A stretch of DNA of 64,000 bases from Haloglycomyces albus DSM 45210 (GTDB lineage Bacteria; Actinomycetota; Actinomycetes; Mycobacteriales; Micromonosporaceae), in contig NZ_AZUQ01000001.1 in the NCBI RefSeq assembly GCF_000527155.1, forward strand, positions 3,423,889 to 3,487,888, read 5' to 3'. The notes beneath the pieces were generated by a model. The model did not search any database and was not told the DNA's origin. It worked only from the letters and a program-made list of their open reading frames with translations. Below are positions 1 to 64,000 of the stretch, piece by piece; the first letter of the stretch is position 1; each line of letters starts with the position of its first letter. A program made the translations under genes and the position numbers.

Positions 1-109
1 GCCATTCGATGTCGATGTCGCGGACGGCGGCGGCCTCCAACAGCCAACGTGAAGTGATCCAGGCGAACGGGCAGGCGGGATCAAAGTAGAAACGTACTTT
101 TTGTGTCAT
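1..109 (-). CDS. Rv2466c-like DsbA-family reductase (partial, N-terminus)
   Basis: Only the first 36 codons are present; the gene runs off the left edge. The peptide begins [20 protein letters not shown] and continues [13 protein letters not shown]. This matches the N-terminus of the mycobacterial mycothiol-dependent nitroreductase Rv2466c (thioredoxin fold, DsbA/HCCA-isomerase superfamily). In Rv2466c the active site is CPWC. Here it reads CPFA, so the resolving cysteine is replaced by alanine. The protein may therefore work by a monothiol mechanism or not be a reductase. The ATG is at 109-107. The family call is good; the activity is uncertain because most of the protein is missing. Confidence 0.75.
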
Positions 110-191
110 GATCCGAGATTAGGCTACTCGTCGGACATTGCCCACTGCGCGCTCGGTAACCAGATACTCCACGATGCCTGCAGCTAAGCGG

Positions 192-1076
192 TCACTGCGG
201 GACGACGAAGTCCGTCTTAAGGCGATTCCCCTGATCACGACCCACCGCTAGCAGAGCCTTATGTGAATCGAGTACCGCATACGGCCCCGCCACCCCTCGC
301 GGGGCGACGGCCTGGCCGTATCCGATTTTGCGGCGCTCGGCATCGTCGACCGTCACCGTCGGCAGTAGCTCCGCCGCACTGTCGGACATCGACAGCACGG
401 GCAGGGAGTCGAATTCCTTCAATTCCTCCAAGGTATGCGCGTCGCCCAGTTCGAACGGGCCTATCGACCGGCGACGTAGCGCGGTGAGATGCCCGCCGAC
501 GCCCAACTCCTCCCCCACGTCACGGGCGATCGCCCGAACGTAGGTTCCCGAGGAACAGGTGACGGTAAGGTCCGCCTCGAGAAACTCGCCGCGACGAATA
601 CGATGCACTTCCAGGGAGTGGATCGTGACGCGGCGCGATTTCAACCGCACCTCTTCGCCGTCTCTCACCCTCTGATAAGCACGTTTACCGTCGACCTTCA
701 CGGCACTCACGGCTGAGGGAACCTGGTCGACCTCACCCACCAAACGTTCCAGTGCAGACCGGAGTCGAGTTTCAGTGACGTCGGAGACCGGCGCGGTCGA
801 AACGACGTCTCCCTCCGCGTCGTCGGTGGTGGTCGCCTGTCCGAGCCGGACGGTTGCCACATAGGTCTTCGACGAACCCGACACATAGGTCAGCAACTTG
901 GTGGCCTTACCTATGGCGATGACCAACAATCCTGTCGCCATGGGGTCGAGGGTGCCGCCATGTCCCACCTTCTTGGTGCCCGCGATGCGTCTCATGGCGG
1001 CCACCACTCCGTGCGAGGTCGTGCCCTGAGGTTTGTCAATTAGTACGAAACCGGCTTGATCTGTCACGGACACCAA
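192..1076 (-). CDS. truB: tRNA pseudouridine(55) synthase TruB
   Basis: Isomerises U55 to pseudouridine in the T-loop of tRNAs. The N-terminal catalytic domain shows the KPxGxTSH element (residues 15-22) and the GGTLDP motif with the catalytic aspartate at residue 44. The C-terminal third is the small RNA-binding TruB_C domain. Length (294 residues) is normal. It is the last gene of the rimP-nusA-ylxR-infB-rbfA region, the usual actinobacterial position. The frame opens with TTG at 1076, but in-frame GTG codons at 1073 and 1067 are equally possible. No clear Shine-Dalgarno sequence precedes any of them, so the exact start is unsure. Confidence 0.93.
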   Translation of the reverse strand: MVSVTDQAGFVLIDKPQGTTSHGVVAAMRRIAGTKKVGHGGTLDPMATGLLVIAIGKATKLLTYVSGSSKTYVATVRLGQATTTDDAEGDVVSTAPVSDVTETRLRSALERLVGEVDQVPSAVSAVKVDGKRAYQRVRDGEEVRLKSRRVTIHSLEVHRIRRGEFLEADLTVTCSSGTYVRAIARDVGEELGVGGHLTALRRRSIGPFELGDAHTLEELKEFDSLPVLSMSDSAAELLPTVTVDDAERRKIGYGQAVAPRGVAGPYAVLDSHKALLAVGRDQGNRLKTDFVVPQ

Positions 1077-1108
1077 GCTTACAGGTGCCGTGACAGAGCC
1101 TTATACCA

Positions 1109-1228
1109 CTATTGATGCCGTTCCAGTGACTCTTGCAGCGCTCGCCGCAACTCGTCGGCGGAATCGCCGCGCGAGTCGGTCGTCGTGCTGTGTGAACGAG
1201 ATTTCTGGGACGTGTCTTCGTAACGCAT
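1109..1228 (-). CDS. candidate 39-residue small protein before truB
   Basis: A short ORF not recognised as any family. It starts at ATG 1228 with GAAGGA six bases upstream, a good ribosome binding site. It encodes a basic-start, acidic-end peptide (MRYEDTSQKSRS..., ending ELRRALQESLERHQ) whose C-terminal half looks like an amphipathic helix. It stops at TAG 1109, 33-42 bases before the truB start, so it could be co-transcribed with truB. Charged helix composition and the ribosome binding site argue for a real gene; the small size leaves chance possible. Confidence 0.4.
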   Translation of the reverse strand: MRYEDTSQKSRSHSTTTDSRGDSADELRRALQESLERHQ

Positions 1229-1639
1229 TTCGGTTCCTTCGATCGGTTCGATCGCTGCTCATGCCGAAAAACAGGGCAGGCAGCGCAGATGTGCACAATG
1301 AAATAGAATTCCCAAAACGGACTCGGAAGACGATCGTCTTCTGATATTGAGCTGAATGAGGTGGGAAGCCGCGTCGTCCATGTATACGACCGACAACGGC
1401 GGGCCTGGTTATGGCCTAAATACCTCAGCGCACGCGAACTGATCGAAGTCACGCACGTCGCAAAGCCAATTGGGATCAACCGGCCAATCGGTGATTACTC
1501 CGCGACGAGGTGCCGGTAGGGTGGAAACCCGTCGCGGCAAGCAAGAATTTTGTCGTTCCGCATGGCTCAAATCCTAACGGTCGTTAAGCCACTCTGAGAC
1601 AAGTTTCCCGAAAAGTGAGAAGAAAAAGTTGAACGAACG
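1229..1639. other. intergenic region between MATE gene and truB
   Basis: About 410 bases without a recognisable gene. Open frames here have no family motifs and unconvincing starts. This breaks the truB-rbfA cluster, so a promoter for the small ORF and truB on the minus strand is likely somewhere here, but no convincing -35/-10 pair was found. Confidence 0.4.
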
Positions 1640-3001
1640 TTAAGCCGGTTCTCTCTCAATCCCTACGACGCTCCAAGTTCCCTGGTACATGCGCCATAGG
1701 ATGAACACCAGACGCACGCACATGAAGCAACTGAGGCCTGCCCATATTCCGGACAGCCCCCATCCGAACGTCAAAGTCAGCCAGGTGAACGGAAGCCACG
1801 ACACCGCAGCCGTGACATTCATATTCCGCATGAACCGCAGATCACCGGCCCCGATCAACACGCCGTCCAAGGCATAGACCACCCCGGCGACCGGCATGAG
1901 GAGAACCATCCACCACCAGACGTGGTTCAACTGCTCACGTACCTGCTCATCGGAGGTGAACACCGAACCGAGGAACGATACCGCCACCAGCAGAGCGAAC
2001 AGGAAAACAACGCCGTACCCCAACCCCATCCAGGTCAGCCGACGCGCGGTGGCCTTGGCTCGATCAACCAGTCCGGCCCCGAGGTCCGCTCCGATCAATG
2101 CCTGCGCGGCGATGGCGACCGCGTCCAAGGCCAAGGCGATCGCAAACCAGAGCTGGATACCGATCTGATGCGCCGCCAGCGCGGTGGCTCCTATCCGGGC
2201 GGCCACCGCCGCCGCGGATATAAAGCAGGCCTGCATGGCGGCTCCGCGCACCAGCAGGTCCCGATTGGCCGTCAACTGTTTGCGTATTAGCGTGACGTGT
2301 GGGCGCAGGGAAACACCTTCGCGCGTGATCGCACGCAGGAACAGGCATCCGGCGATGATTTGAGCGACCACATTGGCCACCGCCGACCCCAGCAGCCCCA
2401 TTCCCACCGGATACACCAATGTGGGGGTCAGGATTGCGGCTATGACAAACCCCAGACACACAAAGTACATGGGTCGCCGCGTGTCCTGGAGCGCTCGCAT
2501 CCATCCTTGGCCGGCAGCGGTCACCAAGAGAAAAGGGGCTCCGAAGACAGCGGTGCGCAGCCACAGCTCCGCCTCCGCCGCTACTTGGGGGTCGTCGCCC
2601 AATGTCTGCGCCAAGGGCCCGGCGAACAGTTGAGTCGCCACGATCAATGCGCTTCCGGCCGCTAGCGCCAACCAGGTTCCCTGTACGCCTTCACCGACCG
2701 CTCCCTCGCGATCTCCGGCCCCGAACCGACGGGCCGCTCGAGAGGTCGTTCCGTACGCGAGAATGGTGCCGATCCAGGCGGCCAGACCCATGACGGTCGT
2801 TCCCAACGCCAGCGCGGCCAGCGGGACGGCACCCAGATGGCCCACCACCGCGGTGTCGATCAACATATAGATCGGCTCGGCGGCCAGAACCACCAAGGCA
2901 GGGGCCGAAAGGGAAATGATGCGCCGCACCGAGACGGCGGAGGTGGATTCGTCGGGGTGGTCACAGCGGGAGCCGTCTCCCGTGGCGGATCGTTCGTCCA
3001 T
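1640..3001 (-). CDS. MATE family efflux transporter (DinF-like)
   Basis: A 453-residue membrane protein with about 12 hydrophobic segments and the two-bundle MATE layout. After a polar 25-residue N-terminus comes the typical first-helix region (SLSAPALVVLAAEPIYMLID followed by TAVVGHLG). These proteins export cationic drugs or metabolites in exchange for Na+ or H+. The DinF subgroup often sits between rbfA and truB in actinobacteria, as here. ATG start at 3001. The substrate cannot be read from sequence. Confidence 0.9.
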   Translation of the reverse strand: MDERSATGDGSRCDHPDESTSAVSVRRIISLSAPALVVLAAEPIYMLIDTAVVGHLGAVPLAALALGTTVMGLAAWIGTILAYGTTSRAARRFGAGDREGAVGEGVQGTWLALAAGSALIVATQLFAGPLAQTLGDDPQVAAEAELWLRTAVFGAPFLLVTAAGQGWMRALQDTRRPMYFVCLGFVIAAILTPTLVYPVGMGLLGSAVANVVAQIIAGCLFLRAITREGVSLRPHVTLIRKQLTANRDLLVRGAAMQACFISAAAVAARIGATALAAHQIGIQLWFAIALALDAVAIAAQALIGADLGAGLVDRAKATARRLTWMGLGYGVVFLFALLVAVSFLGSVFTSDEQVREQLNHVWWWMVLLMPVAGVVYALDGVLIGAGDLRFMRNMNVTAAVSWLPFTWLTLTFGWGLSGIWAGLSCFMCVRLVFILWRMYQGTWSVVGIEREPA

Positions 3002-3135
3002 GGAAAGTGTGTTCCTACTGAAAACATGCCCTGCCGAAGCAGGGCAAGGGTCACTGAGGAAGTTCAGATGTCATCGCCGGCTTCGCACCGTCGCCTTGCG
3101 GCGACGGTCGCCGGGCCTAACGGATACGCTTCGGT

Positions 3136-3567
3136 TTACTTGGCGTCGTCACCGGCGTCGTCGCGGTAAGGATCCGAATCTCCGGCGAACTGAGCACCGT
3201 CGCGTTCCTGCTGTACCGAGGCGTCCCGCTCGGCCGCCTCCGCGATGAGGCTCTCGATTCGATCGGCGTGTTCGGGGACCGTATCGGCCACGAAGGTCAA
3301 GCTGGGACTGTTGCGCATGCCCAGAGCCTTACCGACGACGCTGCGCAAATGCCCGGTGGCACTCTGCAGCGCGGCCGCCGTGTCCTGAACTTCCTGTTCT
3401 GTACCCAGTACCGTGTAAAACAGGGTGGCATCCCGCAAATCGGAGGTAATCCGGCTGTCGGTGATGGTCACCATGCCCATACGCGGATCTTTCAATCCAC
3501 GCACGGCCGTCGCGACGAGGGTACGAATCCGTTCCGCCACCTGGGCTTGTTTCGCTGGGTCTGCCAT
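3136..3567 (-). CDS. rbfA: ribosome-binding factor RbfA
   Basis: A 143-residue KH-like protein that binds the 30S subunit and assists 16S 5'-end maturation and cold adaptation. Motifs: QVAERIRTLVATAVRGLKDP at the N-terminus, then VTITDSRITSDLRDATLFYT, and LRSVVGKALGMRNSPSLTF in the middle. The C-terminal tail is acidic and disordered. The frame is open to 3597, but ATG 3567 is preceded by AAAGGAG with about 11 bases of spacing and begins MADPAKQAQ, as in relatives, so 3567 is chosen. It lies between DUF503 and the MATE gene in the infB cluster. Confidence 0.95.
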   Translation of the reverse strand: MADPAKQAQVAERIRTLVATAVRGLKDPRMGMVTITDSRITSDLRDATLFYTVLGTEQEVQDTAAALQSATGHLRSVVGKALGMRNSPSLTFVADTVPEHADRIESLIAEAAERDASVQQERDGAQFAGDSDPYRDDAGDDAK

Positions 3568-3627
3568 TGTTCTGTCGGCTCCTTTTAATTCACTCATACC
3601 ACGGCTCGGTCGGACGGATGCGACATC

Positions 3628-4005
3628 CTAATCCTCCGGACCGTACACACGCCTACGCGTGCTCAACAACTGTACTTCTACTCGGTCGGCTATCGCCCGC
3701 TCGCAGCGGTCGAGAACCTCGGAAAGGTGGCCATGATCCGGAGCCACGGCCGCCACTCCGAGACGAGCCCGACCGTACAACTCTTGGTCGGCCACCTCGG
3801 CAACCGACACTTCGAACTTTCGCAGCGCCGCGACGAGTGGACGGACGTAACCGCGCTTGTCTTTCAGGGAGTGTGACTCCGGGGGAAGCAGGATGTCGAA
3901 TTCAATGGATCCACAAAACACCCTCAGAGAATACGTCAGGAGTTCCCCGCCGGCAACGACATTCCCGGTTCCCCGTTCCTCGTACGCCGTCTCTGTTCGC
4001 CACAA
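3628..4005 (-). CDS. DUF503 (YlxP-like) protein
   Basis: A small protein of the DUF503/YlxP family, found between infB and rbfA in many Gram-positives; implicated in ribosome biology but without a settled function. Core motifs: GSIEFDILLPPESHSLKDKR, then VAEVADQELYGRARLGVAAV. The TTG at 4005 has GAGG seven bases upstream. However, relatives begin directly at the residue equivalent to VFCGSIEF, which here is GTG 3921 without a ribosome binding site. Both starts are possible; the longer one is listed. Confidence 0.85.
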   Translation of the reverse strand: MWRTETAYEERGTGNVVAGGELLTYSLRVFCGSIEFDILLPPESHSLKDKRGYVRPLVAALRKFEVSVAEVADQELYGRARLGVAAVAPDHGHLSEVLDRCERAIADRVEVQLLSTRRRVYGPED

Positions 4006-4031
4006 GGCATCGCCTCATGTCGACGTGGTGG

Positions 4032-5486
4032 TCACGATTCGGACGCGACGGTGAGATAACCGGATTCGAGGAAATGTTTGATCACGGGAAAGAGACCCGC
4101 GTACAGGGCACCGGTGTCGCTTCCGTAAGCGTCGGCGAACACCGACACGAGAGCGCCGACCGGTACGGATCCATCACAATTTCCCAGGAACTCCACAATG
4201 AGAGGATCGATTTCCTCCGCCACGCCGAGATCCCCGTGTGATTCGATCCATTGCCGTTCCACCTCCCAACCGTCGGTACCGATGGTGGCGAATTGCCCCA
4301 GCCTGACGTTCGGGCATAGGACAAGGGCGGCGTTCCACAGTCGGTCGGGTTCCCATGAAACCAGACGGTGGAACAACATCCGTTCCACCAAATCCGACCA
4401 CGGTTCCGCAACGGCGTGGCGCAGATCGTCACAGCGAACTCGAGAAAAGCCCGGGGTTCGCCGCAGGTTGACGAAACCGAAGCCGATTCCCTCTACCTCT
4501 CGTTCGTCGAACCAGTTCAACCATTCGGCGGCCTGCTCCGCATCATGCTGCTGGCCCGCATCGGCCTGCCAGGTACGCACGTAATCGAGCGGGTCTACGA
4601 CCTCCCGTTGCACCACCCATGCGGTGACATCGTCTTCGGGAATCCAGGAACCGACCCGCTCAGTCCACGGTTCACCCTTCCGGTGCAACCAATTGGCGAG
4701 AAACTGCATGGTCCCGCCCGGGTTGAGCACAGTCGGGGCGGACGCGGCCAATTCCGCACCGATCGCGTCGGCCGCACGTCCACCGTCACGGTGGGTCCAC
4801 CCCTCGCCGGGGGTACCGACCACGAAGGGCGGGTTCGCAATGACCTGATCGAAAGTACGGCCCGCCACGGGTTCGATCAGGTCCCCCTGTCTCCAATCGA
4901 CCTCCAGGTCGTTCACACCGGCGTTGAGAAGTGCGAAGGCCAAGGCTCGTTCGGAAAGATCGGTGGCGGTGACGTGTGAGGCGCGAGCGGTAGCGTGAAA
5001 AGCCTGAATTCCGGATCCGGTACCCACGTCAAGCACGCTGGCTACATCACGCCGCAAGGTCACGTCCCACAGCAGACGTGACGCCCCGCCGATACCCAAT
5101 ACATGGTCACGGGAACGTGCTCCGCGCATCCCCGCCAATTGGTCCGAAAAGATCGCGTGCCCGGCCGGGTCGAACTGCAGACCCCACCCGGACGTCAATT
5201 CCGCGGTCAGCAATCCGATCTCCCGAGCACCATCGACGGTCAACGGATCCAGGGCCGAACGCGCCTCCGACGGCGACACCGACATTCCCAGGGTGAACCA
5301 CCGCACCCAGGTGTCCTGCACCCCGTCACCCAACTGCCGCATAACGGCCCGATAGTCGCCCCGATCGGCCTGACTCATCGCCGTCGCGCCGAAGCGATCC
5401 CGGAGTGCCTCAGGCCAATATCCCGACCTCAGCCACGCCGTACGCAAACGGCCGGACGTCTCGGCGTCGATTACCTTACCGGTCAT
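4032..5486 (-). CDS. class I SAM-dependent methyltransferase (HemK/NPPF type)
   Basis: A 484-residue protein with an N-terminal helical domain (about 1-150), a Rossmann methyltransferase domain (about 150-310) and a C-terminal domain of about 170 residues. SAM motif I is VLDVGTGSGIQAF and motif IV is ANPPFV, the NPP(Y/F) signature of N-methyltransferases acting on planar amides or amino groups (HemK/PrmC, RsmC-like). This long architecture is common in actinobacteria and its substrate is not established. It sits between infB and DUF503; the strong hairpin after infB suggests partly separate expression. Confidence 0.85.
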   Translation of the reverse strand: MTGKVIDAETSGRLRTAWLRSGYWPEALRDRFGATAMSQADRGDYRAVMRQLGDGVQDTWVRWFTLGMSVSPSEARSALDPLTVDGAREIGLLTAELTSGWGLQFDPAGHAIFSDQLAGMRGARSRDHVLGIGGASRLLWDVTLRRDVASVLDVGTGSGIQAFHATARASHVTATDLSERALAFALLNAGVNDLEVDWRQGDLIEPVAGRTFDQVIANPPFVVGTPGEGWTHRDGGRAADAIGAELAASAPTVLNPGGTMQFLANWLHRKGEPWTERVGSWIPEDDVTAWVVQREVVDPLDYVRTWQADAGQQHDAEQAAEWLNWFDEREVEGIGFGFVNLRRTPGFSRVRCDDLRHAVAEPWSDLVERMLFHRLVSWEPDRLWNAALVLCPNVRLGQFATIGTDGWEVERQWIESHGDLGVAEEIDPLIVEFLGNCDGSVPVGALVSVFADAYGSDTGALYAGLFPVIKHFLESGYLTVASES

Positions 5487-5517
5487 CCCTCACTCTTTTC
5501 TGCCACCGACACAGGAC

Positions 5518-5548
5518 GGCGGGCCAGGGACGATCTCCCTGGCCCGCC
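5518..5548 (-). terminator. hairpin terminator after infB
   Basis: A perfect 12-bp stem (GGCGGGCCAGGG / CCCTGGCCCGCC) with a seven-base loop lies between the infB stop and the methyltransferase start. There is no U-tract, so it may act as an intrinsic terminator of the GC-only type or as a partial terminator/processing site. Confidence 0.6.
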
Positions 5549-5566
5549 TGGAATACCGATCGAGGA

Positions 5567-8560
5567 CTACTCGCGCGGCTTTTCCCGCATCTCGTAGGCT
5601 TCGATCAGGTCGCCCACTTCGATGTTGTTGTAGTTCTTCAAGGTAATACCGCATTCGAAGCCTTCACGCACTTCGTTCGCGTCATCCTTGAATCGACGCA
5701 ACGAAGCGAGTTCCGTCTCCGTGACCGTCTTGCCGTCGCGTACCAAGCGTGCCTTCGCATTGCGCTTGACGACGCCCTTGGTGACCAAAGTACCGGCGAT
5801 GTTGCCGAACTTCGACGAGCGGAACACTTCGCGGATCTCGGCGGTACCGATGTCCACTTCCTCGTACTCGGGCTTGAGCATCCCTTTGAGGGCCGCTTCG
5901 ATCTCTTCGATCGCCCGGTAGATGACCGAGTAGTAACGGATGTCCACGCCTTCGCGATCGGCCATGTCCTTGACCTTGCCTTCAGCGCGAACGTTGAACG
6001 CCAGGATCGAGGCCGTCTCTTCGTCGCCCGCACTGGCGAGGTTGACATCGTTCTCGGTGACCGGACCGACGCCACGGTGAATGACGCGCAGCTGCACCTC
6101 GTCGGGAACTTCCAGCCCGATGAGAGCTTCCTCCAACGCTTCCACCGAACCGGCGCCGTCACCCTTGATGATGAGCGACAAGGTCGTGCGCTCGCCTTCG
6201 GCGATCTTGTCCATGAGGTTTTCCAAGGTGGCACGGCCGACACGCGAAGCCTGCTGTGCCGCACGACGTCGCGCCTGACGCTGTTCCGCGATTTGACGCA
6301 CCGTACGGTCGTCGTCGGCGGCCAGGAAGACGTCTCCCGCCATCGGAACCGACGCCAAACCCTGCACCTGCACCGGGAACGACGGCTTGGCTTCCTTGAC
6401 CCGTCGTCCCTGGTCGTCCAGCATGGCACGAACGCGACCGTAGGCGTCTCCCGCCACGATCGAGTCTCCGACGCGGAGCGTACCCTTCTTGACCAGGACC
6501 GAAGCGACGGGACCGCGTCCCTTGTCAAGATGCGCTTCGATCGCCACGCCCTGAGCGTTACCTTCCCGGGGAGCTTCCAGTTCGAGTGCCGCGTCGGCGG
6601 TCAACAGCACTGCCTCCAGCAGACTGTCCATACCGATGCGCGGTTTGGCGGCGACGTCGACGAACATCGTGTCACCACCGTATTCCTCTGCCACCAAACC
6701 GTATTCGGTGAGCTGCTGGCGCACCTTCTCCGGGTTGGCGTCCGGAAGGTCGGTCTTGTTCACCGCAACCACGACAGGCGAACCGGAGGCCTTCGCGTGG
6801 TTCAGTGCCTCCACCGTCTGCGGCATGACGCCGTCGTCGGCGGCCACCACCAGAATGACGATGTCGGTCACATTCGCACCACGGGCACGCATGGCCGTAA
6901 ACGCCTCGTGCCCCGGGGTGTCAATGAAGGTAATGGCCCGGTTTTCGTCCTCATGGTCCACACTGACCTGGTAAGCACCGATGTGCTGGGTAATCCCCCC
7001 GGCCTCACCGGCCACCACGTTGGATTGCCGCACGGCGTCCAACAATTTCGTCTTACCGTGGTCGACGTGACCCATGACCGTCACGACCGGCGGACGCGGC
7101 TTCAATTCGGACTTGTCCTCTTCGAGGTCGATACCGAACTGCGCCAACAGTTCCTTGTCCTCTTCCTCGGGAGAGACCACCTTGATATTGAACTCCAGGT
7201 GCTCACCGAGCAACTCCAGCAATTCGTCGGGAACCGACTGGGTCGCCGTCACCATCTCACCGAGGGAGAACATCTCCTGGACCAGGGTGCCCGGCTGAGT
7301 GTCGATCTTGTCGGCGAAGTCCGCCAAAGTCGCACCTCGCGGTAGGCGAACCTCACGGCCCTTACCGCGCGGAGCACCCGACTGCATCTTCGGTGCCGAC
7401 AGATTGTCGAACTCCTGCCTCTTCTGACGCCTCGACTTACGGCTCTTTCCGCGCGGTCCGCCTTTACCGAAGGCACCTGCGGCACCGCCACCACGGGCTT
7501 TACCGCCACCACCGGCGCGGCCACCACCGCCACGATACGGTGCCGGCGCGCTCTGCGGACCGCCGCGCGGACCGCCGCCACCGTAGTTGCCACGGTAGTT
7601 GCTGGCTCCACCTTGTTGGCCGCCTCGGCCGCCACGACCACGGCCACCTCGACCGCGACCACCGCCGCCTTCACTACGACCACCGCCGCTGGGGCGCGAG
7701 GACATCATGTTCGGATTGGGACGGGCCGGCATCATGCGCGGCGACGGACGCGGACCACCGCTGCGTTCACCAGAGCCTTCTCCGCCCTTGGCCGGGCGAG
7801 GCTTACGCTCCGAGTCACCGGAAATGCCGAACGGATTGTTTCCACCCGGACGCGGTCCCGGCTTCGCACCGCCACGCGGCCCCGGTTTCGGACCGGGTTT
7901 GGGAGCGTTCGGACGAGGTCCGGGCTTAGGCGCCTTGAAGGGAGCCTCCGTAGCGCTCGAACCGCCCTCGCTGTCGCGCTTCTGCCGGTCGGCGGCCTTA
8001 CGAGCCGCTTCTTCCTGCTCCTTCTTCAGCTTTTCCGCACGCGCCTGCTCCGCGGCCACCTCGATGTCGCGGGCGCTCGCCGGTTTCGCGGCGGCCGGCT
8101 CGCTCTTGCGCGGTCCAGGCTTCGGAACGGATTTACGCGGGGCCTTAGGTTTGGGGGCACTCTTCGCCGCCGCTTCAGTATCGGCGGTCGCCTTGGTGTT
8201 CGCGGTTTTTTTCTTGTCCGCTTCCTGGGCCTTGGTGGTTTTGGTTTTGGCGACCTTGGCCGGCGAGGGAGCGGCGGCACGAGGTTTGGCCGCCTTTTTG
8301 GCCGTATCGGTCTTGGATTCCTTCTTGGCCGCCGACTTGGCGGTCTTCTTAGCGCTCTCGGCGGGGGCCGACTTCGTTTCGACGGCCTCTCCACCGCCTT
8401 GGGCGGCAAGTTCTTGTCGCAGTCGTCGGGCCACCGGGGCCTCGACGGTGCTGGACGCGGTTTTAACGAACTCGCCCATGTCCTTGAGCTTGGCCAACGC
8501 CTCTTTGGACGTGATTCCCAGCTCCTTGGCCAGTTCATGTACGCGGGGCTTAGCTGCCAC
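5567..8560 (-). CDS. infB: translation initiation factor IF-2
   Basis: The GTPase that brings fMet-tRNA to the 30S subunit. The protein is about 997 residues: an IF2_N helix region ([19 protein letters not shown]) at the start, a very long Ala/Lys/Pro then Gly/Arg-rich disordered section to about residue 380, a second IF2_N domain, and the G domain. GTPase motifs: GHVDHGKT (near residue 500), [25 protein letters not shown]. Domains II-IV follow. The frame is open to 8572, but GTG 8560 follows GAGGAG with proper spacing and gives the normal N-terminus. It is downstream of ylxR and nusA. The long linker is typical of high-GC actinobacteria. Confidence 0.98.
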
Positions 8561-8698
8561 TGCACTCCTCACTTCGAGGTCGCACGGGCAGAGCCCGGCG
8601 ACCCTATCGGTCCACTTGAAGCCTCATGATTAGTGGGCGTTCATTTGGTGGTCTGCATTTCTGTCTACCTACTTCGTGTACGGGAGCTTTCCTTGCGG

Positions 8699-9004
8699 TC
8701 ACTCCGAGTCGAAGAACGTTCGTATTGCGCCGTCGTCGATGGGCCCGGAAAGACGTAGGGCCCGGCGAAAGGCATGCCGACGCAATGCCTGCTCAAAGCA
8801 GTGCACATTTCTGTGAACATGAGCTCCACGGCCATTGAGGCGACGCCGTGGATCAGGCAGAAGCCGTATGGGCACTTCACCTGGTCCGCCAATGCGGTCG
8901 GCGACAATACGCAACAACCGGTCAGCTGTTGCACGCTTCTTACAACCCACGCACGTGCGGGTTGGGTTGGCGTTACGAACCACTCCCCAGTCTACCCCCT
9001 CCAT
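8699..9004 (-). CDS. YlxR family RNA-binding protein (DUF448)
   Basis: A small basic protein of about 100 residues between nusA and infB, the conserved place for YlxR (RnpM in Bacillus, reported to bind RNase P RNA). Motifs: PTRTCVGCKKRATADRLLR near the start, then GRGAHVHRNVHCFEQALRR, the characteristic GRGA(Y/H) hairpin. ATG 9004 is listed; GTG 8983, seven codons later, gives a start closer to most relatives and follows the internal GGAGGGGG, so it is a real alternative. The frame open to 9112 has no support. Confidence 0.9.
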   Translation of the reverse strand: MEGVDWGVVRNANPTRTCVGCKKRATADRLLRIVADRIGGPGEVPIRLLPDPRRRLNGRGAHVHRNVHCFEQALRRHAFRRALRLSGPIDDGAIRTFFDSE

Positions 9005-9182
9005 TTTAGCCCCGACACGGCTGGGGCGCTGCCGTCTTTCACGCCCCTTTCCCGCGCACGACTCGACACGGTAGAGAGAAAAATGGTGATATCGAGGACA
9101 TTTGCGCAGCACAAGGGGTTATAAAGTTAATTCTTTCAATGACGAATCCGGACGGTCCCGCCCCTACTCCGGCGGGACCCGC

Positions 9183-10172
9183 CTACGTGTTTTTCGCTAC
9201 ATCGGATTCGGATTTGATGTCGATCCGCCAACCGGTGAGACGTACGGCCAGCCGAGCGTTCTGTCCTTCACGACCGATCGCCAAGGACAGCTGGTAATCG
9301 GGAACAACCACTGCCGTCGCTCGGTTCTCCTCATCGACGACCCGCACCGAACTGGTTTTTGCCGGTGACAAGGAGTTGGACACGAATACCGTGGGGTCTT
9401 CACTCCAGTCGACGATGTCGATCTTCTCACCGCCCAGCTCGTTCATCACGGCCCGAACCCGAGCCCCCATCGGACCGATACAGGCCCCTTTGGCGTTGAG
9501 GTCTTCGGTTGTGGCGTTAACGGCGATCTTGGTGCGGTAGCCGGCTTCGCGCGCGACCGCCTTCACCTCGACATCGCCTTCGTCTATCTCGGGAACTTCC
9601 AATTCGAACAGTTTGCGCACCAGAGCCGGGTGCGTCCGCGACACCGTCACCTGCGGTCCTTTCGCGGTCCGGTTGACTTGGGTCACCACCGCCCGAATAC
9701 GCCGACCGTGTTCGTACTTTTCGCCCGGAACCTGTTCGTTTACCGGCAATTGAGCTTCGATTCGCCCTAGATTGACCATCACCATGCCACGCTGATTGCG
9801 TTTTCCATCGGCTTCGATGACACCGGTGACGATATCGCCTTCCTTGCCGGAGTACTCACCGAACGTCGCTTCGTCTCCAGCCTCGCGCAGACGCTGCAAG
9901 ATGACCTGTCGGGCCGTTTGGGCGGCGATTCGCCCAAATCCCTCAGGGGTGTCGTCGCGCTCGGAAACAACCTCACCGTCATCGTTGAACACCGGTACCA
10001 GTACCGATGCGATGCCGTCCGTGCGGTCCACCTCCACACGAGCCTTGTCGTTTGCGCCGGGGGTGTGCTTATATGCGGTCAATAGGGCGGTTTCGATCGC
10101 ACCAAGAATGGTCTCAAAAGGGATGTCGCGCTCACGCTCCATTGACCGTAGCGCCGCCAGGTCGATGTGCAC
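9183..10172 (-). CDS. nusA: transcription termination/antitermination protein NusA
   Basis: Binds RNA polymerase and nascent RNA, modulating pausing, termination and rRNA antitermination. 329 residues: N-terminal RNAP-binding domain (about 1-125), S1 domain (about 130-200) and two KH domains (about 205-329, with [17 protein letters not shown] in the last). No C-terminal acidic repeats, the normal short form in actinobacteria. GTG start at 10172 with AAGGAG five bases upstream. It is the second gene after rimP. Confidence 0.97.
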
Positions 10173-10243
10173 CTGATCTCCTTAACGTTGTGTAGTTGTA
10201 ATGGCCGGAAGAGGCGATCGTGGCCAAACGCGGACGACCGCGC

Positions 10244-10705
10244 TTATTTCAGTTCGATCTGAACCTTCCCCGGCCCGAGCTCACTGTATTCCAAGCGGCG
10301 GTTCGCACCCTTGGACTCCAGTTCAATCCCCCGCTCATCGGCAGCGGCGATGCGGCCGTTCAGCCGCTCCTCCCCCACAGACACCGCTACCAAACGCCCG
10401 ATGTTCCGTTTCCAATGCCGGGGCAAGGTCAACGGACGGTCGATTCCAGGGGAAGACACTTCCAGAGTATAGGGGGCATCGGCAAACCATCCACCGGTTG
10501 TTTCCGCGCTCTCAAGTGCATTGTTGACTTCCTTGGAGATTTCGGCAACAGCATCGAGACTGACACCGTTGTCCCCGTCCGCCACCACCGTGACGACGAC
10601 TCGTCGTCCTGCCTTTTTCGCCTTGAGATCATCCAAATCATAGCCGAGACGTTCCACTGCCGGGGCGATGATCTCCCGCAGCTGATCGATATTCACATCA
10701 CTCAT
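10244..10705 (-). CDS. rimP: ribosome maturation factor RimP
   Basis: Needed for 30S subunit maturation. 153 residues; N-terminal alpha/beta domain with LREIIAPAVERLGYDLDD, the signature YTLEVSSPGIDRPL, and a C-terminal SH3-like barrel. The frame is open to 10816, but ATG 10705 is preceded by AAAGGAG with six bases spacing and begins MSDVNIDQL; the upstream stretch is not RimP-like. First gene of the rimP-nusA-ylxR-infB cluster. Its promoter should lie in 10706-10902, shared with the divergent lipoprotein gene. Confidence 0.95.
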   Translation of the reverse strand: MSDVNIDQLREIIAPAVERLGYDLDDLKAKKAGRRVVVTVVADGDNGVSLDAVAEISKEVNNALESAETTGGWFADAPYTLEVSSPGIDRPLTLPRHWKRNIGRLVAVSVGEERLNGRIAAADERGIELESKGANRRLEYSELGPGKVQIELK

Positions 10706-10902
10706 GCGCTCTCCTTTAAAATCGCGTCCATACCAAGCGGGCCGTGCACGCCTCTCCCCCGAGTCCATTATCCAGAACACCATTGCCCACACAGTGGCGG
10801 CCAACAGCCCATTCACACATCGGTAGCGGCACGAATACGGCCCAATCGTCGAGAGTAGCGGCCCGCCGCGAGCTGCGTTAGCGCACTTGCGAAAATAGTG
10901 TC

Positions 10903-11304
10903 GTGGCTACTAGACGAACCGTACTTTTCAGCGCCGCGGTCGTGGGGCTCGCGACCGGTTGCTCCAATTCGGAGTCTCCGCCCCCGAAACCCGACCCGGC
11001 TATGGAAGATATGCTTTCGGCATCTCTCGCCCTACGAGACATCGCCGACACCTTGGAAAGAGAAGATATCTCGGCAGACCACAGTGCCCACGCCGAAACG
11101 CTCCAGCGCCTTCTCGGCGATGTCGACGTAGAACCCCTCGAACTCGAGGTCACCGATATCGCGTCGCTGGCTACAACCGAATCCGAACACGCCGAAGCAG
11201 CCCAGGAGGCGGCCCTGACCGCCGATCGGGGGTACGCCGTCCTACTCGCCGAAATCGCCGCCTGCCGAAGTGCCCACGTAGAAACCTTGCAGAACCATGA
11301 CTGA
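10903..11304 (+). CDS. small lipoprotein, ferritin-like partner of DUF4439
   Basis: 133 residues. Starts with GTG, then a basic n-region and a hydrophobic stretch ending in the lipobox LATGC with Cys20, so it is probably lipid-anchored on the outside of the membrane. The mature part is helical and rich in Glu, Ala and His (HAETLQRLLGD, AACRSAHVETL). It resembles the helical lipoproteins that precede DUF4439 genes next to rimP in other actinobacteria. It overlaps the next gene by eight bases, suggesting translational coupling. Function unknown. Confidence 0.75.
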   Translation: MATRRTVLFSAAVVGLATGCSNSESPPPKPDPAMEDMLSASLALRDIADTLEREDISADHSAHAETLQRLLGDVDVEPLELEVTDIASLATTESEHAEAAQEAALTADRGYAVLLAEIAACRSAHVETLQNHD

Positions 11305-11713
11305 TCACCACCACCTCGATCGCGGACTCCAAGCCGAGTACGCGGCGATATACGCTGCCGAAACCCTTTTGCCCGAGGTCAGCGGCGCGGAACGCTCCGC
11401 CGTCGAACAGACCCTGGCGGCTCACCGCGAGCTCCGCCTCGCTCTGTTCGATGTATACGACCAGGAAGACTGGTCGATACCGAAAGCCGAACCCGCCTAT
11501 GAAATAGACGATTCAGAGGACACCACCACGATCCTGGTCGAAATAGAACAACGGGTCGCCACCACTTGGCGGGCCGGTTGCGCCTCAGGCAATGACACCG
11601 AAAGGAAACAGTGTGTAGCGGCGTTGGAAACCGCGGCGATCAATCTCGTCAGGTTGAAGGCGTCTCAAGGTTCTTCGATCATCAACCCCTGGCCCGGCCG
11701 TACGGACGGGTGA
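11297..11713 (+). CDS. DUF4439 ferritin-like protein
   Basis: 138 residues with the pattern of DUF4439, a ferritin-like four-helix domain found divergent from rimP in many actinobacteria: LQAEYAAIYAAETLLPEV, AHRELRLALFDVY, a proline segment, then WRAGCASGNDTERKQCVAAL. No signal peptide is seen. The family has no demonstrated function and iron binding is unproven. It overlaps the preceding lipoprotein gene, so the two probably work together. Confidence 0.8.
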   Translation: MTDHHHLDRGLQAEYAAIYAAETLLPEVSGAERSAVEQTLAAHRELRLALFDVYDQEDWSIPKAEPAYEIDDSEDTTTILVEIEQRVATTWRAGCASGNDTERKQCVAALETAAINLVRLKASQGSSIINPWPGRTDG

Positions 11714-11842
11714 CGTGGGTTAGCGCATTTACTCCATTCAATGAAATGCGTATTCTGAAGAGCACCACTACATCGGACCCATTACTGAGTATACAAAGCA
11801 CCCGTGCCATACTACCTGTAACACTGTTTCGGAGGAACGTTC

Positions 11843-12436
11843 ATGAGCATAAAATACTCGCTATTGGCGCTACTCAAGGCCAAACCCGCATACGGCTATG
11901 AGCTACGCGCCTCATTCGAATACACGACCGGCTCCACCTGGCCCCTCAACATCGGCCAGGTATATACGACACTTGCCCGGCTGGAACGTGATGGTTTGGT
12001 GAATTCCCTCCCCGAGAATGAAGCGGGGCAGCGTCTTTACGAAATCACCGAGGCCGGCCTGTCGTCCTTGGAAGCCTGGTTCACCGCACCGGTCAAATCA
12101 ATCGACAATACGCGTGACGAACTCGCCATCAAAATCGCGCTTGCCGTAACGACCCCCGGTGTCGACACCACTGCCGTCCTGCAAAAACAACGCATGGCAA
12201 CGCTGCGAACTCTGCAGGAATACACTCGGTTGAAAAATGCCACCCACAGTGACGATCTTGCCTGGATTCTGGTCTTGGAGTCGATGATCTACCGGGCCGA
12301 GGCCGAAATCCGTTGGATCGATCATACCGAGGCGGTCATCGAGCGCACGCCGCAGCACAGTCTGAGTCCGGTTGAACCGCGTGGATTGCCGTCCCAGCAA
12401 GCGGAGCGGAAGGCCGACAAGGCCCAATCCGGTTAA
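11843..12436 (+). CDS. PadR family transcriptional regulator
   Basis: 197 residues. The N-terminal winged helix shows the PadR pattern LLALLKAKPAYGYELRASFE and GQVYTTLARLERDGLV. The C-terminal half is the longer helical dimerisation domain of the Vir subgroup. Start ATG 11843 with GGAGG seven bases before. It lies directly upstream of an ABC ATPase/permease pair in the same direction, so it most likely represses that exporter and itself, relieved by a toxic ligand. Confidence 0.9.
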   Translation: MSIKYSLLALLKAKPAYGYELRASFEYTTGSTWPLNIGQVYTTLARLERDGLVNSLPENEAGQRLYEITEAGLSSLEAWFTAPVKSIDNTRDELAIKIALAVTTPGVDTTAVLQKQRMATLRTLQEYTRLKNATHSDDLAWILVLESMIYRAEAEIRWIDHTEAVIERTPQHSLSPVEPRGLPSQQAERKADKAQSG

Positions 12437-12499
12437 CGGAAACTTGTTGGTACGGACCTGATACGGTCGATGTGCCGGAGCAATCGTGGGCCCCGACGG

Positions 12500-12530
12500 T
12501 CCCGCGGGCGCTGACTGCGGGATTTTGTTT
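12500..12530 (+). terminator. Rho-independent terminator/attenuator after padR
   Basis: A TCCCGC / GCGGGA stem with an 11-base loop is followed by TTTTGTTT. A weaker outer stem (GGCCCC / GGGGCC) encloses it. It lies between the PadR gene and the ABC ATPase gene and could separate the two transcription units or give read-through control. Confidence 0.6.
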
Positions 12531-12605
12531 GGGGCCTTCCAACCGTTCCGGCCTTAACCCCACAGAATTCAATCTGTCCCCCGTTTCCACAGACAGGACC
12601 ACATC

Positions 12606-13325
12606 ATGGCTGTCCTCTCCATGCGGAATGTTTCGCGCACTCACGGTTCCGGAGCCGCCGCGGTAACCGCCCTGATCGACGTCGACCTTACCGTGCAAGC
12701 CGGTGAATTGGTCGCGGTTATGGGACCGTCCGGTTCCGGGAAGTCCACATTGCTGAATCTTGCCGGCGGACTCGATCAGCCCTCCTCCGGCGACGTTCAC
12801 GTGGAAGAGTCCGATCTCGCCACTCTGAACAAGACCAAATTGGCGATTGTGCGACGCAATCGCGTCGGTTTCGTCTTTCAGGATTACAACCTGGTTCCCT
12901 CGCTGACCTTGGTGGAGAATGTGGCTCTACCACTCGAATTGGACGGGGTCAAAGTTCTCAGGGCCCGTCAGGAGGCCATGCGTGCGCTTACCGAAATGGG
13001 CGCACACGAACATGCCGACAAGTTCCCCGAGGAAATCTCTGGCGGGCAGGCGCAGCGAGCCGCGATCGCACGAGCCCTCATCGGACCGCGTCGTCTGATT
13101 CTGGCGGACGAACCGACCGGTGCCTTGGACTCGGCCGCCGGCATGGATGTTCTGGACGTTATCAAGAGCCGCTGTGAACGGGGAGCCTCGGGGATCGTCG
13201 TCACGCACGACGCGCGTGCGGCGGCCTGGGCCGATCGAATCCTGTTCCTGCGTGACGGTCGTATCGTCGACAGCTCGGAACCGCTCAGCTCCGTGGATTC
13301 TTTGCTGGAGGAAACCGGACTATGA
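12606..13325 (+). CDS. ABC transporter ATP-binding protein (MacB/LolD type)
   Basis: 239 residues. Walker A GPSGSGKST (40-48), Q-loop region FVFQDYNLVP, signature SGGQAQR, Walker B LILADEPTGALD, and the switch histidine in VVTHD. The ...EPTGALD form is typical of ATPases paired with FtsX-type permeases that expel peptides, lipids or drugs. The stop overlaps the start of the permease gene (ATGA), so the two are translationally coupled. Probably controlled by the upstream PadR protein. Confidence 0.95.
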   Translation: MAVLSMRNVSRTHGSGAAAVTALIDVDLTVQAGELVAVMGPSGSGKSTLLNLAGGLDQPSSGDVHVEESDLATLNKTKLAIVRRNRVGFVFQDYNLVPSLTLVENVALPLELDGVKVLRARQEAMRALTEMGAHEHADKFPEEISGGQAQRAAIARALIGPRRLILADEPTGALDSAAGMDVLDVIKSRCERGASGIVVTHDARAAAWADRILFLRDGRIVDSSEPLSSVDSLLEETGL

Positions 13326-16081
13326 TCCCGTCTCTACGGCTGGCCGGCCGTATCGCCTATCGGGAAGCGTGGCGGAACAAGGGCCGCACCGTACTGACCA
13401 TCGCCCTATTGATGTTTCCACTGGCCGTGGTCTCATTCGCCGTCACGTCCTACAGCACGTTTCGGATGGACCTGACCGATAAGGTCCAGTATGAAACCGC
13501 TTCGGCCGATGGAATGATCAAGGACTCTGGATTCACATCGGTATCACAGCCGGACTCCTCTCGTCCCAACGTCGGTTGGAACGAGACCGGGCCGGAACAC
13601 GAACGGACCACAAGCGAGCGGCGACGCCAACTGCAGGAACTGGTCCCCGACGTCAACCGTCTCACCCCTTATTCCGAGTGGAACGGTGGAAACGCCACCA
13701 CGGTTCACTTTCAAGGCTCCTATCAGTCCGCCCAGGCCACTCCGTACGATCCCACCGATCCTCTGTTGGATTCGGTGTTTCGGTTTCAAGGTGGCCAACC
13801 GACCGAATCGAACGATGAAATCGTCGTCAGCAGCGCCTTGGCCGATCACTTGGATCTTCAGATCGGCGACATCGTTCAATTCGCGGTGGAAGGCGTCCGC
13901 AACGATTTCACCGTGACGGGAATTGCCGAGCGTTCCAGCGATTTGAATGCCTACTTCCTCCTGAACCCGACACTCTTCGATGACGTCATCGAGCATCCGT
14001 ACCGCTCCTGGCTCATCGACACCGATGGGGTGGAACTTGATTCCGCCACCGTGCAAGCGCTCAACGACGCCGGGTTCGGCTACTTCACCACTTCCTATCC
14101 AGCGGAGGACGATTCCACCCCGTTCTTTAACCGTCGCAACCCGAACGACGCCATCATGCTCGGGTTGACGATCACCTTCGTTCTCATCGAGATCGTCCTG
14201 CTGGTCGGCCCCGTCTTCACCATCGGCGTTAAGCGCCGCACCCGTGAATTCGCGATGATGAGCGCCAACGGAGCCACTCCCCGTCAACTACGCCTCACGG
14301 TGCTCGCCAGTGGCCTGTTCCTGGGATCGATCGCCGCCTTCGTCGGTATCGCCGTCGGCAACAGCATCGCGCTCGTGAGCCTTCCCGCACTTGAACAACT
14401 GGTCGGGCATCGAGTGAACACGCTTAGCTTCGTAGTGCCGTTGCAATTGGCCGCCATGATCACTGCGGTCTTGACCGCAGTCGCGGCAAGCCTCACTGCG
14501 GCCGTCTCGGCCTCTCGTGTCAACGTCATCAAGACCATTTCGGGCCATACCGCACCGCCCCGGGCCCGCAAACGGTGGCTCGTCATCGGCCTGATCGGCA
14601 TCGCGCTCGGATTCGGCTGCTCGATCGTCGGATTGTGGCTCAATGTGACCTCCGTCAGCATCGCCGGGGTCATCATAGTCCAAATAGGCCTTATCGGTTG
14701 CACGCCCAGTCTGGTGGCGGTGTTCCAGGTTCTTGCGAAGCGCCTTCCCGTCACTCCCCGAATCGCACTGCGGGAAACCGCTCGCAGTCGTTCGATCGCC
14801 TCACCCGCCGTCGCGGCGATCATGGCCGTGGTGGGCACCGGCCTGATTCTCAGTTCCATCGCCGTCATCAGCGGTGAACGTGATGCCAACTCACTGTGGG
14901 GAAATCATTCCGACGACGACCATCTCGTTCTCAACTACCATTTCCTCTCCGAAGAGGAGTTTCACGACGCCGACTATGAGAGCCTCCGTCACGACGTGCA
15001 CCGCTCGCTCCGCGAGGTCATCGACGGAGCGGAGTTCTACCCCTATTACGATCGGCTCAACTGCAGTTCCAGCACTGAAAACATAAGATGTCCGATAAGT
15101 CTTGACGTTCCCGCTGAAAACAGGTGCCCCTGGGACGATCAACTCCACTCAGAGATATTGAGTGAGGCCGACCAGCGCCGAGCCGTCGACGATCCACGTT
15201 GTGTGCGCACCACACGCGCCATCTATCGTGACTCCACACCCATCGTCGGGCAGGACCGTGAACTTATCGCCGCACGGCTCGATCTTTCGGGCGCGGATCT
15301 CGATCGAGCCGAACGTGCGCTCAACTCGGGCGCGGCGGTCGTTTCTCACGAACAACCGGTGACGGATGGAACGATCTCGGTATCGGTCGACAATTCAGAA
15401 TCGCCGCTGAACAGTGAAAAGTCCTACGAGATTCCAGCGGTGGTCATTGACGGCGCTACGATCCCCACCACTTCCTTCATGGTCGGATTTGACCGTCTTG
15501 CCGAATGGAACCTCCCCCTAAGCAGTCCACCCCAGGAAATACTCATCGCCGACGCGGACATTACTCCGGAAACCGGCCATCTGGTGCAGGGCGTGGTGGA
15601 GGAAAACGGATTTAATACAGAAGAAATGTCCATTAGTTCATATGTCTGGGAGTCGAATTCCAACCGTCCCGAATTCAAGTACATCACACTGGGATCAATC
15701 GGATTGAGCGCCTTGATCGCTCTGGCCGCCACGGTATTGGCAACCGGGATGGTCATCGTGGAGTCACAACGCAACTTGACGACCCTGGGCGCGGTGGGTT
15801 CCTCACCACTCATGCGCCGGAATCTGTCCATGTGGCAGGCCGCCTCGATTTCCACGATCGGAATCGGATTCGGCTTGATCGTGGGACTGATGGGGCTGGG
15901 AGTCGTTCTGGGAATCCTCAACGCGCAGGCAGCACAGCAATACCCCTTGCAGGAGCCCTTTCCCTTCCGGTTCCCGTGGAAATTCGTACTGACCGTTGGG
16001 CTGTCGGTGCCGCTCCTGGCCATGGCCTCAGCGTGGACCTTTACCCGGTCGCACATTCCCAGCGAGCGTCGGATTTCGTAA
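13322..16081 (+). CDS. FtsX-like ABC transporter permease (large)
   Basis: 919 residues with two FtsX domains. Layout by eye: TM1 near 20-45, a large extracytoplasmic domain to about 275, TM2-4 (280-410), a further pair of helices near 420-475, another TM near 500 followed by a second external domain with several Cys residues (about 525-790), and three final TMs. FtsX/MacB permeases couple ATP hydrolysis in the cytoplasm to work outside the membrane rather than classical channel transport. It partners the ATPase immediately upstream. Substrate unknown. Confidence 0.9.
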   Translation: MIPSLRLAGRIAYREAWRNKGRTVLTIALLMFPLAVVSFAVTSYSTFRMDLTDKVQYETASADGMIKDSGFTSVSQPDSSRPNVGWNETGPEHERTTSERRRQLQELVPDVNRLTPYSEWNGGNATTVHFQGSYQSAQATPYDPTDPLLDSVFRFQGGQPTESNDEIVVSSALADHLDLQIGDIVQFAVEGVRNDFTVTGIAERSSDLNAYFLLNPTLFDDVIEHPYRSWLIDTDGVELDSATVQALNDAGFGYFTTSYPAEDDSTPFFNRRNPNDAIMLGLTITFVLIEIVLLVGPVFTIGVKRRTREFAMMSANGATPRQLRLTVLASGLFLGSIAAFVGIAVGNSIALVSLPALEQLVGHRVNTLSFVVPLQLAAMITAVLTAVAASLTAAVSASRVNVIKTISGHTAPPRARKRWLVIGLIGIALGFGCSIVGLWLNVTSVSIAGVIIVQIGLIGCTPSLVAVFQVLAKRLPVTPRIALRETARSRSIASPAVAAIMAVVGTGLILSSIAVISGERDANSLWGNHSDDDHLVLNYHFLSEEEFHDADYESLRHDVHRSLREVIDGAEFYPYYDRLNCSSSTENIRCPISLDVPAENRCPWDDQLHSEILSEADQRRAVDDPRCVRTTRAIYRDSTPIVGQDRELIAARLDLSGADLDRAERALNSGAAVVSHEQPVTDGTISVSVDNSESPLNSEKSYEIPAVVIDGATIPTTSFMVGFDRLAEWNLPLSSPPQEILIADADITPETGHLVQGVVEENGFNTEEMSISSYVWESNSNRPEFKYITLGSIGLSALIALAATVLATGMVIVESQRNLTTLGAVGSSPLMRRNLSMWQAASISTIGIGFGLIVGLMGLGVVLGILNAQAAQQYPLQEPFPFRFPWKFVLTVGLSVPLLAMASAWTFTRSHIPSERRIS

Positions 16082-16107
16082 TCGGCCCGGCACCTGACCG
16101 GGCCGAT
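16081..16107. terminator. bidirectional terminator between permease and map
   Basis: A perfect 10-bp stem (ATCGGCCCGG / CCGGGCCGAT) with loop CACCTGA directly after the permease stop, between convergent genes, so it can serve both strands. Confidence 0.7.
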
Positions 16108-16130
16108 TCACTTCTGTCGCGGCCGCTGAG

Positions 16131-17054
16131 CTAAGCGGTCGGTATGAGGCGCTCAGGAATCTCCCGACCAACGGGCGTACCGGCAGGAAGCCCTTCACTG
16201 GGCCAGGTCAGTATTTCGGCACCGTCGTCGGTGACAAGGAGGGTGTGCTCAAACTGAGCCGACCATTTCCCGTCACGGGTGACCGCCGTCCAACCGTCGT
16301 CCCACATCACATGATCCGGAACTCCCAGGTTGATCATCGGTTCGATGGTGAACGTCATTCCCACCTCGATCTCCACCTCGAGTTGAGGCTCGTCATAGTG
16401 AGGGACGTAGAGCCCGGAGTGGAACGCCGTTCCAATGCCGTGGCCGGTGAACTGGCGGACGACCCCGTAATCATGCTTGTGAGCGAAGGTTTCGATGACC
16501 CGCCCCACGGTGTTCAGCTGCCGCCCCGGCTTGACGGCCTTGACCCCGCGCATCGTCGCGACCCAGGTGTCCTCCACCAGTCGACTCGCCTCCGCGGAAA
16601 CGTCACCGACGGTAAAGGTGGCGTTGTTGTCGCCGTGTACTCCGTTTTTGTAGGCGGTGATGTCGACGTTGACGATATCGCCGTCTTCCAGACGGGTGGA
16701 GTCGGGGATTCCATGGCAGATTACTTCATTGAGCGACGTACAGGCCGATTTCGGATAGTGCCGGTATCCCAATGTCGAAGGATAGGCACCGTGATCGACC
16801 ATATAGTCGTGCGCGACGCGATCCAGCTCGTCGGTCGTCACACCGGGTGCTACGGCCTTCTCCACCGCTTTGAGCGCATCGGCCGCAATACGACCGGATT
16901 CTCGCATTTTTTCAATCGTCTCCGCATCCTTCACCTCTGATCCGGTAAAGGGACTTGGAGCGGGTTTTCCGACGTATTCCGGGCGGACAATCGCATCGGG
17001 AACCTGTCGTTGCGGTGTCTGTTTACCCGGACGCAATGGGGCTCGTGTAGTCAT
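16131..17054 (-). CDS. map: type I methionine aminopeptidase
   Basis: Removes the initiator methionine from nascent proteins. 307 residues with an actinobacterial N-terminal extension (about 50 residues, [13 protein letters not shown]) before the pita-bread fold. The five metal ligands are visible: Asp in VNVDITA, Asp in GDNNATF, His in TGHGIG, Glu in TIEPM and Glu in QFEHT. The frame is open to 17150, but ATG 17054 follows GGAAG and gives the usual start [11 protein letters not shown]. Confidence 0.96.
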
Positions 17055-17477
17055 GTCTTCCAGGGTAACCCGGTTGAAGTGGCCCATTCGTCCGCCGTTG
17101 AGTCCACACCCTCGCCACCCCTGAACAACACCCCCAGGGTGAGACATCAATTACATACGGCGATCCGGCCGAAGGTTTTTATGAAAAACATTTGCGTATT
17201 GCCCGAGTGTCGTGGACTATAGTGCTATCGCGATGCTGCCCCGGTCGCCGCCGGGGCTTGATCGAGCCGGTGTGCGGTTCGCTGTCAATCGGACCGATCG
17301 ACGGCGTGTTCGCGGCACCTACCAGGCCGCGAGACTCTACCCGCGCCGTCGGGACCGCTTGGCACAGCTCCTGGTCCGTAACGGGAATCCAGTTGAGCGC
17401 CCCGCGATCGTTCGGACACATCACCGACGATCGCGGCGTGGCTGAAGAGAAACCCGCACCGGCTCCATTCCGCCCTT
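17055..17477. other. intergenic region upstream of map
   Basis: About 420 bases. The part 17160-17225 is AT-rich (including TATAGT at 17218-17223) and could contain promoters. The rest is GC-rich with several hairpins, for example CCCCGG...CCGGGG near 17237. A minus-strand frame of 81 codons (17179-17424) has no recognised motif and no good ribosome binding site. A structured RNA is possible but no known class was recognised. Confidence 0.35.
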
Positions 17478-18032
17478 TTAGCCTGCGGCCTTCTCCTCCT
17501 GGGATTCTGACTCCTGCGGTGCCTCATTCTCCGTCGCTCCGGATTCGACGTCGCCACTCGTTGCCTCGGCCGCCACGTCGTTGGCCATACGCTGCCACAA
17601 CATTCCACCCGAATGGGCCAAGGCCCCCATGGTCGAGGGAACCAGTGGAAGAATCCAGTCGGCCAAGAATCCGGTATGCGGCATGTTCAGCACGAATATG
17701 GCCGATCCCGCCGATACCAAGCCCTGCAGAGTGCCTCGCCATGCGGCCCGAGTCCCATCGGCTATGGCCGCCCGTCGCTCGGCCGTGGGATCGTGGAACG
17801 TGTCCAACCCGGAGGCGTCTTTTCGCCCCAGGTAGAAACCCGCCAAGCCGAGAACCCCCGAGGACGAGAACGTAGCAGCCATGAGTGTGCTGTCGAATAC
17901 CACGAGCACTGCTACGAATATCCCGACGCCGGTGGCCAAGGCGATGACGGCCTTCAGCCAATCGGTTTTTTCCCCTGGATACCAGTAATACTTGGTGACG
18001 CCTTCTTCAACTTCGCGAACGTACTTTCCCAT
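17478..18032 (-). CDS. membrane protein of unknown function
   Basis: 184 residues, not assigned to a family. After a short soluble N-terminus (MGKYVREVEEGVTKYYWYPG) come two strongly hydrophobic segments (about 30-50 and 55-75), a charged middle with ERRAAIADGTRAAWRG, two further hydrophobic segments (to about 140), and an acidic tail rich in Glu and Ser. The frame is open to 18236, but ATG 18032 has AGGAG ten bases upstream and is preferred. Probably a monocistronic unit, since the ispG terminator lies upstream. Confidence 0.7.
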   Translation of the reverse strand: MGKYVREVEEGVTKYYWYPGEKTDWLKAVIALATGVGIFVAVLVVFDSTLMAATFSSSGVLGLAGFYLGRKDASGLDTFHDPTAERRAAIADGTRAAWRGTLQGLVSAGSAIFVLNMPHTGFLADWILPLVPSTMGALAHSGGMLWQRMANDVAAEATSGDVESGATENEAPQESESQEEKAAG

Positions 18033-18510
18033 GACTGCTCGACTCCTCATGGACGACTGGTCGTTTTCCGGGCCAGTGGCCGCGTGCCACACCCCGGTCC
18101 GGTCGCTCTCGTCGTGTTGCAGCGCTTGACTCCCCACAGAGAACGATCCGCACCGTCCCGGTGCCCACCTCCTGCTCACAGGACGCGGAACACTCCGCTT
18201 ACCAGTATGCTGTGTCACATTGGATTCCTCGACCAAACCGTCGCATCGACCTGTGCCTTATCGCACATAAAGCACGGTTTGTCGGTTTAACGACAGCGCG
18301 ACACAGAGTCATCGCCAACAGAAAACATCTATTTTCGCAGTTCACGATCCCATTACGCGAAAGATCCCGACACCTCAGCAATCACTACACCGAACCTGAC
18401 CGATACACGACACTGCACACGTGCGCCGTCGATCGGATGAGGATTGTACAGTCGCTCAAGGCACGAACGCGCCCAATGTCCATGCGGAACACTGGGCTCG
18501 TACGACGACT
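18033..18510. other. intergenic region, no gene recognised
   Basis: About 480 bases between the membrane-protein gene and the ispG terminator. Open frames here lack motifs and have poor starts. The AT-richer part (18215-18400) could carry the promoter of the membrane-protein gene on the minus strand; no convincing box pair is claimed. Confidence 0.35.
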
Positions 18511-18550
18511 GCCGGTGGGCGCTTCACCTATCGGCAACGCGCCCACCGGC
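18511..18550 (-). terminator. terminator downstream of ispG
   Basis: A perfect 12-bp GC-rich stem (GCCGGTGGGCGC / GCGCCCACCGGC) with a 16-base loop lies about 30 bases after the ispG stop, closing the purU-dxr-rseP-ispG block. Confidence 0.65.
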
Positions 18551-18581
18551 AGCGATGTAAACCAGTGTCCCCTATGTCGGT

Positions 18582-19757
18582 TCAGTGGACGTCGACCTGG
18601 GGTCCGGCCAGCTCCTTCAATTCGTCTGGCAGGTCAGCACCGTATTCGTCGGCGATCTTGACCGCTTCTTCGATCAGGGTCTCCACGATCTGTGACTCCG
18701 GAACGGTCCGAATGACCTCACCTTTCACAAAGATCTGTCCCTTCCCGTTACCGGAAGCCACGCCCAAGTCCGCGTCACGTGCTTCGCCCGGACCGTTGAC
18801 AACGCAGCCCATGACCGCCACCCGAAGTGGTACTGGCAGGCCTTCGAGGCCCGCCGTCACTTCTTCGGCCAGCTTATAGACGTCGACCTGGGCTCGGCCG
18901 CATGACGGGCAGGATACGATTTCCAGGCCGCGCTCACGGAGGCCCAGCGATTCAAGTATCTGTAGTCCGACTTTGACTTCCTCGGCCGGCGGCGCTGACA
19001 ACGAGACGCGAATCGTGTCCCCGATGCCTTGCGAGAGCAGAGCTCCGAAGGCGGCCGAGGATTTGACCGTCCCCTGGAAGGCCGGTCCGGCTTCGGTTAC
19101 CCCGAGGTGCAGCGGGTAGTCACAGGCCTCCGACAGTTGCTGGTAGGCCTTGACCATGACCACGGGGTCGTGGTGCTTGACCGAAATCTTAATGTCGTAG
19201 AAGTTGTGCTCTTCGAACAGCGACGCCTCCCAGAGCGCTGATTCCACCAGTGCCTCGGGCGTCGCCTTGCCATATTTCTCCAGGAGACGTTTGTCCAGCG
19301 ACCCGGCGTTCACCCCGATGCGTATCGGAGTTCCCGCGTTCTTGGCGGCCTTGGCGATTTCACCGACCTTGTCGTCGAACTTTTTAATGTTTCCCGGATT
19401 GACTCGCACCGCCGCACAGCCCGCTTCAATGGCGGCGAACACGTATTTGGGATTGAAGTGAATATCGGCGATCACCGGGATCTGCGATTTAGCGGCGATA
19501 ACCTTCAATGCGTCCGCGTCCTCCTGTGTGGGACAGGCGACGCGCACAATCTGGCACCCGCTGGCGGTCAGCTCGGCGATTTGCTGCAAGGTCGATCCGA
19601 TGTCGGCGGTCCGCGCTGTGGTCATCGATTGCACGCTGACCGGGGCACCGCCACCGACCAAAACTCCACCGACGTTGAGCTGCCTGGTCTTACGGCGCTC
19701 GGATATCGGCTCGATCTTTTCCTTCTTACCGGGCAGACCCAGTTCTACAGCAGTCAT
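18582..19757 (-). CDS. ispG: 4-hydroxy-3-methylbut-2-enyl diphosphate synthase IspG
   Basis: Penultimate step of the MEP isoprenoid pathway: reductive conversion of MEcPP to HMBPP. 391 residues: N-terminal TIM barrel ([13 protein letters not shown] at the start, GVNAGSLD mid-way) and C-terminal Fe-S domain. Cluster ligands are in [11 protein letters not shown] and [10 protein letters not shown]. It is the last gene of the dxr-rseP-ispG order that is conserved in actinobacteria, with only about 16 bases between it and the protease gene. Confidence 0.97.
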
Positions 19758-19773
19758 GGATTCTATTGTCCAC

Positions 19774-21033
19774 CTAGTTGAAAATCGTAATCGGATTGAC
19801 TATGTCGGCAGTGATCGTCAACAGCATGAAACCGCCGAGAACGATCAAGACGACATAGGTGAGCGGCATGAGTTTGTAGTAATCCACCCGCCCCGGGTCG
19901 GGTTTGCCGAATCGGGTAGCGACCCACGAGCGTGCCTTCTCATACCACGCGATGGCGATGTGGCCACCGTCCAACGGTAGCAGTGGAAGTAGGTTGAACA
20001 CGCCTATGAAGTAGTTCAACACGACCAGCAGCATGAAGAACATCACCCATTGATCGTGTTCCACCATTTCGCCTCCCAGCCGGGAGGCCCCCACGACACT
20101 GACCGGGGTGTCCTCCCCGCGTTCCCCACCAAAGATCGAGTCCCAGAGCGGAGCGATCTTCTTCGGCAGGTCCTTCAACGCGATGAAGGTCTGCTGGAAC
20201 ATGTCGCCGGTATAACCGACGGTGTCGGCAAAGCCCGCCACGGGGCCGCTCTCCATGACCGGATCGATCGTGGGATCGACGTATACGCTGACGCCTAGGC
20301 GGGCCACCTCTTCGACGGAGCCGTCGGTGGTTTGTACCTCTGCCGCGTACGGGGTCAGGTCGAACGTCGTTCTCTCGCCGTCCCGTTCTACTTCCACCGT
20401 GGTGGGTTCATTGGGTTCGAGGTCGCCGACCACGGCTAGGAGGGAATTCCAGTCGCTGACGTTCTGGCCGTCGACGGCGGTGATTTCATCGCCGTCTTCC
20501 AACCCGGCGGTTCGGGCCGGCGTCGGTTCGTCCGTACTGGAACAGGTAAAGTCGCTGGTCGCATCGTCGGGAGGAATGCATTCGGCTACCGAAATCGTCG
20601 CCGTGTCGCGGGCGTTTTCCACGGACTTCGCCAAAGCGGGGTTGGCGATGCCGACAAATGAAATCAGTACCCAGAGAATCACGAAGGCCAGGATGAAGTG
20701 GGTGATGGATCCGGCGGCGAGGACGATCGAACGTTGCCAGAGGGGTTTACGCCAGAAGACCCGCTTTTTGTCCTTTTCGTCGAGGCCCTCTTCTTCCTCG
20801 TCGTCGGGCGTCATCCCAATGATTTTGACGAAACCCCCGAGGGGAATCGCTTTGAGACCGTATTCGGTTTCACCCTTTTGAAAGGACCAGATGGTGGGGC
20901 CGAAGCCCACGAAGTAGCGGCTGGCCTTGATTTTGAAGGCCTTGGCCGTCAGCAGGTGCCCGAATTCGTGGAGACTGATCGAGATGAGGATGGCCAAAGC
21001 GAAAAGGATGACTCCCGTGATATATGCCGGCAA
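19774..21033 (-). CDS. M50 site-2 protease (RseP/Rip1-like)
   Basis: An intramembrane zinc metalloprotease of the RseP/Rip1 type that cuts anti-sigma factors or other membrane proteins. 419 residues: the HEFGH zinc motif is in TM1 (residues 22-26), a PDZ-like domain follows around 165-245 ([20 protein letters not shown]), and the third-ligand motif [11 protein letters not shown] is in a later helix. The start is TTG at 21033, supported by AAGGAG eight bases upstream. Equivalent position to mycobacterial Rip1 (between dxr and ispG). Confidence 0.95.
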
Positions 21034-21335
21034 GTGTCAGTCTCCTTAATGTGTTCGTAGCTGGCTGGCTTTTCACGCGTCGCACACGACACCGAGGCGT
21101 TCGCACACTGGAGGCACCGTCAAGCCCGTGCGTACACGACCACTGTGGTGCGGGAGCAATGTCAGCGGTTACGGTACTCGGTTTCCACTGTCCTGGAGTG
21201 TGCGGTCACGCCATGAGTGGTGACATGCCGATCTTAGCCGCCAAACTCGAATTCTACCCGGCGACCACACCGGATCGTCGCCCACACGATGGTGCCGGGC
21301 AGCGTACCCGCAACCCGTCGGCAGAGCTGTATTTG
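21034..21335. other. intergenic region, no gene recognised
   Basis: About 300 bases between the protease gene and the interrupted dihydrofolate-reductase-like gene. It carries no recognisable gene; a promoter for rseP-ispG on the minus strand may be here. Confidence 0.3.
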
Positions 21336-21878
21336 TCAGCCGGAGACGCGGTAACTCAGTCGAGCAAACTGGCCAAAGCGCTGAGTGGTTACCAGACTCA
21401 ACCGGTCCGGCTCCACGCGTCGGGGAAACAGCGGAGTTCCACCGTCGAGCGTGGCCGGGGCCACTGTCACCGTCAATTCGTCCAGCGCACCGGCGTCAAG
21501 AAACTGGGCGGCGAGGTTTCCACCGCCAACGATCCAGATATCACCTCCCGCGGCGACTTTCCGCAGAGTGGGGAGATGGTCGGCGACGGCTCCGGACAGG
21601 AAACGCACCGACGAGTGTTCCGAGGTGGGCAGATCTCGGGTCGTGAAGACATAAATCGGCAGGTCGTCGAACATTGCCGTCTATTCCGCAGCGCCCAGGT
21701 TATCCCGACCCCACTCATAGGTGGTGGAGCCCATGACCTGCACCGCGGTATGCGGAGGTTTAAGTCCGGGGTCGGAATCACCGTCAGTGGGGACGGCGAA
21801 CAGCCAGTCCAAAGAGTCGTTTTCGTCAGCGATCCAACCGTCGATGCTGGTAGCGGTTTCGTAAATGATTCGTCCCAT
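21336..21878 (-). pseudogene. dihydrofolate reductase family (RibD C-terminal) gene with in-frame amber stop
   Basis: Two consecutive pieces of one protein in the same frame. The first half (21878-21681) begins MGRIIYETATSIDGWIADEN and ends ...STTYEWGRDNLGAAE. It is followed by TAG at 21683-21681. The second half continues without a frame change through PIYVFTTRDLP, GDIWIVGGGNLAAQFLDAGALDELT and GTPLFPRR to the end at 21336. Together they make a normal-length (about 180 residues) stand-alone DHFR/RibD-C family reductase. So one nonsense codon interrupts the gene between the substrate half and the NADPH half. It could be a recent pseudogene, a read-through gene or a sequencing error. An ATG at 21674 would allow re-initiation. 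Confidence 0.8.
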
Positions 21879-21955
21879 CCGGCCACCCTAACCGTGCTCG
21901 GCGACATCTCGGTTCCGCCGAACGTCGAACACCGTGGCCGAGCGACGGTGGACGA

Positions 21956-23137
21956 TTATCGTGGCCCAACCGCCGCCAAAGCCTGTTGCGCTTCGGTACG
22001 AGCCCATCGTTCCGCCTCCAGAACATCCGCGACGTCACGTGGTGGCGCGTAATCGGGAGCGCGTTCCACAACCGCGGCCACGGTGTCCACGATCCCCAGG
22101 AACGGTATCTCGCCCTTGCGAAACGCCGATACGGCTTCCTCATTCGCCGCGTTGAAGATCGCGGGATACACTCCCCCGCGGCCGCCGACGAACTTGGCCA
22201 GCTCGACGGCTGGAAAGGCGTCGCCGTCCAGGGGTTCGAATGTCCAGGTGTGTGCGTTGCTCCAGTCCACCGGACGTGCGGCGTGTTTGACGCGATGTGG
22301 CCAGGCGAGGGCGTGTGCGATCGGTAGGTGCATATCCGGCGGTGAGGCTTGGGCGATCGTGGAGCCGTCACAGAATTCCACCATGGAATGGATGACCGAC
22401 TGCGGATGGACGGTCACGTCGATGCGGTCGTAGGGAATGTGGAACAGCTCATGCGCCTCGATGACTTCGAGGGCCTTATTGACCATGGTCGCCGAATTGA
22501 TCGTGATCACGGGCCCCATGGCCCAGGTGGGGTGGGCCAGTGCGTCGTCCACGGTGACATGGTGTAGTTCGTCGCGACCGCGTCCTCGGAAGGGCCCGCC
22601 GGACGCCGTCACGATCAATCTCTCGACTTCGTCGGCTTCTCCTGACCGCAACGCCTGCGCCAGGGCCGAGTGTTCGGAGTCGACCGGGATGATCTGCCCG
22701 GGCCGTGCGCGTTGCGCGACAAGTGAACCCCCGGCGATCAGGGACTCTTTGTTGGCCAACGCCAGGCGATGTCCGGCTTCCAAGGTCGCCAAGGTCGGTT
22801 CCAGCCCGATCGAACCGTCGATGCCGTTGACCACCGTATGGCAGGGGATACGCGCCAGCTCGGTCATGGCCTCGGGCCCACTGACGATGTCGGGTACCCG
22901 CGTACCGCCCAGTTGACGGTAGGCCGCACGGAAATCCGCTTCACGCTCGGCATCGGCGATACCGACGTAATCCGGTTCCACCGCCATCGCCTGTTCGGCA
23001 AGGAGCCGGGGCCGCGAACCGCCCGCACCGAGTGCTGTCACACGGAAACGGTCCGGTTGGGCGGTCATAATGTCGATCGCCTGGGTACCTATCGAACCTG
23101 TGGACCCCAATAGGGTGATTTCGCGTATGTCTGTCAC
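21956..23137 (-). CDS. dxr: 1-deoxy-D-xylulose-5-phosphate reductoisomerase
   Basis: Commits DXP to the MEP isoprenoid pathway (DXP to MEP, NADPH-dependent). 393 residues: N-terminal Rossmann domain with LLGSTGSIGTQAIDIM, the ANKESLI motif, catalytic residues in PVDSEHSALAQAL and TASGGPFRG, and the C-terminal helical domain. The frame is open to 23506, but that extension overlaps purU and has no Dxr similarity; GTG 23137 (VTDIREITLLGS) gives the canonical start. It lies 53 bases downstream of purU. Confidence 0.97.
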   Translation of the reverse strand: MTDIREITLLGSTGSIGTQAIDIMTAQPDRFRVTALGAGGSRPRLLAEQAMAVEPDYVGIADAEREADFRAAYRQLGGTRVPDIVSGPEAMTELARIPCHTVVNGIDGSIGLEPTLATLEAGHRLALANKESLIAGGSLVAQRARPGQIIPVDSEHSALAQALRSGEADEVERLIVTASGGPFRGRGRDELHHVTVDDALAHPTWAMGPVITINSATMVNKALEVIEAHELFHIPYDRIDVTVHPQSVIHSMVEFCDGSTIAQASPPDMHLPIAHALAWPHRVKHAARPVDWSNAHTWTFEPLDGDAFPAVELAKFVGGRGGVYPAIFNAANEEAVSAFRKGEIPFLGIVDTVAAVVERAPDYAPPRDVADVLEAERWARTEAQQALAAVGPR

Positions 23138-23190
23138 CGTGCCATTATGTCCGATGGCGTCGGCCCGACGACAGTGGATCGCCGTCGTGT

Positions 23191-24042
23191 TCAACCGAAT
23201 ACCACGGTCTTGTGACCGTTCAACAGGATCCGATGGTCCAAGTGGGCGGCCAGTCCGCGGGCCAGGCAGGTTGACTCCAGGTCGCGACCGGCAGCGGTCA
23301 GACCCTCTGGGGTGGCGGTGTGGTTGACCCGGGCGACCTCTTGATCGATGATCGGTCCTTCGTCCAGGTCGGCGGTCACGTAGTGGCAGGTCGCCCCGAT
23401 CAGTTTGACTCCCCGGGCGTGGGCCTGGTGGTACGGGCGGGCACCTTTGAAACTGGGCAGGAACGAATGGTGAATATTGATGATTCGGCCCGGCAGCTTG
23501 TCGCACAGTCGCGGGGAAATGATCTGCATGTACCGTGCCAGCACCACCACGTCGATGTCGTAGGAGTCCACGAGGTTGAGTAGTTCTTCCTCGGACTCCT
23601 CCTTGGATTCACTTGTTACCGGAATATGGTGGAAGTCCACCTCATGCGACTCCACCAATTCCTCCCAGTCGGGGTGGTTGGACACCACGGCGGCCACCTC
23701 GCCGTGCAGGGCACCGATTCGGAATCGATAGAGCAGGTCGTTCAGGCAGTGTCCTTGTTTGGACGCCATGATCAGGACACGCGGACGGTGCGCTCGATCC
23801 GCCAGATTCCACTCCATGTCGTAGCTTTGCGCGATGGTATGGAACGCTACCGACAGCTCATCCGCATTCACGCCCGTGTCGAGTTCGAATTCCACCCGCA
23901 TAAAGAATCGCGCGCTGTCGGGATCGGAGAACTGTTGCGAATCGACGATGTTGGCGAGGCGTTGACTCAGAAACCCCGATACCGCATGGACGATGCCGAT
24001 ACGGTCAGGGCAGGACAGAGTGAGAATAAAGTGGCTGCTCAT
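23191..24042 (-). CDS. purU: formyltetrahydrofolate deformylase
   Basis: Hydrolyses 10-formyl-THF to formate and THF, balancing one-carbon pools. 283 residues: N-terminal ACT domain (FILTLSCPDRIGIVHAVSGF) and a C-terminal formyltransferase-fold domain with ARYMQIISPRLC, the motif NIHHSFLPSFKGARPYHQA, GATCHYVTADLDEGPI and the catalytic aspartate in DEGPII. ATG start. Divergent from the CapA-type gene, with about 75 bases between them. Confidence 0.97.
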   Translation of the reverse strand: MSSHFILTLSCPDRIGIVHAVSGFLSQRLANIVDSQQFSDPDSARFFMRVEFELDTGVNADELSVAFHTIAQSYDMEWNLADRAHRPRVLIMASKQGHCLNDLLYRFRIGALHGEVAAVVSNHPDWEELVESHEVDFHHIPVTSESKEESEEELLNLVDSYDIDVVVLARYMQIISPRLCDKLPGRIINIHHSFLPSFKGARPYHQAHARGVKLIGATCHYVTADLDEGPIIDQEVARVNHTATPEGLTAAGRDLESTCLARGLAAHLDHRILLNGHKTVVFG

Positions 24043-24118
24043 CCCTAAATCATAGGATGATTATCCGGGCGCGACAACCGTACCGTCACCATGGCTTCCA
24101 CCACGATAGGATGTCGCC

Positions 24119-25270
24119 ATGTCCGCTTCATACCGAATCGCCATTCGATCGGCCGCCTCCCCCAACACCCACCGAACCGCTCGAACGCTGACCTCCCTGA
24201 TGGCATCGGCGGTGGTCCTCTCCTCGCTCAGCGCATGCGGTGACGACAATCCGAGCACACCGTCACAGCCCTCGACACGGACGACGTCCTCCCCCACCGG
24301 TGACGCCCCACCAGAGCAGTCCGACATCACTTTGGCCTTCGCCGGCGACGTCCACTTTCCCGAATTCGACCAAGGCGTCCCCAACCGCACTCATGCCCTT
24401 CTCGACGACCCCGAGAACGCTTACGGTCCGGTCGCCGACATCTTCGACCAGGCCGACGTATCGATGGTGAACATGGAGACCGCGGTAACCGACAGTGGCG
24501 CCGAACAGGACAAACTCTGGACGTTTCAGGCACCGTCCGAAGCCTTCGCCGCGACGTCAGCGGCCAATGTCGATATCGTGTCCCTCGCCAACAACCACAC
24601 ACTCGACTACGGACGTCAGGGGCTGGACGACACCGTTTCCGCCGCCGACGACCACAATGTCGCCTACGTCGGTGCCGGGGACAACGCGGACGCGGCCTAC
24701 AGCGCCTGGATGACCGAAGTAGAGGGAACCTCGATCGCCTATCTCGGCTTCAATCAAGTCTGGGAGCTCTGGGACGACTGGCAGGCTCAAGACGACCGCA
24801 GTGGACTCGCCTACGTACAGAACAAGGAGCTCGCCACCGCTGCCGTCCGTCAAGCGAAGGAAGTGGCCGACGTCGTCGTTGTCTACCTGCACTGGGGTTC
24901 CGAAGGCGACCCGTGTCCGACTGCGGAAATGACCGAAGCGGCCGAAGCGCTTGCCGACGCGGGGGCGGACGCTTTGGTCGGTACGCACGCCCACCTGCTT
25001 CTCGGCGACGGTTGGATCGACGATACCTATGTTCACTACGGTCTGGGAAACTTCCTCTGGTGGCGCGATGACGCCTACAGCAACGACACGGGTGTCTTGC
25101 AGCTTCATCTACAGGACGCCGGTATCTCCGACGTCGAGTTCCTGCCGGCTCGAATCAGCATGGAGACGGGGCAGCCCATACCGGTCGAAGGTCAAGAGGC
25201 CCAACGCATTCAGCAGGAGCGTGAGGAGCGTCGTTCCTGCACCGGATTGAGCCCCACTCCGCGGCAATAG
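24119..25270 (+). CDS. CapA family lipoprotein (metallophosphatase fold)
   Basis: 383 residues. N-terminal signal with the lipobox LSAC (Cys40), then a Ser/Thr/Pro linker, then a PGA_cap/CapA domain (about 70-345). Domain motifs: FAGDVHFPE, VNMETAVTD, ANNHTLDYG, HWGSEGDP, GTHAHLLLG and YGLGNFLW, which match the metal-binding blocks of the calcineurin-like fold. CapA proteins take part in poly-gamma-glutamate capsule synthesis in Bacillus, but most actinobacterial members have no known substrate. No other capsule genes lie nearby. The Asp/Glu-rich surface composition may reflect a saline habitat. Confidence 0.88.
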   Translation: MSASYRIAIRSAASPNTHRTARTLTSLMASAVVLSSLSACGDDNPSTPSQPSTRTTSSPTGDAPPEQSDITLAFAGDVHFPEFDQGVPNRTHALLDDPENAYGPVADIFDQADVSMVNMETAVTDSGAEQDKLWTFQAPSEAFAATSAANVDIVSLANNHTLDYGRQGLDDTVSAADDHNVAYVGAGDNADAAYSAWMTEVEGTSIAYLGFNQVWELWDDWQAQDDRSGLAYVQNKELATAAVRQAKEVADVVVVYLHWGSEGDPCPTAEMTEAAEALADAGADALVGTHAHLLLGDGWIDDTYVHYGLGNFLWWRDDAYSNDTGVLQLHLQDAGISDVEFLPARISMETGQPIPVEGQEAQRIQQEREERRSCTGLSPTPRQ

Positions 25271-25341
25271 CGACCGGCCGTCACACCGATCAGCGACATC
25301 ACGCGACTCCGCAGGGTGGGGACTACGGAACCGCGGACGCC

Positions 25342-25878
25342 CTAACGCAGCCAGGCCTGCGAACGAATCGGTGACAGGCGTGCCCACCGTTGCCCGAGTC
25401 CCCAGCTGTCGCCCGCATTGGTGGCGGCCAGCGCCACGGCGAGAACGACGTAGACCAGATGCTCGTCGACCACTGGATTGTTCTGTAGCGGCCATGCCGA
25501 CAGGTAGAGCATTCCCATCAGGCAGACGCTCCCGACTGCTGCCAGACGCATTCCGACTCCCAGGATCAGTGCCGTTCCCACAGCCGCCATACCTCCGATG
25601 AACAGCGCGTCGACCCAGGCCTGGCCACCCATCGATTGGAATAGCTCGGAGAACGTACCGTCACGACTGGCCAGATATCCGGCCGTCGGGCTGACTCCGT
25701 CAAACCAAGCTTGGCCGGCGGGCGTACCGTAGCCCAGACCCAAGGTCTTGTCCAGGGCCGGCCAGAGAAAGACCGCGCCGAGAACAATACGGAGTACGGC
25801 CAGACTCCGGGCTCCCGGTCGAGGACGAGTCTCCGCGCCGGTGTGGTTGTCATTCGTCTGTTCCTGCACAGTATTCAA
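25342..25878 (-). CDS. DoxX family membrane protein
   Basis: About 178 residues with four hydrophobic helices; first-helix motif LRIVLGAVFLWPALDKTLGL matches the DoxX pattern. DoxX-type proteins are small quinone- or redox-linked membrane proteins, mostly of unknown role; some act with superoxide dismutase or thiosulfate oxidation. The frame is open to 25908. TTG 25878 is preceded by GGGAGG with correct spacing and is chosen; GTG 25869 is an alternative. Confidence 0.85.
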   Translation of the reverse strand: MNTVQEQTNDNHTGAETRPRPGARSLAVLRIVLGAVFLWPALDKTLGLGYGTPAGQAWFDGVSPTAGYLASRDGTFSELFQSMGGQAWVDALFIGGMAAVGTALILGVGMRLAAVGSVCLMGMLYLSAWPLQNNPVVDEHLVYVVLAVALAATNAGDSWGLGQRWARLSPIRSQAWLR

Positions 25879-25910
25879 AAGATCCCTCCCATGTGTCCAA
25901 TCCACCACCC

Positions 25911-25928
25911 AGAGCGATATATATCTCT
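25911..25928. promoter_or_regulatory. AT-rich dyad upstream of the DoxX gene
   Basis: AGAGCGATATATATCTCT is an imperfect inverted repeat around GATATATATC, followed by an unusually AT-rich stretch to about 25977. It lies about 35 bases before the DoxX start and fits a promoter with an overlapping operator. No regulator is identified. Confidence 0.3.
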
Positions 25929-26171
25929 AGATCCATGGACAGAATTTAATTGTAATCTTACCTTTTTATTGAGGGATCTTCGCATGAGCCCGTGCGCATC
26001 GTATATCGTCCGATGATCGGCCGTAGCAAGCACATTGACGTTGGCGACACGGATATGCGGTTCTCACCCAGCACAATGTGAATCGCGACGACGTGGGGAA
26101 CCGCGCGACGGAATCCGCAATGAACGGCACGAAACGGCACTCCTTCCCACGTCAGCGGAGCTTCAGTCCCC

Positions 26172-27266
26172 TTACCAATTGAGATCCAACGCCGTCTGGG
26201 AAGCGAAGTACGGAGCCGTCGTCATGCCGCGCTCGCCCAAGCCGGTGAGAAGCCAGACGCCTTCCATGACCTGATTGCGGTAGAGCAGCTCTTTGGGACC
26301 CGGATCGACTCGCTGTGAATAGACCCCCGCCCAACTCCGCCGCACAGTCGGTAGAGATCGCCCGAAGAGCGCTTCCGCATCACGCAACAACCGTGCATAG
26401 ATATCGTCGGTGATGTCGAAGCCGAACGGTTCATGATCTTCCCGGACGTTTCCGATGGTCAGTGAACCGTCCGACCGCTGCACCAATAGCAACGGCTCCG
26501 GCGAGTCGGAACCGGGAGACTGAATGATCGCCGGTGAGTCCACCGTCAGGTGTCGCATTGATTCGACGGTCGCCACAGCGGTGGGAACCTTGTCCATGAG
26601 CGGCCGAGTCTGCACCATCTCCATTCGCACCCGCCGCAGGGGCAATTCCCCGGCCAACTCCCGCAGCAGCCCCGAATGCCACGCGCCCGTCGCCAATACG
26701 ACACAATCGCCTTCATATCTCCGCCCCCTGTCGTCGTACACCCACCCGGTGCCGACATCGCGGACTTCGCGGTCACTAAACCAGCGATATCGTCCCGTCG
26801 CACCCATATAGGCACGCAGAGCGGGGAGGAGCTGCCTCGGTTCCACCACGGCGTCAGAGGGACACCACAGGCCGGCCTGAAAGCTCCCCTGCAGCAGAGG
26901 ATTGATTCGACGTGCCTCCGTCGGTTCCAGCAATTCAAATCGACCGCCGATGTCGGGGTCGGCCGCCACCTCCGCGGCCACCTCCAGGTCGATTTCCGTT
27001 CGCGCGATCGTCATCGAACCGCACGAGCGGAAACTGAGGCCATCGGCGAGTTGAGCGATCTTTTCCCACAGTTCACGAGAGCGCATTCCGGCTCGATCCT
27101 CCTGATCGTTGACCCGGCTCGTTGTCCACACCAGACCAAAGCCTCTCACCGAGGCACCTCTGCTCTCGTGTTCTCGCTCAATATGAATGACGTTGTGCCC
27201 GTGGTCGATCGCTTCCCACGCATGCATGGTGCCGAGAATTCCGCCTCCGACGATGATGATGTCCAT
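26172..27266 (-). CDS. FAD-dependent oxidoreductase, TIGR03364 (HpnW) type
   Basis: 364 residues of the DAO (D-amino-acid oxidase-like) family. Dinucleotide-binding motif IIIVGGGILGTMHAWEAIDH at the N-terminus, then the subgroup signature RGASVRGFGLVW, and a C-terminal GLGERGMTTAP FAD segment. This signature is characteristic of TIGR03364 proteins, which usually lie beside 2-aminoethylphosphonate degradation genes and are thought to oxidise N-substituted aminophosphonates. No phosphonate transport or phosphonatase gene is visible here, so the substrate is open. ATG start at 27266. Confidence 0.8.
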   Translation of the reverse strand: MDIIIVGGGILGTMHAWEAIDHGHNVIHIEREHESRGASVRGFGLVWTTSRVNDQEDRAGMRSRELWEKIAQLADGLSFRSCGSMTIARTEIDLEVAAEVAADPDIGGRFELLEPTEARRINPLLQGSFQAGLWCPSDAVVEPRQLLPALRAYMGATGRYRWFSDREVRDVGTGWVYDDRGRRYEGDCVVLATGAWHSGLLRELAGELPLRRVRMEMVQTRPLMDKVPTAVATVESMRHLTVDSPAIIQSPGSDSPEPLLLVQRSDGSLTIGNVREDHEPFGFDITDDIYARLLRDAEALFGRSLPTVRRSWAGVYSQRVDPGPKELLYRNQVMEGVWLLTGLGERGMTTAPYFASQTALDLNW

Positions 27267-27461
27267 GCGATTATGTTGTGAGACTTGAGAAAACAGCGAA
27301 TGTACTTCCGGTTAATCCCACCCCAAGCAATGAGAAACCCTAACGTCACCCCGCGATAACACCAATTCGCATATAGCTTTCTAACTCTTTCACCACCACA
27401 ACGGGGCAAAGCTGATCCTACGCGAACGGACACGCACCAGATCCACCGTATACATTGATAT
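27267..27461. other. intergenic region upstream of the FAD oxidoreductase gene
   Basis: About 195 bases, AT-richer than the surroundings. It probably contains the promoter of the FAD oxidoreductase gene on the minus strand; no box pair is claimed. Confidence 0.3.
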
Positions 27462-27492
27462 GCCTGGGGCATTGTGGCACGTAACCCCAGGC
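27462..27492. terminator. hairpin between FAD oxidoreductase gene and TnpB remnant
   Basis: GCCTGGGG / CCCCAGGC, an 8-bp perfect stem with a 15-base loop. It may be a terminator or a further part of the decayed element next to it. No T-tract. Confidence 0.4.
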
Positions 27493-27550
27493 AGACTCAC
27501 GATGACGTTTCAGGGTCCCGTTCACCGGACGTCGACCGCCCTGGGAAGGT

Positions 27551-27740
27551 TGACCTCCTCCCCACGGATAAATCCGGGGGATTCCAACCCGAAGGTTGGC
27601 ATGGTCCCCTCGCGGGGGCCATTGGTTCCTGATTCGTCGACCGCACGGCGGCGAGGTCTCCACAGGCTGACACCGCAAGCCCTGCGGAGTAGGCGGTTGC
27701 TTGGCTATCGCAGTTGCCCGGATACAGTTTACTGATATTG
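27551..27740 (-). mobile_element. decayed IS200/IS605 element: TnpB C-terminal remnant and right end
   Basis: Read on the minus strand, one frame gives the last part of a TnpB transposase/nuclease: AYSAGLAVSACGDLAAVRST followed by NQEP and a proline/glycine tail. The element ends in ...GGAATCCCC with a hairpin and GGGGAGGAGGTCAA, the characteristic right end of actinobacterial IS200/IS605 elements. Nothing of the RuvC or zinc-finger parts of TnpB, nor TnpA, remains, so it cannot move by itself. The boundary on the upstream side is approximate. Confidence 0.7.
27560..27622 (-). ncRNA. candidate omega-RNA (TnpB guide RNA) scaffold
   Basis: Three consecutive hairpins on the minus strand, reading right to left: 27622-27601 (ATGGCCCCC / GGGGACCAT, one wobble), 27599-27584 (CCAACC / GGTTGG with a CTTCGG-type loop) and 27580-27560 (CCCC-CGGAT / ATCCG-a-GGGG). 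This array at the 3' end of a tnpB frame is the layout of TnpB omega-RNAs, whose guide would be the roughly 16-20 bases just past the element end (27550 downward). No TnpB remains here, so it would be an orphan scaffold; expression is unproven. Confidence 0.5.
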
Positions 27741-27788
27741 CGCGAACGGCTTGCATCGGACTCACGTATTCAACCGCGCACCGTTGTG

Positions 27789-27829
27789 AGCGGCTAACCC
27801 CACGGACAAATCCGGAGGTCTGCGCCGCT
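27789..27829. repeat. second copy of the terminal hairpin
   Basis: CCCCACGGACAAATCCGGAG repeats the right-end hairpin core CCCCACGGATAAATCCGGGG with two changes and in the same orientation. It is enclosed by an extra AGCGGC / GCCGCT stem. It could be the opposite end of a short non-autonomous element, or an older insertion. Confidence 0.5.
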
Positions 27830-27875
27830 GAAATCTCCGATAACCCCGGTCGCCGTATCACCACGTCCGCTTCGG

Positions 27876-29438
27876 TTACCGATCGCCATCCGAATCGGCC
27901 TCCACACGAAGTGGATGACCTGCCGAGGTGATACACTTACCGCTCTTCAGGTTCCACTGCCAACCGTGCATTTGACAGGTCAAGGTGTTTCCGTCGATCT
28001 TGCCGAATACCGACAGATCGGCCTTCAAATGAGGGCAACGCCGCTGGAACGTCCACTCTTGCATGGTGATGTTCTCCTCGTCCGGCGATTGCTCGGCGTA
28101 CCAACCCTCGGCGTACTGCAGGCGCTCTTCGTCAAGACATTTAAAGAACACGTAAATGAACTCGTTGTACTGCCCGATCCGCGCGGCCGTGAACCGGCAG
28201 GACAAGAACAGCGAATTGACCCAGTCGTTCTCTTCAATATGGAGAAGGTGCTGGATCAGGCGACGCTCGGTTCGAAACCGATAACGCACCTTGCGGCCGT
28301 CGTCGGGAACGATGGTCTTCTCCAAGAAATCGAAGATGACCGACTGCACGATTTCATCCGAATCGTCCGCGGTCAGATCGAACCGGACCGGTCCCCCCAC
28401 ACCCTCGGCAATGAGTTTCGACTCCCGCAACAGCGGTTCGAACCGATCCTGCAGGGTAGTCAGCACATCGATCTCGGGGTGGCTCCAACCCGTCTTGATC
28501 TCGGCAATGCGATCCGCCTGACGTTCTTGGTAATTCCGGAGATGTTCATCCTTATTGGCGAACCACTCCCGCACATCGTCCACCGGCTGGCGCACCTCGA
28601 CGGCGCCGGACGAGTCCAGTTCCACCTGAGTCCCCGGCAGGAGAACGATGTTGTTCTCCCGACCCTGATTTTCCAACCAATCGACATAGACTTGCTGGTC
28701 GGGGAAGATATTGCCAGGATCGTCGAAAACGTCGTTGAAGGCGTACAACTCAGGATCCAGGAAACAGGGAGGTCCGGCGATGGGAAAGACCCAATCGGCG
28801 TTTGCGTCCTCAATGTAGCGCAACGACCGGTCAAATTGCCGATCGCGCTTCTGCTTTCCAAAGGCCCGCTTGGCGTTATCGGGAATTTCGTAGACCATGG
28901 GGTACCAAATCGCACCCGAGAACTGCAGGAGATGCGCATGCAGGGGGCCGTGTTTCAGAAAAGCGGTCAAATCCGTAGGGCGGGCGTCGTTCTGATTCAG
29001 CAAGCGTGTTCCGTCGGCGTCTTCCACCCACAGAGACGAATCGCCAATGGGACCGTCCGTCGGCGAAGTCAAGGCCTGAACCATGACCTTCACGCCTTCG
29101 CTCAACTCCACTATCTTTTCGTTCTCGGTCTTAATGAAGTTATGGAATCCCAGTTCACGCAGTTCATCCTCGAGCTCATCCGTGGGGTACTGCGGAAGAA
29201 TGACCGTCGTGTCCTTGCTGATGTTCTCGCGTAGGTTGTCGGCGTCAAAGTGGTCGCGATGCAGGTGCGAAACATAGAGATAATCCGTCTGCCCCAGCGC
29301 TTTCCAATCCAACCCGGAATTGTCGGGGAAGGGAAACCACGATCCCAGGTACGCGGGATTCACCCATGGATCGGTCAGAATCGTTCCGGCAGCGGTTTCA
29401 ATCAGCATGCTGGCGTGCCCAGTACCGTAAATTCGCAT
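27876..29438 (-). CDS. metallo-beta-lactamase-fold / Rieske [2Fe-2S] fusion protein
   Basis: 520 residues. N-terminal MBL-fold domain (about 1-260): YGTGHASMLIE, DPWVNPAYLG, and the metal motif SHLHRDHFDADNL. A helical middle follows. The C-terminal Rieske domain (about 445-510) has both ligand pairs, CPHLKADL (C-x-H) and CQMHGW (C-x2-H). The same two domains occur, in the opposite order, in CMP-N-acetylneuraminate hydroxylase, so an Fe-S-fed oxygenase or hydrolase is possible. The substrate is unknown. Monocistronic and convergent with nothing; the TnpB remnant lies just downstream. Confidence 0.85.
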   Translation of the reverse strand: MRIYGTGHASMLIETAAGTILTDPWVNPAYLGSWFPFPDNSGLDWKALGQTDYLYVSHLHRDHFDADNLRENISKDTTVILPQYPTDELEDELRELGFHNFIKTENEKIVELSEGVKVMVQALTSPTDGPIGDSSLWVEDADGTRLLNQNDARPTDLTAFLKHGPLHAHLLQFSGAIWYPMVYEIPDNAKRAFGKQKRDRQFDRSLRYIEDANADWVFPIAGPPCFLDPELYAFNDVFDDPGNIFPDQQVYVDWLENQGRENNIVLLPGTQVELDSSGAVEVRQPVDDVREWFANKDEHLRNYQERQADRIAEIKTGWSHPEIDVLTTLQDRFEPLLRESKLIAEGVGGPVRFDLTADDSDEIVQSVIFDFLEKTIVPDDGRKVRYRFRTERRLIQHLLHIEENDWVNSLFLSCRFTAARIGQYNEFIYVFFKCLDEERLQYAEGWYAEQSPDEENITMQEWTFQRRCPHLKADLSVFGKIDGNTLTCQMHGWQWNLKSGKCITSAGHPLRVEADSDGDR

Positions 29439-29842
29439 TGACGCCGTCCTCTCACTTTGACATATTCCTCAAAAGCTGCCGCCATGACCTTGTCGACCTA
29501 CTGACCGTTCGACCGTCAACGTTGAATTCACAGTACGATGCCCTAGCGCACCCCCACGGACTGAGGCTGGACCGTAGGCGCAAAGGCCATGATCGTCACA
29601 GGCGGCTACGCGACGTCCAGCGTCGCAATCGACCGTGGCAAGCAAACCGGTTATCGGTATCGCAGCAGCCGATACGGATGATAGACGAACATCGGTCAGA
29701 AGCCACAACCGACACAATGAGCACGTCTCCACATCATAGGATACTTCGTGGGAACCACATCTCAATTGGATCATGTCGCATATCATGCGCGGCTGTGGCA
29801 TGACAGACTATGGTCAACCGTGCCGTAGAAAAGGAGTCGCCT
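29439..29842. other. divergent intergenic region
   Basis: About 400 bases between the Rieske-fusion gene (minus) and the DUF2631 gene (plus). It must hold both promoters. No small gene with a ribosome binding site and no known RNA was recognised. Confidence 0.35.
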
Positions 29843-30064
29843 GTGTCCGCCGCAGAGGAACCCATAACATCACCCGACCAGAAAAAGCCCACCAAACGCA
29901 ATTGGCTGTATACCGCACTTCTGGTCTCGGCAACGATCATCCTGCTTTTCCTCTTTGGCAACCACACCGGTTGGATCGAGGACGTATTCATCGTATTGAG
30001 TGCCGGTTCGCTGGTGGCCTTCGTGGCCAGCGACTGGGCCATGCGCAAACGGGGCTGGCGCTAA
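29843..30064 (+). CDS. DUF2631 small membrane protein
   Basis: 73 residues: a polar N-terminus, then two hydrophobic segments with the family pattern FLFGNHTGWIEDVFIV and a C-terminal DWAMRKRGWR. It matches DUF2631 proteins of actinobacteria (for example mycobacterial Rv2876, near dxr). Function unknown. GTG 29843 is preceded by AAGGAG with six bases spacing and preferred to the open frame start at 29810. Confidence 0.8.
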   Translation: MSAAEEPITSPDQKKPTKRNWLYTALLVSATIILLFLFGNHTGWIEDVFIVLSAGSLVAFVASDWAMRKRGWR

Positions 30065-30074
30065 CGTCGTCGCA

Positions 30075-30097
30075 CCGCGCCGATCGATCCGGCGCGG
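30075..30097. terminator. bidirectional terminator between DUF2631 and NUDIX genes
   Basis: A perfect 8-bp stem (CCGCGCCG / CGGCGCGG) with loop ATCGATC, eleven bases after the DUF2631 stop and between convergent genes. Confidence 0.65.
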
Positions 30098-30159
30098 CCC
30101 GCTCTCCGCCATCTCCGCAGACAGCCCGACCAAACTCCCCGGCGCAATGCGCGCCGCTC

Positions 30160-31335
30160 TCAGTCCCCCGACCGTAATGACGACAAGCCACGATACGCGT
30201 CGAATGCCCACCGAACCTTTTCCCGGTGAGAGCGGAAATATTCCAGAGACCGTGCTTCCTCGGCGTCGAACCAACGAACGTCAAGTGCTTCCTGTGGCTG
30301 CGCCACCGGAACCTGCGATCGATCGCGCATGAGGGCGATGAACGTCGTGATACCACCGATGCGAATTCCCCCAACCGAAGGTCGGGTGGAAAACAGTTTC
30401 GCGGGCCCCAGCGGAAGGGCGTCCACACCGGCTTCTTCTTTCGCCTCGCGTACGGCCGCCTGCGCCGGCAATTCCCCGATTTCGGTCGCGCCACCCGGAA
30501 TACACCACGTACCGGTATCCATTCGTCGAATCAAGAGCACTCGATCGCCGTCAAAGACGGCGCACTCCGCACCGGTTCCCACTCCGACGGAGGCGACGGG
30601 ATCACGGCGCCGCACCGGATAATCAACGTCGACCCGTTCATACTGCCGCATGGTCTCCGACAGATTCACGATCCGTTCATGCCCCCAGAAATTACTCAGC
30701 TGGGGCGCCAAACGATCGCAGACGTCCGCGATGTCCTCCATCCGTTCGGCAACCGCACCGGACACATAAGGCGTCTTATCGCGCGGTTGCGTATCGGTGA
30801 CGTCGTACAGTTTCAGTGCCACGTCCTGGAGATCCACTGTTGACGGGCGCAGACGCATGTCCACCGTCAACGAATCGAGCGGGCTCGACACGGCGGTCAC
30901 CGCGATCGTGGTCTGCGGGCCCGGCAGTCCCGCACGGTCGGTATCGGCGAATCCGATCAACTCGGGCCGCTGGGACGATTCGAGGCTGTAGGAGAGATCG
31001 TTCAGACGGTAGTCCATGACTTCGCCGTAGTCCAAACGCCAACGACGCCGTACGGTCACACCGTCTCGGCAATGAACGTTGACCTCCAGCCCCGAACGAG
31101 GGCTCTGCAGATTGAAATCCGTCCTAAAAAGAGTATCGAGCTCGTCGGCATCTCGGGAATCGGACATCGCCATCATTTCGGCCGCGAGACGACGGATTCG
31201 ATCGTAGGATTCGAGCGCGAGCGGGAACTGATCGGCTTTCCAGTAATAGGCGTCCGACACACTGGTACGTGCTCGCCGTACAAGATAGAAGAGGTCGTTG
31301 AGGTAACTGTCCGAGGTGGCGTCGGGGGTTGTCAC
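30160..31335 (-). CDS. NUDIX hydrolase with N-terminal helper domain
   Basis: 391 residues. The C-terminal third is a NUDIX domain with the box [20 protein letters not shown] followed by EAG (GX5EX7REUXEEXGU). Residues about 185-260 resemble the NUDIX-associated N-terminal domain of ADP-ribose-type hydrolases ([16 protein letters not shown]). The first 180 residues are an unassigned soluble region. These enzymes cleave nucleoside diphosphates linked to another group; the substrate is not predictable. GTG 31335 with AAGGAG six bases upstream. Confidence 0.85.
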
Positions 31336-31398
31336 AATCCACTCCTTAATACAGAGGTGAGAGCGGCCGAACCCCGCTCCGTACCGGACGGGGACGAT

Positions 31399-31731
31399 CT
31401 AGACCGGATCGATGTTCTGATCGGGATAGCAAAAACGGCAGATGTCGAGGTTGCGTTCACGGATTCGGGCCTTGATCGTATCAAGGTGGCCCGTGTTCAT
31501 ACCAGCACTGCCCATGCCCTGCATCTGCTTCTGCATTTTAAGGAAGGACATGTTCGCCTTACCGCCCTGCTGCGCCAACATGGTCACGTTTCGCACCCGT
31601 GACGCCATTTCCCGGTATCCCCCTTCAGGAGCGTGCCGTAGGAGGCGAACCTCCGCGTCACCGGTGTCCACCTGGTGGAGGAGAGCCGAAGTATAGGTGT
31701 CCAGTTCCTGATAGAGCTCGTATGCCGACAT
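31399..31731 (-). CDS. unknown 110-residue protein downstream of the DivIVA-domain gene
   Basis: Not recognised. Helical, methionine- and glutamine-rich middle (MSFLKMQKQMQGMGSAGMNT), and a C-terminal CRFC pair that could bind metal with one partner or form a disulphide. It lies 35 bases downstream of the DivIVA-domain gene on the same strand and is probably its operon partner. ATG 31731; a GGAG lies somewhat far upstream (about 14 bases). Confidence 0.65.
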   Translation of the reverse strand: MSAYELYQELDTYTSALLHQVDTGDAEVRLLRHAPEGGYREMASRVRNVTMLAQQGGKANMSFLKMQKQMQGMGSAGMNTGHLDTIKARIRERNLDICRFCYPDQNIDPV

Positions 31732-31766
31732 GGCGCTGTAACCACTCTCCTTCGCTATAGTCCCTC

Positions 31767-33545
31767 TTAACCCATCTGACCTCGGCTGACGAAGATATCG
31801 CGGATCTCGCGCAGAGCCGACTCCACTTCCGCTTCAAAATATCCCCCTTGCACCAGCGAGAACTGGCTTATATCCAACTCACGTTCGCCCAGCGGCATCT
31901 CGCTACGACCGGTCATGTAGTTGGTGACGGCGTCGAAAACGCGGTTGACCTGGCCTGGGTCGTAACCCGAGCCAAAACGTCGAGGTTGGAATCCGCGCCG
32001 CAAAGTCTCCAAGCGATGGAGGTCATCGGCGCTGAACGGGGAGTCGGTCGAACGCATTTCGGTCGTCATTTCCTCACGACCATGGCGCCCGGGGGGATCG
32101 AACGCATGTCCCTCGTACGGATGTGCCGGGCGCTGTGGTTGCTCTGCGGGAGGTGGGGCGGCCGCTGCCCGAGCGGTGCCGAAACCACCCCGATGAGACT
32201 GAGGCATGTCATGCTGCGGCGGCGGGTTATACGCCCCGGTTTGCGGTGGAGGTGGTACCGGATTATGAGCGCCGGTCTGTTGTTGCGGTGGCAAACCACG
32301 TTCATAGCCGCTGGTATACGCGCCACCCCCATATGGTGCGTCCTCCGAGGGCGGTGGTGCACCTCTGGCGTATTCCCCTGGACTGTTCGGGGGCTGCTGC
32401 GCGGTGAATCCACCGGTATCGTCGTACCCGCCGGTTCGACCGGGGCGCCTGCCGCCGGCGAGTGGGACGTCCACGGACGTCGGTTCCGGAGCGGGAAAAC
32501 CCCGAGCCGGTGTGCTCGGAGTCGACGGCTCCACCGGTGCGGCCCGACGGGACCCCGTATCGGAGAAGCGGTCGGCCCGCTGGTCGGAATAGGCCGCTCC
32601 GAAACCCGCGGCTTCAGCGTCTGGTGCTTGCGGTGGAACCGCGGGCCCCGCAGGCCCAGCCGGACCGCCGAACGAAGGTTGCTGTGGCGAAGCCGGAGTT
32701 TCACCCATGGACGGCTGCTGTGGAGACGCCGGATTCTCACCCTGCGGCCCCGCAGTCGGACGCGCATCATAGCCCGGGGGGACAGGAGAGGCCGGTCCAG
32801 GCTGTGCCCCGGCCAATGGCAGCTGTTGCGTGGCAGCGGCCGGGTCGGGGGGACCGTCGCGGTGGGGGGTGGAGGCGTAATTCGCAGGCACGAACGTGTC
32901 GTCGCTTTGTATCGGCGCGAAACCCGATCCCGGCTGTGGCTGTTGCGGGGGCGTTCCGCTGTCCATTGGAGGCCCAGGCTGCGGTGACGGGGGCCGTTGT
33001 GCGAAGGGGTCGTCCTCCGCCGCACCTTGAGGTGGCGGAGCCAAGTGTCCGAAACCTTCATCGTCATCTGCTCGCAAATGTGCGAACCCTTCCGGATCCG
33101 GATCCGACCCCCGCTGAGCGGGCATGACGGTGGTGGGCTGACCGGGATTCGGCTCCGGAGGCGCGGGGGCGGCGAAGGCATTCGGTTCTGGACTGATGGA
33201 AGGAGCCGGTGCGGGGGCGGCAAAACCGCCAGCCTCCGGTTTTGCCTCCAACTCCCCTACCTTGCTGTAATCCGGGGCGGGCGCGGAACCCAATACTCCG
33301 CGTTCTTCCAGTTCGGCCAATTGCCGTGCGACACGATCGAGGTAAACATCGACCTGCCACTCGTCATATCCCCCGAATCGAACCCGAAATACTACGTCGT
33401 CGACTTCATTGGCAGTGACCGGCGAGTTGCCGACAGGCTCTCCCGCGAGAGTTGCTTCCACACGGTCAAGGAAGTCGTCCACTTCATCGACCTTGTATCC
33501 CCGACTCAGCGCTCGCCTCCGAAAACGATCACCTTGACTAGCCAC
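31767..33545 (-). CDS. DivIVA-domain protein with long Pro/Gly-rich linker
   Basis: 592 residues. Two DivIVA-type motifs at the N-terminus (SRGYKVDEVDDFLDRV and GGYDEWQVDVYLDRVARQL) and a third at the C-terminus (GYDPGQVNRVFDAVTNYM), separated by about 430 residues rich in Pro, Gly, Gln and Ala. The repeated F/GY...V..FLDRV pattern is the short DivIVA motif used for coiled-coil assembly and pole or septum targeting in actinobacteria. The linker suggests a scaffold. The frame is open to 33620, but GTG 33545 has GGGAAGG upstream and avoids overlapping rlmN. Encoded 17 bases after rlmN. Confidence 0.82.
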   Translation of the reverse strand: MASQGDRFRRRALSRGYKVDEVDDFLDRVEATLAGEPVGNSPVTANEVDDVVFRVRFGGYDEWQVDVYLDRVARQLAELEERGVLGSAPAPDYSKVGELEAKPEAGGFAAPAPAPSISPEPNAFAAPAPPEPNPGQPTTVMPAQRGSDPDPEGFAHLRADDDEGFGHLAPPPQGAAEDDPFAQRPPSPQPGPPMDSGTPPQQPQPGSGFAPIQSDDTFVPANYASTPHRDGPPDPAAATQQLPLAGAQPGPASPVPPGYDARPTAGPQGENPASPQQPSMGETPASPQQPSFGGPAGPAGPAVPPQAPDAEAAGFGAAYSDQRADRFSDTGSRRAAPVEPSTPSTPARGFPAPEPTSVDVPLAGGRRPGRTGGYDDTGGFTAQQPPNSPGEYARGAPPPSEDAPYGGGAYTSGYERGLPPQQQTGAHNPVPPPPQTGAYNPPPQHDMPQSHRGGFGTARAAAAPPPAEQPQRPAHPYEGHAFDPPGRHGREEMTTEMRSTDSPFSADDLHRLETLRRGFQPRRFGSGYDPGQVNRVFDAVTNYMTGRSEMPLGERELDISQFSLVQGGYFEAEVESALREIRDIFVSRGQMG

Positions 33546-33562
33546 TGTATGAGTCACCTTCC

Positions 33563-34678
33563 CTAATTGGCCGCGTCTTGACGTTGATCTTGCTCCACAG
33601 CAGCGGCCAACTGCCCGCAAGCGCCATCAATTTCCTGGCCACGTGTATCACGCACCGTAGTCGGTACGCCACCGGCACGTAGTCGCGCCACGAATTCGTC
33701 TTGAACTGGGGCGGGAGAGGCATCCCATTTACTTCCCGGGGTGGGGTTAAGTGGTATCAGATTAACATGCGCCAACTTACCCGCTAGCTTGCGCGCCAAC
33801 AGATCTGCCCGCCACGGTTGATCGTTCATATCCCGAATCATGGCGTACTCGATCGATACCCGACGTTTGGTCTTAGCCGCATAATCCCAGGCCGCTTCCA
33901 AAACCTCGGAAACCTTCCAGCGATTGTTGATCGGTACCAGCTCATCGCGCAGCTCGTCGTCGGGAGCGTGTAGCGAGATCGCCAGAGTCACCGGCAGGTC
34001 TTCCTCGGCCAATTTACGGATCGCGGGAACCAATCCCACCGTCGAAACGGTAACGTGACGCGCGGAAAGCCCGATTCCCTCCGGATTCGGAGCGGTGATG
34101 ATGCGCAAGGCCTTCTTCAATCGCGCCCAGTTGGCAAGTGGCTCTCCCATACCCATAAATACAATATGACTGAGCCTGCCAAGTCCGCGTTCCTCGGAGA
34201 TCTTGGCGGCATGGACGACTTGGTCGACGATCTCGGCCGTCGACAGGTTACGTGTCAGTCCAGCCTGTCCGGTCGCGCAGAAGGGGCAGGCCATTCCGCA
34301 CCCGGCCTGAGAGGAAATACATGCGGTTACCCGATCCGGGTACGACATGATAACGCTTTCCACCAGGGCATTGTCGTACAGTCGCCACGCCGCCTTCACC
34401 GTCTCCCCGTTATCGCAGGAATCTACTTTCACCGGGGCCAGTAGCTGTGGCAGCAATGCCTCACCGATGGAGTCACGGGCGTCGGCCGGCAGGTCGGTCA
34501 TGGAGATCGCGTCGGTCACATGCCGCGCGTAATATTGCCGCCGGATTTGTTTAGCGCGGAACGCCGGTTGTCCCATATCCGTCAGGATCTGCTGGCAATC
34601 GGTCAGGCTGAGGTCGGCGAGATGCCGGGGCGGCTTGGTGCGCTGCCTCGGTTCGCTCAAGGTTAGTGCTACAGACAT
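33563..34678 (-). CDS. rlmN: 23S rRNA (adenine2503-C2)-methyltransferase RlmN
   Basis: Radical-SAM enzyme that methylates A2503 of 23S rRNA and A37 of some tRNAs. 371 residues with the cluster motif CxxxCxxC in [18 protein letters not shown], the substrate region [15 protein letters not shown], and the mechanistic C-terminal cysteine in [15 protein letters not shown] start at 34678. Lies between cdsA and the DivIVA-domain gene, an arrangement known from other actinobacteria. Confidence 0.97.
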
Positions 34679-34891
34679 GTCGTGATCCAGTCTCGCATGA
34701 AATAGGTGGGTATTGCCAATCGCATCAGGTGCCCGTTCAAGTACCGACTACCGGCTGTTCGGTCCTTCTCACTAGGCAGAAGTCACAGATTATACCGACT
34801 CTGAGACGATATGACCTTCATCGTCACTCGACCGAATGCGACGCTAAACAACTCGGTCGTGTCACGGCTTATTCGGATTATTGCAGTTCTG

Positions 34892-35749
34892 TCATCCCAG
34901 CAGGTAAGCAAACCAGAGGTACCCGACCGGCGCCGCCATGACAATCGAGTCAAGTCGATCCATAAGCCCTCCGTGACCTGGAATCAAATGACTCATATCC
35001 TTGATATTGAGGTCCCGTTTAAGGACGGATATCGCTAGATCGCCCAGCGTAGCAGCCAAGGCGACCGAGGCCCCGAACGCCAGGCCCAAATAGAACGGGA
35101 ACTCGAATATGAAATGGCACGCCAGGCCTCCCCCCAGAGCCGCGGCCAAGACGGAACCGCCGAGTCCTTCCCAGGACTTCTTCGGGCTGATCGACGGAGT
35201 CATGGGGTGGTTGCCGACCAGTACTCCAGCGGTGTATCCGCCGGTATCCGACAGGACGACCATCAGCAGCAAGATCAACACCTGCAGAGGTCCGTTCTCT
35301 CCCGAAGTGGCCAAAAGGAGGATGAACCCCGCGAGGAACGGGACTTGAATCAGAGTCTGCACGGAGGAGGCGACGTCAGTGCGATATCTGCTGGCGCCCT
35401 CGGCCAACCGCCAGACCAGGATTCCCGCGACCGCCAATGCGGTGCCCAAGGCCAGGCCCGTTCCGCCACCGAACCATGCCATGGCGGCAATGAACGGGCC
35501 GCATGCCGTCACCGGCCAAATCGGAACCCGTCGGCCCGCTCTGTTCATCGCGGTGGAGACTTCCCAGCAGGCCAATGCCAATGCGACGGATCCCAGACCG
35601 AAGAATATGATCGACTGCCAGAGAAGAGCGAAAACGACAACGGCCCCCAAACCGACCCCGACCCCGATCGCGATGGGCAGGTTACGGCCCGGAGACGGGG
35701 AAGCGGGTTCGGTGGAGTCCTCTGTCGGGGTGTCGTTCGACGGGTTCAT
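34892..35749 (-). CDS. cdsA: phosphatidate cytidylyltransferase
   Basis: Makes CDP-diacylglycerol from CTP and phosphatidate for phospholipid synthesis. 285 residues, polar N-terminal 25 residues, about 7-8 hydrophobic helices, and the CdsA signature near the C-terminus: LKRDLNIKDMSHLIPGHGG followed by LMDRLDS. The start overlaps the frr stop (TAATG), so the two are translationally coupled. Confidence 0.97.
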   Translation of the reverse strand: MNPSNDTPTEDSTEPASPSPGRNLPIAIGVGVGLGAVVVFALLWQSIIFFGLGSVALALACWEVSTAMNRAGRRVPIWPVTACGPFIAAMAWFGGGTGLALGTALAVAGILVWRLAEGASRYRTDVASSVQTLIQVPFLAGFILLLATSGENGPLQVLILLLMVVLSDTGGYTAGVLVGNHPMTPSISPKKSWEGLGGSVLAAALGGGLACHFIFEFPFYLGLAFGASVALAATLGDLAISVLKRDLNIKDMSHLIPGHGGLMDRLDSIVMAAPVGYLWFAYLLG

Positions 35750-36306
35750 TAGAATTCAAGCAGCTCGTTTTCTTTGGACTGCATAAGCTCGTCAATCTGA
35801 GTGACGTAACCGGAGGTCAGATCATCCAGCTCCTTTTCGGCGCTGTGACCTTCATCCTCTGAAACGTCCGAGTCCTTAACCAGCTTGCTGATTTCTTCCT
35901 TCGCCTTACGGCGAACGTTGCGAATGGCGATTTTAGCGTCTTCGCCCTTCGTCTTAGCACGCTTGACCATATCCCGGCGACGCTCTTCGGTCATGGGCGG
36001 CAGGTTCAGACGCAGTTGCGTCCCTTCATTCGCCGGATTCAGCCCCAAATCGGAATTGCGTATCGCACGCTCGATGTCGCCCATCTGGGAACTGTCGAAC
36101 GGCTTGACAATAACCATGCGCGGTTCCGGAATTCCAATGGAAGCCAGCTGAGTCAACGGTGTAGGAGCACCGTAATAATCCACCGTCACCCGGTTGAACA
36201 TCGCCGATGAAGCGCGCCCCGTGCGGATCGCGGCGAACTCTTCTCGGGCATGACTCATCGAGCCGTCCATCTTCGACTCCGCTTCAAGCAAAATCTCGTC
36301 AATCAC
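35749..36306 (-). CDS. frr: ribosome recycling factor
   Basis: Splits post-termination ribosomes together with EF-G. 185 residues, the standard length, three-helix bundle plus beta/alpha domain; motifs AAIRTGRASSAMFNRVTVDY, LNPANEGTQLRLNLPPMTEE and RRDMVKRAKTKGEDAKIAIR. Encoded between pyrH and cdsA, the common actinobacterial order. Confidence 0.98.
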   Translation of the reverse strand: MIDEILLEAESKMDGSMSHAREEFAAIRTGRASSAMFNRVTVDYYGAPTPLTQLASIGIPEPRMVIVKPFDSSQMGDIERAIRNSDLGLNPANEGTQLRLNLPPMTEERRRDMVKRAKTKGEDAKIAIRNVRRKAKEEISKLVKDSDVSEDEGHSAEKELDDLTSGYVTQIDELMQSKENELLEF

Positions 36307-36460
36307 AGCTTACTCACATTCTGTTCGGAAAATCTCATCATATCGACTTCAATTGTCGTCGCATAGGTGGTCGGGACGAGCATGGCGTCCCGGAATCCCG
36401 TCGAGTCGACGCCGGTCGGTCATGGTTCCGCGACCGAACCGGACACACGGTACGAACTCG

Positions 36461-37177
36461 TCAGGCGTGAATAAGCGTACCCAGTCGTTCGCCGGTGATG
36501 GCACGGCACAGGTTGTCGTCTCCGTCCGCACCGAACACCAACATGGGCAAGGCGTTGTCCTTACAGAGGCTGAAGGCCGTCTGGTCCACAACGGCGAGTT
36601 CATCCTTCAACGCCTGGTCATAGGTCACATCGTCAATCTTTTCCGCGGTCGGATCCACCCGAGGATCGGCCGTGTACACCGCGTCGACACCGTTTTTGCT
36701 CATCAGCACGATATCGGCTCCGACCTCCAGAGCTCGTTGCGCGGCCACGGTGTCGGTCGAGAAATAAGGCAGACCGGCACCCGCGCCGAATATGACCACG
36801 CGCCCCTTTTCCATGTGTCGGATTGCGCGTCGGGGAATATAGGCTTCCGCGACTTGGGCCATCGAAATCGCCGTTTGCACCCGCGTGTCTATGCCTTCCT
36901 TCTCCAGGAAGTCCTGTAGAGCCAGACAGTTCATGACCGTGCCCAACATGCCCATGTAATCGGCCCGAGTTCGTTCCATACCACGTTTCTGCAGTTCGGC
37001 CCCGCGGAAGAAGTTTCCGCCTCCGATCACTACCGATACCTGTACGCCCTGTGAAGCCGCGTTGGCCACCTGACCGGCAATTCTCTGCACGACATCGGGG
37101 TCAACCCCTACAGCGCCTCCCCCAAAGGCCTCTCCCGACAATTTCAATACGACACGGCGGTAGTTGTCATAGCTCAT
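36461..37177 (-). CDS. pyrH: UMP kinase
   Basis: Phosphorylates UMP to UDP. 238 residues; amino-acid-kinase fold with [12 protein letters not shown] at the start, [10 protein letters not shown], the UMP-site region [20 protein letters not shown], and [10 protein letters not shown]. The frame is open to 37255, but ATG 37177 follows GAGGAAG and begins [16 protein letters not shown] as in relatives. The strong terminator after tsf suggests pyrH-frr-cdsA form their own transcription unit. Confidence 0.97.
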
Positions 37178-37300
37178 ACCGGCTTCCTCACTCCAGTCAG
37201 TCACGGACGCGGATTGCATGTATACGCCAGGGAAGCTACCATCACTTCCCGGCAATAGTCTTCGACTGCATTAATCCACATGAGAAGGCCGGTGTTACGA

Positions 37301-37334
37301 GTGTGGGGCGACGGTCGTGACCGCCGCCCCACAC
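37301..37334 (-). terminator. terminator of the rpsB-tsf operon
   Basis: A strong hairpin GTGTGGGGCG / CGCCCCACAC with an inner CGGTC / GACCG stem, about 55 bases after the tsf stop and before pyrH. No long U-tract. Confidence 0.75.
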
Positions 37335-37388
37335 TCCACCCGATCCACATCCCATGAGGAGATGCTTTGGGGGTGCTGAAAGGTTAAA

Positions 37389-38198
37389 TTATTGTCCGAC
37401 CTCGAAGCGGATGAACCCGGTTACGTTCGCACCGGCCTCATCCAATACCTGCTGGACGGTCTTCTTGTTTTCCACGACGGAATTCTGTTCCAACAGCACG
37501 AAGTCGCGGTAGAACGCGTTGACCTTGCCTTCGATGATCTTAGGCAGGGCGCGCTCCGGCTTTCCTTCTTCCTTCGCCGCTTCCTCGGCGACACGCTTCT
37601 CCGCCTCGACCGTCTCGGCCGGAACCTCGTCGCGAGTGAGGAACTTGGGACGCATAGCGGCGATCTGCATACCCGTCTGACGTGCGGCTTCCTTGTCTCC
37701 GGTGTAGGAGATCAGAACACCGACGGCGGGAGGAAGATCGGCGGAACGGCGGTGCATGTAGGCCACGACCTCACCGTCCAGCGAACCGATCTGACCGATT
37801 TCGATCTTTTCCCCGATCTTGGCCGACTCGGTCTGAATCGTGTCGGCTACGGTCGATTCGCCCATCTTCGCTTCCAGGAACGCGGCGACGTCGGCGGGCC
37901 GTACCTCGTCGGCCAGTTCCACCAGGCTCTGCGCCAGTTCGACGAACGGACCGGCTTTCGCCACAAAATCGGTTTCACAGCGAAGCTCCAGGAGGGTGTT
38001 GCCAGATTCGGCAACGAGTCCCTGAGCCGTGGTACGTTCCGCACGCTTACCGACGTCCTTGGCCCCCTTGATACGGAGAGCCTCAACGGCGGCGTCGAAG
38101 TCGCCGTCGCTCTCCTCGAGAGCCTTCTTGACGTCCATCATTCCGGCACCGGTGATCTCACGCAGGCGCTTGACATCAGCCATCGTGTAGTTGGCCAT
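37389..38198 (-). CDS. tsf: translation elongation factor Ts
   Basis: Nucleotide exchange factor for EF-Tu. 269 residues; N-terminal UBA-like region [20 protein letters not shown], core motif [16 protein letters not shown], then C-terminal dimerisation region. Follows rpsB by about 10 bases, the conserved rpsB-tsf operon. Confidence 0.98.
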
Positions 38199-38209
38199 GC
38201 TTCTCTTTC

Positions 38210-39040
38210 CTATTTCTCCGCAGCTTCTTCGGTCTTTTCGCCGGAAGGCTCCACGACCTTCTCAGTCTGGGTCGTCTTGTCGGCTTCCAGGAGGTCCTTC
38301 TCCCATTCGGCCAAAGGCTCACCGGAGTCCTTACCGGCGTCGGTTTCGGCGCCGGAGGAACGGGCCAGAACACCTTCCGCGATACCGTCGGCGACGATCT
38401 TGGTCAACAGCGATACCGAACGGATGGCATCGTCGTTACCCGGGATCGGGTGGTCGACCTCGTCGGGATCGCAGTTCGTGTCCAGAATGGCCACAACCGG
38501 AAGGCCGAGCTTGCGGGCCTCGCCCACGGCGATGTGCTCCTTCTTGGTGTCCACGATCCAAACCGCCTGAGGCAGCTTGTCCATGTCGCGCAGACCGCCC
38601 AAGGAACGCTCAAGCTTGTCCTTTTCGCGCATGAACTGGAGCATTTCCTTCTTCGTACGCCCCGGAGCACCGTTCGCCTCGATGATTTCGAGTTCCTTCA
38701 GACGCATCAAGCGCTTCTTGATCGTCTGGAAGTTGGTGAGCATACCGCCGAGCCACCGGTGGTTGACGTACGGCATGCCGACCCGCTGAGCCTGCTCGGT
38801 GATGGCTTCTTGAGCCTGCTTCTTGGTTCCCACGAAGAGGACTTTGCCGCCCTCGGCCACGATGTTCTTCACAAAGTCGTGAGCCTTGACCGCGTAGTCC
38901 ACGGTCTGACGCAGGTCGACGACGTAAATACCATTACGTTCGGTCAGAATGAAACGCTTCATTTTCGGGTTCCAGCGCCGGGTCTGGTGCCCGAAGTGCA
39001 CGCCGCTTTCAAGCAGCTGGCGCATAGTAACAACCGCCAC
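38210..39040 (-). CDS. rpsB: 30S ribosomal protein S2
   Basis: 276 residues. Begins [20 protein letters not shown] and has the S2 motifs [13 protein letters not shown]-like ([17 protein letters not shown]) and [20 protein letters not shown]; acidic C-terminal tail. The frame is open to 39409, but GTG 39040 follows AAAGGAAG and matches other actinobacterial S2 starts. First gene of the rpsB-tsf operon. Confidence 0.97.
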
Positions 39041-39531
39041 GGTTGCTTCCTTTCGTAGTTTTCGGTTTCCTGCGACGGCTCGGTGAACCGTCGCTCCTGG
39101 CATCTGAACGCAGCCCACTGCCACTGCTTTGCGGAGGCAGACCTGTAGAGCCGACGCATACGGCCGATCGCCTCGGCCATCACAGATGCGCGAAGTCAAC
39201 CCGGGCGGAATCCGCCTAGGTCGCTTCCCCCAGTGTACGTGCTGGACATCTGGCTTGACCAGCACGGTCGGACACAGTGACGCCAGACCTAACCGATTGA
39301 CTGATGAAAGACCATCCCATCTGGGCGGCTCTGTACTCGTACGACTCGCTGAGATCGGCGTGTCGTATTGGGTCAAAGCCGGAATTCCGCTTTTATTTCC
39401 ACTGTGCAACAGATAATCGAATCGGTTTCACATTATTGTCGTATCGTCTGATTTATTCGCCTTTCAGGCGCAACAATCCTTATCCACAGCTTTATACACA
39501 GGCCTGATAATTCCTTGGCTTTACCGATAAT
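39041..39531. other. divergent region upstream of rpsB and the M23 gene
   Basis: About 490 bases. For rpsB (minus strand) a weak sigma-70-like pair is visible: TGGTCA (39261-39256) and TACACT (39237-39232), 18 bases apart, implying a long leader of about 185 bases. A CGACGG / CCGTCG hairpin (39073-39093) lies just before the rpsB ribosome binding site and may be part of S2 feedback control. Both are tentative. Confidence 0.35.
39480..39500 (+). promoter_or_regulatory. tandem DnaA-box-like sites
   Basis: TTATCCACA (39480-39488) and TTATACACA (39492-39500) both fit the TTATNCACA DnaA-box consensus, in the same orientation, 12 bases apart, 32 bases before the GTG of the M23 gene. In this position they may allow DnaA-linked control rather than act as an origin. 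Confidence 0.5.
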
Positions 39532-40131
39532 GTGTCCGATTCTTTCCCCATGAGACGCACGATTACGTTTTTCATCACAGTGGTTCTAGCGGGGGTCACA
39601 GCCATCGCCGCTCTCTTCGGTCAGCCTTCCCAGCATCCGGCCCGAGCCGATGGACCGATCCGCGACCATGACAGCCAGTCCGAAACGGAGCAGACCGTCA
39701 CATCAGATTGGCTGGCACCGACGACCGAAGGGAATGCGATCACTCGCGATTTCCATCCCCCTCCCCAGCCCTGGCAGCCGGGACATCGAGGCATCGACCT
39801 CGCCGTCAGTGCGGGTGCTGTCGTGCGAGCCTCCGGCGACGGAGTGGTGTCGTATTCCGGTCGGGTGGCCGACCGAGGGGTGGTGTCTATTATCCACGAC
39901 AACGGTTTGCGCACCACCTATGAACCGGTGAACCCGGTGGTGGACGACGGCGAGCGCGTATCGGCGGGCGACGAAGTAGGCCGGGTCACCCCGGGGCACG
40001 GTGGTCCCGGTTCCGCGGTGGTGCTGCATTTTGGGGTGCGGTCTGACGAGGAGTATCTCGATCCTCTTGCTTTGTGGGGTCAAGGCTCGGTGCGTCTACT
40101 CCCTACCAGGACGGAGGTGGCGGAGTCATGA
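39532..40131 (+). CDS. M23 (LytM) family peptidoglycan-hydrolase-like protein
   Basis: 199 residues with an N-terminal membrane/signal segment (RRTITFFITVVLAGVTAIAA) and a C-terminal M23 domain. The first zinc motif HRGIDLAVS (H...D) is intact. The second motif reads VVLHFGVR, so the usual H-x-H pair is V-L-H. Zn binding may be altered, or the protein may be a regulator of amidases, like EnvC-type LytM factors. This form is frequent next to rpsB in actinobacteria. GTG start listed; ATG 39550 is an alternative. The stop overlaps the YraN start. Confidence 0.85.
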   Translation: MSDSFPMRRTITFFITVVLAGVTAIAALFGQPSQHPARADGPIRDHDSQSETEQTVTSDWLAPTTEGNAITRDFHPPPQPWQPGHRGIDLAVSAGAVVRASGDGVVSYSGRVADRGVVSIIHDNGLRTTYEPVNPVVDDGERVSAGDEVGRVTPGHGGPGSAVVLHFGVRSDEEYLDPLALWGQGSVRLLPTRTEVAES

Positions 40132-40940
40132 CCAACATGTCGGCGCGGAGTCTGGGGCGTATCGGTGAGCAATTGGCGGTGACGCATTTGCGTCGGGACG
40201 GTTTTCATATCGCGGCACGAAATTGGCGGCATGGGACATCGGAGGTGGACGTTATCGCACGTGATCGCACGACTTTGGTGGGTTGTGAGGTGAAAACCCG
40301 ATCGGAGACGAGCCGATGTCACCCGTTCGACGAACTCACGTCCGCGCAGTTGGAACGGGTGCGTCGTGCGGTGCGTTCCTGGGCAAGGGAACGCGATCTG
40401 CCGTATCAAAGGATTCGGATCGATGTGGTTGGGGTGGTCGTTATGCGCAACAACCGTTGCGAGGTCGAACATGTGCATGGGGTGCATCATGGGTTACGGG
40501 AAAGTCATGACGGTATGTCTTCTGGGAGCGGAGGGCACTCTGGTCACCGTCGAAACCTCAGTGGTCAAAGCGGCCGCAAATGGGGATTCGGCACGTTTTC
40601 TCATGTCGGGGCTGCCCGACAGCGTTGTTTCTCAAAGTCAGACACGGATTCGTTCTGCCATCGCCAACTCGTCTCTGCACCTTCCCGAACAGGTCACCTC
40701 GGTCAATTTCGCTCCGGCGTCCGTTCCCACCCGTGGTTCGGCGGTGGATTTGGCCGTGGCGGTGAGCATTCTGACCGCCTCCGACGTCATTCCAGACGGT
40801 CCGTTGACCGATTCCGTTCTGCTGGCCGAGTTGGGACTGGACGGCAGCCTGCGGGGCGTTCCGGGGGTGCTTCCGGCACTCTCCGCCGCGCGGGATTCCG
40901 GTGTCCGCACCGCGATCGTGTCTCCCGCCAATGCGGCTGA
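40128..40940 (+). CDS. YraN family endonuclease-like protein (UPF0102), stop codon lost
   Basis: Residues 1-125 are a typical UPF0102/YraN protein (RIGEQLAVTHLRRDGFHIAA, SEVDVIARDRTTLVGCEVKT, a nuclease-like fold with E...D...E-x-K). YraN proteins normally end near residue 120. Here the frame stays open for another 145 codons, lying out of frame inside the next gene, and this tail is Ser/Gly/Arg-rich without family features. The real product is probably about 120-130 residues and the missing stop probably reflects a small indel near 40490; a genuine long overlap is less likely. The start overlaps the M23 stop (ATGA). Confidence 0.75.
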   Translation: MTNMSARSLGRIGEQLAVTHLRRDGFHIAARNWRHGTSEVDVIARDRTTLVGCEVKTRSETSRCHPFDELTSAQLERVRRAVRSWARERDLPYQRIRIDVVGVVVMRNNRCEVEHVHGVHHGLRESHDGMSSGSGGHSGHRRNLSGQSGRKWGFGTFSHVGAARQRCFSKSDTDSFCHRQLVSAPSRTGHLGQFRSGVRSHPWFGGGFGRGGEHSDRLRRHSRRSVDRFRSAGRVGTGRQPAGRSGGASGTLRRAGFRCPHRDRVSRQCG

Positions 40941-42039
40941 GGCGGCATTGATCGACGGTTTGCGTATCGTCGCGCCGGACACGTTGACCGAGCTCGTTTC
41001 ATGGCTGCACGGGAAATGCGACCTCCCTCCGCCGTCCCCGGCGGAGGAGGACCGCCGTGATCAGGGCCCTGACCTGTCGGATCTGAGGGGGCAACAACGT
41101 GAACGAACGGCCCTGGAACTGGCGGCGGCCGGGGGACATAATCTGTTTCTCATCGGGCCTCCCGGTTCGGGAAAGACGATGTTGGCGGAGCGGTTGCCGG
41201 CATTGCTGCCGCCTTTGAGTCGTAGCGAGGCGGTGGAGGTAACGTCCCTGCATTCCTTGCGCGAGGCTCATGACGGCTCCCGCGTGCGGTTGATTCAGCG
41301 CCCTCCGTTTCAAGCACCGCATCATTCCAGTACCATGCAGTCGCTTTTGGGCGGCGGCCACCGTGAGATCGGGCCGGGGGCGCTGTCTTTGGCGCACCGT
41401 GGGGTGCTGTTTCTCGATGAGGCGCCCGAATGGAAGAGAGAGGTTCTGGACGGCCTGCGTGAACCGTTGGAGAGCGGGGAGGTCGTACTCCATCGAGCAC
41501 ACAATATCGTGCGGTTTCCCGCACGGGCTCTCCTGGTGTTGGCGGCCAATCCGTGTCCCTGCGCGGCGGCACGACCGATGGATTGCACCTGTGCTCCTGG
41601 TAAACGCCGACGTTACCTCGCTAAACTGTCGCGGCCGTTGTTGGATCGCATTGATCTTCACTTGGAGGTGCGTCCACCTTCACCAGCGGCCCTTCTGGAT
41701 GAGCAGCCCACAGCGGAGGCGACCGCCGTGGCGGCTCGCCGGGTGGCCGAGGCACGCGAAGCGGCACGGCACCGATGGTCCACAGCGGGTGAAAGGTGGG
41801 CCTGCAACGCCGACGTTCCTCCTTCTCGGTTGCGATCTACCACCTGGCGTCTGCCCGCTTCGGTGACGCGCGAGTTGAATTCGCTCCTCCGCCACGAACG
41901 GCTCACGCCACGCGGGTACGACCGTGCCCTGAAACTGGCGTGGACCATCGGTGATTTGGCGGGCAAGGAGCGTCCGCAGGCGGATGATGTGGCCACTGCC
42001 TGTGAATATCGGGTGGGAGTGCGAGGTGGGGCTCTGTGA
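40489..42039 (+). CDS. YifB family Mg-chelatase-like AAA+ ATPase (ComM)
   Basis: 516 residues. N-terminal Lon-protease-like fold (LVTVETSVV... SGLPDSVVSQSQTRIRSAI), a Mg-chelatase-type AAA+ domain with Walker A GPPGSGKTM and Walker B GVLFLDEAPEW, and a C-terminal Mg_chelatase_C domain with a CPCAAARPMDCTC cluster. ComM/YifB is a helicase promoting branch migration in natural transformation; next to dprA this is consistent with DNA uptake or recombination. ATG 40489 aligns with other actinobacterial starts; ATG 40507 is an alternative. It overlaps the YraN frame. GTGA overlap with dprA. Confidence 0.93.
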   Translation: MGYGKVMTVCLLGAEGTLVTVETSVVKAAANGDSARFLMSGLPDSVVSQSQTRIRSAIANSSLHLPEQVTSVNFAPASVPTRGSAVDLAVAVSILTASDVIPDGPLTDSVLLAELGLDGSLRGVPGVLPALSAARDSGVRTAIVSPANAAEAALIDGLRIVAPDTLTELVSWLHGKCDLPPPSPAEEDRRDQGPDLSDLRGQQRERTALELAAAGGHNLFLIGPPGSGKTMLAERLPALLPPLSRSEAVEVTSLHSLREAHDGSRVRLIQRPPFQAPHHSSTMQSLLGGGHREIGPGALSLAHRGVLFLDEAPEWKREVLDGLREPLESGEVVLHRAHNIVRFPARALLVLAANPCPCAAARPMDCTCAPGKRRRYLAKLSRPLLDRIDLHLEVRPPSPAALLDEQPTAEATAVAARRVAEAREAARHRWSTAGERWACNADVPPSRLRSTTWRLPASVTRELNSLLRHERLTPRGYDRALKLAWTIGDLAGKERPQADDVATACEYRVGVRGGAL

Positions 42040-43202
42040 AATTCGATGCTGGACCGCGTGCGGCTCTTATGGTGCTGTCGTCGATCATTGAGCCCGGGGA
42101 AGCGGAACTGGATGATTTCCTCGGTGAAGTGGGGCCGGTGGCTGCGGTCGAGGCCATATGGGAGCGTGACTTGCCAGAGCGCTTGCATCACCTGACGTCG
42201 GCGGTGGTCGAGCGTATTCGTGATCCCGTCGCACATGCGGACGAATTGCGCAGTGCCGGTGATTCGTGCGGAGCGACGGTGCTGATTCCCACTGACCCAC
42301 AGTGGCCACAACGGCTACACGAATTGCAGTTGTTGGCTACTGAGGATCAGCCGCATCTGCGGCCGCCACGATGCCTATGGGTGCGAGGTGCGACGAACCT
42401 GTCGGCGATCTGTGAACGCTCGATCTCTATTGTCGGTGCCCGAGCGGCCAGCGATTACGGCCGGTTTGTAAGCGATCAGCTGGCCGGAGACCTGGGTGAG
42501 GCGGGATGGACGATTGTTTCCGGCGGTGCCTACGGTATCGATCGTGCCGCCCATCTGGGGGCGGTCAGTAGGGAGGCCACCACGGTGGCGGTACTCGCCG
42601 GCGGGGTCGACCGACCGTATCCCAGTGGAAATGCACGACTCTTTGAACTGATTGAACAGCGTGGGTCTCTTGTCAGTGAATGGCCTCCTGGCTGCGAACC
42701 ACGACGTTACCGGTTTCTCATTCGCAACCGAGCGATCGCCGCCCTGTCGGTCGGAACCGTAGTGGTGGAGGCGGCTCCGCGTTCCGGAGCCAAACACACG
42801 GCCCGGCTGGCAGCGGAGCTGGACCGAACATTGATGTACACGCCTGGTCCGATCACCTCGATCACGTCGGCGGGCGTGCATCAGTTGGCGCGAGAGTGCT
42901 GGGAACCTCGCTTGGTGACATCGGCCGCGGAGGTGATCGCCGATGTATCCGGGTTCATTCCCGAACCGGTGTTTCCGGGGGCCGCCGACAATCGGCCGCT
43001 CGACGGCTGGGACCACGACTGTGTACGGATCTATGAAGCCCTGTGCCCCGGTTGGGTGCGCGAAGAAACCGAACTTGCGGCCGAGGTCGGTCTTCCCGTC
43101 ACTCATGCCCGCGAATGCCTCATGAATCTGGCCGCAGCGGGTTGGGTGGCGGAGGTCAACGGACGGTGGAAGCCGCTGCGAGCGGGTATTCCCCCGCAAT
43201 GA
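42036..43202 (+). CDS. dprA: DNA-processing protein DprA
   Basis: 388 residues. Loads RecA on incoming single-stranded DNA. Rossmann-like core with ISIVGARAASDYG, VSGGAYGIDRAAHLGAV, AVLAGGVDRPYP, YRFLIRNRAIAALS and VVVEAAPRSGAKHTA; C-terminal winged helix (ETELAAEVGLPVTHARECL). GTG start overlapping the YifB stop. Together with YifB it forms the conserved yraN-yifB-dprA block. Confidence 0.95.
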   Translation: MKFDAGPRAALMVLSSIIEPGEAELDDFLGEVGPVAAVEAIWERDLPERLHHLTSAVVERIRDPVAHADELRSAGDSCGATVLIPTDPQWPQRLHELQLLATEDQPHLRPPRCLWVRGATNLSAICERSISIVGARAASDYGRFVSDQLAGDLGEAGWTIVSGGAYGIDRAAHLGAVSREATTVAVLAGGVDRPYPSGNARLFELIEQRGSLVSEWPPGCEPRRYRFLIRNRAIAALSVGTVVVEAAPRSGAKHTARLAAELDRTLMYTPGPITSITSAGVHQLARECWEPRLVTSAAEVIADVSGFIPEPVFPGAADNRPLDGWDHDCVRIYEALCPGWVREETELAAEVGLPVTHARECLMNLAAAGWVAEVNGRWKPLRAGIPPQ

Positions 43203-43207
43203 GGACA

Positions 43208-43250
43208 CACGGCTCGATCGGCGCAACACCGTTGCACGATCAAGCCGTGG
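43208..43250. terminator. bidirectional terminator between dprA and SIS gene
   Basis: An imperfect long hairpin: CACGGCT / AGCCGTG outer stem and GATCG-GCGCAAC / GTTGCAC-GATC inner part. It lies between the convergent dprA and SIS-domain genes. Confidence 0.6.
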
Positions 43251-43256
43251 TTCCCT

Positions 43257-44324
43257 TTAAACGGTTTCGGTCACCTTCTTGAGGCCGCGTGGGGCATCGG
43301 GATTCTCACCACGTTGCAAGGCAAGGTGCAGTGCGAGCTGCTGCAAGGGGAGAATGTCCAGGAAGGCGGCGAACCGCTCGTCTATTGCCGGGGTGGTCAT
43401 TCGTGCGGTCTGTCCCGGAAGGTCCTTCGGGCCGACCACGACAATGTCGGCTCGCTGATCTTCCAAGCGCGACAACACATCGTACATGGCGTTCCCACCC
43501 GGTCCGGATCCGACTACGGCCAGAACCGGAACACCCGGGTCGGTCATCGCCAAGGGGCCGTGCAGTAGGTCGGCACCCGAGAACGCCAGAGAGGGGAGGT
43601 ACGACGTTTCCATAAGCTTCAGGGCGGTTTCGCGAGCGGTGGGGTAGGCGTATCCCCGACCGGTGGTCACGAACCGCTCGGCGAAACGGTACCGGCTCGC
43701 CAGGTCGGCTGCGGTGCGATCGGCCAGTACGTCTGATGCCAGGGTCGGCAGCTGTGCCAGCAATTCAGAGTCGCTTGAGTCGAGCGCACCGGTCTCGCTT
43801 CGCATCCCTTCAAAAAGGAGGAACAGGGCCAATAGCTCGGCCGTATAGGTCTTAGTGGCAGCTACAGCTCGTTCGTGACCTGCGGATACATTGATATGGT
43901 ATTCAGCGGCGGCGGCCAGTGGCGAATTGGGGTTGTTGGTGACGGCAAGTGTCATCGCCCCCGATTCCCGGGCCGCGTTGAGAACCTTCGTCAAATCCGG
44001 TGATCCACCAGACTGGCTCACCGCGACTACCAGGGAGTCCTTCCAATTCGGCTGCGAATCGTACACCGTGACGACGCTGGGGGACGCCAATCCCGCCGGA
44101 ATGCCAAGGCGGATTTCTGAGAGATAGGCGCCGTACAGTGCGGCGTGGTCGGAGGTACCGCGTGCGGTAAATACAATCGACCGCGGCCGACGTTCCGCGA
44201 TAGCGGCGGCGACTTCGGCGATGTCGCTCTGGCCGTTGTCAATGAGACCGGCCATCACCTGCGGCTGCTCGGCGATGTCCGCTGCCATTCCCGCGCCGGG
44301 CCTGACCTGCGTCGTGTCGTTCAC
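43257..44324 (-). CDS. double-SIS-domain protein (GlmS isomerase/deaminase-like)
   Basis: 355 residues with two SIS domains and no glutaminase part. First SIS: IVFTARGTSDHAALYGAYLS, VVAVSQSGGSPDLTKVL. Second SIS from about residue 200: TGRGYAYPTARETALKLMET, LAFSGADLLHGPLAM. This layout matches stand-alone GlmS-C/AgaS/NagB-II type enzymes acting on amino-sugar phosphates (isomerisation or deamination). No sugar uptake or catabolic genes adjoin, so the substrate is open. GTG start with AAGGAG seven bases upstream. Confidence 0.88.
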   Translation of the reverse strand: MNDTTQVRPGAGMAADIAEQPQVMAGLIDNGQSDIAEVAAAIAERRPRSIVFTARGTSDHAALYGAYLSEIRLGIPAGLASPSVVTVYDSQPNWKDSLVVAVSQSGGSPDLTKVLNAARESGAMTLAVTNNPNSPLAAAAEYHINVSAGHERAVAATKTYTAELLALFLLFEGMRSETGALDSSDSELLAQLPTLASDVLADRTAADLASRYRFAERFVTTGRGYAYPTARETALKLMETSYLPSLAFSGADLLHGPLAMTDPGVPVLAVVGSGPGGNAMYDVLSRLEDQRADIVVVGPKDLPGQTARMTTPAIDERFAAFLDILPLQQLALHLALQRGENPDAPRGLKKVTETV

Positions 44325-44824
44325 TTTAGCGCTCCTTGCACATCAGCAATCCTCGAGCATCTCAGGTTCACTACCGATTCTCCAATCTTCATTCGCATTC
44401 CGTCGTGGAACCGGCGACAAACCCAGTCATCCGTGTACGTCACGTGCATTCGTTCCATCCCGCTCAGATCGGTGGAACAATCAGAATACGTTCATTGTGT
44501 GCACACTTTTGCGCGATACTTGAGGTTTTGCATTACAAACTATCATAGTTAGGATAGTTCCCTAAAACTCGTCACGTCCACTCCATCTCGAACAGATCAT
44601 GGCGATTGTGGCGTGACAAAACACGCATATCGCGAGGGTTCTGCGATAACGGCGTCTCCGGGTTAACCTGGGGCCATCCGGTTTCCCTGTCACGACTCCA
44701 TTCGAGCGAAATAGGGCCCGGAGACAAGGAGGCGATGTCATCCGCACCGCGACCATGACGAACGGCACTGCGGATCGAATGTCGCAATGTCGAGACGTCA
44801 CACCTGGAGAGGAATCGCGGACAG
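44325..44824. other. divergent intergenic region between SIS gene and bL37
   Basis: About 500 bases, in part AT-rich (44320-44570), containing the promoters of both genes. A short inverted repeat TTAGG...CCTAA lies at 44550-44566. No other gene recognised. Confidence 0.35.
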
Positions 44825-44899
44825 ATGGCCAAAGCCGCACGTAAACGCAAGGCGCGCAAGAAGAAGAACGCCAACCACGGTCGCCGCCCGAATAGCTGA
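44825..44899 (+). CDS. 50S ribosomal protein bL37
   Basis: A 24-residue very basic protein starting MAKAARKRKARKKKN and ending NHGRRPNS. Size, charge and the conserved NHG(K/R)RPN C-terminus match bL37, the small actinobacterial large-subunit protein found in mycobacterial ribosome structures. ATG at 44825 with GGAGAGGA upstream; stop TGA 44897-44899. It is easily missed by gene callers because of its size. Two hairpins follow, consistent with a monocistronic, highly expressed gene. Confidence 0.85.
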   Translation: MAKAARKRKARKKKNANHGRRPNS

Positions 44900-44904
44900 G
44901 CGCC

Positions 44905-44933
44905 CGAACCCCGCGATATCAACGTGGGGTTCG
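44905..44933 (+). terminator. first hairpin after bL37
   Basis: CGAACCCC / GGGGTTCG, an 8-bp stem with a 13-base loop, directly after the bL37 stop. Confidence 0.6.
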
Positions 44934-44969
44934 AGTGAACTGGACGGACCGGGTACCTCAAGGCTGTTG

Positions 44970-44995
44970 CCCCGACACAGAGTCGGGGTTTATCC
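44970..44995 (+). terminator. second terminator after bL37
   Basis: CCCCGAC / GTCGGGG stem with a five-base loop followed by TTTATCC; a typical intrinsic terminator shape. Confidence 0.65.
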
Positions 44996-45220
44996 TAATC
45001 TGGATAAATACTATAAGTAAATATGACGCTCGGCTTCCATCGGCACGTCCGATTGAGGCACACCATTCGCCATCATCCTGTGCGCCGTACGATTACGTTG
45101 TTTTTGCTCCATGGTTCCGCTCATACCCGTAGAAGGCACGATCTCGGCCCGACTTCGGGCAGAGTGCAGGCCGTTTGACCGCTTCTGGTCTCACTTCTGC
45201 ACACCGGTACCATGAATATC
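44996..45220. other. intergenic region upstream of the TetR gene
   Basis: About 225 bases, AT-rich at first (ATAAATACTATAAGTAAATA). No gene recognised; a promoter of the TetR gene is expected at the right-hand side. Confidence 0.3.
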
Positions 45221-45236
45221 CATTGCCCAGGCAATG
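45221..45236. promoter_or_regulatory. palindrome upstream of TetR gene, possible operator
   Basis: CATTGCCCAGGCAATG has perfect 7-base arms around CA, 52 bases before the TetR start. TetR proteins bind such dyads and usually repress their own genes, so this is the best candidate operator. No other copy was noticed nearby. Confidence 0.45.
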
Positions 45237-45287
45237 CAGCAGCACGTTATGGCGCCCGGACGAGGGCCACGCCCACGGAAATGACAC

Positions 45288-45875
45288 ATGACCCAGACAT
45301 CGCATAATCCCGATTCGACTCGTGAACGCATACAACGAACCGCCATAGAACTGTTCAGTGACAACGGCTACGAGCGGACGTCGCTTCGGGAGATCGCCGA
45401 ACAGCTCGGACTGACGAAGGCGGCTCTCTACTACCATTTTAAAACCAAAGAGGACATCGCGGCGTCCTTCTTCGACTCGTACGCCGCCGACGTGGACGCG
45501 ATTTGCGAATGGGGAGAGGCTCTGCCCCGGACTCTCGATAATCGGATTGAATTGCTGCGCCGATACGCCGAAGTTGTACGGTCACACGTACCGGTCATGA
45601 AATTCATGCAGCACAACCAAGCGGCTCTGACGACTCTGGACAGAGGGTCGGTATTCCGTCAACGCCTCAATCGTCTCCGCGATCTCCTTGTGGAGGACGA
45701 CGCGCCCCTCCTACATCGACTTCGCGCCTGGGACGCCCTCACCACGCTGTACTCCGCATGGGTCACCTTTCGCGGGCGACGCGAATCGGATGTGGAGCTA
45801 CGAGACGCCGCATTGGCCATCTCGGAAAGCCTCATAGAAGCGAACGCCAAAAACATCGACCCAACGTCGAAGTAA
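45288..45875 (+). CDS. TetR/AcrR family transcriptional regulator
   Basis: 195 residues. N-terminal HTH: RERIQRTAIELFSDNGYERT followed by SLREIAEQLGLTKAALYYHF KTKEDI. The C-terminal ligand domain is helical and not classified. No adjoining target gene in the same direction; the neighbours are the SigR/RsrA pair (convergent), so the target is probably itself or distant genes. Confidence 0.92.
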   Translation: MTQTSHNPDSTRERIQRTAIELFSDNGYERTSLREIAEQLGLTKAALYYHFKTKEDIAASFFDSYAADVDAICEWGEALPRTLDNRIELLRRYAEVVRSHVPVMKFMQHNQAALTTLDRGSVFRQRLNRLRDLLVEDDAPLLHRLRAWDALTTLYSAWVTFRGRRESDVELRDAALAISESLIEANAKNIDPTSK

Positions 45876-45878
45876 CGC

Positions 45879-45899
45879 GTCCCGGTACGGATACGGGAC
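45879..45899. terminator. hairpin after the TetR gene
   Basis: GTCCCG / CGGGAC stem with a nine-base loop four bases after the TetR stop, between convergent genes. Confidence 0.45.
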
Positions 45900-46013
45900 T
45901 CGAAAGCGAGAACCGTACCGGCGGCCGGCCGGGACGACCGAACACCTGAGGGGACGGGACGATTCCGACGACGTTCAATCGGTCGTCGGTGCGGTCCCAC
46001 GCGGTGCAGCGCC

Positions 46014-46331
46014 TTATGTCTCGCTCTGCTCGGAGGCTCGTTCGCGCTCCTCGGTCCAGAGCGAATCACCCACCTTGTCGATGGCGGCGAGCTTCTCCTT
46101 CAGACGGTCCTTCACCTCGTCGGGAGCTTTCTCCTGGGAACAGCAACGGTGCACCAGGGTTCGTACTTCCTGTTCGATGCCGTATTCGGACAGGCAGGGA
46201 GAGCACTCTTCCAAGTGCTGACGAATGACCGTGCGACGGCTCTCAGAGCACTCGTTGTCCAGGTACAGATAGACCGCCTCAATGACATCGCCGCAGTCCT
46301 CCTGGCCGGCTTTCTTCGATTCCTCGCACAT
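46014..46331 (-). CDS. rsrA: RsrA/RshA-type zinc anti-sigma factor
   Basis: 105 residues with the ZAS (zinc anti-sigma) signature: an early Cys (QEDCGDVI), then RQHLEECSPCLSEYG giving HxxxCxxC. In Streptomyces RsrA these residues hold zinc and form a disulphide on oxidation, releasing SigR. An extra CC pair (VHRCCSQ) is present. The start lies two bases after the sigR stop, with AAGGAG inside the sigR end, so the two are co-translated. Confidence 0.9.
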   Translation of the reverse strand: MCEESKKAGQEDCGDVIEAVYLYLDNECSESRRTVIRQHLEECSPCLSEYGIEQEVRTLVHRCCSQEKAPDEVKDRLKEKLAAIDKVGDSLWTEERERASEQSET

Positions 46332-46334
46332 CGT

Positions 46335-47099
46335 TTACTTCTCCTTGGTGTCGTCTGAGCCTTTGGAGGCTCCGTATTGAGCGGCGTAGGAGCTCAATTG
46401 TTCACGTAGCTGTCGCCGACCACGGTGCAGGCGCGACATGACCGTCCCGATCGGCGTACCCATGATGTCGGCGATCTCTTTGTAGGAAAACCCCTCCACA
46501 TCGGCAAGGTAGACGACGATTCGGAAGTCCTCGCCGAGTTCCTGCAGCGCATCCTTGACATCGGAGTCGGGGAGACGGTCGAGCGCCTCCACCTCGGCCG
46601 AGCGCAGTCCCTTGGACGAATGGGATTCGGCGTCCGCCAATTGCCAGTCGGCGATCTCCTCGGTCGGAGACGTCAAAGGTTGACGCTTCTTCTTCCGATA
46701 GGAGTTGATATAAGTATTGGTCAGAATCCGATACATCCACGCCTTGAGGTTGGTTCCCTCTTTGAACTGGTGAAATTTAGCGTACGCCTTGAGATAGGTT
46801 TCCTGCACCAGGTCTTCGGCGTCGGCGGGATTTCGAGTCATGCGCAGCCCCGCGCCGTACAGTTGATCCAACAACGGCATCGCTTCGCGCTCGAAACGCG
46901 CTCGCTGCTGTTCGATGGTCTCTGAAGTCGTGCTAGGCGTCACCGGCTCCTCTTTCCTCGGGGATGCCTTCGAGCCTACGACGCTATTGACTGTCACGTT
47001 GCCAAGTTTAGACTCTCCGTCCGTGGCCTCCACAGAACCGTCGTTCTGAACCGGGGCCTTCGCCTTGGCCACCGATGGGGTGTCGATCGTCATCGTCAT
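46335..47099 (-). CDS. sigR: SigR/SigH-type ECF sigma factor (thiol stress)
   Basis: 254 residues. Region 2: [60 protein letters not shown]. Region 4: [20 protein letters not shown] followed by [15 protein letters not shown]. Very close to S. coelicolor SigR, but the N-terminus is about 40 residues longer and low in complexity, reminiscent of the unstable SigR' isoform. ATG 47099 with GGGAGG eight bases upstream. It forms an operon with the anti-sigma gene and has a SigR-type promoter just upstream. Confidence 0.94.
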
Positions 47100-47129
47100 A
47101 CCTTAAACCTCCCGAAGTCGTACCCGAAC

Positions 47130-47156
47130 AACACCGAATACGACCCGAATATTTCC
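47130..47156 (-). promoter_or_regulatory. SigR-type autoregulatory promoter
   Basis: On the minus strand, GGAAAT (47156-47151), exactly 18 bases, then GTT (47132-47130). This fits the SigR/SigH consensus GGAAT/GGGAAT-N18-GTT and lies about 30 bases before the sigR start, so SigR probably drives its own operon. Confidence 0.65.
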
Positions 47157-47739
47157 CGTATGACAAGAGCCACAGGGGCGAAGTCATCGCAACTTTGACG
47201 TCGATCGATTGTGTGGCACCGCATAGCGCATCGGTCGTAACCGGCCGTGACATTCCACAGTTAGACGAAGTGTTCGGTGGAGGTTGACGGCAACGCAAAA
47301 AGCGACTAGTTTGCATGTCAACCTTGCTGGATTGATCCGACGACTCCGTGGTGGAGCCGTCCGCACAGTCGTGTCGGCATCGGCCCGGTTCGCTGCCGTA
47401 CCGTTCTCCGTGGCGGTCGGAAGGCGACCGGGACGCTTTCGAGGAACGACTGTGTACGTCGCCCGCTTCAGGGCGGCAAGGGTCAGTCTCGCAAGACGGC
47501 TACAGCAAAAACACACTACCGAACGATGCGCCTCACGGTGGTGCCACGAGATCGGATGATGCGTTGACGAAGCACGCCTCCCCATCCGGCCTCGGCACCA
47601 CCGGGGTGACGCATCACGGCGGTTGACACCATCACGCCACTCGGTCGCCCACGCGCGGTTCCCACGATGTCCGATATGCCGAGCACAGGCGACCATACGG
47701 CCGCCGTCCTCCGCCCCGGACGGACAATCGGTTCGACGA
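47157..47739. other. long intergenic region, no gene recognised
   Basis: About 580 bases between the SRAP gene and the sigR promoter. Plus- and minus-strand frames here are Arg-rich, lack family motifs and have no convincing ribosome binding site. No tRNA or known RNA recognised. Confidence 0.35.
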
Positions 47740-48528
47740 CTACAGCCCCGGCAAGGTATCCGAATCGGATTTCTCGGCAACTTTCCGTCCGGCCACATCG
47801 GTGTCGGAACCGACGTCCACAGCGACCCGTTCCACAAGTTCGGGACCGTTATTACGCACCGCACCCACCGAACGAGAAACCGGGTACACCTCCAGACTCG
47901 CCACATCGTCCGCTGCGGGACCACGGAGGAGGTCGTCGGTGGAGGCCGAACCTTCACCCAGCCACTCCGCGATTCGGCCGGTAGGCAGCACATAAGACAT
48001 TCTCGGATGGATATCCGCCATACGCGACGATCCGGCCGGACACGTAACGATCGTAAAGCTCCAGGTCACACCCGCGTCACTCCCCTTGGGCTTCCACCGT
48101 TCCCACAGCCCGGCGAGCGCGATTGGGGTATCGGGCCCGAATGTGAAGAAATACGGCTGTTTCTTGGCCCCGGGTACGGCCTGCCATTCGTACCAGCCGG
48201 ATACCGGGACGACAGCTCGGCGGACCGAGAAGGGTTTGCGGTAGGCGCGTGACGTGGACACCGTCTCGATTCGGGCGTTGATCATGCGGGTCGCCATCGA
48301 GCTGTCCTTCGACCACGAGGGAATGAGACCGAAGTGCGCCATGCGGAGAATTCGGGACGTTTCCCGGTCTTCCTCGCCGTCGGCAGCGGTGTCGCGGACG
48401 ATGATCGGCGCGGATTGGGTCGGAGCGACGTTGTAGCTGCCGTTCCATTCGGTATCGGTCTCGTCGGCGGCGTCGAACACTCGGGCCATGTCGGGAGCCG
48501 ACATGGAATTCACATATCTTCCGCACAT
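47740..48528 (-). CDS. SRAP family protein (YedK/HMCES)
   Basis: 262 residues. SRAP proteins shield abasic sites in single-stranded DNA by a covalent bond to Cys2. All hallmarks are present: MCGRYV with Cys2 exposed after Met removal, SYNVAPTQ, GLIPSW, NARIET, VPVSGWYEW, and the histidine in IHPRMSYVL. The C-terminal 30 residues are an extra tail. ATG 48528. Confidence 0.94.
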   Translation of the reverse strand: MCGRYVNSMSAPDMARVFDAADETDTEWNGSYNVAPTQSAPIIVRDTAADGEEDRETSRILRMAHFGLIPSWSKDSSMATRMINARIETVSTSRAYRKPFSVRRAVVPVSGWYEWQAVPGAKKQPYFFTFGPDTPIALAGLWERWKPKGSDAGVTWSFTIVTCPAGSSRMADIHPRMSYVLPTGRIAEWLGEGSASTDDLLRGPAADDVASLEVYPVSRSVGAVRNNGPELVERVAVDVGSDTDVAGRKVAEKSDSDTLPGL

Positions 48529-48695
48529 GGCTCATATTTTAGAAGGACAGTGTGACATCCATTGCATGTCGACGGTAAGTTCAGGGTGTCCACCGGCAGT
48601 ATGGAGCCCACAGCGTCGGTGGACGCTTCTCATGAACCAGGATGTCCCGAATCCGACCGCGTGCGGCACCGCCGTTTTCCAGTAAAGTGGGTGGC

Positions 48696-50015
48696 ATGTC
48701 GGTTACCACCAAGCCCGAACGGCGTAGCTGGAACGCACCGCACAGGTCCGGTCGTCTGCACGCCGCCGTCAGTATTCCCGGATCGAAGTCGCAAACCGCT
48801 CGGGCCTTGGTTCTCTCTGCCTTGGCCGATGCCCCGTCCACGATCGTCAATCCCCTCGAATCTCGCGACAGTCTGCTCATGGTGGAGGGTCTGCGGTCTC
48901 TCGGGGCTCAGATCGATACGGGTGATCCCACCCGCTGGCACGTACAGCCGGCCCCACAGCCGCGATTGCGGGCCGACACCTCCGCTGAGATCGACTGCGG
49001 GCTCTCGGGGACCGTCCTGCGTTTTCTCCCTCCGGTCGCGGCGCTGAGCAGTGGAGACGTTCATTTCGACGGCGACGCGTACACCTACCGGCGCCCGAAC
49101 GACGGGGTCCTGCGGGGCTTGCAGCAGCTCGGCGTCACCGTTACAGGTGGAGAAAAGGGTACGTTGCCGTTCACCGTCGGCGGTATCGGGACGGTCAAGG
49201 GCGGGGAGGCCACCATCGACGCGTCGGCGTCATCACAATTCATCACCGCGCTGCTCTTGGCCGCGCCCCGTTTTGAGCAGGGCATCGATCTGCGCCATGA
49301 CGGACCCGACGTTCCCAGCCGACCGTACTTGGAAATGGCCGTGGCGATGCTGCGTCAGGGTGGTGTCGAGGTGGACAATCCGGAACCGAATCGCTGGCGT
49401 GTGCGTCCCGGACCCATTCGCGGACGGGAATGGGTCATCGAGCCGGACTTGCAAAACGCCGCTCCGTTCATCTTGGCGCCCTTGGCCGTCGGCGGACAGG
49501 TCACCGTACGCGACTGGCCGATTGAGACTACACAGTCCGGCGACCACGTACGTGAGATCATCACGCGTCTCGGCGGACGTTGGGAATGGTCCAAGGGCGG
49601 TCTGACCGTGATCGCCGAACCGACCAAGCACAACATTTCCATGGATTTGTCCGACTGTTCCGAACTGGTTCCCTGCTTGGCAGCCTTGGCTGCCGTCACG
49701 AAAGGGCAGATGGAGATTCGCGGAGTCGAACACATTCGCGGCCACGAGACGGATCGTCTGTCCGCGCTCGCGCGGGAATTGACCCGTCTGGGCGCGACGG
49801 TGGACGAACATCGTGACGGCCTCACTGTTTTCCCGGGTGTTCCTACTGCCAGTATCTTCGATACCTACGATGATCATCGGATGGCTCATGCCGGGGCTCT
49901 GGCCGGTTTGGCGGTTGGCGGTGTGGAATTGAGCGATGTCGCCTGTACGTCGAAGACGTGGCCCCGGTTTCCACAGGTTTGGGAGGAATTTGTGACCAGC
50001 GAGGAGAACGATTAA
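48696..50015 (+). CDS. aroA: 3-phosphoshikimate 1-carboxyvinyltransferase (EPSP synthase)
   Basis: Sixth step of the shikimate pathway: PEP plus shikimate-3-phosphate to EPSP. 439 residues; PGSKSQTARALVLSAL at the start, DCGLSGTVLRFLPPVAAL, SSQFITALLLAAPRF, and the C-terminal DTYDDHRMAHAGALAGL. ATG 48696; the in-frame ATG 48642 adds an unrelated stretch. First gene of aroA-rsgA-hisN, a common actinobacterial operon. Confidence 0.97.
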   Translation: MSVTTKPERRSWNAPHRSGRLHAAVSIPGSKSQTARALVLSALADAPSTIVNPLESRDSLLMVEGLRSLGAQIDTGDPTRWHVQPAPQPRLRADTSAEIDCGLSGTVLRFLPPVAALSSGDVHFDGDAYTYRRPNDGVLRGLQQLGVTVTGGEKGTLPFTVGGIGTVKGGEATIDASASSQFITALLLAAPRFEQGIDLRHDGPDVPSRPYLEMAVAMLRQGGVEVDNPEPNRWRVRPGPIRGREWVIEPDLQNAAPFILAPLAVGGQVTVRDWPIETTQSGDHVREIITRLGGRWEWSKGGLTVIAEPTKHNISMDLSDCSELVPCLAALAAVTKGQMEIRGVEHIRGHETDRLSALARELTRLGATVDEHRDGLTVFPGVPTASIFDTYDDHRMAHAGALAGLAVGGVELSDVACTSKTWPRFPQVWEEFVTSEEND

Positions 50016-50017
50016 TC

Positions 50018-51022
50018 GTGGTGTACAGAGGTCGAGACTGGGATGAAGACGACGTCCGCATCCGTCCCCCGAAGAAGTCCCGACCTCGAACCAAGATTCG
50101 TCCCAAACACAAGAACGCTCGGACGGCGTTCGTGGTGGGTGTCGATCGGGGCCGGTATCGATGTCTGCTCGACGACGTCCCGATCACGGCCATGAAGGCG
50201 CGCGAGCTCGGGCGGCAGTCGGTCGTGGTCGGCGATCGGGTCGATGTGGTCGGCGATCTCAGTGGGAAGAAGGACACGTTGGCGCGGATTGTCCGGGTCA
50301 AGGATCGCCATGGGGTGTTGCGACGCAGCGCCGACGACGACAGTTCACACGAGCGGGTCGCCGTCGCCAACGTCGACCAGTTGGTGATGGTCGCGTCTGT
50401 TACCGACCCGCCGTTCAGCTCCGGTTTTGTAGATCGTTGCCTGGTGGCCGCGATGGAGGCCAGGATCTCCCCGATTCTGTGCTGCACGAAGATCGACCTC
50501 GACGACGGCCAATTCGATTCCATTCGCTCCTACTTCACCGGCACGGATTTGACCATCGTCGCGGTATCGCCTGACAGTGACCTCGCTCAGTTCAGAGAGC
50601 TGTTGGCGGATAAAGAGAACGTCTTCTTCGGGCACTCGGGTGTCGGTAAGTCCACCCTGGTGAACCGCTTGATTCCCGACGCCGATCGTACGGTCGGGGA
50701 TGTTCGCGCCATCGGGAAGGGAAGTCATACCTCCACCAGTGCGGTCGCTTTCGAGCTTCCGGGCGGAGGGTGGGTGGTCGACACCCCGGGAGTCCGTTCG
50801 TTCGGCTTGGCCCACGTTACGGTAGATTCGCTGTTGGACGCCTTTCCGGAACTCGCAGAGGCTGCTCAGGAATGTCCCAAGGGTTGCACTCATACCGAGG
50901 GACGTGACGATTGTGTTCTCAACGAGATCTTCAACGACGATGATCCCCGCCGGGCTCGGTTGGAGTCCTTCCGACGCATGATCCAGTCGCTACATGACAG
51001 TCGCAGGGACTACGAGCGATAA
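50018..51022 (+). CDS. rsgA: ribosome small subunit-dependent GTPase RsgA
   Basis: 334 residues. Circularly permuted GTPase assisting late 30S maturation. Order of G motifs: CTKIDL (G4), then GHSGVGKSTLVNRL (G1), DTPGVRSFGL (G3). OB-fold before it, and zinc-binding CPKGCTHTEGRDDC near the C-terminus. GTG 50018 with GAGGAG upstream; the start lies two bases after the aroA stop. Confidence 0.96.
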   Translation: MVYRGRDWDEDDVRIRPPKKSRPRTKIRPKHKNARTAFVVGVDRGRYRCLLDDVPITAMKARELGRQSVVVGDRVDVVGDLSGKKDTLARIVRVKDRHGVLRRSADDDSSHERVAVANVDQLVMVASVTDPPFSSGFVDRCLVAAMEARISPILCCTKIDLDDGQFDSIRSYFTGTDLTIVAVSPDSDLAQFRELLADKENVFFGHSGVGKSTLVNRLIPDADRTVGDVRAIGKGSHTSTSAVAFELPGGGWVVDTPGVRSFGLAHVTVDSLLDAFPELAEAAQECPKGCTHTEGRDDCVLNEIFNDDDPRRARLESFRRMIQSLHDSRRDYER

Positions 51023-51084
51023 GGCGACCACTCCCGTTCACCGCACGATTCATGCCTTCACCCACGTATAACGCTAGGAGAAAC

Positions 51085-51885
51085 GTGACCGACTCTTCGT
51101 ACAACGACGATTTGCGGCTTGCTCTTTCGATGGCCGACGCGGCCGACAGGATCGGCATGGAGCGGTTCCGCAGTAACGAACTCAAAATCGATCAAAAGCC
51201 CGATATGACGCATGTGACCGAGGCGGACTTGGCGGTAGAGCGCACCATTCGCGACACCCTGGCCGTCAAACGCCCCGATGACGGTGTGTACGGAGAGGAG
51301 TTCGGCGACGCTCCAGGGGAGTCCGGGCGCCGCTGGGTCCTCGATCCCATCGATGGAACCGCCAACTATGTACGCGGAAATCCCGTGTGGGGCAGCTTGA
51401 TCGCCTTGTTCGACGGGGACGAGCCCGTCGTCGGAGTCGCCAGCGCTCCGGCCCTAGGTCGCCGTTGGTGGGCGGCACAGGGCGCGGGAGCGTGGGCTGG
51501 ACCGACCGCTGGCCACGGCGGCGCGGTCGAGCGTCTGGAGGTGTCTCAGGTTAAAGAGCTATCGGATTCCTTCGTATCAATATCCTCTTTGTCCAGTTGG
51601 AAGCGATACGACAAGGTCGACGCGATCGTGGAGCTGTTGGACGACGCGTGGCGGGAGCGCGCTTATGGCGACTTCTACCACTACGCGCTTGTCGCCGAGG
51701 GCTCGGTTGACGTGGCGTGTGAACCGTCCGTAGAACTGTGGGACCTGGCTCCCATGGCCGTCATCGTCGAAGAGGCGGGAGGCCGGTTTACCGATTTGAA
51801 GGGCAACCGTGGTCCGGCCGGGGGAACCTCGCTCGCCACCAACGGCCGCCTCCATGACGACATACTGCGTCGAGTCGGACTTTAA
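51085..51885 (+). CDS. hisN: histidinol-phosphatase, inositol monophosphatase family
   Basis: 266 residues, inositol-monophosphatase fold. Metal motifs: GEEFGD and WVLDPIDGTANYVRG, then ELWDLAPMAVIVEEAGGRF. In this operon position (after aroA and rsgA) actinobacterial members act as HisN, dephosphorylating histidinol phosphate, but inositol phosphatase activity cannot be excluded. GTG 51085 with AGGAG four bases before. Confidence 0.88.
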   Translation: MTDSSYNDDLRLALSMADAADRIGMERFRSNELKIDQKPDMTHVTEADLAVERTIRDTLAVKRPDDGVYGEEFGDAPGESGRRWVLDPIDGTANYVRGNPVWGSLIALFDGDEPVVGVASAPALGRRWWAAQGAGAWAGPTAGHGGAVERLEVSQVKELSDSFVSISSLSSWKRYDKVDAIVELLDDAWRERAYGDFYHYALVAEGSVDVACEPSVELWDLAPMAVIVEEAGGRFTDLKGNRGPAGGTSLATNGRLHDDILRRVGL

Positions 51886-51911
51886 ACGTGCCGCAGGAAG
51901 GGAAGACTATC

Positions 51912-52643
51912 GTGGACGATTGGGCCTCGATACGGTCGGAGGGCGTCGCCTATGAAGACGAGGCGATTCTGATCCTCAACAAACCCGCCGGATGGTCGGT
52001 CATGGGTGAACGCCACGCGATCGACTTGGTGCGCCTGGCCGAACAGGCGGGAGAGACCCTGCATCCGGTACACCGTATCGACAAGGTGACGTCCGGAGCC
52101 GTTCTGTTCGCCAAGAGCATGGACGTCCACGGCGGCCTGACCCGGCAGTTCAACAAACGGACGGTCGACAAGGACTATCTCGCCATTGTGGACTCCGATG
52201 CGATTGCCGACTCGGGCCGCATTGACCTGCCGCTGTCGGTGGGACGAAAGAATCGCGTACGCATCGCCGCCGAACGGTCCGACATCGTCGCGGCCGACGG
52301 AGTCTGGTCGGTACCGTCCGGTCAGATCTTCGACCACGTCAAAACCTATCCGTCCGTCACCGAGTTCACCACCGTGGAGCGTCGGAACAACCGCGCTCTC
52401 CTGCGGCTGCGTCCGTTGACCGGACGTAGACACCAGATCCGCGTCCACCTCGCCTGGATCGGTTTCGCCATCGTCGGCGATCCGCTCTTCAAAAGGAACG
52501 CGCCCGAACGAACCGGGCTTCACTCGGCGCGATTGGCTTTCGACGCCGACTGGTTGGGACGGCGGCTGGACGTCACGGCACCACCGGGGAACGACTTCTG
52601 GGACCTTCTTCCCGGAGTCGACCCGACGGTCGTGGACCGCTGA
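51912..52643 (+). CDS. RluA family pseudouridine synthase
   Basis: About 243 residues. Catalytic motif HRIDKVTSGAVLFAK with the active Asp, an early LNKPAG motif and the C-terminal LTGRRHQIRVHLAWIGFAIV followed by GDPLF. No S4 domain. The target (rRNA or tRNA uridine) is not clear. GTG 51912, which follows AGGAAGGGAAG, is preferred to 51888. Follows hisN directly. Confidence 0.9.
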   Translation: MDDWASIRSEGVAYEDEAILILNKPAGWSVMGERHAIDLVRLAEQAGETLHPVHRIDKVTSGAVLFAKSMDVHGGLTRQFNKRTVDKDYLAIVDSDAIADSGRIDLPLSVGRKNRVRIAAERSDIVAADGVWSVPSGQIFDHVKTYPSVTEFTTVERRNNRALLRLRPLTGRRHQIRVHLAWIGFAIVGDPLFKRNAPERTGLHSARLAFDADWLGRRLDVTAPPGNDFWDLLPGVDPTVVDR

Positions 52644-52664
52644 GTCCACGGTTAAGGAAGCCCT

Positions 52665-53315
52665 TCAGACGCCGACGACACCGTTCTCCCATGCCCACGC
52701 GGCCACTTCGACCCGATTGCGTACCGACAGCTTGGTACGGATCGAGTCAAGGTGGGTTTTAACGGTTGACAGAGACAGGTACAGTTCGGCCGCGATCTCA
52801 TTGTTCGTGCGGCCCCGAGCGACCTTCTCCATGACGTCCAGTTCGCGTTCGGTCAGTCCCGCGTCCCTCCAACGTCCGCTGCGCCGTGGTTGTGTCATGT
52901 GTTCCAGCAGTCGCACCGTTATCGACGGAGACACCAGGGATTGGCCGTCAGCGGCGGCACGTACCGCTTCCAGCAAGAGATTGGGGCCGGAATCCTTGAG
53001 CAAGAACCCCGAGGCCCCGTTACGCAGCGCCTCGTACACGTATTCGTCGGTGTCGTAGGTGGTGATCACGACGATTCCGGGGACCTTCTCCAACGCCCCG
53101 TTCGTCAACAGACGAGTCGCCGCCAATCCGTCCTGCTTGGGCATTCGAATGTCCATCAGGACGACATCGGGTTCGAGGCGACGTGCCAGCGCGACGGCTT
53201 CGACCCCGTCCGACGCCTCACCGACGACGTCCATATCGTCCTGCGAATTGATGACCATGGTGAAGCCCGCGCGCACCAAGGCCTGGTCGTCGGCGATTAC
53301 GACTGAAATCGGCAT
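52665..53315 (-). CDS. NarL/LuxR-type response regulator
   Basis: 216 residues. Receiver domain with VVIADDQALVRAGF and the phosphorylatable Asp in VVLMDIRMPKQDG; LuxR HTH at the C-terminus (LTERELDVMEKVARGRTNNE, LYLSLSTVKTHLDSI). Encoded 31 bases downstream of its sensor kinase gene. Probably controls the divergent ABC operon. Confidence 0.95.
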   Translation of the reverse strand: MPISVVIADDQALVRAGFTMVINSQDDMDVVGEASDGVEAVALARRLEPDVVLMDIRMPKQDGLAATRLLTNGALEKVPGIVVITTYDTDEYVYEALRNGASGFLLKDSGPNLLLEAVRAAADGQSLVSPSITVRLLEHMTQPRRSGRWRDAGLTERELDVMEKVARGRTNNEIAAELYLSLSTVKTHLDSIRTKLSVRNRVEVAAWAWENGVVGV

Positions 53316-53346
53316 TACGAATTCTTTCCATCTCTATACGAATACG

Positions 53347-54555
53347 TCACAAGGCCACCGTTCCTTTGTCCTCACCGGACAACGACCGGCCTTCGTTCAC
53401 ATCGTCGGGAAGGAAAGCGGACACCTCCCAACCCGGCGAGTCGGATCGCGGGCCCCATCGCAGGCGACCGCCATAGCTTTCCACCCGCTCGTTCAAACCA
53501 AGCAATCCCACACCGCTGGGAGCGAATCGACCGGAGGAACGCCCCGTACCGTTGTCGCGAACCGAAACCTCCACTCCCCGATCAGCTTTCGACACCGTGA
53601 CACGTACGCCGGTCGCCTCGGGAGCGTGTTTGCCGATATTGGTCAGCGATTCACGTACCACCCGGAAAACGGTGGCCTCAATGTCGGGAGGCAAGGCGGG
53701 AATCTGCGGGGAAATGAAAACCGAGCTGTCCACCGTAGAGGCAGTCCACTGTTCCACCAGAGCCGATACCTGCCCTATTGTCCCGAGCGGCTCCCGACCG
53801 ATTCCCTCGTCACGGCGCAGCATGGCGACCATCCGCCGCATCGATGCCAATGCCTCCGTCCCCGCTTCCTCGATCTCCCCGAAGGCACGTTCCGCTTCCT
53901 CCCGGTCATGAGCGGCAGCGAACCGAGCCGCCTGAGCACGGACGACCATACCGGTGACGTGATGTGCCACGAAATCATGAATCTCGCGCGCCATCTCGGT
54001 GCGCTCTTCCTGACGCACGTGCTCCACCGCCTGTTTCCGGGCATTGTCCAATCCACGCAGGTACATCCCCACCGAAATCGACACGGTCGTAGGAAACGCC
54101 AACAGTCCGGCGAAGACGAGATAGCCCAATAGTGGAGGATGCGCACGCAACGGAATGATCATAATGGCCAGAACCAGAGCCGCCAACACCGTCCAATCCA
54201 ACGTGTCTCGGCGTTCCCGCACCAGATGAATGAGCAGCAGACCCAGCAGGAGAAGTTCACCGTACCCGATATAGTTCGCGTACGAGCCCAGCGTCACTTG
54301 GCTGAGTACGACGGTCAGTGTGATCGACGCACCCGCCACCACGGCGGTTCGGCGATACACCGAACGCCGAAAACGCGCGAAATAATAGGCACCCGGCATT
54401 GCGGGAATCAAAAGCAGCAGCGTAAAGGGAAAATGCTGCGAATACGCACTGGTTTCCAAGAAAGCCAACAAGACCGCGCCGGTGGCGACTCCGTACAGGA
54501 GCAGCTTCTCACCGAAGCGCTGAATCCGTCGGTCAGATCGCGATGTCAGCTCCAC
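53347..54555 (-). CDS. DesK/NarX-type sensor histidine kinase
   Basis: 402 residues: several TM helices (about 20-170), then HisKA_3 dimerisation with the phospho-His in MAREIHDFVAHHVTGMV, and a HATPase_c domain (VVRESLTNIGKHAPEATGV, VSVRDNGTG, GVGLLGLNERVESYGG). No large sensor domain, so it probably senses in the membrane. ATG start. Divergent from the small ORF-ABC operon, typical of TCS-exporter detoxification modules. Confidence 0.94.
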   Translation of the reverse strand: MELTSRSDRRIQRFGEKLLLYGVATGAVLLAFLETSAYSQHFPFTLLLLIPAMPGAYYFARFRRSVYRRTAVVAGASITLTVVLSQVTLGSYANYIGYGELLLLGLLLIHLVRERRDTLDWTVLAALVLAIMIIPLRAHPPLLGYLVFAGLLAFPTTVSISVGMYLRGLDNARKQAVEHVRQEERTEMAREIHDFVAHHVTGMVVRAQAARFAAAHDREEAERAFGEIEEAGTEALASMRRMVAMLRRDEGIGREPLGTIGQVSALVEQWTASTVDSSVFISPQIPALPPDIEATVFRVVRESLTNIGKHAPEATGVRVTVSKADRGVEVSVRDNGTGRSSGRFAPSGVGLLGLNERVESYGGRLRWGPRSDSPGWEVSAFLPDDVNEGRSLSGEDKGTVAL

Positions 54556-54669
54556 TCCCCCAGCTTAGCGACGATCCGATTCGCATCGGCCAAAAGAACG
54601 ATCGCACCGCCGTAGAACCAACCAAGCTACCGAGGTCGACCATCTCGAATTCCGGTCACTCTGGGAGCC

Positions 54670-54789
54670 ATGGACACCATTCTTTTCATAGCCTTCGTGC
54701 TATCGGCGGTCACGGCGGTGCCGTTCCTCATCGCGGGCATCGCCCTACCGCTGGCCGACGACACAGACAACGAAAGGACCCGGATCTAA
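54670..54789 (+). CDS. 39-residue single-TM protein in the ABC operon
   Basis: Small ORF: MDTILFIAFVLSAVTAVPFL then IAGIALPLAD and a charged tail ending ERTRI. One long hydrophobic helix. Its stop TAA overlaps the ATG of the ABC ATPase (TAATG), and GGGAG precedes the start. Similar small membrane peptides often precede FtsX-type ABC transporters, but no family is recognised. Confidence 0.65.
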   Translation: MDTILFIAFVLSAVTAVPFLIAGIALPLADDTDNERTRI

Positions 54790-55499
54790 TGCCCAACACA
54801 GGTGAACTGCGGGGCGTCAACCTCCGCAAGGAATACGGCTCGACCGTCGCTCTCGGTGGGGTCACCATGGAGATCCCCGCCGGCCAATCCACTGCCATCA
54901 TCGGCCCCAGTGGATCAGGAAAGTCCACTTTGCTACACGCATTGGCCGCTATCCTGCAGCCGGATTCGGGTGAGGTGCATCTGAACGGGGAACGTATCGA
55001 CCGGTATTCCGAAGGAAAGCGTTCGGCGCTGCGCCGCACTCGATTCGGCTTTCTGTTTCAGTTCAACGGCCTGCTGCCCGAACTCACCGCCCGCGACAAC
55101 GTTGCCCTGCCGCTAATGCTGAACGGCACGGCACGGCGGCGCGCCTACACCAGCGCCGACGCTTGGCTGCACCGGCTTGGCATTCACGGCTTGACCGATA
55201 ATCGCCCTGGGGAAATGTCCGGCGGTCAAGCCCAACGTGTCGCGCTGGCCCGTGCACTCGTCATCGAGCCGTCGGTGGTGTTCGCCGATGAGCCCACCGG
55301 GGCACTCGACCAGGCTACGGGAACGGAAACCCTGCGCACCTTGCTGGATACCGTCAAGGATCGCGGCGCGAGTCTGGTGATGGTCACCCACGATCTCAAC
55401 GTGGCCGGAGCATGCGAGCGCGTCGTCGAAATCCGCGACGGTCACATCATCTCCGATTCTCGTCCCTCCGCGACGATCATCGAGGAGGCCACGGTATGA
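54789..55499 (+). CDS. ABC transporter ATP-binding protein
   Basis: 236 residues: Walker A GPSGSGKST, signature MSGGQAQRVALARALV, Walker B VVFADEPTGALD, switch His in MVTHD. Start ATG 54789; a frame is open to 54543 but that would overlap the small ORF. The stop overlaps the permease start (ATGA). Expected to be under the divergent two-component system. Confidence 0.95.
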   Translation: MPNTGELRGVNLRKEYGSTVALGGVTMEIPAGQSTAIIGPSGSGKSTLLHALAAILQPDSGEVHLNGERIDRYSEGKRSALRRTRFGFLFQFNGLLPELTARDNVALPLMLNGTARRRAYTSADAWLHRLGIHGLTDNRPGEMSGGQAQRVALARALVIEPSVVFADEPTGALDQATGTETLRTLLDTVKDRGASLVMVTHDLNVAGACERVVEIRDGHIISDSRPSATIIEEATV

Positions 55500-57466
55500 G
55501 AGCGACGCTCGGTGTCGCCTGGACGCTGTTCCGCAGCGGTAGGAGCAACAGTCGACTGTCCTCGGTCCTGACCCTGGCCGCCATCGCCGTGGTCACTCTG
55601 GTGTTGCTGTTTACCGTCGCGGCGAACCTGGCTTTCGCGCAGCGAGCGGACGCCACCGCGTGGCGGAGTCCGGCGGAGGTTTCGTCGGACGAGGCGATCG
55701 CACACATCGCCACCGCCACCGACTTTGTGGACGCCACTCTGGTCAAACGCGTGGATGTGGCCGCCGAGGATTCGGGCTCTACTCCCCCGCCGCCGGGCCT
55801 GGATCGGTTTCCGCGGCCGGGCGAGGTGTTCGCTTCTCCTGCCGCTCAGGAGTTGTTGGAGTCTCGACCCGACGCACAGCTCGCGGACCGGTACGGGGAG
55901 ATCACCGGAACGATCGCGAAGGAGGCGCTCACCGGCCCCGGAGAGGTGCTGGTGGTCATCGGGCATACCCCGGACTCGGACGTGATGACCTTGCCTCGCG
56001 ACGGCGGTTCGGATGACTCCGGCCCCTACGGTTTCGCGTCGTTCTCCGACGGTTCGAAGTCGGACATCTATCTGATCTACCAGAACCTGATGGCTTTGGC
56101 CACGGTTTTCATGCTGGTTCCGTTGTTCATCTTCGGCGCGGCAGCGGCCCGATTGAACGTAGCGCGCAAGGATCACCGCTTGGCGTCCATGCGACTGATC
56201 GGTGCCACTCCCAGGCAGGTCACGGCGATCACGGTGGTGGAAACGACTCTGATCGCGTTCCTGGGAGCGGTTCTGGGCGCGGTGACGTGGGTGGCCGCCA
56301 TACCGTTGGTCCGTCACATTCCCATTGACGGAACGGCGTGGTACGCGTCGGATCTGTGGTCCGGAATCGCCCCCCTTCTTCTGACGGTGACGGTCGTTCC
56401 GATATTGGTGGCCGTGTCGGCGATCGTCGGGTTGCGACGGGTCTTGGTCTCACCGTTGGGGGTCGTGCAGCGGCAGAAGGCTCCGGGGTTGCGAGCGATA
56501 CGGTTGCTGGTGTTCCTCGGTCTGCTGGCCGCCTTCTTTGTAGGGATCAATCTGGTCAACCCCGAATCGATGGCGGGTACGGTGATCGTGTTCTCTTTGA
56601 TGGCGGCCTTTGTGTGGGGACTGAGTTTCTTGGGCCCCTGGGTGATCCAGACCTTGGGCCGGATTGTCGGTTTCTTCGCGCGGTCACCGGCACGTCTTTT
56701 GGCCGCCCGCCGCATGGCGACCGATCCCAAGAGTGCTTGGCGAACGGTGTCGGGGGTGACGTTGATCGGTTTCATCGCCGGCTACATCGCCATGATGCCG
56801 ATGATGACCGAGCCGGCGCGGGATCTCGACGAACCCCGGCTGAGCGTCACCACCTCGATGGCGGCGGCCGAGGAGGCCGCGGCGAGCCTGGAGTCGTCCG
56901 AGTCCGTTGCCGCTCGCGACATTGAGGTTATCGAGTCCGAGGACGGGGATGGTGCACGGTTGAGTGCGACGTTCGATTCCCTCCCGGTGGACGAGGCCCG
57001 TACCGTGATGGCCTCTCTCATACCCGGTTCAAGTCCGCAGACGGATTCCGACTTCCAGATCGAATCGAGCCGTTCGGGCGCGAGTATCGCCACCGGGGTC
57101 CTGGTCGTGTTGGTCGTTTCGTTTATGACGGCGATCATTTCCGCCGCCATCGCCGGCGTCGCCTCGACGTTGGAAAAGCGCGAGGTCTATCACCTGATGC
57201 ACTTGGCCGGTATGCCGCGCAAGGTTCTCAATCGAGCGAGGCGGCAGGAGACGCTCATGCCTCTTACCGTCCTCGGAGGTGGCTCGATCCTCACGGGTGT
57301 CCTGATCGCGGTGCCGTTTTTGAACCTCGCTCCGGAGGGCGACTCCATGGCGTGGATCTTGGCGGTGGCCGTCGCCGTGGGGTTCATAGGGGTCATGCTG
57401 GCGAACGCGGTGGCACGCCCGGTTCTATCGCAGGCCATGTATACCGCGACGGTCCAGGGCGACTGA
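55496..57466 (+). CDS. FtsX-like ABC transporter permease
   Basis: 656 residues. TM1 near residues 25-45, an external domain with Pro/Gly, then TM helices at about 205-350, two further TM helices to about 400, another near 425, a second acidic external domain and three C-terminal TMs. FtsX motif region RLIGATPRQVTAI. ATG 55496 overlaps the ATPase stop. Partner of the preceding ATPase; the substrate could be a drug, lipid or antimicrobial peptide. Confidence 0.9.
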   Translation: MRATLGVAWTLFRSGRSNSRLSSVLTLAAIAVVTLVLLFTVAANLAFAQRADATAWRSPAEVSSDEAIAHIATATDFVDATLVKRVDVAAEDSGSTPPPPGLDRFPRPGEVFASPAAQELLESRPDAQLADRYGEITGTIAKEALTGPGEVLVVIGHTPDSDVMTLPRDGGSDDSGPYGFASFSDGSKSDIYLIYQNLMALATVFMLVPLFIFGAAAARLNVARKDHRLASMRLIGATPRQVTAITVVETTLIAFLGAVLGAVTWVAAIPLVRHIPIDGTAWYASDLWSGIAPLLLTVTVVPILVAVSAIVGLRRVLVSPLGVVQRQKAPGLRAIRLLVFLGLLAAFFVGINLVNPESMAGTVIVFSLMAAFVWGLSFLGPWVIQTLGRIVGFFARSPARLLAARRMATDPKSAWRTVSGVTLIGFIAGYIAMMPMMTEPARDLDEPRLSVTTSMAAAEEAAASLESSESVAARDIEVIESEDGDGARLSATFDSLPVDEARTVMASLIPGSSPQTDSDFQIESSRSGASIATGVLVVLVVSFMTAIISAAIAGVASTLEKREVYHLMHLAGMPRKVLNRARRQETLMPLTVLGGGSILTGVLIAVPFLNLAPEGDSMAWILAVAVAVGFIGVMLANAVARPVLSQAMYTATVQGD

Positions 57467-57469
57467 TCC

Positions 57470-57513
57470 AGCCGCCCGTGTCGTCAGACCGAGGTTCAAC
57501 GACACGGGCGGCT
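57470..57513. terminator. bidirectional terminator between permease and gcvT
   Basis: A perfect 15-bp stem (AGCCGCCCGTGTCGT / ACGACACGGGCGGCT), 14-base loop, between convergent genes. Confidence 0.75.
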
Positions 57514-57518
57514 CGGTC

Positions 57519-58625
57519 CTAACGAGTCGAACTGTCGACGAAGGGCGGCTTCACGACTTTGACCGGGAGGCGGCGTCCACGGACGTCGACTTCCAGGTCG
57601 GCTCCCGGTTTCCAACCCGAGTCCAGGAGCGCCAAAGCGATTCCCTTCTTCAATGTCGGCGAAAACGAGCCTGAGGTGGTGCGGCCGACCTTTTCTTCAC
57701 CGTCGTACACGTCCATGCCGGGGCGCAGTACGCCCTTCTTCACCGCTTCCAGCCCCCAGGAGCGACGTCGCGGGCCGTTCTCACGTTCAGCGGTCAGGAC
57801 GTCCTTGCCCCAGAAGTCGGGTTTGTCCCATCCGATGGCCCATCGCATGCGTGCCTGCACGGGGGTGATGTCGGTGGTGAGGTCGTTACCGTGTAGGGGA
57901 TAGCCCATTTCCAGACGCAGCGTGTCCCGTGCCCCGAGCCCACAGGGCTGGACGTCGCGGCGCATCAATTCGTCCCACAAAGGACCCGCTGCGGACGTCG
58001 GAACGAGGAGTTCAAAGCCTTTCTCACCGGTGTATCCGGTCCGGCACACCAATAGCTCCGTTCCTTCGAAGGAAGCGGTCTTGAACTCCATGAAATCGTC
58101 GTGATCGGTCGGCAGACCGAGGTCGGCGACGATTCCGGGGGCTTCGGGTCCCTGTACCGCGATAACGGCCCATTCGGTGTGTTCATCGGCGATGTCGATG
58201 TCGGCCGGAGCAGCATCACGCAGGCGACGCGCCACGTCCGCGTTGTTGGCGGCGTTGGGCATGGCCAGGATCTTCTGTTCACTGAAGCGGTAGCAGATAA
58301 CGTCGTCGACGACGCCGCCTTCGACCGTGCAACAGAGGTTGTAGAGCGCGCCTCCGTCTTTGGCACGATTGAGGTCGTTGGTGAAGCAGGAGTTGACGAA
58401 TTCCAACGCTCGGGGTCCGGTGATGACCAGCTTGCCGAGGTGGGAGACATCGAATGCGCCGACGTGGTGACGTACGGCATTGTGCTCCGCGATGACGCCT
58501 TCGTATTCCAGCGGCATCTCCCAGCCGGCAAAGGGCGCGAATTTGGCTCCCAGTGCCTGGTGACGTGGATACAGCGGCGACGGTCGCAGTGAACCCTCTT
58601 GAGGTGATGTGTGAGTCTCAGCCAT
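57519..58625 (-). CDS. gcvT: glycine cleavage system aminomethyltransferase (T-protein)
   Basis: 368 residues. T-protein transfers the methylene group to THF with release of ammonia. Motifs: FAPFAGWEMPLEYEGVIAEH, VSHLGKLVITGPRALEFVNS, VVDDVICYRFSE, CRTGYTGEKGFELLVP, and LRLEMGYPLHGNDLTTDITP. ATG 58625 gives a normal start; the open frame upstream (to 58706) has no similarity. No gcvH or gcvP adjoins. Confidence 0.95.
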   Translation of the reverse strand: MAETHTSPQEGSLRPSPLYPRHQALGAKFAPFAGWEMPLEYEGVIAEHNAVRHHVGAFDVSHLGKLVITGPRALEFVNSCFTNDLNRAKDGGALYNLCCTVEGGVVDDVICYRFSEQKILAMPNAANNADVARRLRDAAPADIDIADEHTEWAVIAVQGPEAPGIVADLGLPTDHDDFMEFKTASFEGTELLVCRTGYTGEKGFELLVPTSAAGPLWDELMRRDVQPCGLGARDTLRLEMGYPLHGNDLTTDITPVQARMRWAIGWDKPDFWGKDVLTAERENGPRRRSWGLEAVKKGVLRPGMDVYDGEEKVGRTTSGSFSPTLKKGIALALLDSGWKPGADLEVDVRGRRLPVKVVKPPFVDSSTR

Positions 58626-58796
58626 GCCTAATACGGTACTGGGCCCGCATGGGAACATAAGATCGGGATTGAGCTTAAGTCGAGTCCCCTGGTGCGTCCG
58701 GTACACCTCAGGTAACCCCTGAGCGGCGTATTCGACGCACCGGCGACGTATCCATCACGTGACGCTTCACGTGTGACACTTTTCGAAAGGTATAAC

Positions 58797-60266
58797 GTGA
58801 CTGAACTTCGTTTCGATTCGGCGGCCGCGCAGGAAGCCGCCGTTGACGTCGTCATCATCGGTGCGTACTCGTCCGATGAGTCTGTACCCGTCATCCCCGA
58901 ATCCGCTTCCGGCGTCAACGCCGCCTTCGGTGGGGAACTGTCGGCTCGCCTGGCGGAGATCGGTCATGAGGGTTCGGCCTCCACCGTCGCCAAGCTTCCC
59001 GCTCCCGACGGTCTTGCCGCCAACTCGCTGTTCGTCGTGGGCTTGGGCGCTCAGGACGACGTCGACACGGAAGTCCTACGTCGGGCCGTGGCTACCGGTG
59101 TCCGCGCGACGTTCGGGCGCGACACCGTCGCCGTCGCCGTGGAGGGGGACGACGAAGCGGTGGCCACCGGTGCCTCCCTGGGCACCTACAAGTTCGACGA
59201 TTTCAAAACCGACGAGGCAGACGACGTTCCTCCCCAGTCGGTAACGGTTCTGGGCACCACCGCCGAGGTCGTCTCACGGGTAGAGGCTCTGACCGCCGGA
59301 GTATTCGCCGCCCGCGACTGGCTGAACACCCCCGCCAACTATCTGCGCCCGCCGATGTTCGCCACCGAGATCGAACGTGCGGCCGACGAACTGGGCCTTG
59401 AAGTCGAGACGCTCGATGTTGAGGCACTCAAAACCGGTGGATACGGTGGCACCTTGGCCGTCGGAGGCGGTTCCGAGGCGGGGCCGCGTCTGGTGCGTAT
59501 CATGTACCGCCCGGACGGAGCCGATAAGCACATCGCCCTGGTCGGAAAGGGCATTACCTTCGACACCGGTGGCATCTCACTGAAGCCGCCACAGGGCATG
59601 TGGGACATGAAGGGCGACATGGGCGGCGCCGGTGCGGTCGTAGGCGCCATCCTCTCCATCGCTCGATTGGGCCTTCCCATCAACGTCACAGCGACGGTCG
59701 CTTTGGCCGAAAACATGCCGTCCGGTTCGGCCTACCGCCCGGGCGATGTCGTGACCGCCCGCAACGGCAAGACCATCGAAGTACTCAACACCGATGCCGA
59801 GGGACGCATGGTGCTGTCCGACGCACTGTCTCGTGCCGCCGAAGACGAACCGGACGCTCTGTACGACGTCGCCACTTTGACCGGTGGTGCCGTCATTTCA
59901 CTGGGAGCGCGCACCATGGGTCTGATGGGTACCCCCGCCGAGACGGCTCGGGTACAGCGCCTCGGTGACGAGACCGGCGAACGGGGTTGGGCCATGCCGT
60001 TCCCCGAAGACGTCAAGAAAAACATGGAGTCGTCCATCGCCGACGTGTCACAGTGTGCGCAGGGAATGAAGCGCGACGGACACATGCTGCAGGGAGGTAT
60101 CTTCCTCTCGCACTTCGTCCCCGAAGCCCTACCGTGGGCGCACCTCGACATCGCCGGCCCGGCGGATTCGGACTCCGCATTCGGCTACCTCGTGAAGGGC
60201 GGCACCGGTTTTCCCGTCCGAACCTTGGTAGCGGTCGTGGAAGACTGGCTCGCCGAGCAATCGTAA
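58797..60266 (+). CDS. pepA: M17 leucyl aminopeptidase
   Basis: 489 residues; two-metal aminopeptidase. Catalytic motifs: [15 protein letters not shown] with the catalytic lysine, and [14 protein letters not shown] with metal-binding Asp/Glu and the arginine. N-terminal domain about 160 residues, acidic. GTG 58797 with AAAGG upstream. Divergent from gcvT. An opposing gene overlaps its 3' end. Confidence 0.96.
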
Positions 60267-60626
60267 TTCCATGGAATTGAGTCGCCGGCGTTGGGCGCGT
60301 TTGCGTTCAATCCGGCGACGCTCGTCGAAGTCGCGTTTTCTCTGCGGGTAGCCGGTCTTCTCCACTTCATACAGCGGTATATCGTGCTTCTTGGTGAGGT
60401 TGAACGCCCCCTTCATCCCACCAATATGCCGCCGTGTCCATTCCCCGTCATAGGCGATCAGCATGACCGTGGTCTCAGTGACATAGGTTTCGGGTTCGAG
60501 GTAGGCTTCGACCCCATGGCGCGACTGAATGAATTCCGCCAAGTGCTTCGCATCCGCCTCATCCGTCGCTCGACCTTGCGCGCCCGGGCTGGATTGCTTC
60601 TTCTTTTTACGACGAAACCAAGGCAT
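60129..60626 (-). CDS. unknown small protein convergent with pepA (3' overlap)
   Basis: 165 residues, with AAGGAG five bases before ATG 60626. The N-terminal 115-120 residues look genuine: a basic start (MPWFRRKKKK), then LAEFIQSRHGVEAYLEPETY, VMLIAYDGEWTRRHIGG and IPLYEVEKTGYPQRKRDFDE. Similar short actinobacterial proteins, sometimes loosely named oxidoreductase, end soon after this. Here the frame runs 138 bases into the pepA 3' end, so the real end may be extended. Function unknown. Confidence 0.6.
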   Translation of the reverse strand: MPWFRRKKKKQSSPGAQGRATDEADAKHLAEFIQSRHGVEAYLEPETYVTETTVMLIAYDGEWTRRHIGGMKGAFNLTKKHDIPLYEVEKTGYPQRKRDFDERRRIERKRAQRRRLNSMELRLLGEPVFHDRYQGSDGKTGAALHEVAECGVRIRRAGDVEVRPR

Positions 60627-60848
60627 GTGGTCTCCTTCCCGGCGTGGGATTTGCTCGATGCCATTCGCTCAAGAGTACACAGTTCAGCGCCCGCCTGTGT
60701 CCAGCGGCACAGCGGTAATCTTGCCGTCGGCGGGGAATCGCGCTTGAATGGGTGTTGTCCACACTCCATTAACTCTGACTCGGTGCCCACAAGGTTCGAG
60801 TCGGTGAGACGATGGACGAAGTCTATACCAACGTCACAGGGGAGATTA

Positions 60849-62234
60849 ATGAGCAACCCGAACACAGGATACGACGTAGTAATCCTGGGTGGCGGCAGCG
60901 GCGGTTACGCCTGCGCATTCCGCGCAGCCGAACTCGGCATGTCGGTCGCCCTCATTGAAAAGGACAAAGTGGGTGGCACGTGTCTGCACCGCGGTTGCAT
61001 CCCCACCAAGGCCCTGCTTCACGCCGGTGAAGTCGCCGACACCGCACGTGACGGTGCCCAGTTCGGTATCCAGACCGAGCTCAAAGGTGTCGACATGGCC
61101 GGGGTCAACAAGTACAAGGACGACATCGTCGCAGGTCTCTACAAGGGCTTGCAGGGCCTGGTCAAGGCGCACAAGGTTGAGTTCATCAACGGCTACGGCC
61201 GCCTGACCGGACGCAACACCATCGAGGTGGACGGACGCACCGTCACGGGTAAGAACATCGTTCTCGCCTCCGGCTCATACTCCAAGTCGCTCCCCAATCT
61301 CGAAGTGGACGAGGAGCGGTTCATCACCTCCGAAGCCGCTCTGAACCTCGACTACGTTCCCAACAAGGTCGTCGTCATCGGCGGCGGCGTCATCGGTGTC
61401 GAGTTCGCCAGCGCCTGGCGCTCCCTCGGTGCCGAGGTCGAGATCGTCGAGGGTCTTCCGCGCCTCGTGGCCGCCGAGGACGCCGATACATCGAAGCAAT
61501 TGGAACGTTCCTTCCGTAAGCGTGGAATCAAGTTCCACACCGGCAAGTTCTTCGAGAAGGCCGAGAAAACCTCGGACGGCGTGCGCATCACGCTTCCCGG
61601 CGACAAGACCGTGGAAGGCGACATCGCTCTCGTCGCGGTCGGTCGTGGCCCGAACACCGAAGGACTCGGTTATGAGGAACAGGGCATCGCCATGGAACGC
61701 GGCTTCGTTCGCACCAACGATCACCTCCAAACCAGCGTCGACGGCATTTACGCCGCCGGTGACATCGTTCCGGGCATCCAGCTCGCCCACCGTGGTTTCG
61801 CTCAGGGCGTCTTCATCGCCGAACACATCGCCGGCCTCAACCCGGCCCCGATCGACGAGAAGGGCATCCCGCGCGTTACGTTCACCGACCCCGAGGTCGC
61901 CTCGGTCGGCTACAACGAAGACGAGGCCAAGGAGGTCTACGGCGCCGACAACATCACATCCTACAAGTACAACCTGGCCGGCAACGGCAAGTCGAACATC
62001 CTGAAGACCCAGGGGTTCATCAAGATGGTGTCGGTCAAGGACGGACCGATCGTCGGTGTTCACATGGTCGGCGGTCGCATCTCCGAGCAGATCGGTGAGG
62101 CGGAGCTGATTTACAACTGGGAAGCCTACGCCGACGACGTCGCCAAGTTGATCCACATGCACCCGACCCAGAACGAGTCGCTGGGCGAGACCGCCATGGC
62201 GCTGGCCGGCAAGCCGCTGCACGTACACGACTAA
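60849..62234 (+). CDS. lpd: dihydrolipoyl dehydrogenase (E3)
   Basis: 461 residues, flavoprotein reoxidising the lipoyl arms of 2-oxoacid dehydrogenases. FAD motif VVILGGGSGGYACAFRAAEL, redox disulphide GGTCLHRGCIPTKA, NAD motif VVIGGGVIGVEFASAW, second FAD region GIYAAGDIVPGIQLAHRG, and C-terminal HMHPTQNESLGE with the catalytic His-Glu. ATG 60849 has GGGGAG upstream. Followed by sucB. Confidence 0.97.
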   Translation: MSNPNTGYDVVILGGGSGGYACAFRAAELGMSVALIEKDKVGGTCLHRGCIPTKALLHAGEVADTARDGAQFGIQTELKGVDMAGVNKYKDDIVAGLYKGLQGLVKAHKVEFINGYGRLTGRNTIEVDGRTVTGKNIVLASGSYSKSLPNLEVDEERFITSEAALNLDYVPNKVVVIGGGVIGVEFASAWRSLGAEVEIVEGLPRLVAAEDADTSKQLERSFRKRGIKFHTGKFFEKAEKTSDGVRITLPGDKTVEGDIALVAVGRGPNTEGLGYEEQGIAMERGFVRTNDHLQTSVDGIYAAGDIVPGIQLAHRGFAQGVFIAEHIAGLNPAPIDEKGIPRVTFTDPEVASVGYNEDEAKEVYGADNITSYKYNLAGNGKSNILKTQGFIKMVSVKDGPIVGVHMVGGRISEQIGEAELIYNWEAYADDVAKLIHMHPTQNESLGETAMALAGKPLHVHD

Positions 62235-62497
62235 TAGGTGTTCCGCATTCGCGGCACTACATATCGATCCGTGAAACGGCACCCGAACATGTGGCCCACG
62301 TGGCCGATGTTTGGGTCGCCTCACATTTGTATTGTGAATAGGTCCAGCTCAGGCCCCACATGGTGAATATTGCGCTATGGTTGTCTGCGCTGGACCTGTT
62401 GTTTGTGAACTAACCAGAACTTATACGCGAGTAACCATTCCGGTCGGTCCGCTCGATCGGCCACAAGCGCCATAACCATTAGAACAGGAAGTCTGAC
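62235..62497. other. intergenic region upstream of sucB
   Basis: About 260 bases; AT-richer segments at 62320-62380 probably include the sucB promoter. No gene recognised. Confidence 0.3.
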
Positions 62498-64000
62498 ATG
62501 CCTACATCGGTAACGATGCCCGCTCTCGGTGAGTCGGTCACAGAGGGCACAGTTACTCAGTGGCTGAAGCAGGAGGGCGACACCGTCGAGGTGGACGAGC
62601 CGCTTCTCGAAGTTTCCACCGACAAGGTCGACACCGAGGTTCCCTCTCCCGTCGCCGGAACTCTCATTAAGATCGTGGCCGCGGAGGACGCCGAGGTCGA
62701 AGTCGGCGGTGAGCTGGCCGTCGTCGGAGAGGCCGGGGAAGCAGCCGGTTCTCCCACTCCCGCACCCGCAGAGGCTCCGGCCGAAGAAACGCCCGCGGAG
62801 AAGCCGGTCGAGGACACTCCCGCTCCCGTGGCCTCCGCTGAGGCCCCCGCCTCCGGTGGCGGCGAAGGCACCGACGTGACCCTGCCCGAGCTCGGCGAAT
62901 CCGTTACCGAAGGCACCGTTACTCAGTGGTTGAAGGCCGTTGGCGACACCGTCGAAGCCGATGAACCGCTCCTGGAGGTGTCCACCGACAAGGTCGACAC
63001 CGAGATTCCCTCTCCCGCTGCCGGAACCCTGCAGGACATTCGGGTTCCCGAGGACGAGACCGCCAATGTCGGTGACGTCCTGGCCGTCATCGGAACCGGT
63101 GCGGCGCCCGCGGCGGATACTCCGCAGGAAAGCCCGGCCCCACAGCCGGCCGCGCCCGCGGAACCGAAACCGGAGCCGTCCGAGAAGCCGGAACCCGCTG
63201 CGGCAGCTCCGCAACCGGCCGCTCCGGCCGCGCCCGCCACGACTCCGCCGGCGGCACCGACCAACAAACCCACCGAAGTCAGCTACGTCACTCCCTTGGT
63301 GCGTAAGTTGGCCAATGAAAACGATGTCGACCTTTCCCAGGTCACCGGCACCGGCGTGGGTGGTCGTATCCGTAAGCAGGATGTACAGGAGGTCATCGAC
63401 CGCCAGAAGTCCTCCGCTCCCGCTCCCTCGGCCCAGCCGAGCGCTCCAGTGGAACCCAGCCCGTTGCGCGGACGGGTGGAGAAGATGACTCGTCTTCGTC
63501 AGGTCGCCGCCAAGGCCCTGCACGATTCCCTGCAGTCGCAGGCGCAGTTGACCACCGTGGTAGAGGTCGACCTCACCAAGGTCATGAATCTGCGGGCCGC
63601 CAAGAAGGACGAGTTCCTCGCCCGGCACGGCGTCAAACTCTCCCCGCTTCCGTTCATGGTCGTGGCCGCCATCGAAGCGCTGCAGCAGTACCCGATCGTC
63701 AACGCCTCCATGAACATGGAAGAAAAGACGATCACCTACCCGGAGGCGGAGAACGTAGGCGTCGCGGTCGACACCGAGAAGGGCCTCATCGTTCCCGTCA
63801 TCAAGAACGCCGGGGATCTCAACATTCCCGGAATCGCGCGCCACACCGCCGAACTGGCCGAAAAGGCCCGTTCGGGTGGTCTGACTCCGGACGACCTGTC
63901 CGGTGGCACCTTCACCGTGACCAACACCGGAAGCCGCGGAGCCCTGTTCGACACTCCGATCGTCAACGCTCCGCAGTCGGCCATCCTGGGAACCGGAGCA
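62498..64000 (+). CDS. sucB: 2-oxoglutarate dehydrogenase E2 (partial, C-terminus cut)
   Basis: Two lipoyl domains, each with VSTDKVDTE (lipoylated lysines at residues 43 and about 165), separated and followed by long Ala/Pro linkers; then a peripheral subunit-binding domain ([31 protein letters not shown]), then the catalytic acyltransferase domain ([13 protein letters not shown]..., [20 protein letters not shown]) which is cut by the window end before its HxxxDG motif. ATG 62498 after AGGAAG. Two lipoyl domains in tandem are common in actinobacterial SucB. The downstream half is missing. Confidence 0.95.

Follow-up and report, generated by a model that had tools for sequence, protein, structure and literature searches.

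The ancestor of Cas12 is a relative of TnpB. A guide RNA that is separate from the nuclease gene brings such elements one step closer to systems with dedicated guide genes. Standalone omega-RNAs have reportedly been found for IscB; for TnpB, the literature searched, whose coverage was incomplete, yielded no report of an orphan omega-RNA, although such reports may exist. A known TnpB guide RNA is that of ISDra2, where an omega-RNA (reRNA) of about 150 nt comes from the 3′ end of tnpB plus the right end of the element and takes some 16 nt of flanking DNA as its guide, in an element that has TTGAT at its left junction (PMC8612924). This RNA is arranged in the order stem, GAC, stem′, further stems, GTC and guide, with GAC and GTC forming a pseudoknot (PMC10097598). 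Elements without a transposase gene are also on record. The PATEs of Haloquadratum walsbyi are short, transposase free and multicopy, with IS605-like near-terminal palindromes and no target duplication (PMC3119063). A PATE-like element of Halanaerobium hydrogeniformans, approximately 271 nt long, combines a hairpin at the left end with the final 58 nt of tnpB and an entire right end, and it has no transposase gene (PMC7290912).

A TnpB-less element in six copies

The window, which is the whole stretch of 64,000 nucleotides from Haloglycomyces albus analyzed here, contains a complete 292-bp nonautonomous element of the IS200/IS605 type (PATE/MITE) on its minus strand (Table 1). Searching the complete genome, a single contig of 3.54 Mb, revealed six copies of 290 to 292 bp with 95 to 97% identity, the least similar of which was recovered with an E value of 7e-129, and the copies differ by only 3 to 5%. 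Because this unit occurs six times in the genome, it cannot be a product of chance. The internal deletions and the two ends are the same in all six copies, and the insertion sites are unrelated. The element has no transposase gene, and the longest coding relic is approximately 55 codons. The identification as an element that carries an omega-RNA scaffold is close to certain.

The earlier note had placed a relic TnpB C terminus and an omega-RNA-like hairpin array at 27551 to 27740. This extent captures the right half of the element but misses both the left end at 27841 and the multicopy family. The word relic is also wrong, because the TnpB-less unit with its two ends has itself multiplied; a mobile TnpB-less family is the better description.

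Table 1. Features of the element in the window (positions are those of the window)
Feature	Position	Strand	Basis
Whole element, PATE/MITE, one of six copies	27550..27841	-	Same two ends at unrelated sites, 95-97% identity
Left junction: TTAT in the window copy, TGAT in 12 other elements	27840..27843	-	Flank comparison
Left end with subterminal hairpin CCGGATTTGTCCG	27798..27841	-	Common to five other copies and solo element L015
TnpB C-terminal coding relic (NCDSQA..AGLAVSACGD..NQEP), ~24 codons deleted internally	27551..27715	-	Translation versus L001-L003 TnpB, by-eye alignment
Omega-RNA-like scaffold, 139 nt	27550..27688	-	Covariation; 34 of 35 pairs in window copy; covariance model 150.8 bits (window copy in training set)
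Scaffold 5′ hairpin; terminal G-U pair broken in window copy only	27672..27688	-	Covariation, pair count per copy
Core stem CCTG (27666-27663)/CAGG (27631-27628)	27628..27666	-	Compensatory change GACG/CGTC in two distant relatives
First of three consecutive hairpins	27601..27622	-	Folding and covariation
Second hairpin, CCAACC/GGTTGG	27584..27599	-	Folding and covariation
Third hairpin, right-end palindrome	27559..27581	-	Folding and covariation
Right end GGGGAGGAGGTCAA	27550..27563	-	Pattern scan
Potential guide CCTTCCCAGGGCGGTCGACG, host DNA behind right end	27530..27549	-	Position, analogy with ISDra2

Both ends carry near-terminal palindromes. The left and right hairpins share 19 of 21 bases, and the CCGGATTTATCCGTGGGG core of the third hairpin repeats the left-end hairpin. 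The left junction was compared in 13 elements, namely the six mini-elements, the three TnpB elements and four solo ends. In 12 of them, all but the window copy, it reads TGAT, of which the AT already belongs to the element as its first two bases. This junction is common to TnpB elements and mini-elements, and TGAT is likely both the target site and the TAM.

The solo elements are 54 bp long (L015:1501-1554, L016:1478-1531, and the minus strands of L019 and L020; near G000:C1 1025194, 3356380, 1913613 and 718035, respectively). Each of them joins a left end to a right end inside the shared 21-bp subterminal repeat, with TGAT to the left, and probably arose by deletion from one hairpin repeat to the other. 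The minus strand of L017 near 1492-1531 (G000:C1:2032841) presents a near-perfect palindrome, TTGACCTCTTCCCCCGGATTTATCCGTGGGAGGAGGTCAA, built from a right end. A candidate paralogous flank, L023, was rejected as a short coincidence within another gene.

The element lies 35 bp downstream of a co-oriented gene of 520 codons (window 27876-29438, minus strand), whose product has beta-lactamase-fold, SCP2_Rv3818-like and Rieske domains. Copy L008 (1499-1501) starts exactly at the stop codon of an upstream co-oriented frame, and on the minus strand of L020, near 1474-1476, a second element is inserted exactly at the TGA stop of the upstream frame; insertion at stop codons is explained by the TGA contained in the TGAT target. 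No promoter consensus was found, and transcription of the element by read-through from the upstream gene is possible.

TnpB remnant, resident TnpBs and transposase

The minus-strand frame NCDSQA..AGLAVSACGDLAAVRSTNQEP matches the C terminus of three intact TnpBs encoded in the same genome (L001 to L003; DNRDSQA..AGLAVSACGD....KQEP), in agreement with the TnpB homology claimed by the earlier note. The frame reads YPGNCDSQATAYSAGLAVSACGDLAAVRSTNQEPMAPARGP... and lacks approximately 24 codons between SQA and AGLAVSACGD with respect to these proteins. The three intact TnpB elements, with genes of 440 codons each, have ends of the same kind as the mini-element, so that the related right ends and full TnpBs sought in this genome are both present. 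Their TnpBs contain Cas12f1-like_TNB, OrfB_IS605 and HTH domains, score above the NCBIfam guided_TnpB cutoff and match the solved ISDra2 TnpB chains. Judged by motif (GIDRG, LEDL and NADVNAARN), the RuvC residues look to be in place.

The closest of the resident TnpB right ends and scaffolds are only 73 to 74% identical to those of the mini-element, and two more TnpBs of the genome (L004 and L005) belong to another subfamily. In 150 relatives and in GTDB genomes, where records near the genome itself may be left out, no parent TnpB element of the mini-element's subfamily was found, with nothing closer than 54 to 58% TnpB identity. A plasmid search retrieved two weak matches only, both at TnpB or transposase genes. 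No Y1 transposase was found in the genome; therefore, the element spread earlier or by means of a transposase since lost.

Scaffold fold, relatives and guides

In stability, the fold of the 139-nt scaffold exceeds those of its dinucleotide shuffles (z = −2.86, with 1 of 200 as good). In an alignment of 18 right ends (six copies, one further orphan, three resident TnpB elements and eight right ends from other actinobacteria), a structure of 35 pairs is formed in 92% of the cells, a percentage favored by the fact that the structure was drawn with the same 18 sequences in view. The two-sided changes found at 16 of the 35 pairs, which none of 500 shuffles equaled, are harder to explain in this way. 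Sliding the partners by one base, as a control, reduced pairing to 46% or less. All six copies keep 34 to 35 pairs, with the full 35 in L007, and the differences among them mostly preserve pairing. The omega-RNA layout proposed from the letters alone is thus upheld, with its three consecutive hairpins, its IS200/IS605-type right end (which finishes at 27550, one base below the start given in the earlier note, 27551) and a potential guide directly behind it. The GTC at 27554-27552 and the GAC at 27658-27656 are compatible with a pairing like the ISDra2 pseudoknot; both are kept in most of the aligned sequences, without two-sided changes.

Variable sites among the six copies amount to 9 of 102 in the scaffold core versus 12 of 55 in the middle (P = 0.03), and a split between scaffold and middle chosen after inspection gives a P value of 8e-4. 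In a second family, described below, the same comparison gives P values from 1e-4 to 0.14, depending on the copies used. This pattern is suggestive of constraint on the scaffold, with a mixed significance that is not reached in every subset.

A covariance model from the 18-sequence alignment scores the scaffold of the window copy at 150.8 bits, with this copy itself in the training set. It retrieves ten strong matches in the genome (the six copies, the three TnpB elements and a further orphan), all of which, including the orphan L018, were in the training alignment. This further orphan omega-RNA without TnpB (L018/L118; G000:C1:152629-152774, minus strand) is divergent and single copy and lies upstream of a secreted-protein-like reading frame. 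The model has matches in 48 of 399 genomes of the order. Of 89 sampled loci from other genomes, 83 have a TnpB match where one is expected, at the 3′ end of TnpB, and 6 have none; this result supports the model as an omega-RNA detector.

One of the six loci without a TnpB match (L141) looks like a decayed TnpB. Three others (L164, L165 and L190) are copies, within one genome, of a second TnpB-less mini-element of approximately 310 bp with the same layout as the window element. Relatives with 79 to 91% identity in three more species of the same genus extend this family to at least four species, in another genus than H. albus (L164:1550-1859 on the plus strand, L165, L190, L238 and L242 to L244; 79 to 98% identical overall). 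TnpBs are present in all these genomes, and Y1 transposases in the four genomes of the second family. Two sequence features recur upstream of the scaffold in both families, a TANNNT-like motif and the stretch GCGATArCCAAGC (window 27741-27688, minus strand; L164:1640-1700); in the second family the stretch sits in a perfect 10-bp hairpin. The TANNNT-like motif is too short to be claimed as a promoter signal upstream of both scaffolds.

The 20 bases behind the 13 elements have no second site in the genome: they match their own flanks only, besides two partial matches at chance level, so the search for guide targets advised in the earlier note brought nothing above chance. Matches confined to own flanks are expected if the target is the empty site, which an insertion destroys, and absence of function fits them equally well. 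When viral contigs were scanned for TGAT followed by 16 bases of each of the six guides, the window guide gave one match and the other five gave none. It lies in a 4.4-kb IMG/VR contig (L249, minus strand 3570-3589) with TGAT and 17 nt of the guide, and thus stops one base beyond the 16 searched. Chance alone would give approximately half a hit in the six scans together (an estimate that takes the collection as roughly 40 Gb), and the match was judged to be chance and not a phage target.

Possible use of the scaffold in trans and comparison with known systems

Our main reading is that of a nonautonomous element, spread in trans, that carries an orphan omega-RNA serving a TnpB encoded elsewhere; as a whole, we give it a probability of about 0.5. 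Internal deletion of a TnpB-bearing element would have generated the mini-element, with both ends and the complete scaffold retained, and a transposase acting in trans would have multiplied it to six copies. With each insertion, a different stretch of host DNA, some 16 to 20 nt long, would come to lie immediately behind the scaffold, and transcription, for example by read-through from a co-oriented upstream gene, would then yield an omega-RNA without a TnpB of its own. A TnpB from another locus would take up such an orphan and be directed to cleave the matching empty site beside TGAT; repair from a sister copy would then bring the element back, in line with the model put forward for ISDra2 (PMC8612924). 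Such a hypothetical orphan guide, active in trans, is plausible and compatible with all of the results. That a TnpB uses the scaffold in trans, now or during the spread, is a tentative proposal with somewhat less than even odds. In favor of the main reading are the six copies with common ends and deletions, the three resident TnpBs with related ends, the covarying scaffold kept in all copies, the TnpB 3′ ends that the model finds elsewhere, the second family in another genus, the TGAT junction common to both kinds of element, the lower number of variable sites in the scaffold core and the guides that match only their own flanks. Against it stand the TTAT and the one broken scaffold pair of the window copy, the lack of a Y1 transposase, of a TnpB of its own subfamily and of a promoter consensus, the resident scaffolds at 73 to 74%, and a scaffold constraint that is not significant in every subset.

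A passive PATE/MITE comes close to an even chance. Here a transposase in trans spread the element, the scaffold was kept only by descent, and the element neither produces an omega-RNA nor depends on one; the right-end hairpin would be needed for transposition and the remainder of the scaffold would be a young leftover of tnpB. Little decay is expected at 3 to 5% divergence, PATEs without a known guide function are common (PMC3119063), and the tests of scaffold constraint are weak. The passive account is harder to reconcile with an independent second family that is 79 to 98% identical over four species, with a scaffold less variable than the middle in some comparisons, and with differences among the copies that mostly keep pairs. 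A domesticated guide RNA, with a role in phage defense through TnpB or in the control of a host gene, could draw on the single IMG/VR match and on the known TnpB-derived, guide-RNA-directed transcription factors (TldR; PMC13418256). It is very improbable, given that five guides have no viral match, that chance would yield about half a hit in the six scans, that no guide has a second genomic match, and that the resident TnpBs look catalytically intact by motif. The TnpB C-terminal codons and the private changes of the window copy, including its junction base, would suit a single decayed TnpB relic still at the site of its parent element, but five more copies with the same deletions and ends at unrelated sites refute it, and it retains next to no probability.

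If the main reading is carried further, TnpB-less elements would be guide-RNA parasites: the guide of each copy would enlist resident TnpBs in trans against its own empty site, one nuclease would be the shared retention enzyme of many mini-elements, and the strategy would have had two or more separate origins in the order. This extension is rather doubtful. Multicopy elements that keep the scaffold, lack the nuclease and sit beside intact TnpBs make the action of omega-RNAs in trans directly testable in nature, as they do the help of TnpB in retaining elements that do not encode it.

At the gathering thresholds of Rfam, the window has no match. The HgcC family (RF00062) matches both the element and the right end of the L003 TnpB over its full length (model 1-130) with 21 to 26 bits (window 27538-27660 and L003:1338-1466, both minus strand); at 23.8 bits versus a gathering score of 50, the element was not filed as HgcC. 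The HgcC consensus closes with GGGGAGGAGGUCAG, as IS200/IS605 right ends do; possibly, HgcC is a family of TnpB omega-RNAs in its own right.

The window scaffold resembles the ISDra2 omega-RNA in its derivation from the 3′ end of tnpB and in the order of its stems, and it would be compatible with a GAC/GTC pairing. In contrast, ISDra2 encodes its nuclease in the same element, whereas the window element has none. The PATEs of H. walsbyi are likewise short, multicopy and transposase free, with near-terminal palindromes, and the accessible part of their description does not mention retention of an omega-RNA scaffold (PMC3119063). The PATE-like element of H. hydrogeniformans, as presented in the accessible part of its report, has the same layout as the window element, which is therefore anatomically of a known kind; it is, however, a single copy, versus six here, and was described before omega-RNAs were known, with no RNA fold or guide function considered in that part (PMC7290912).
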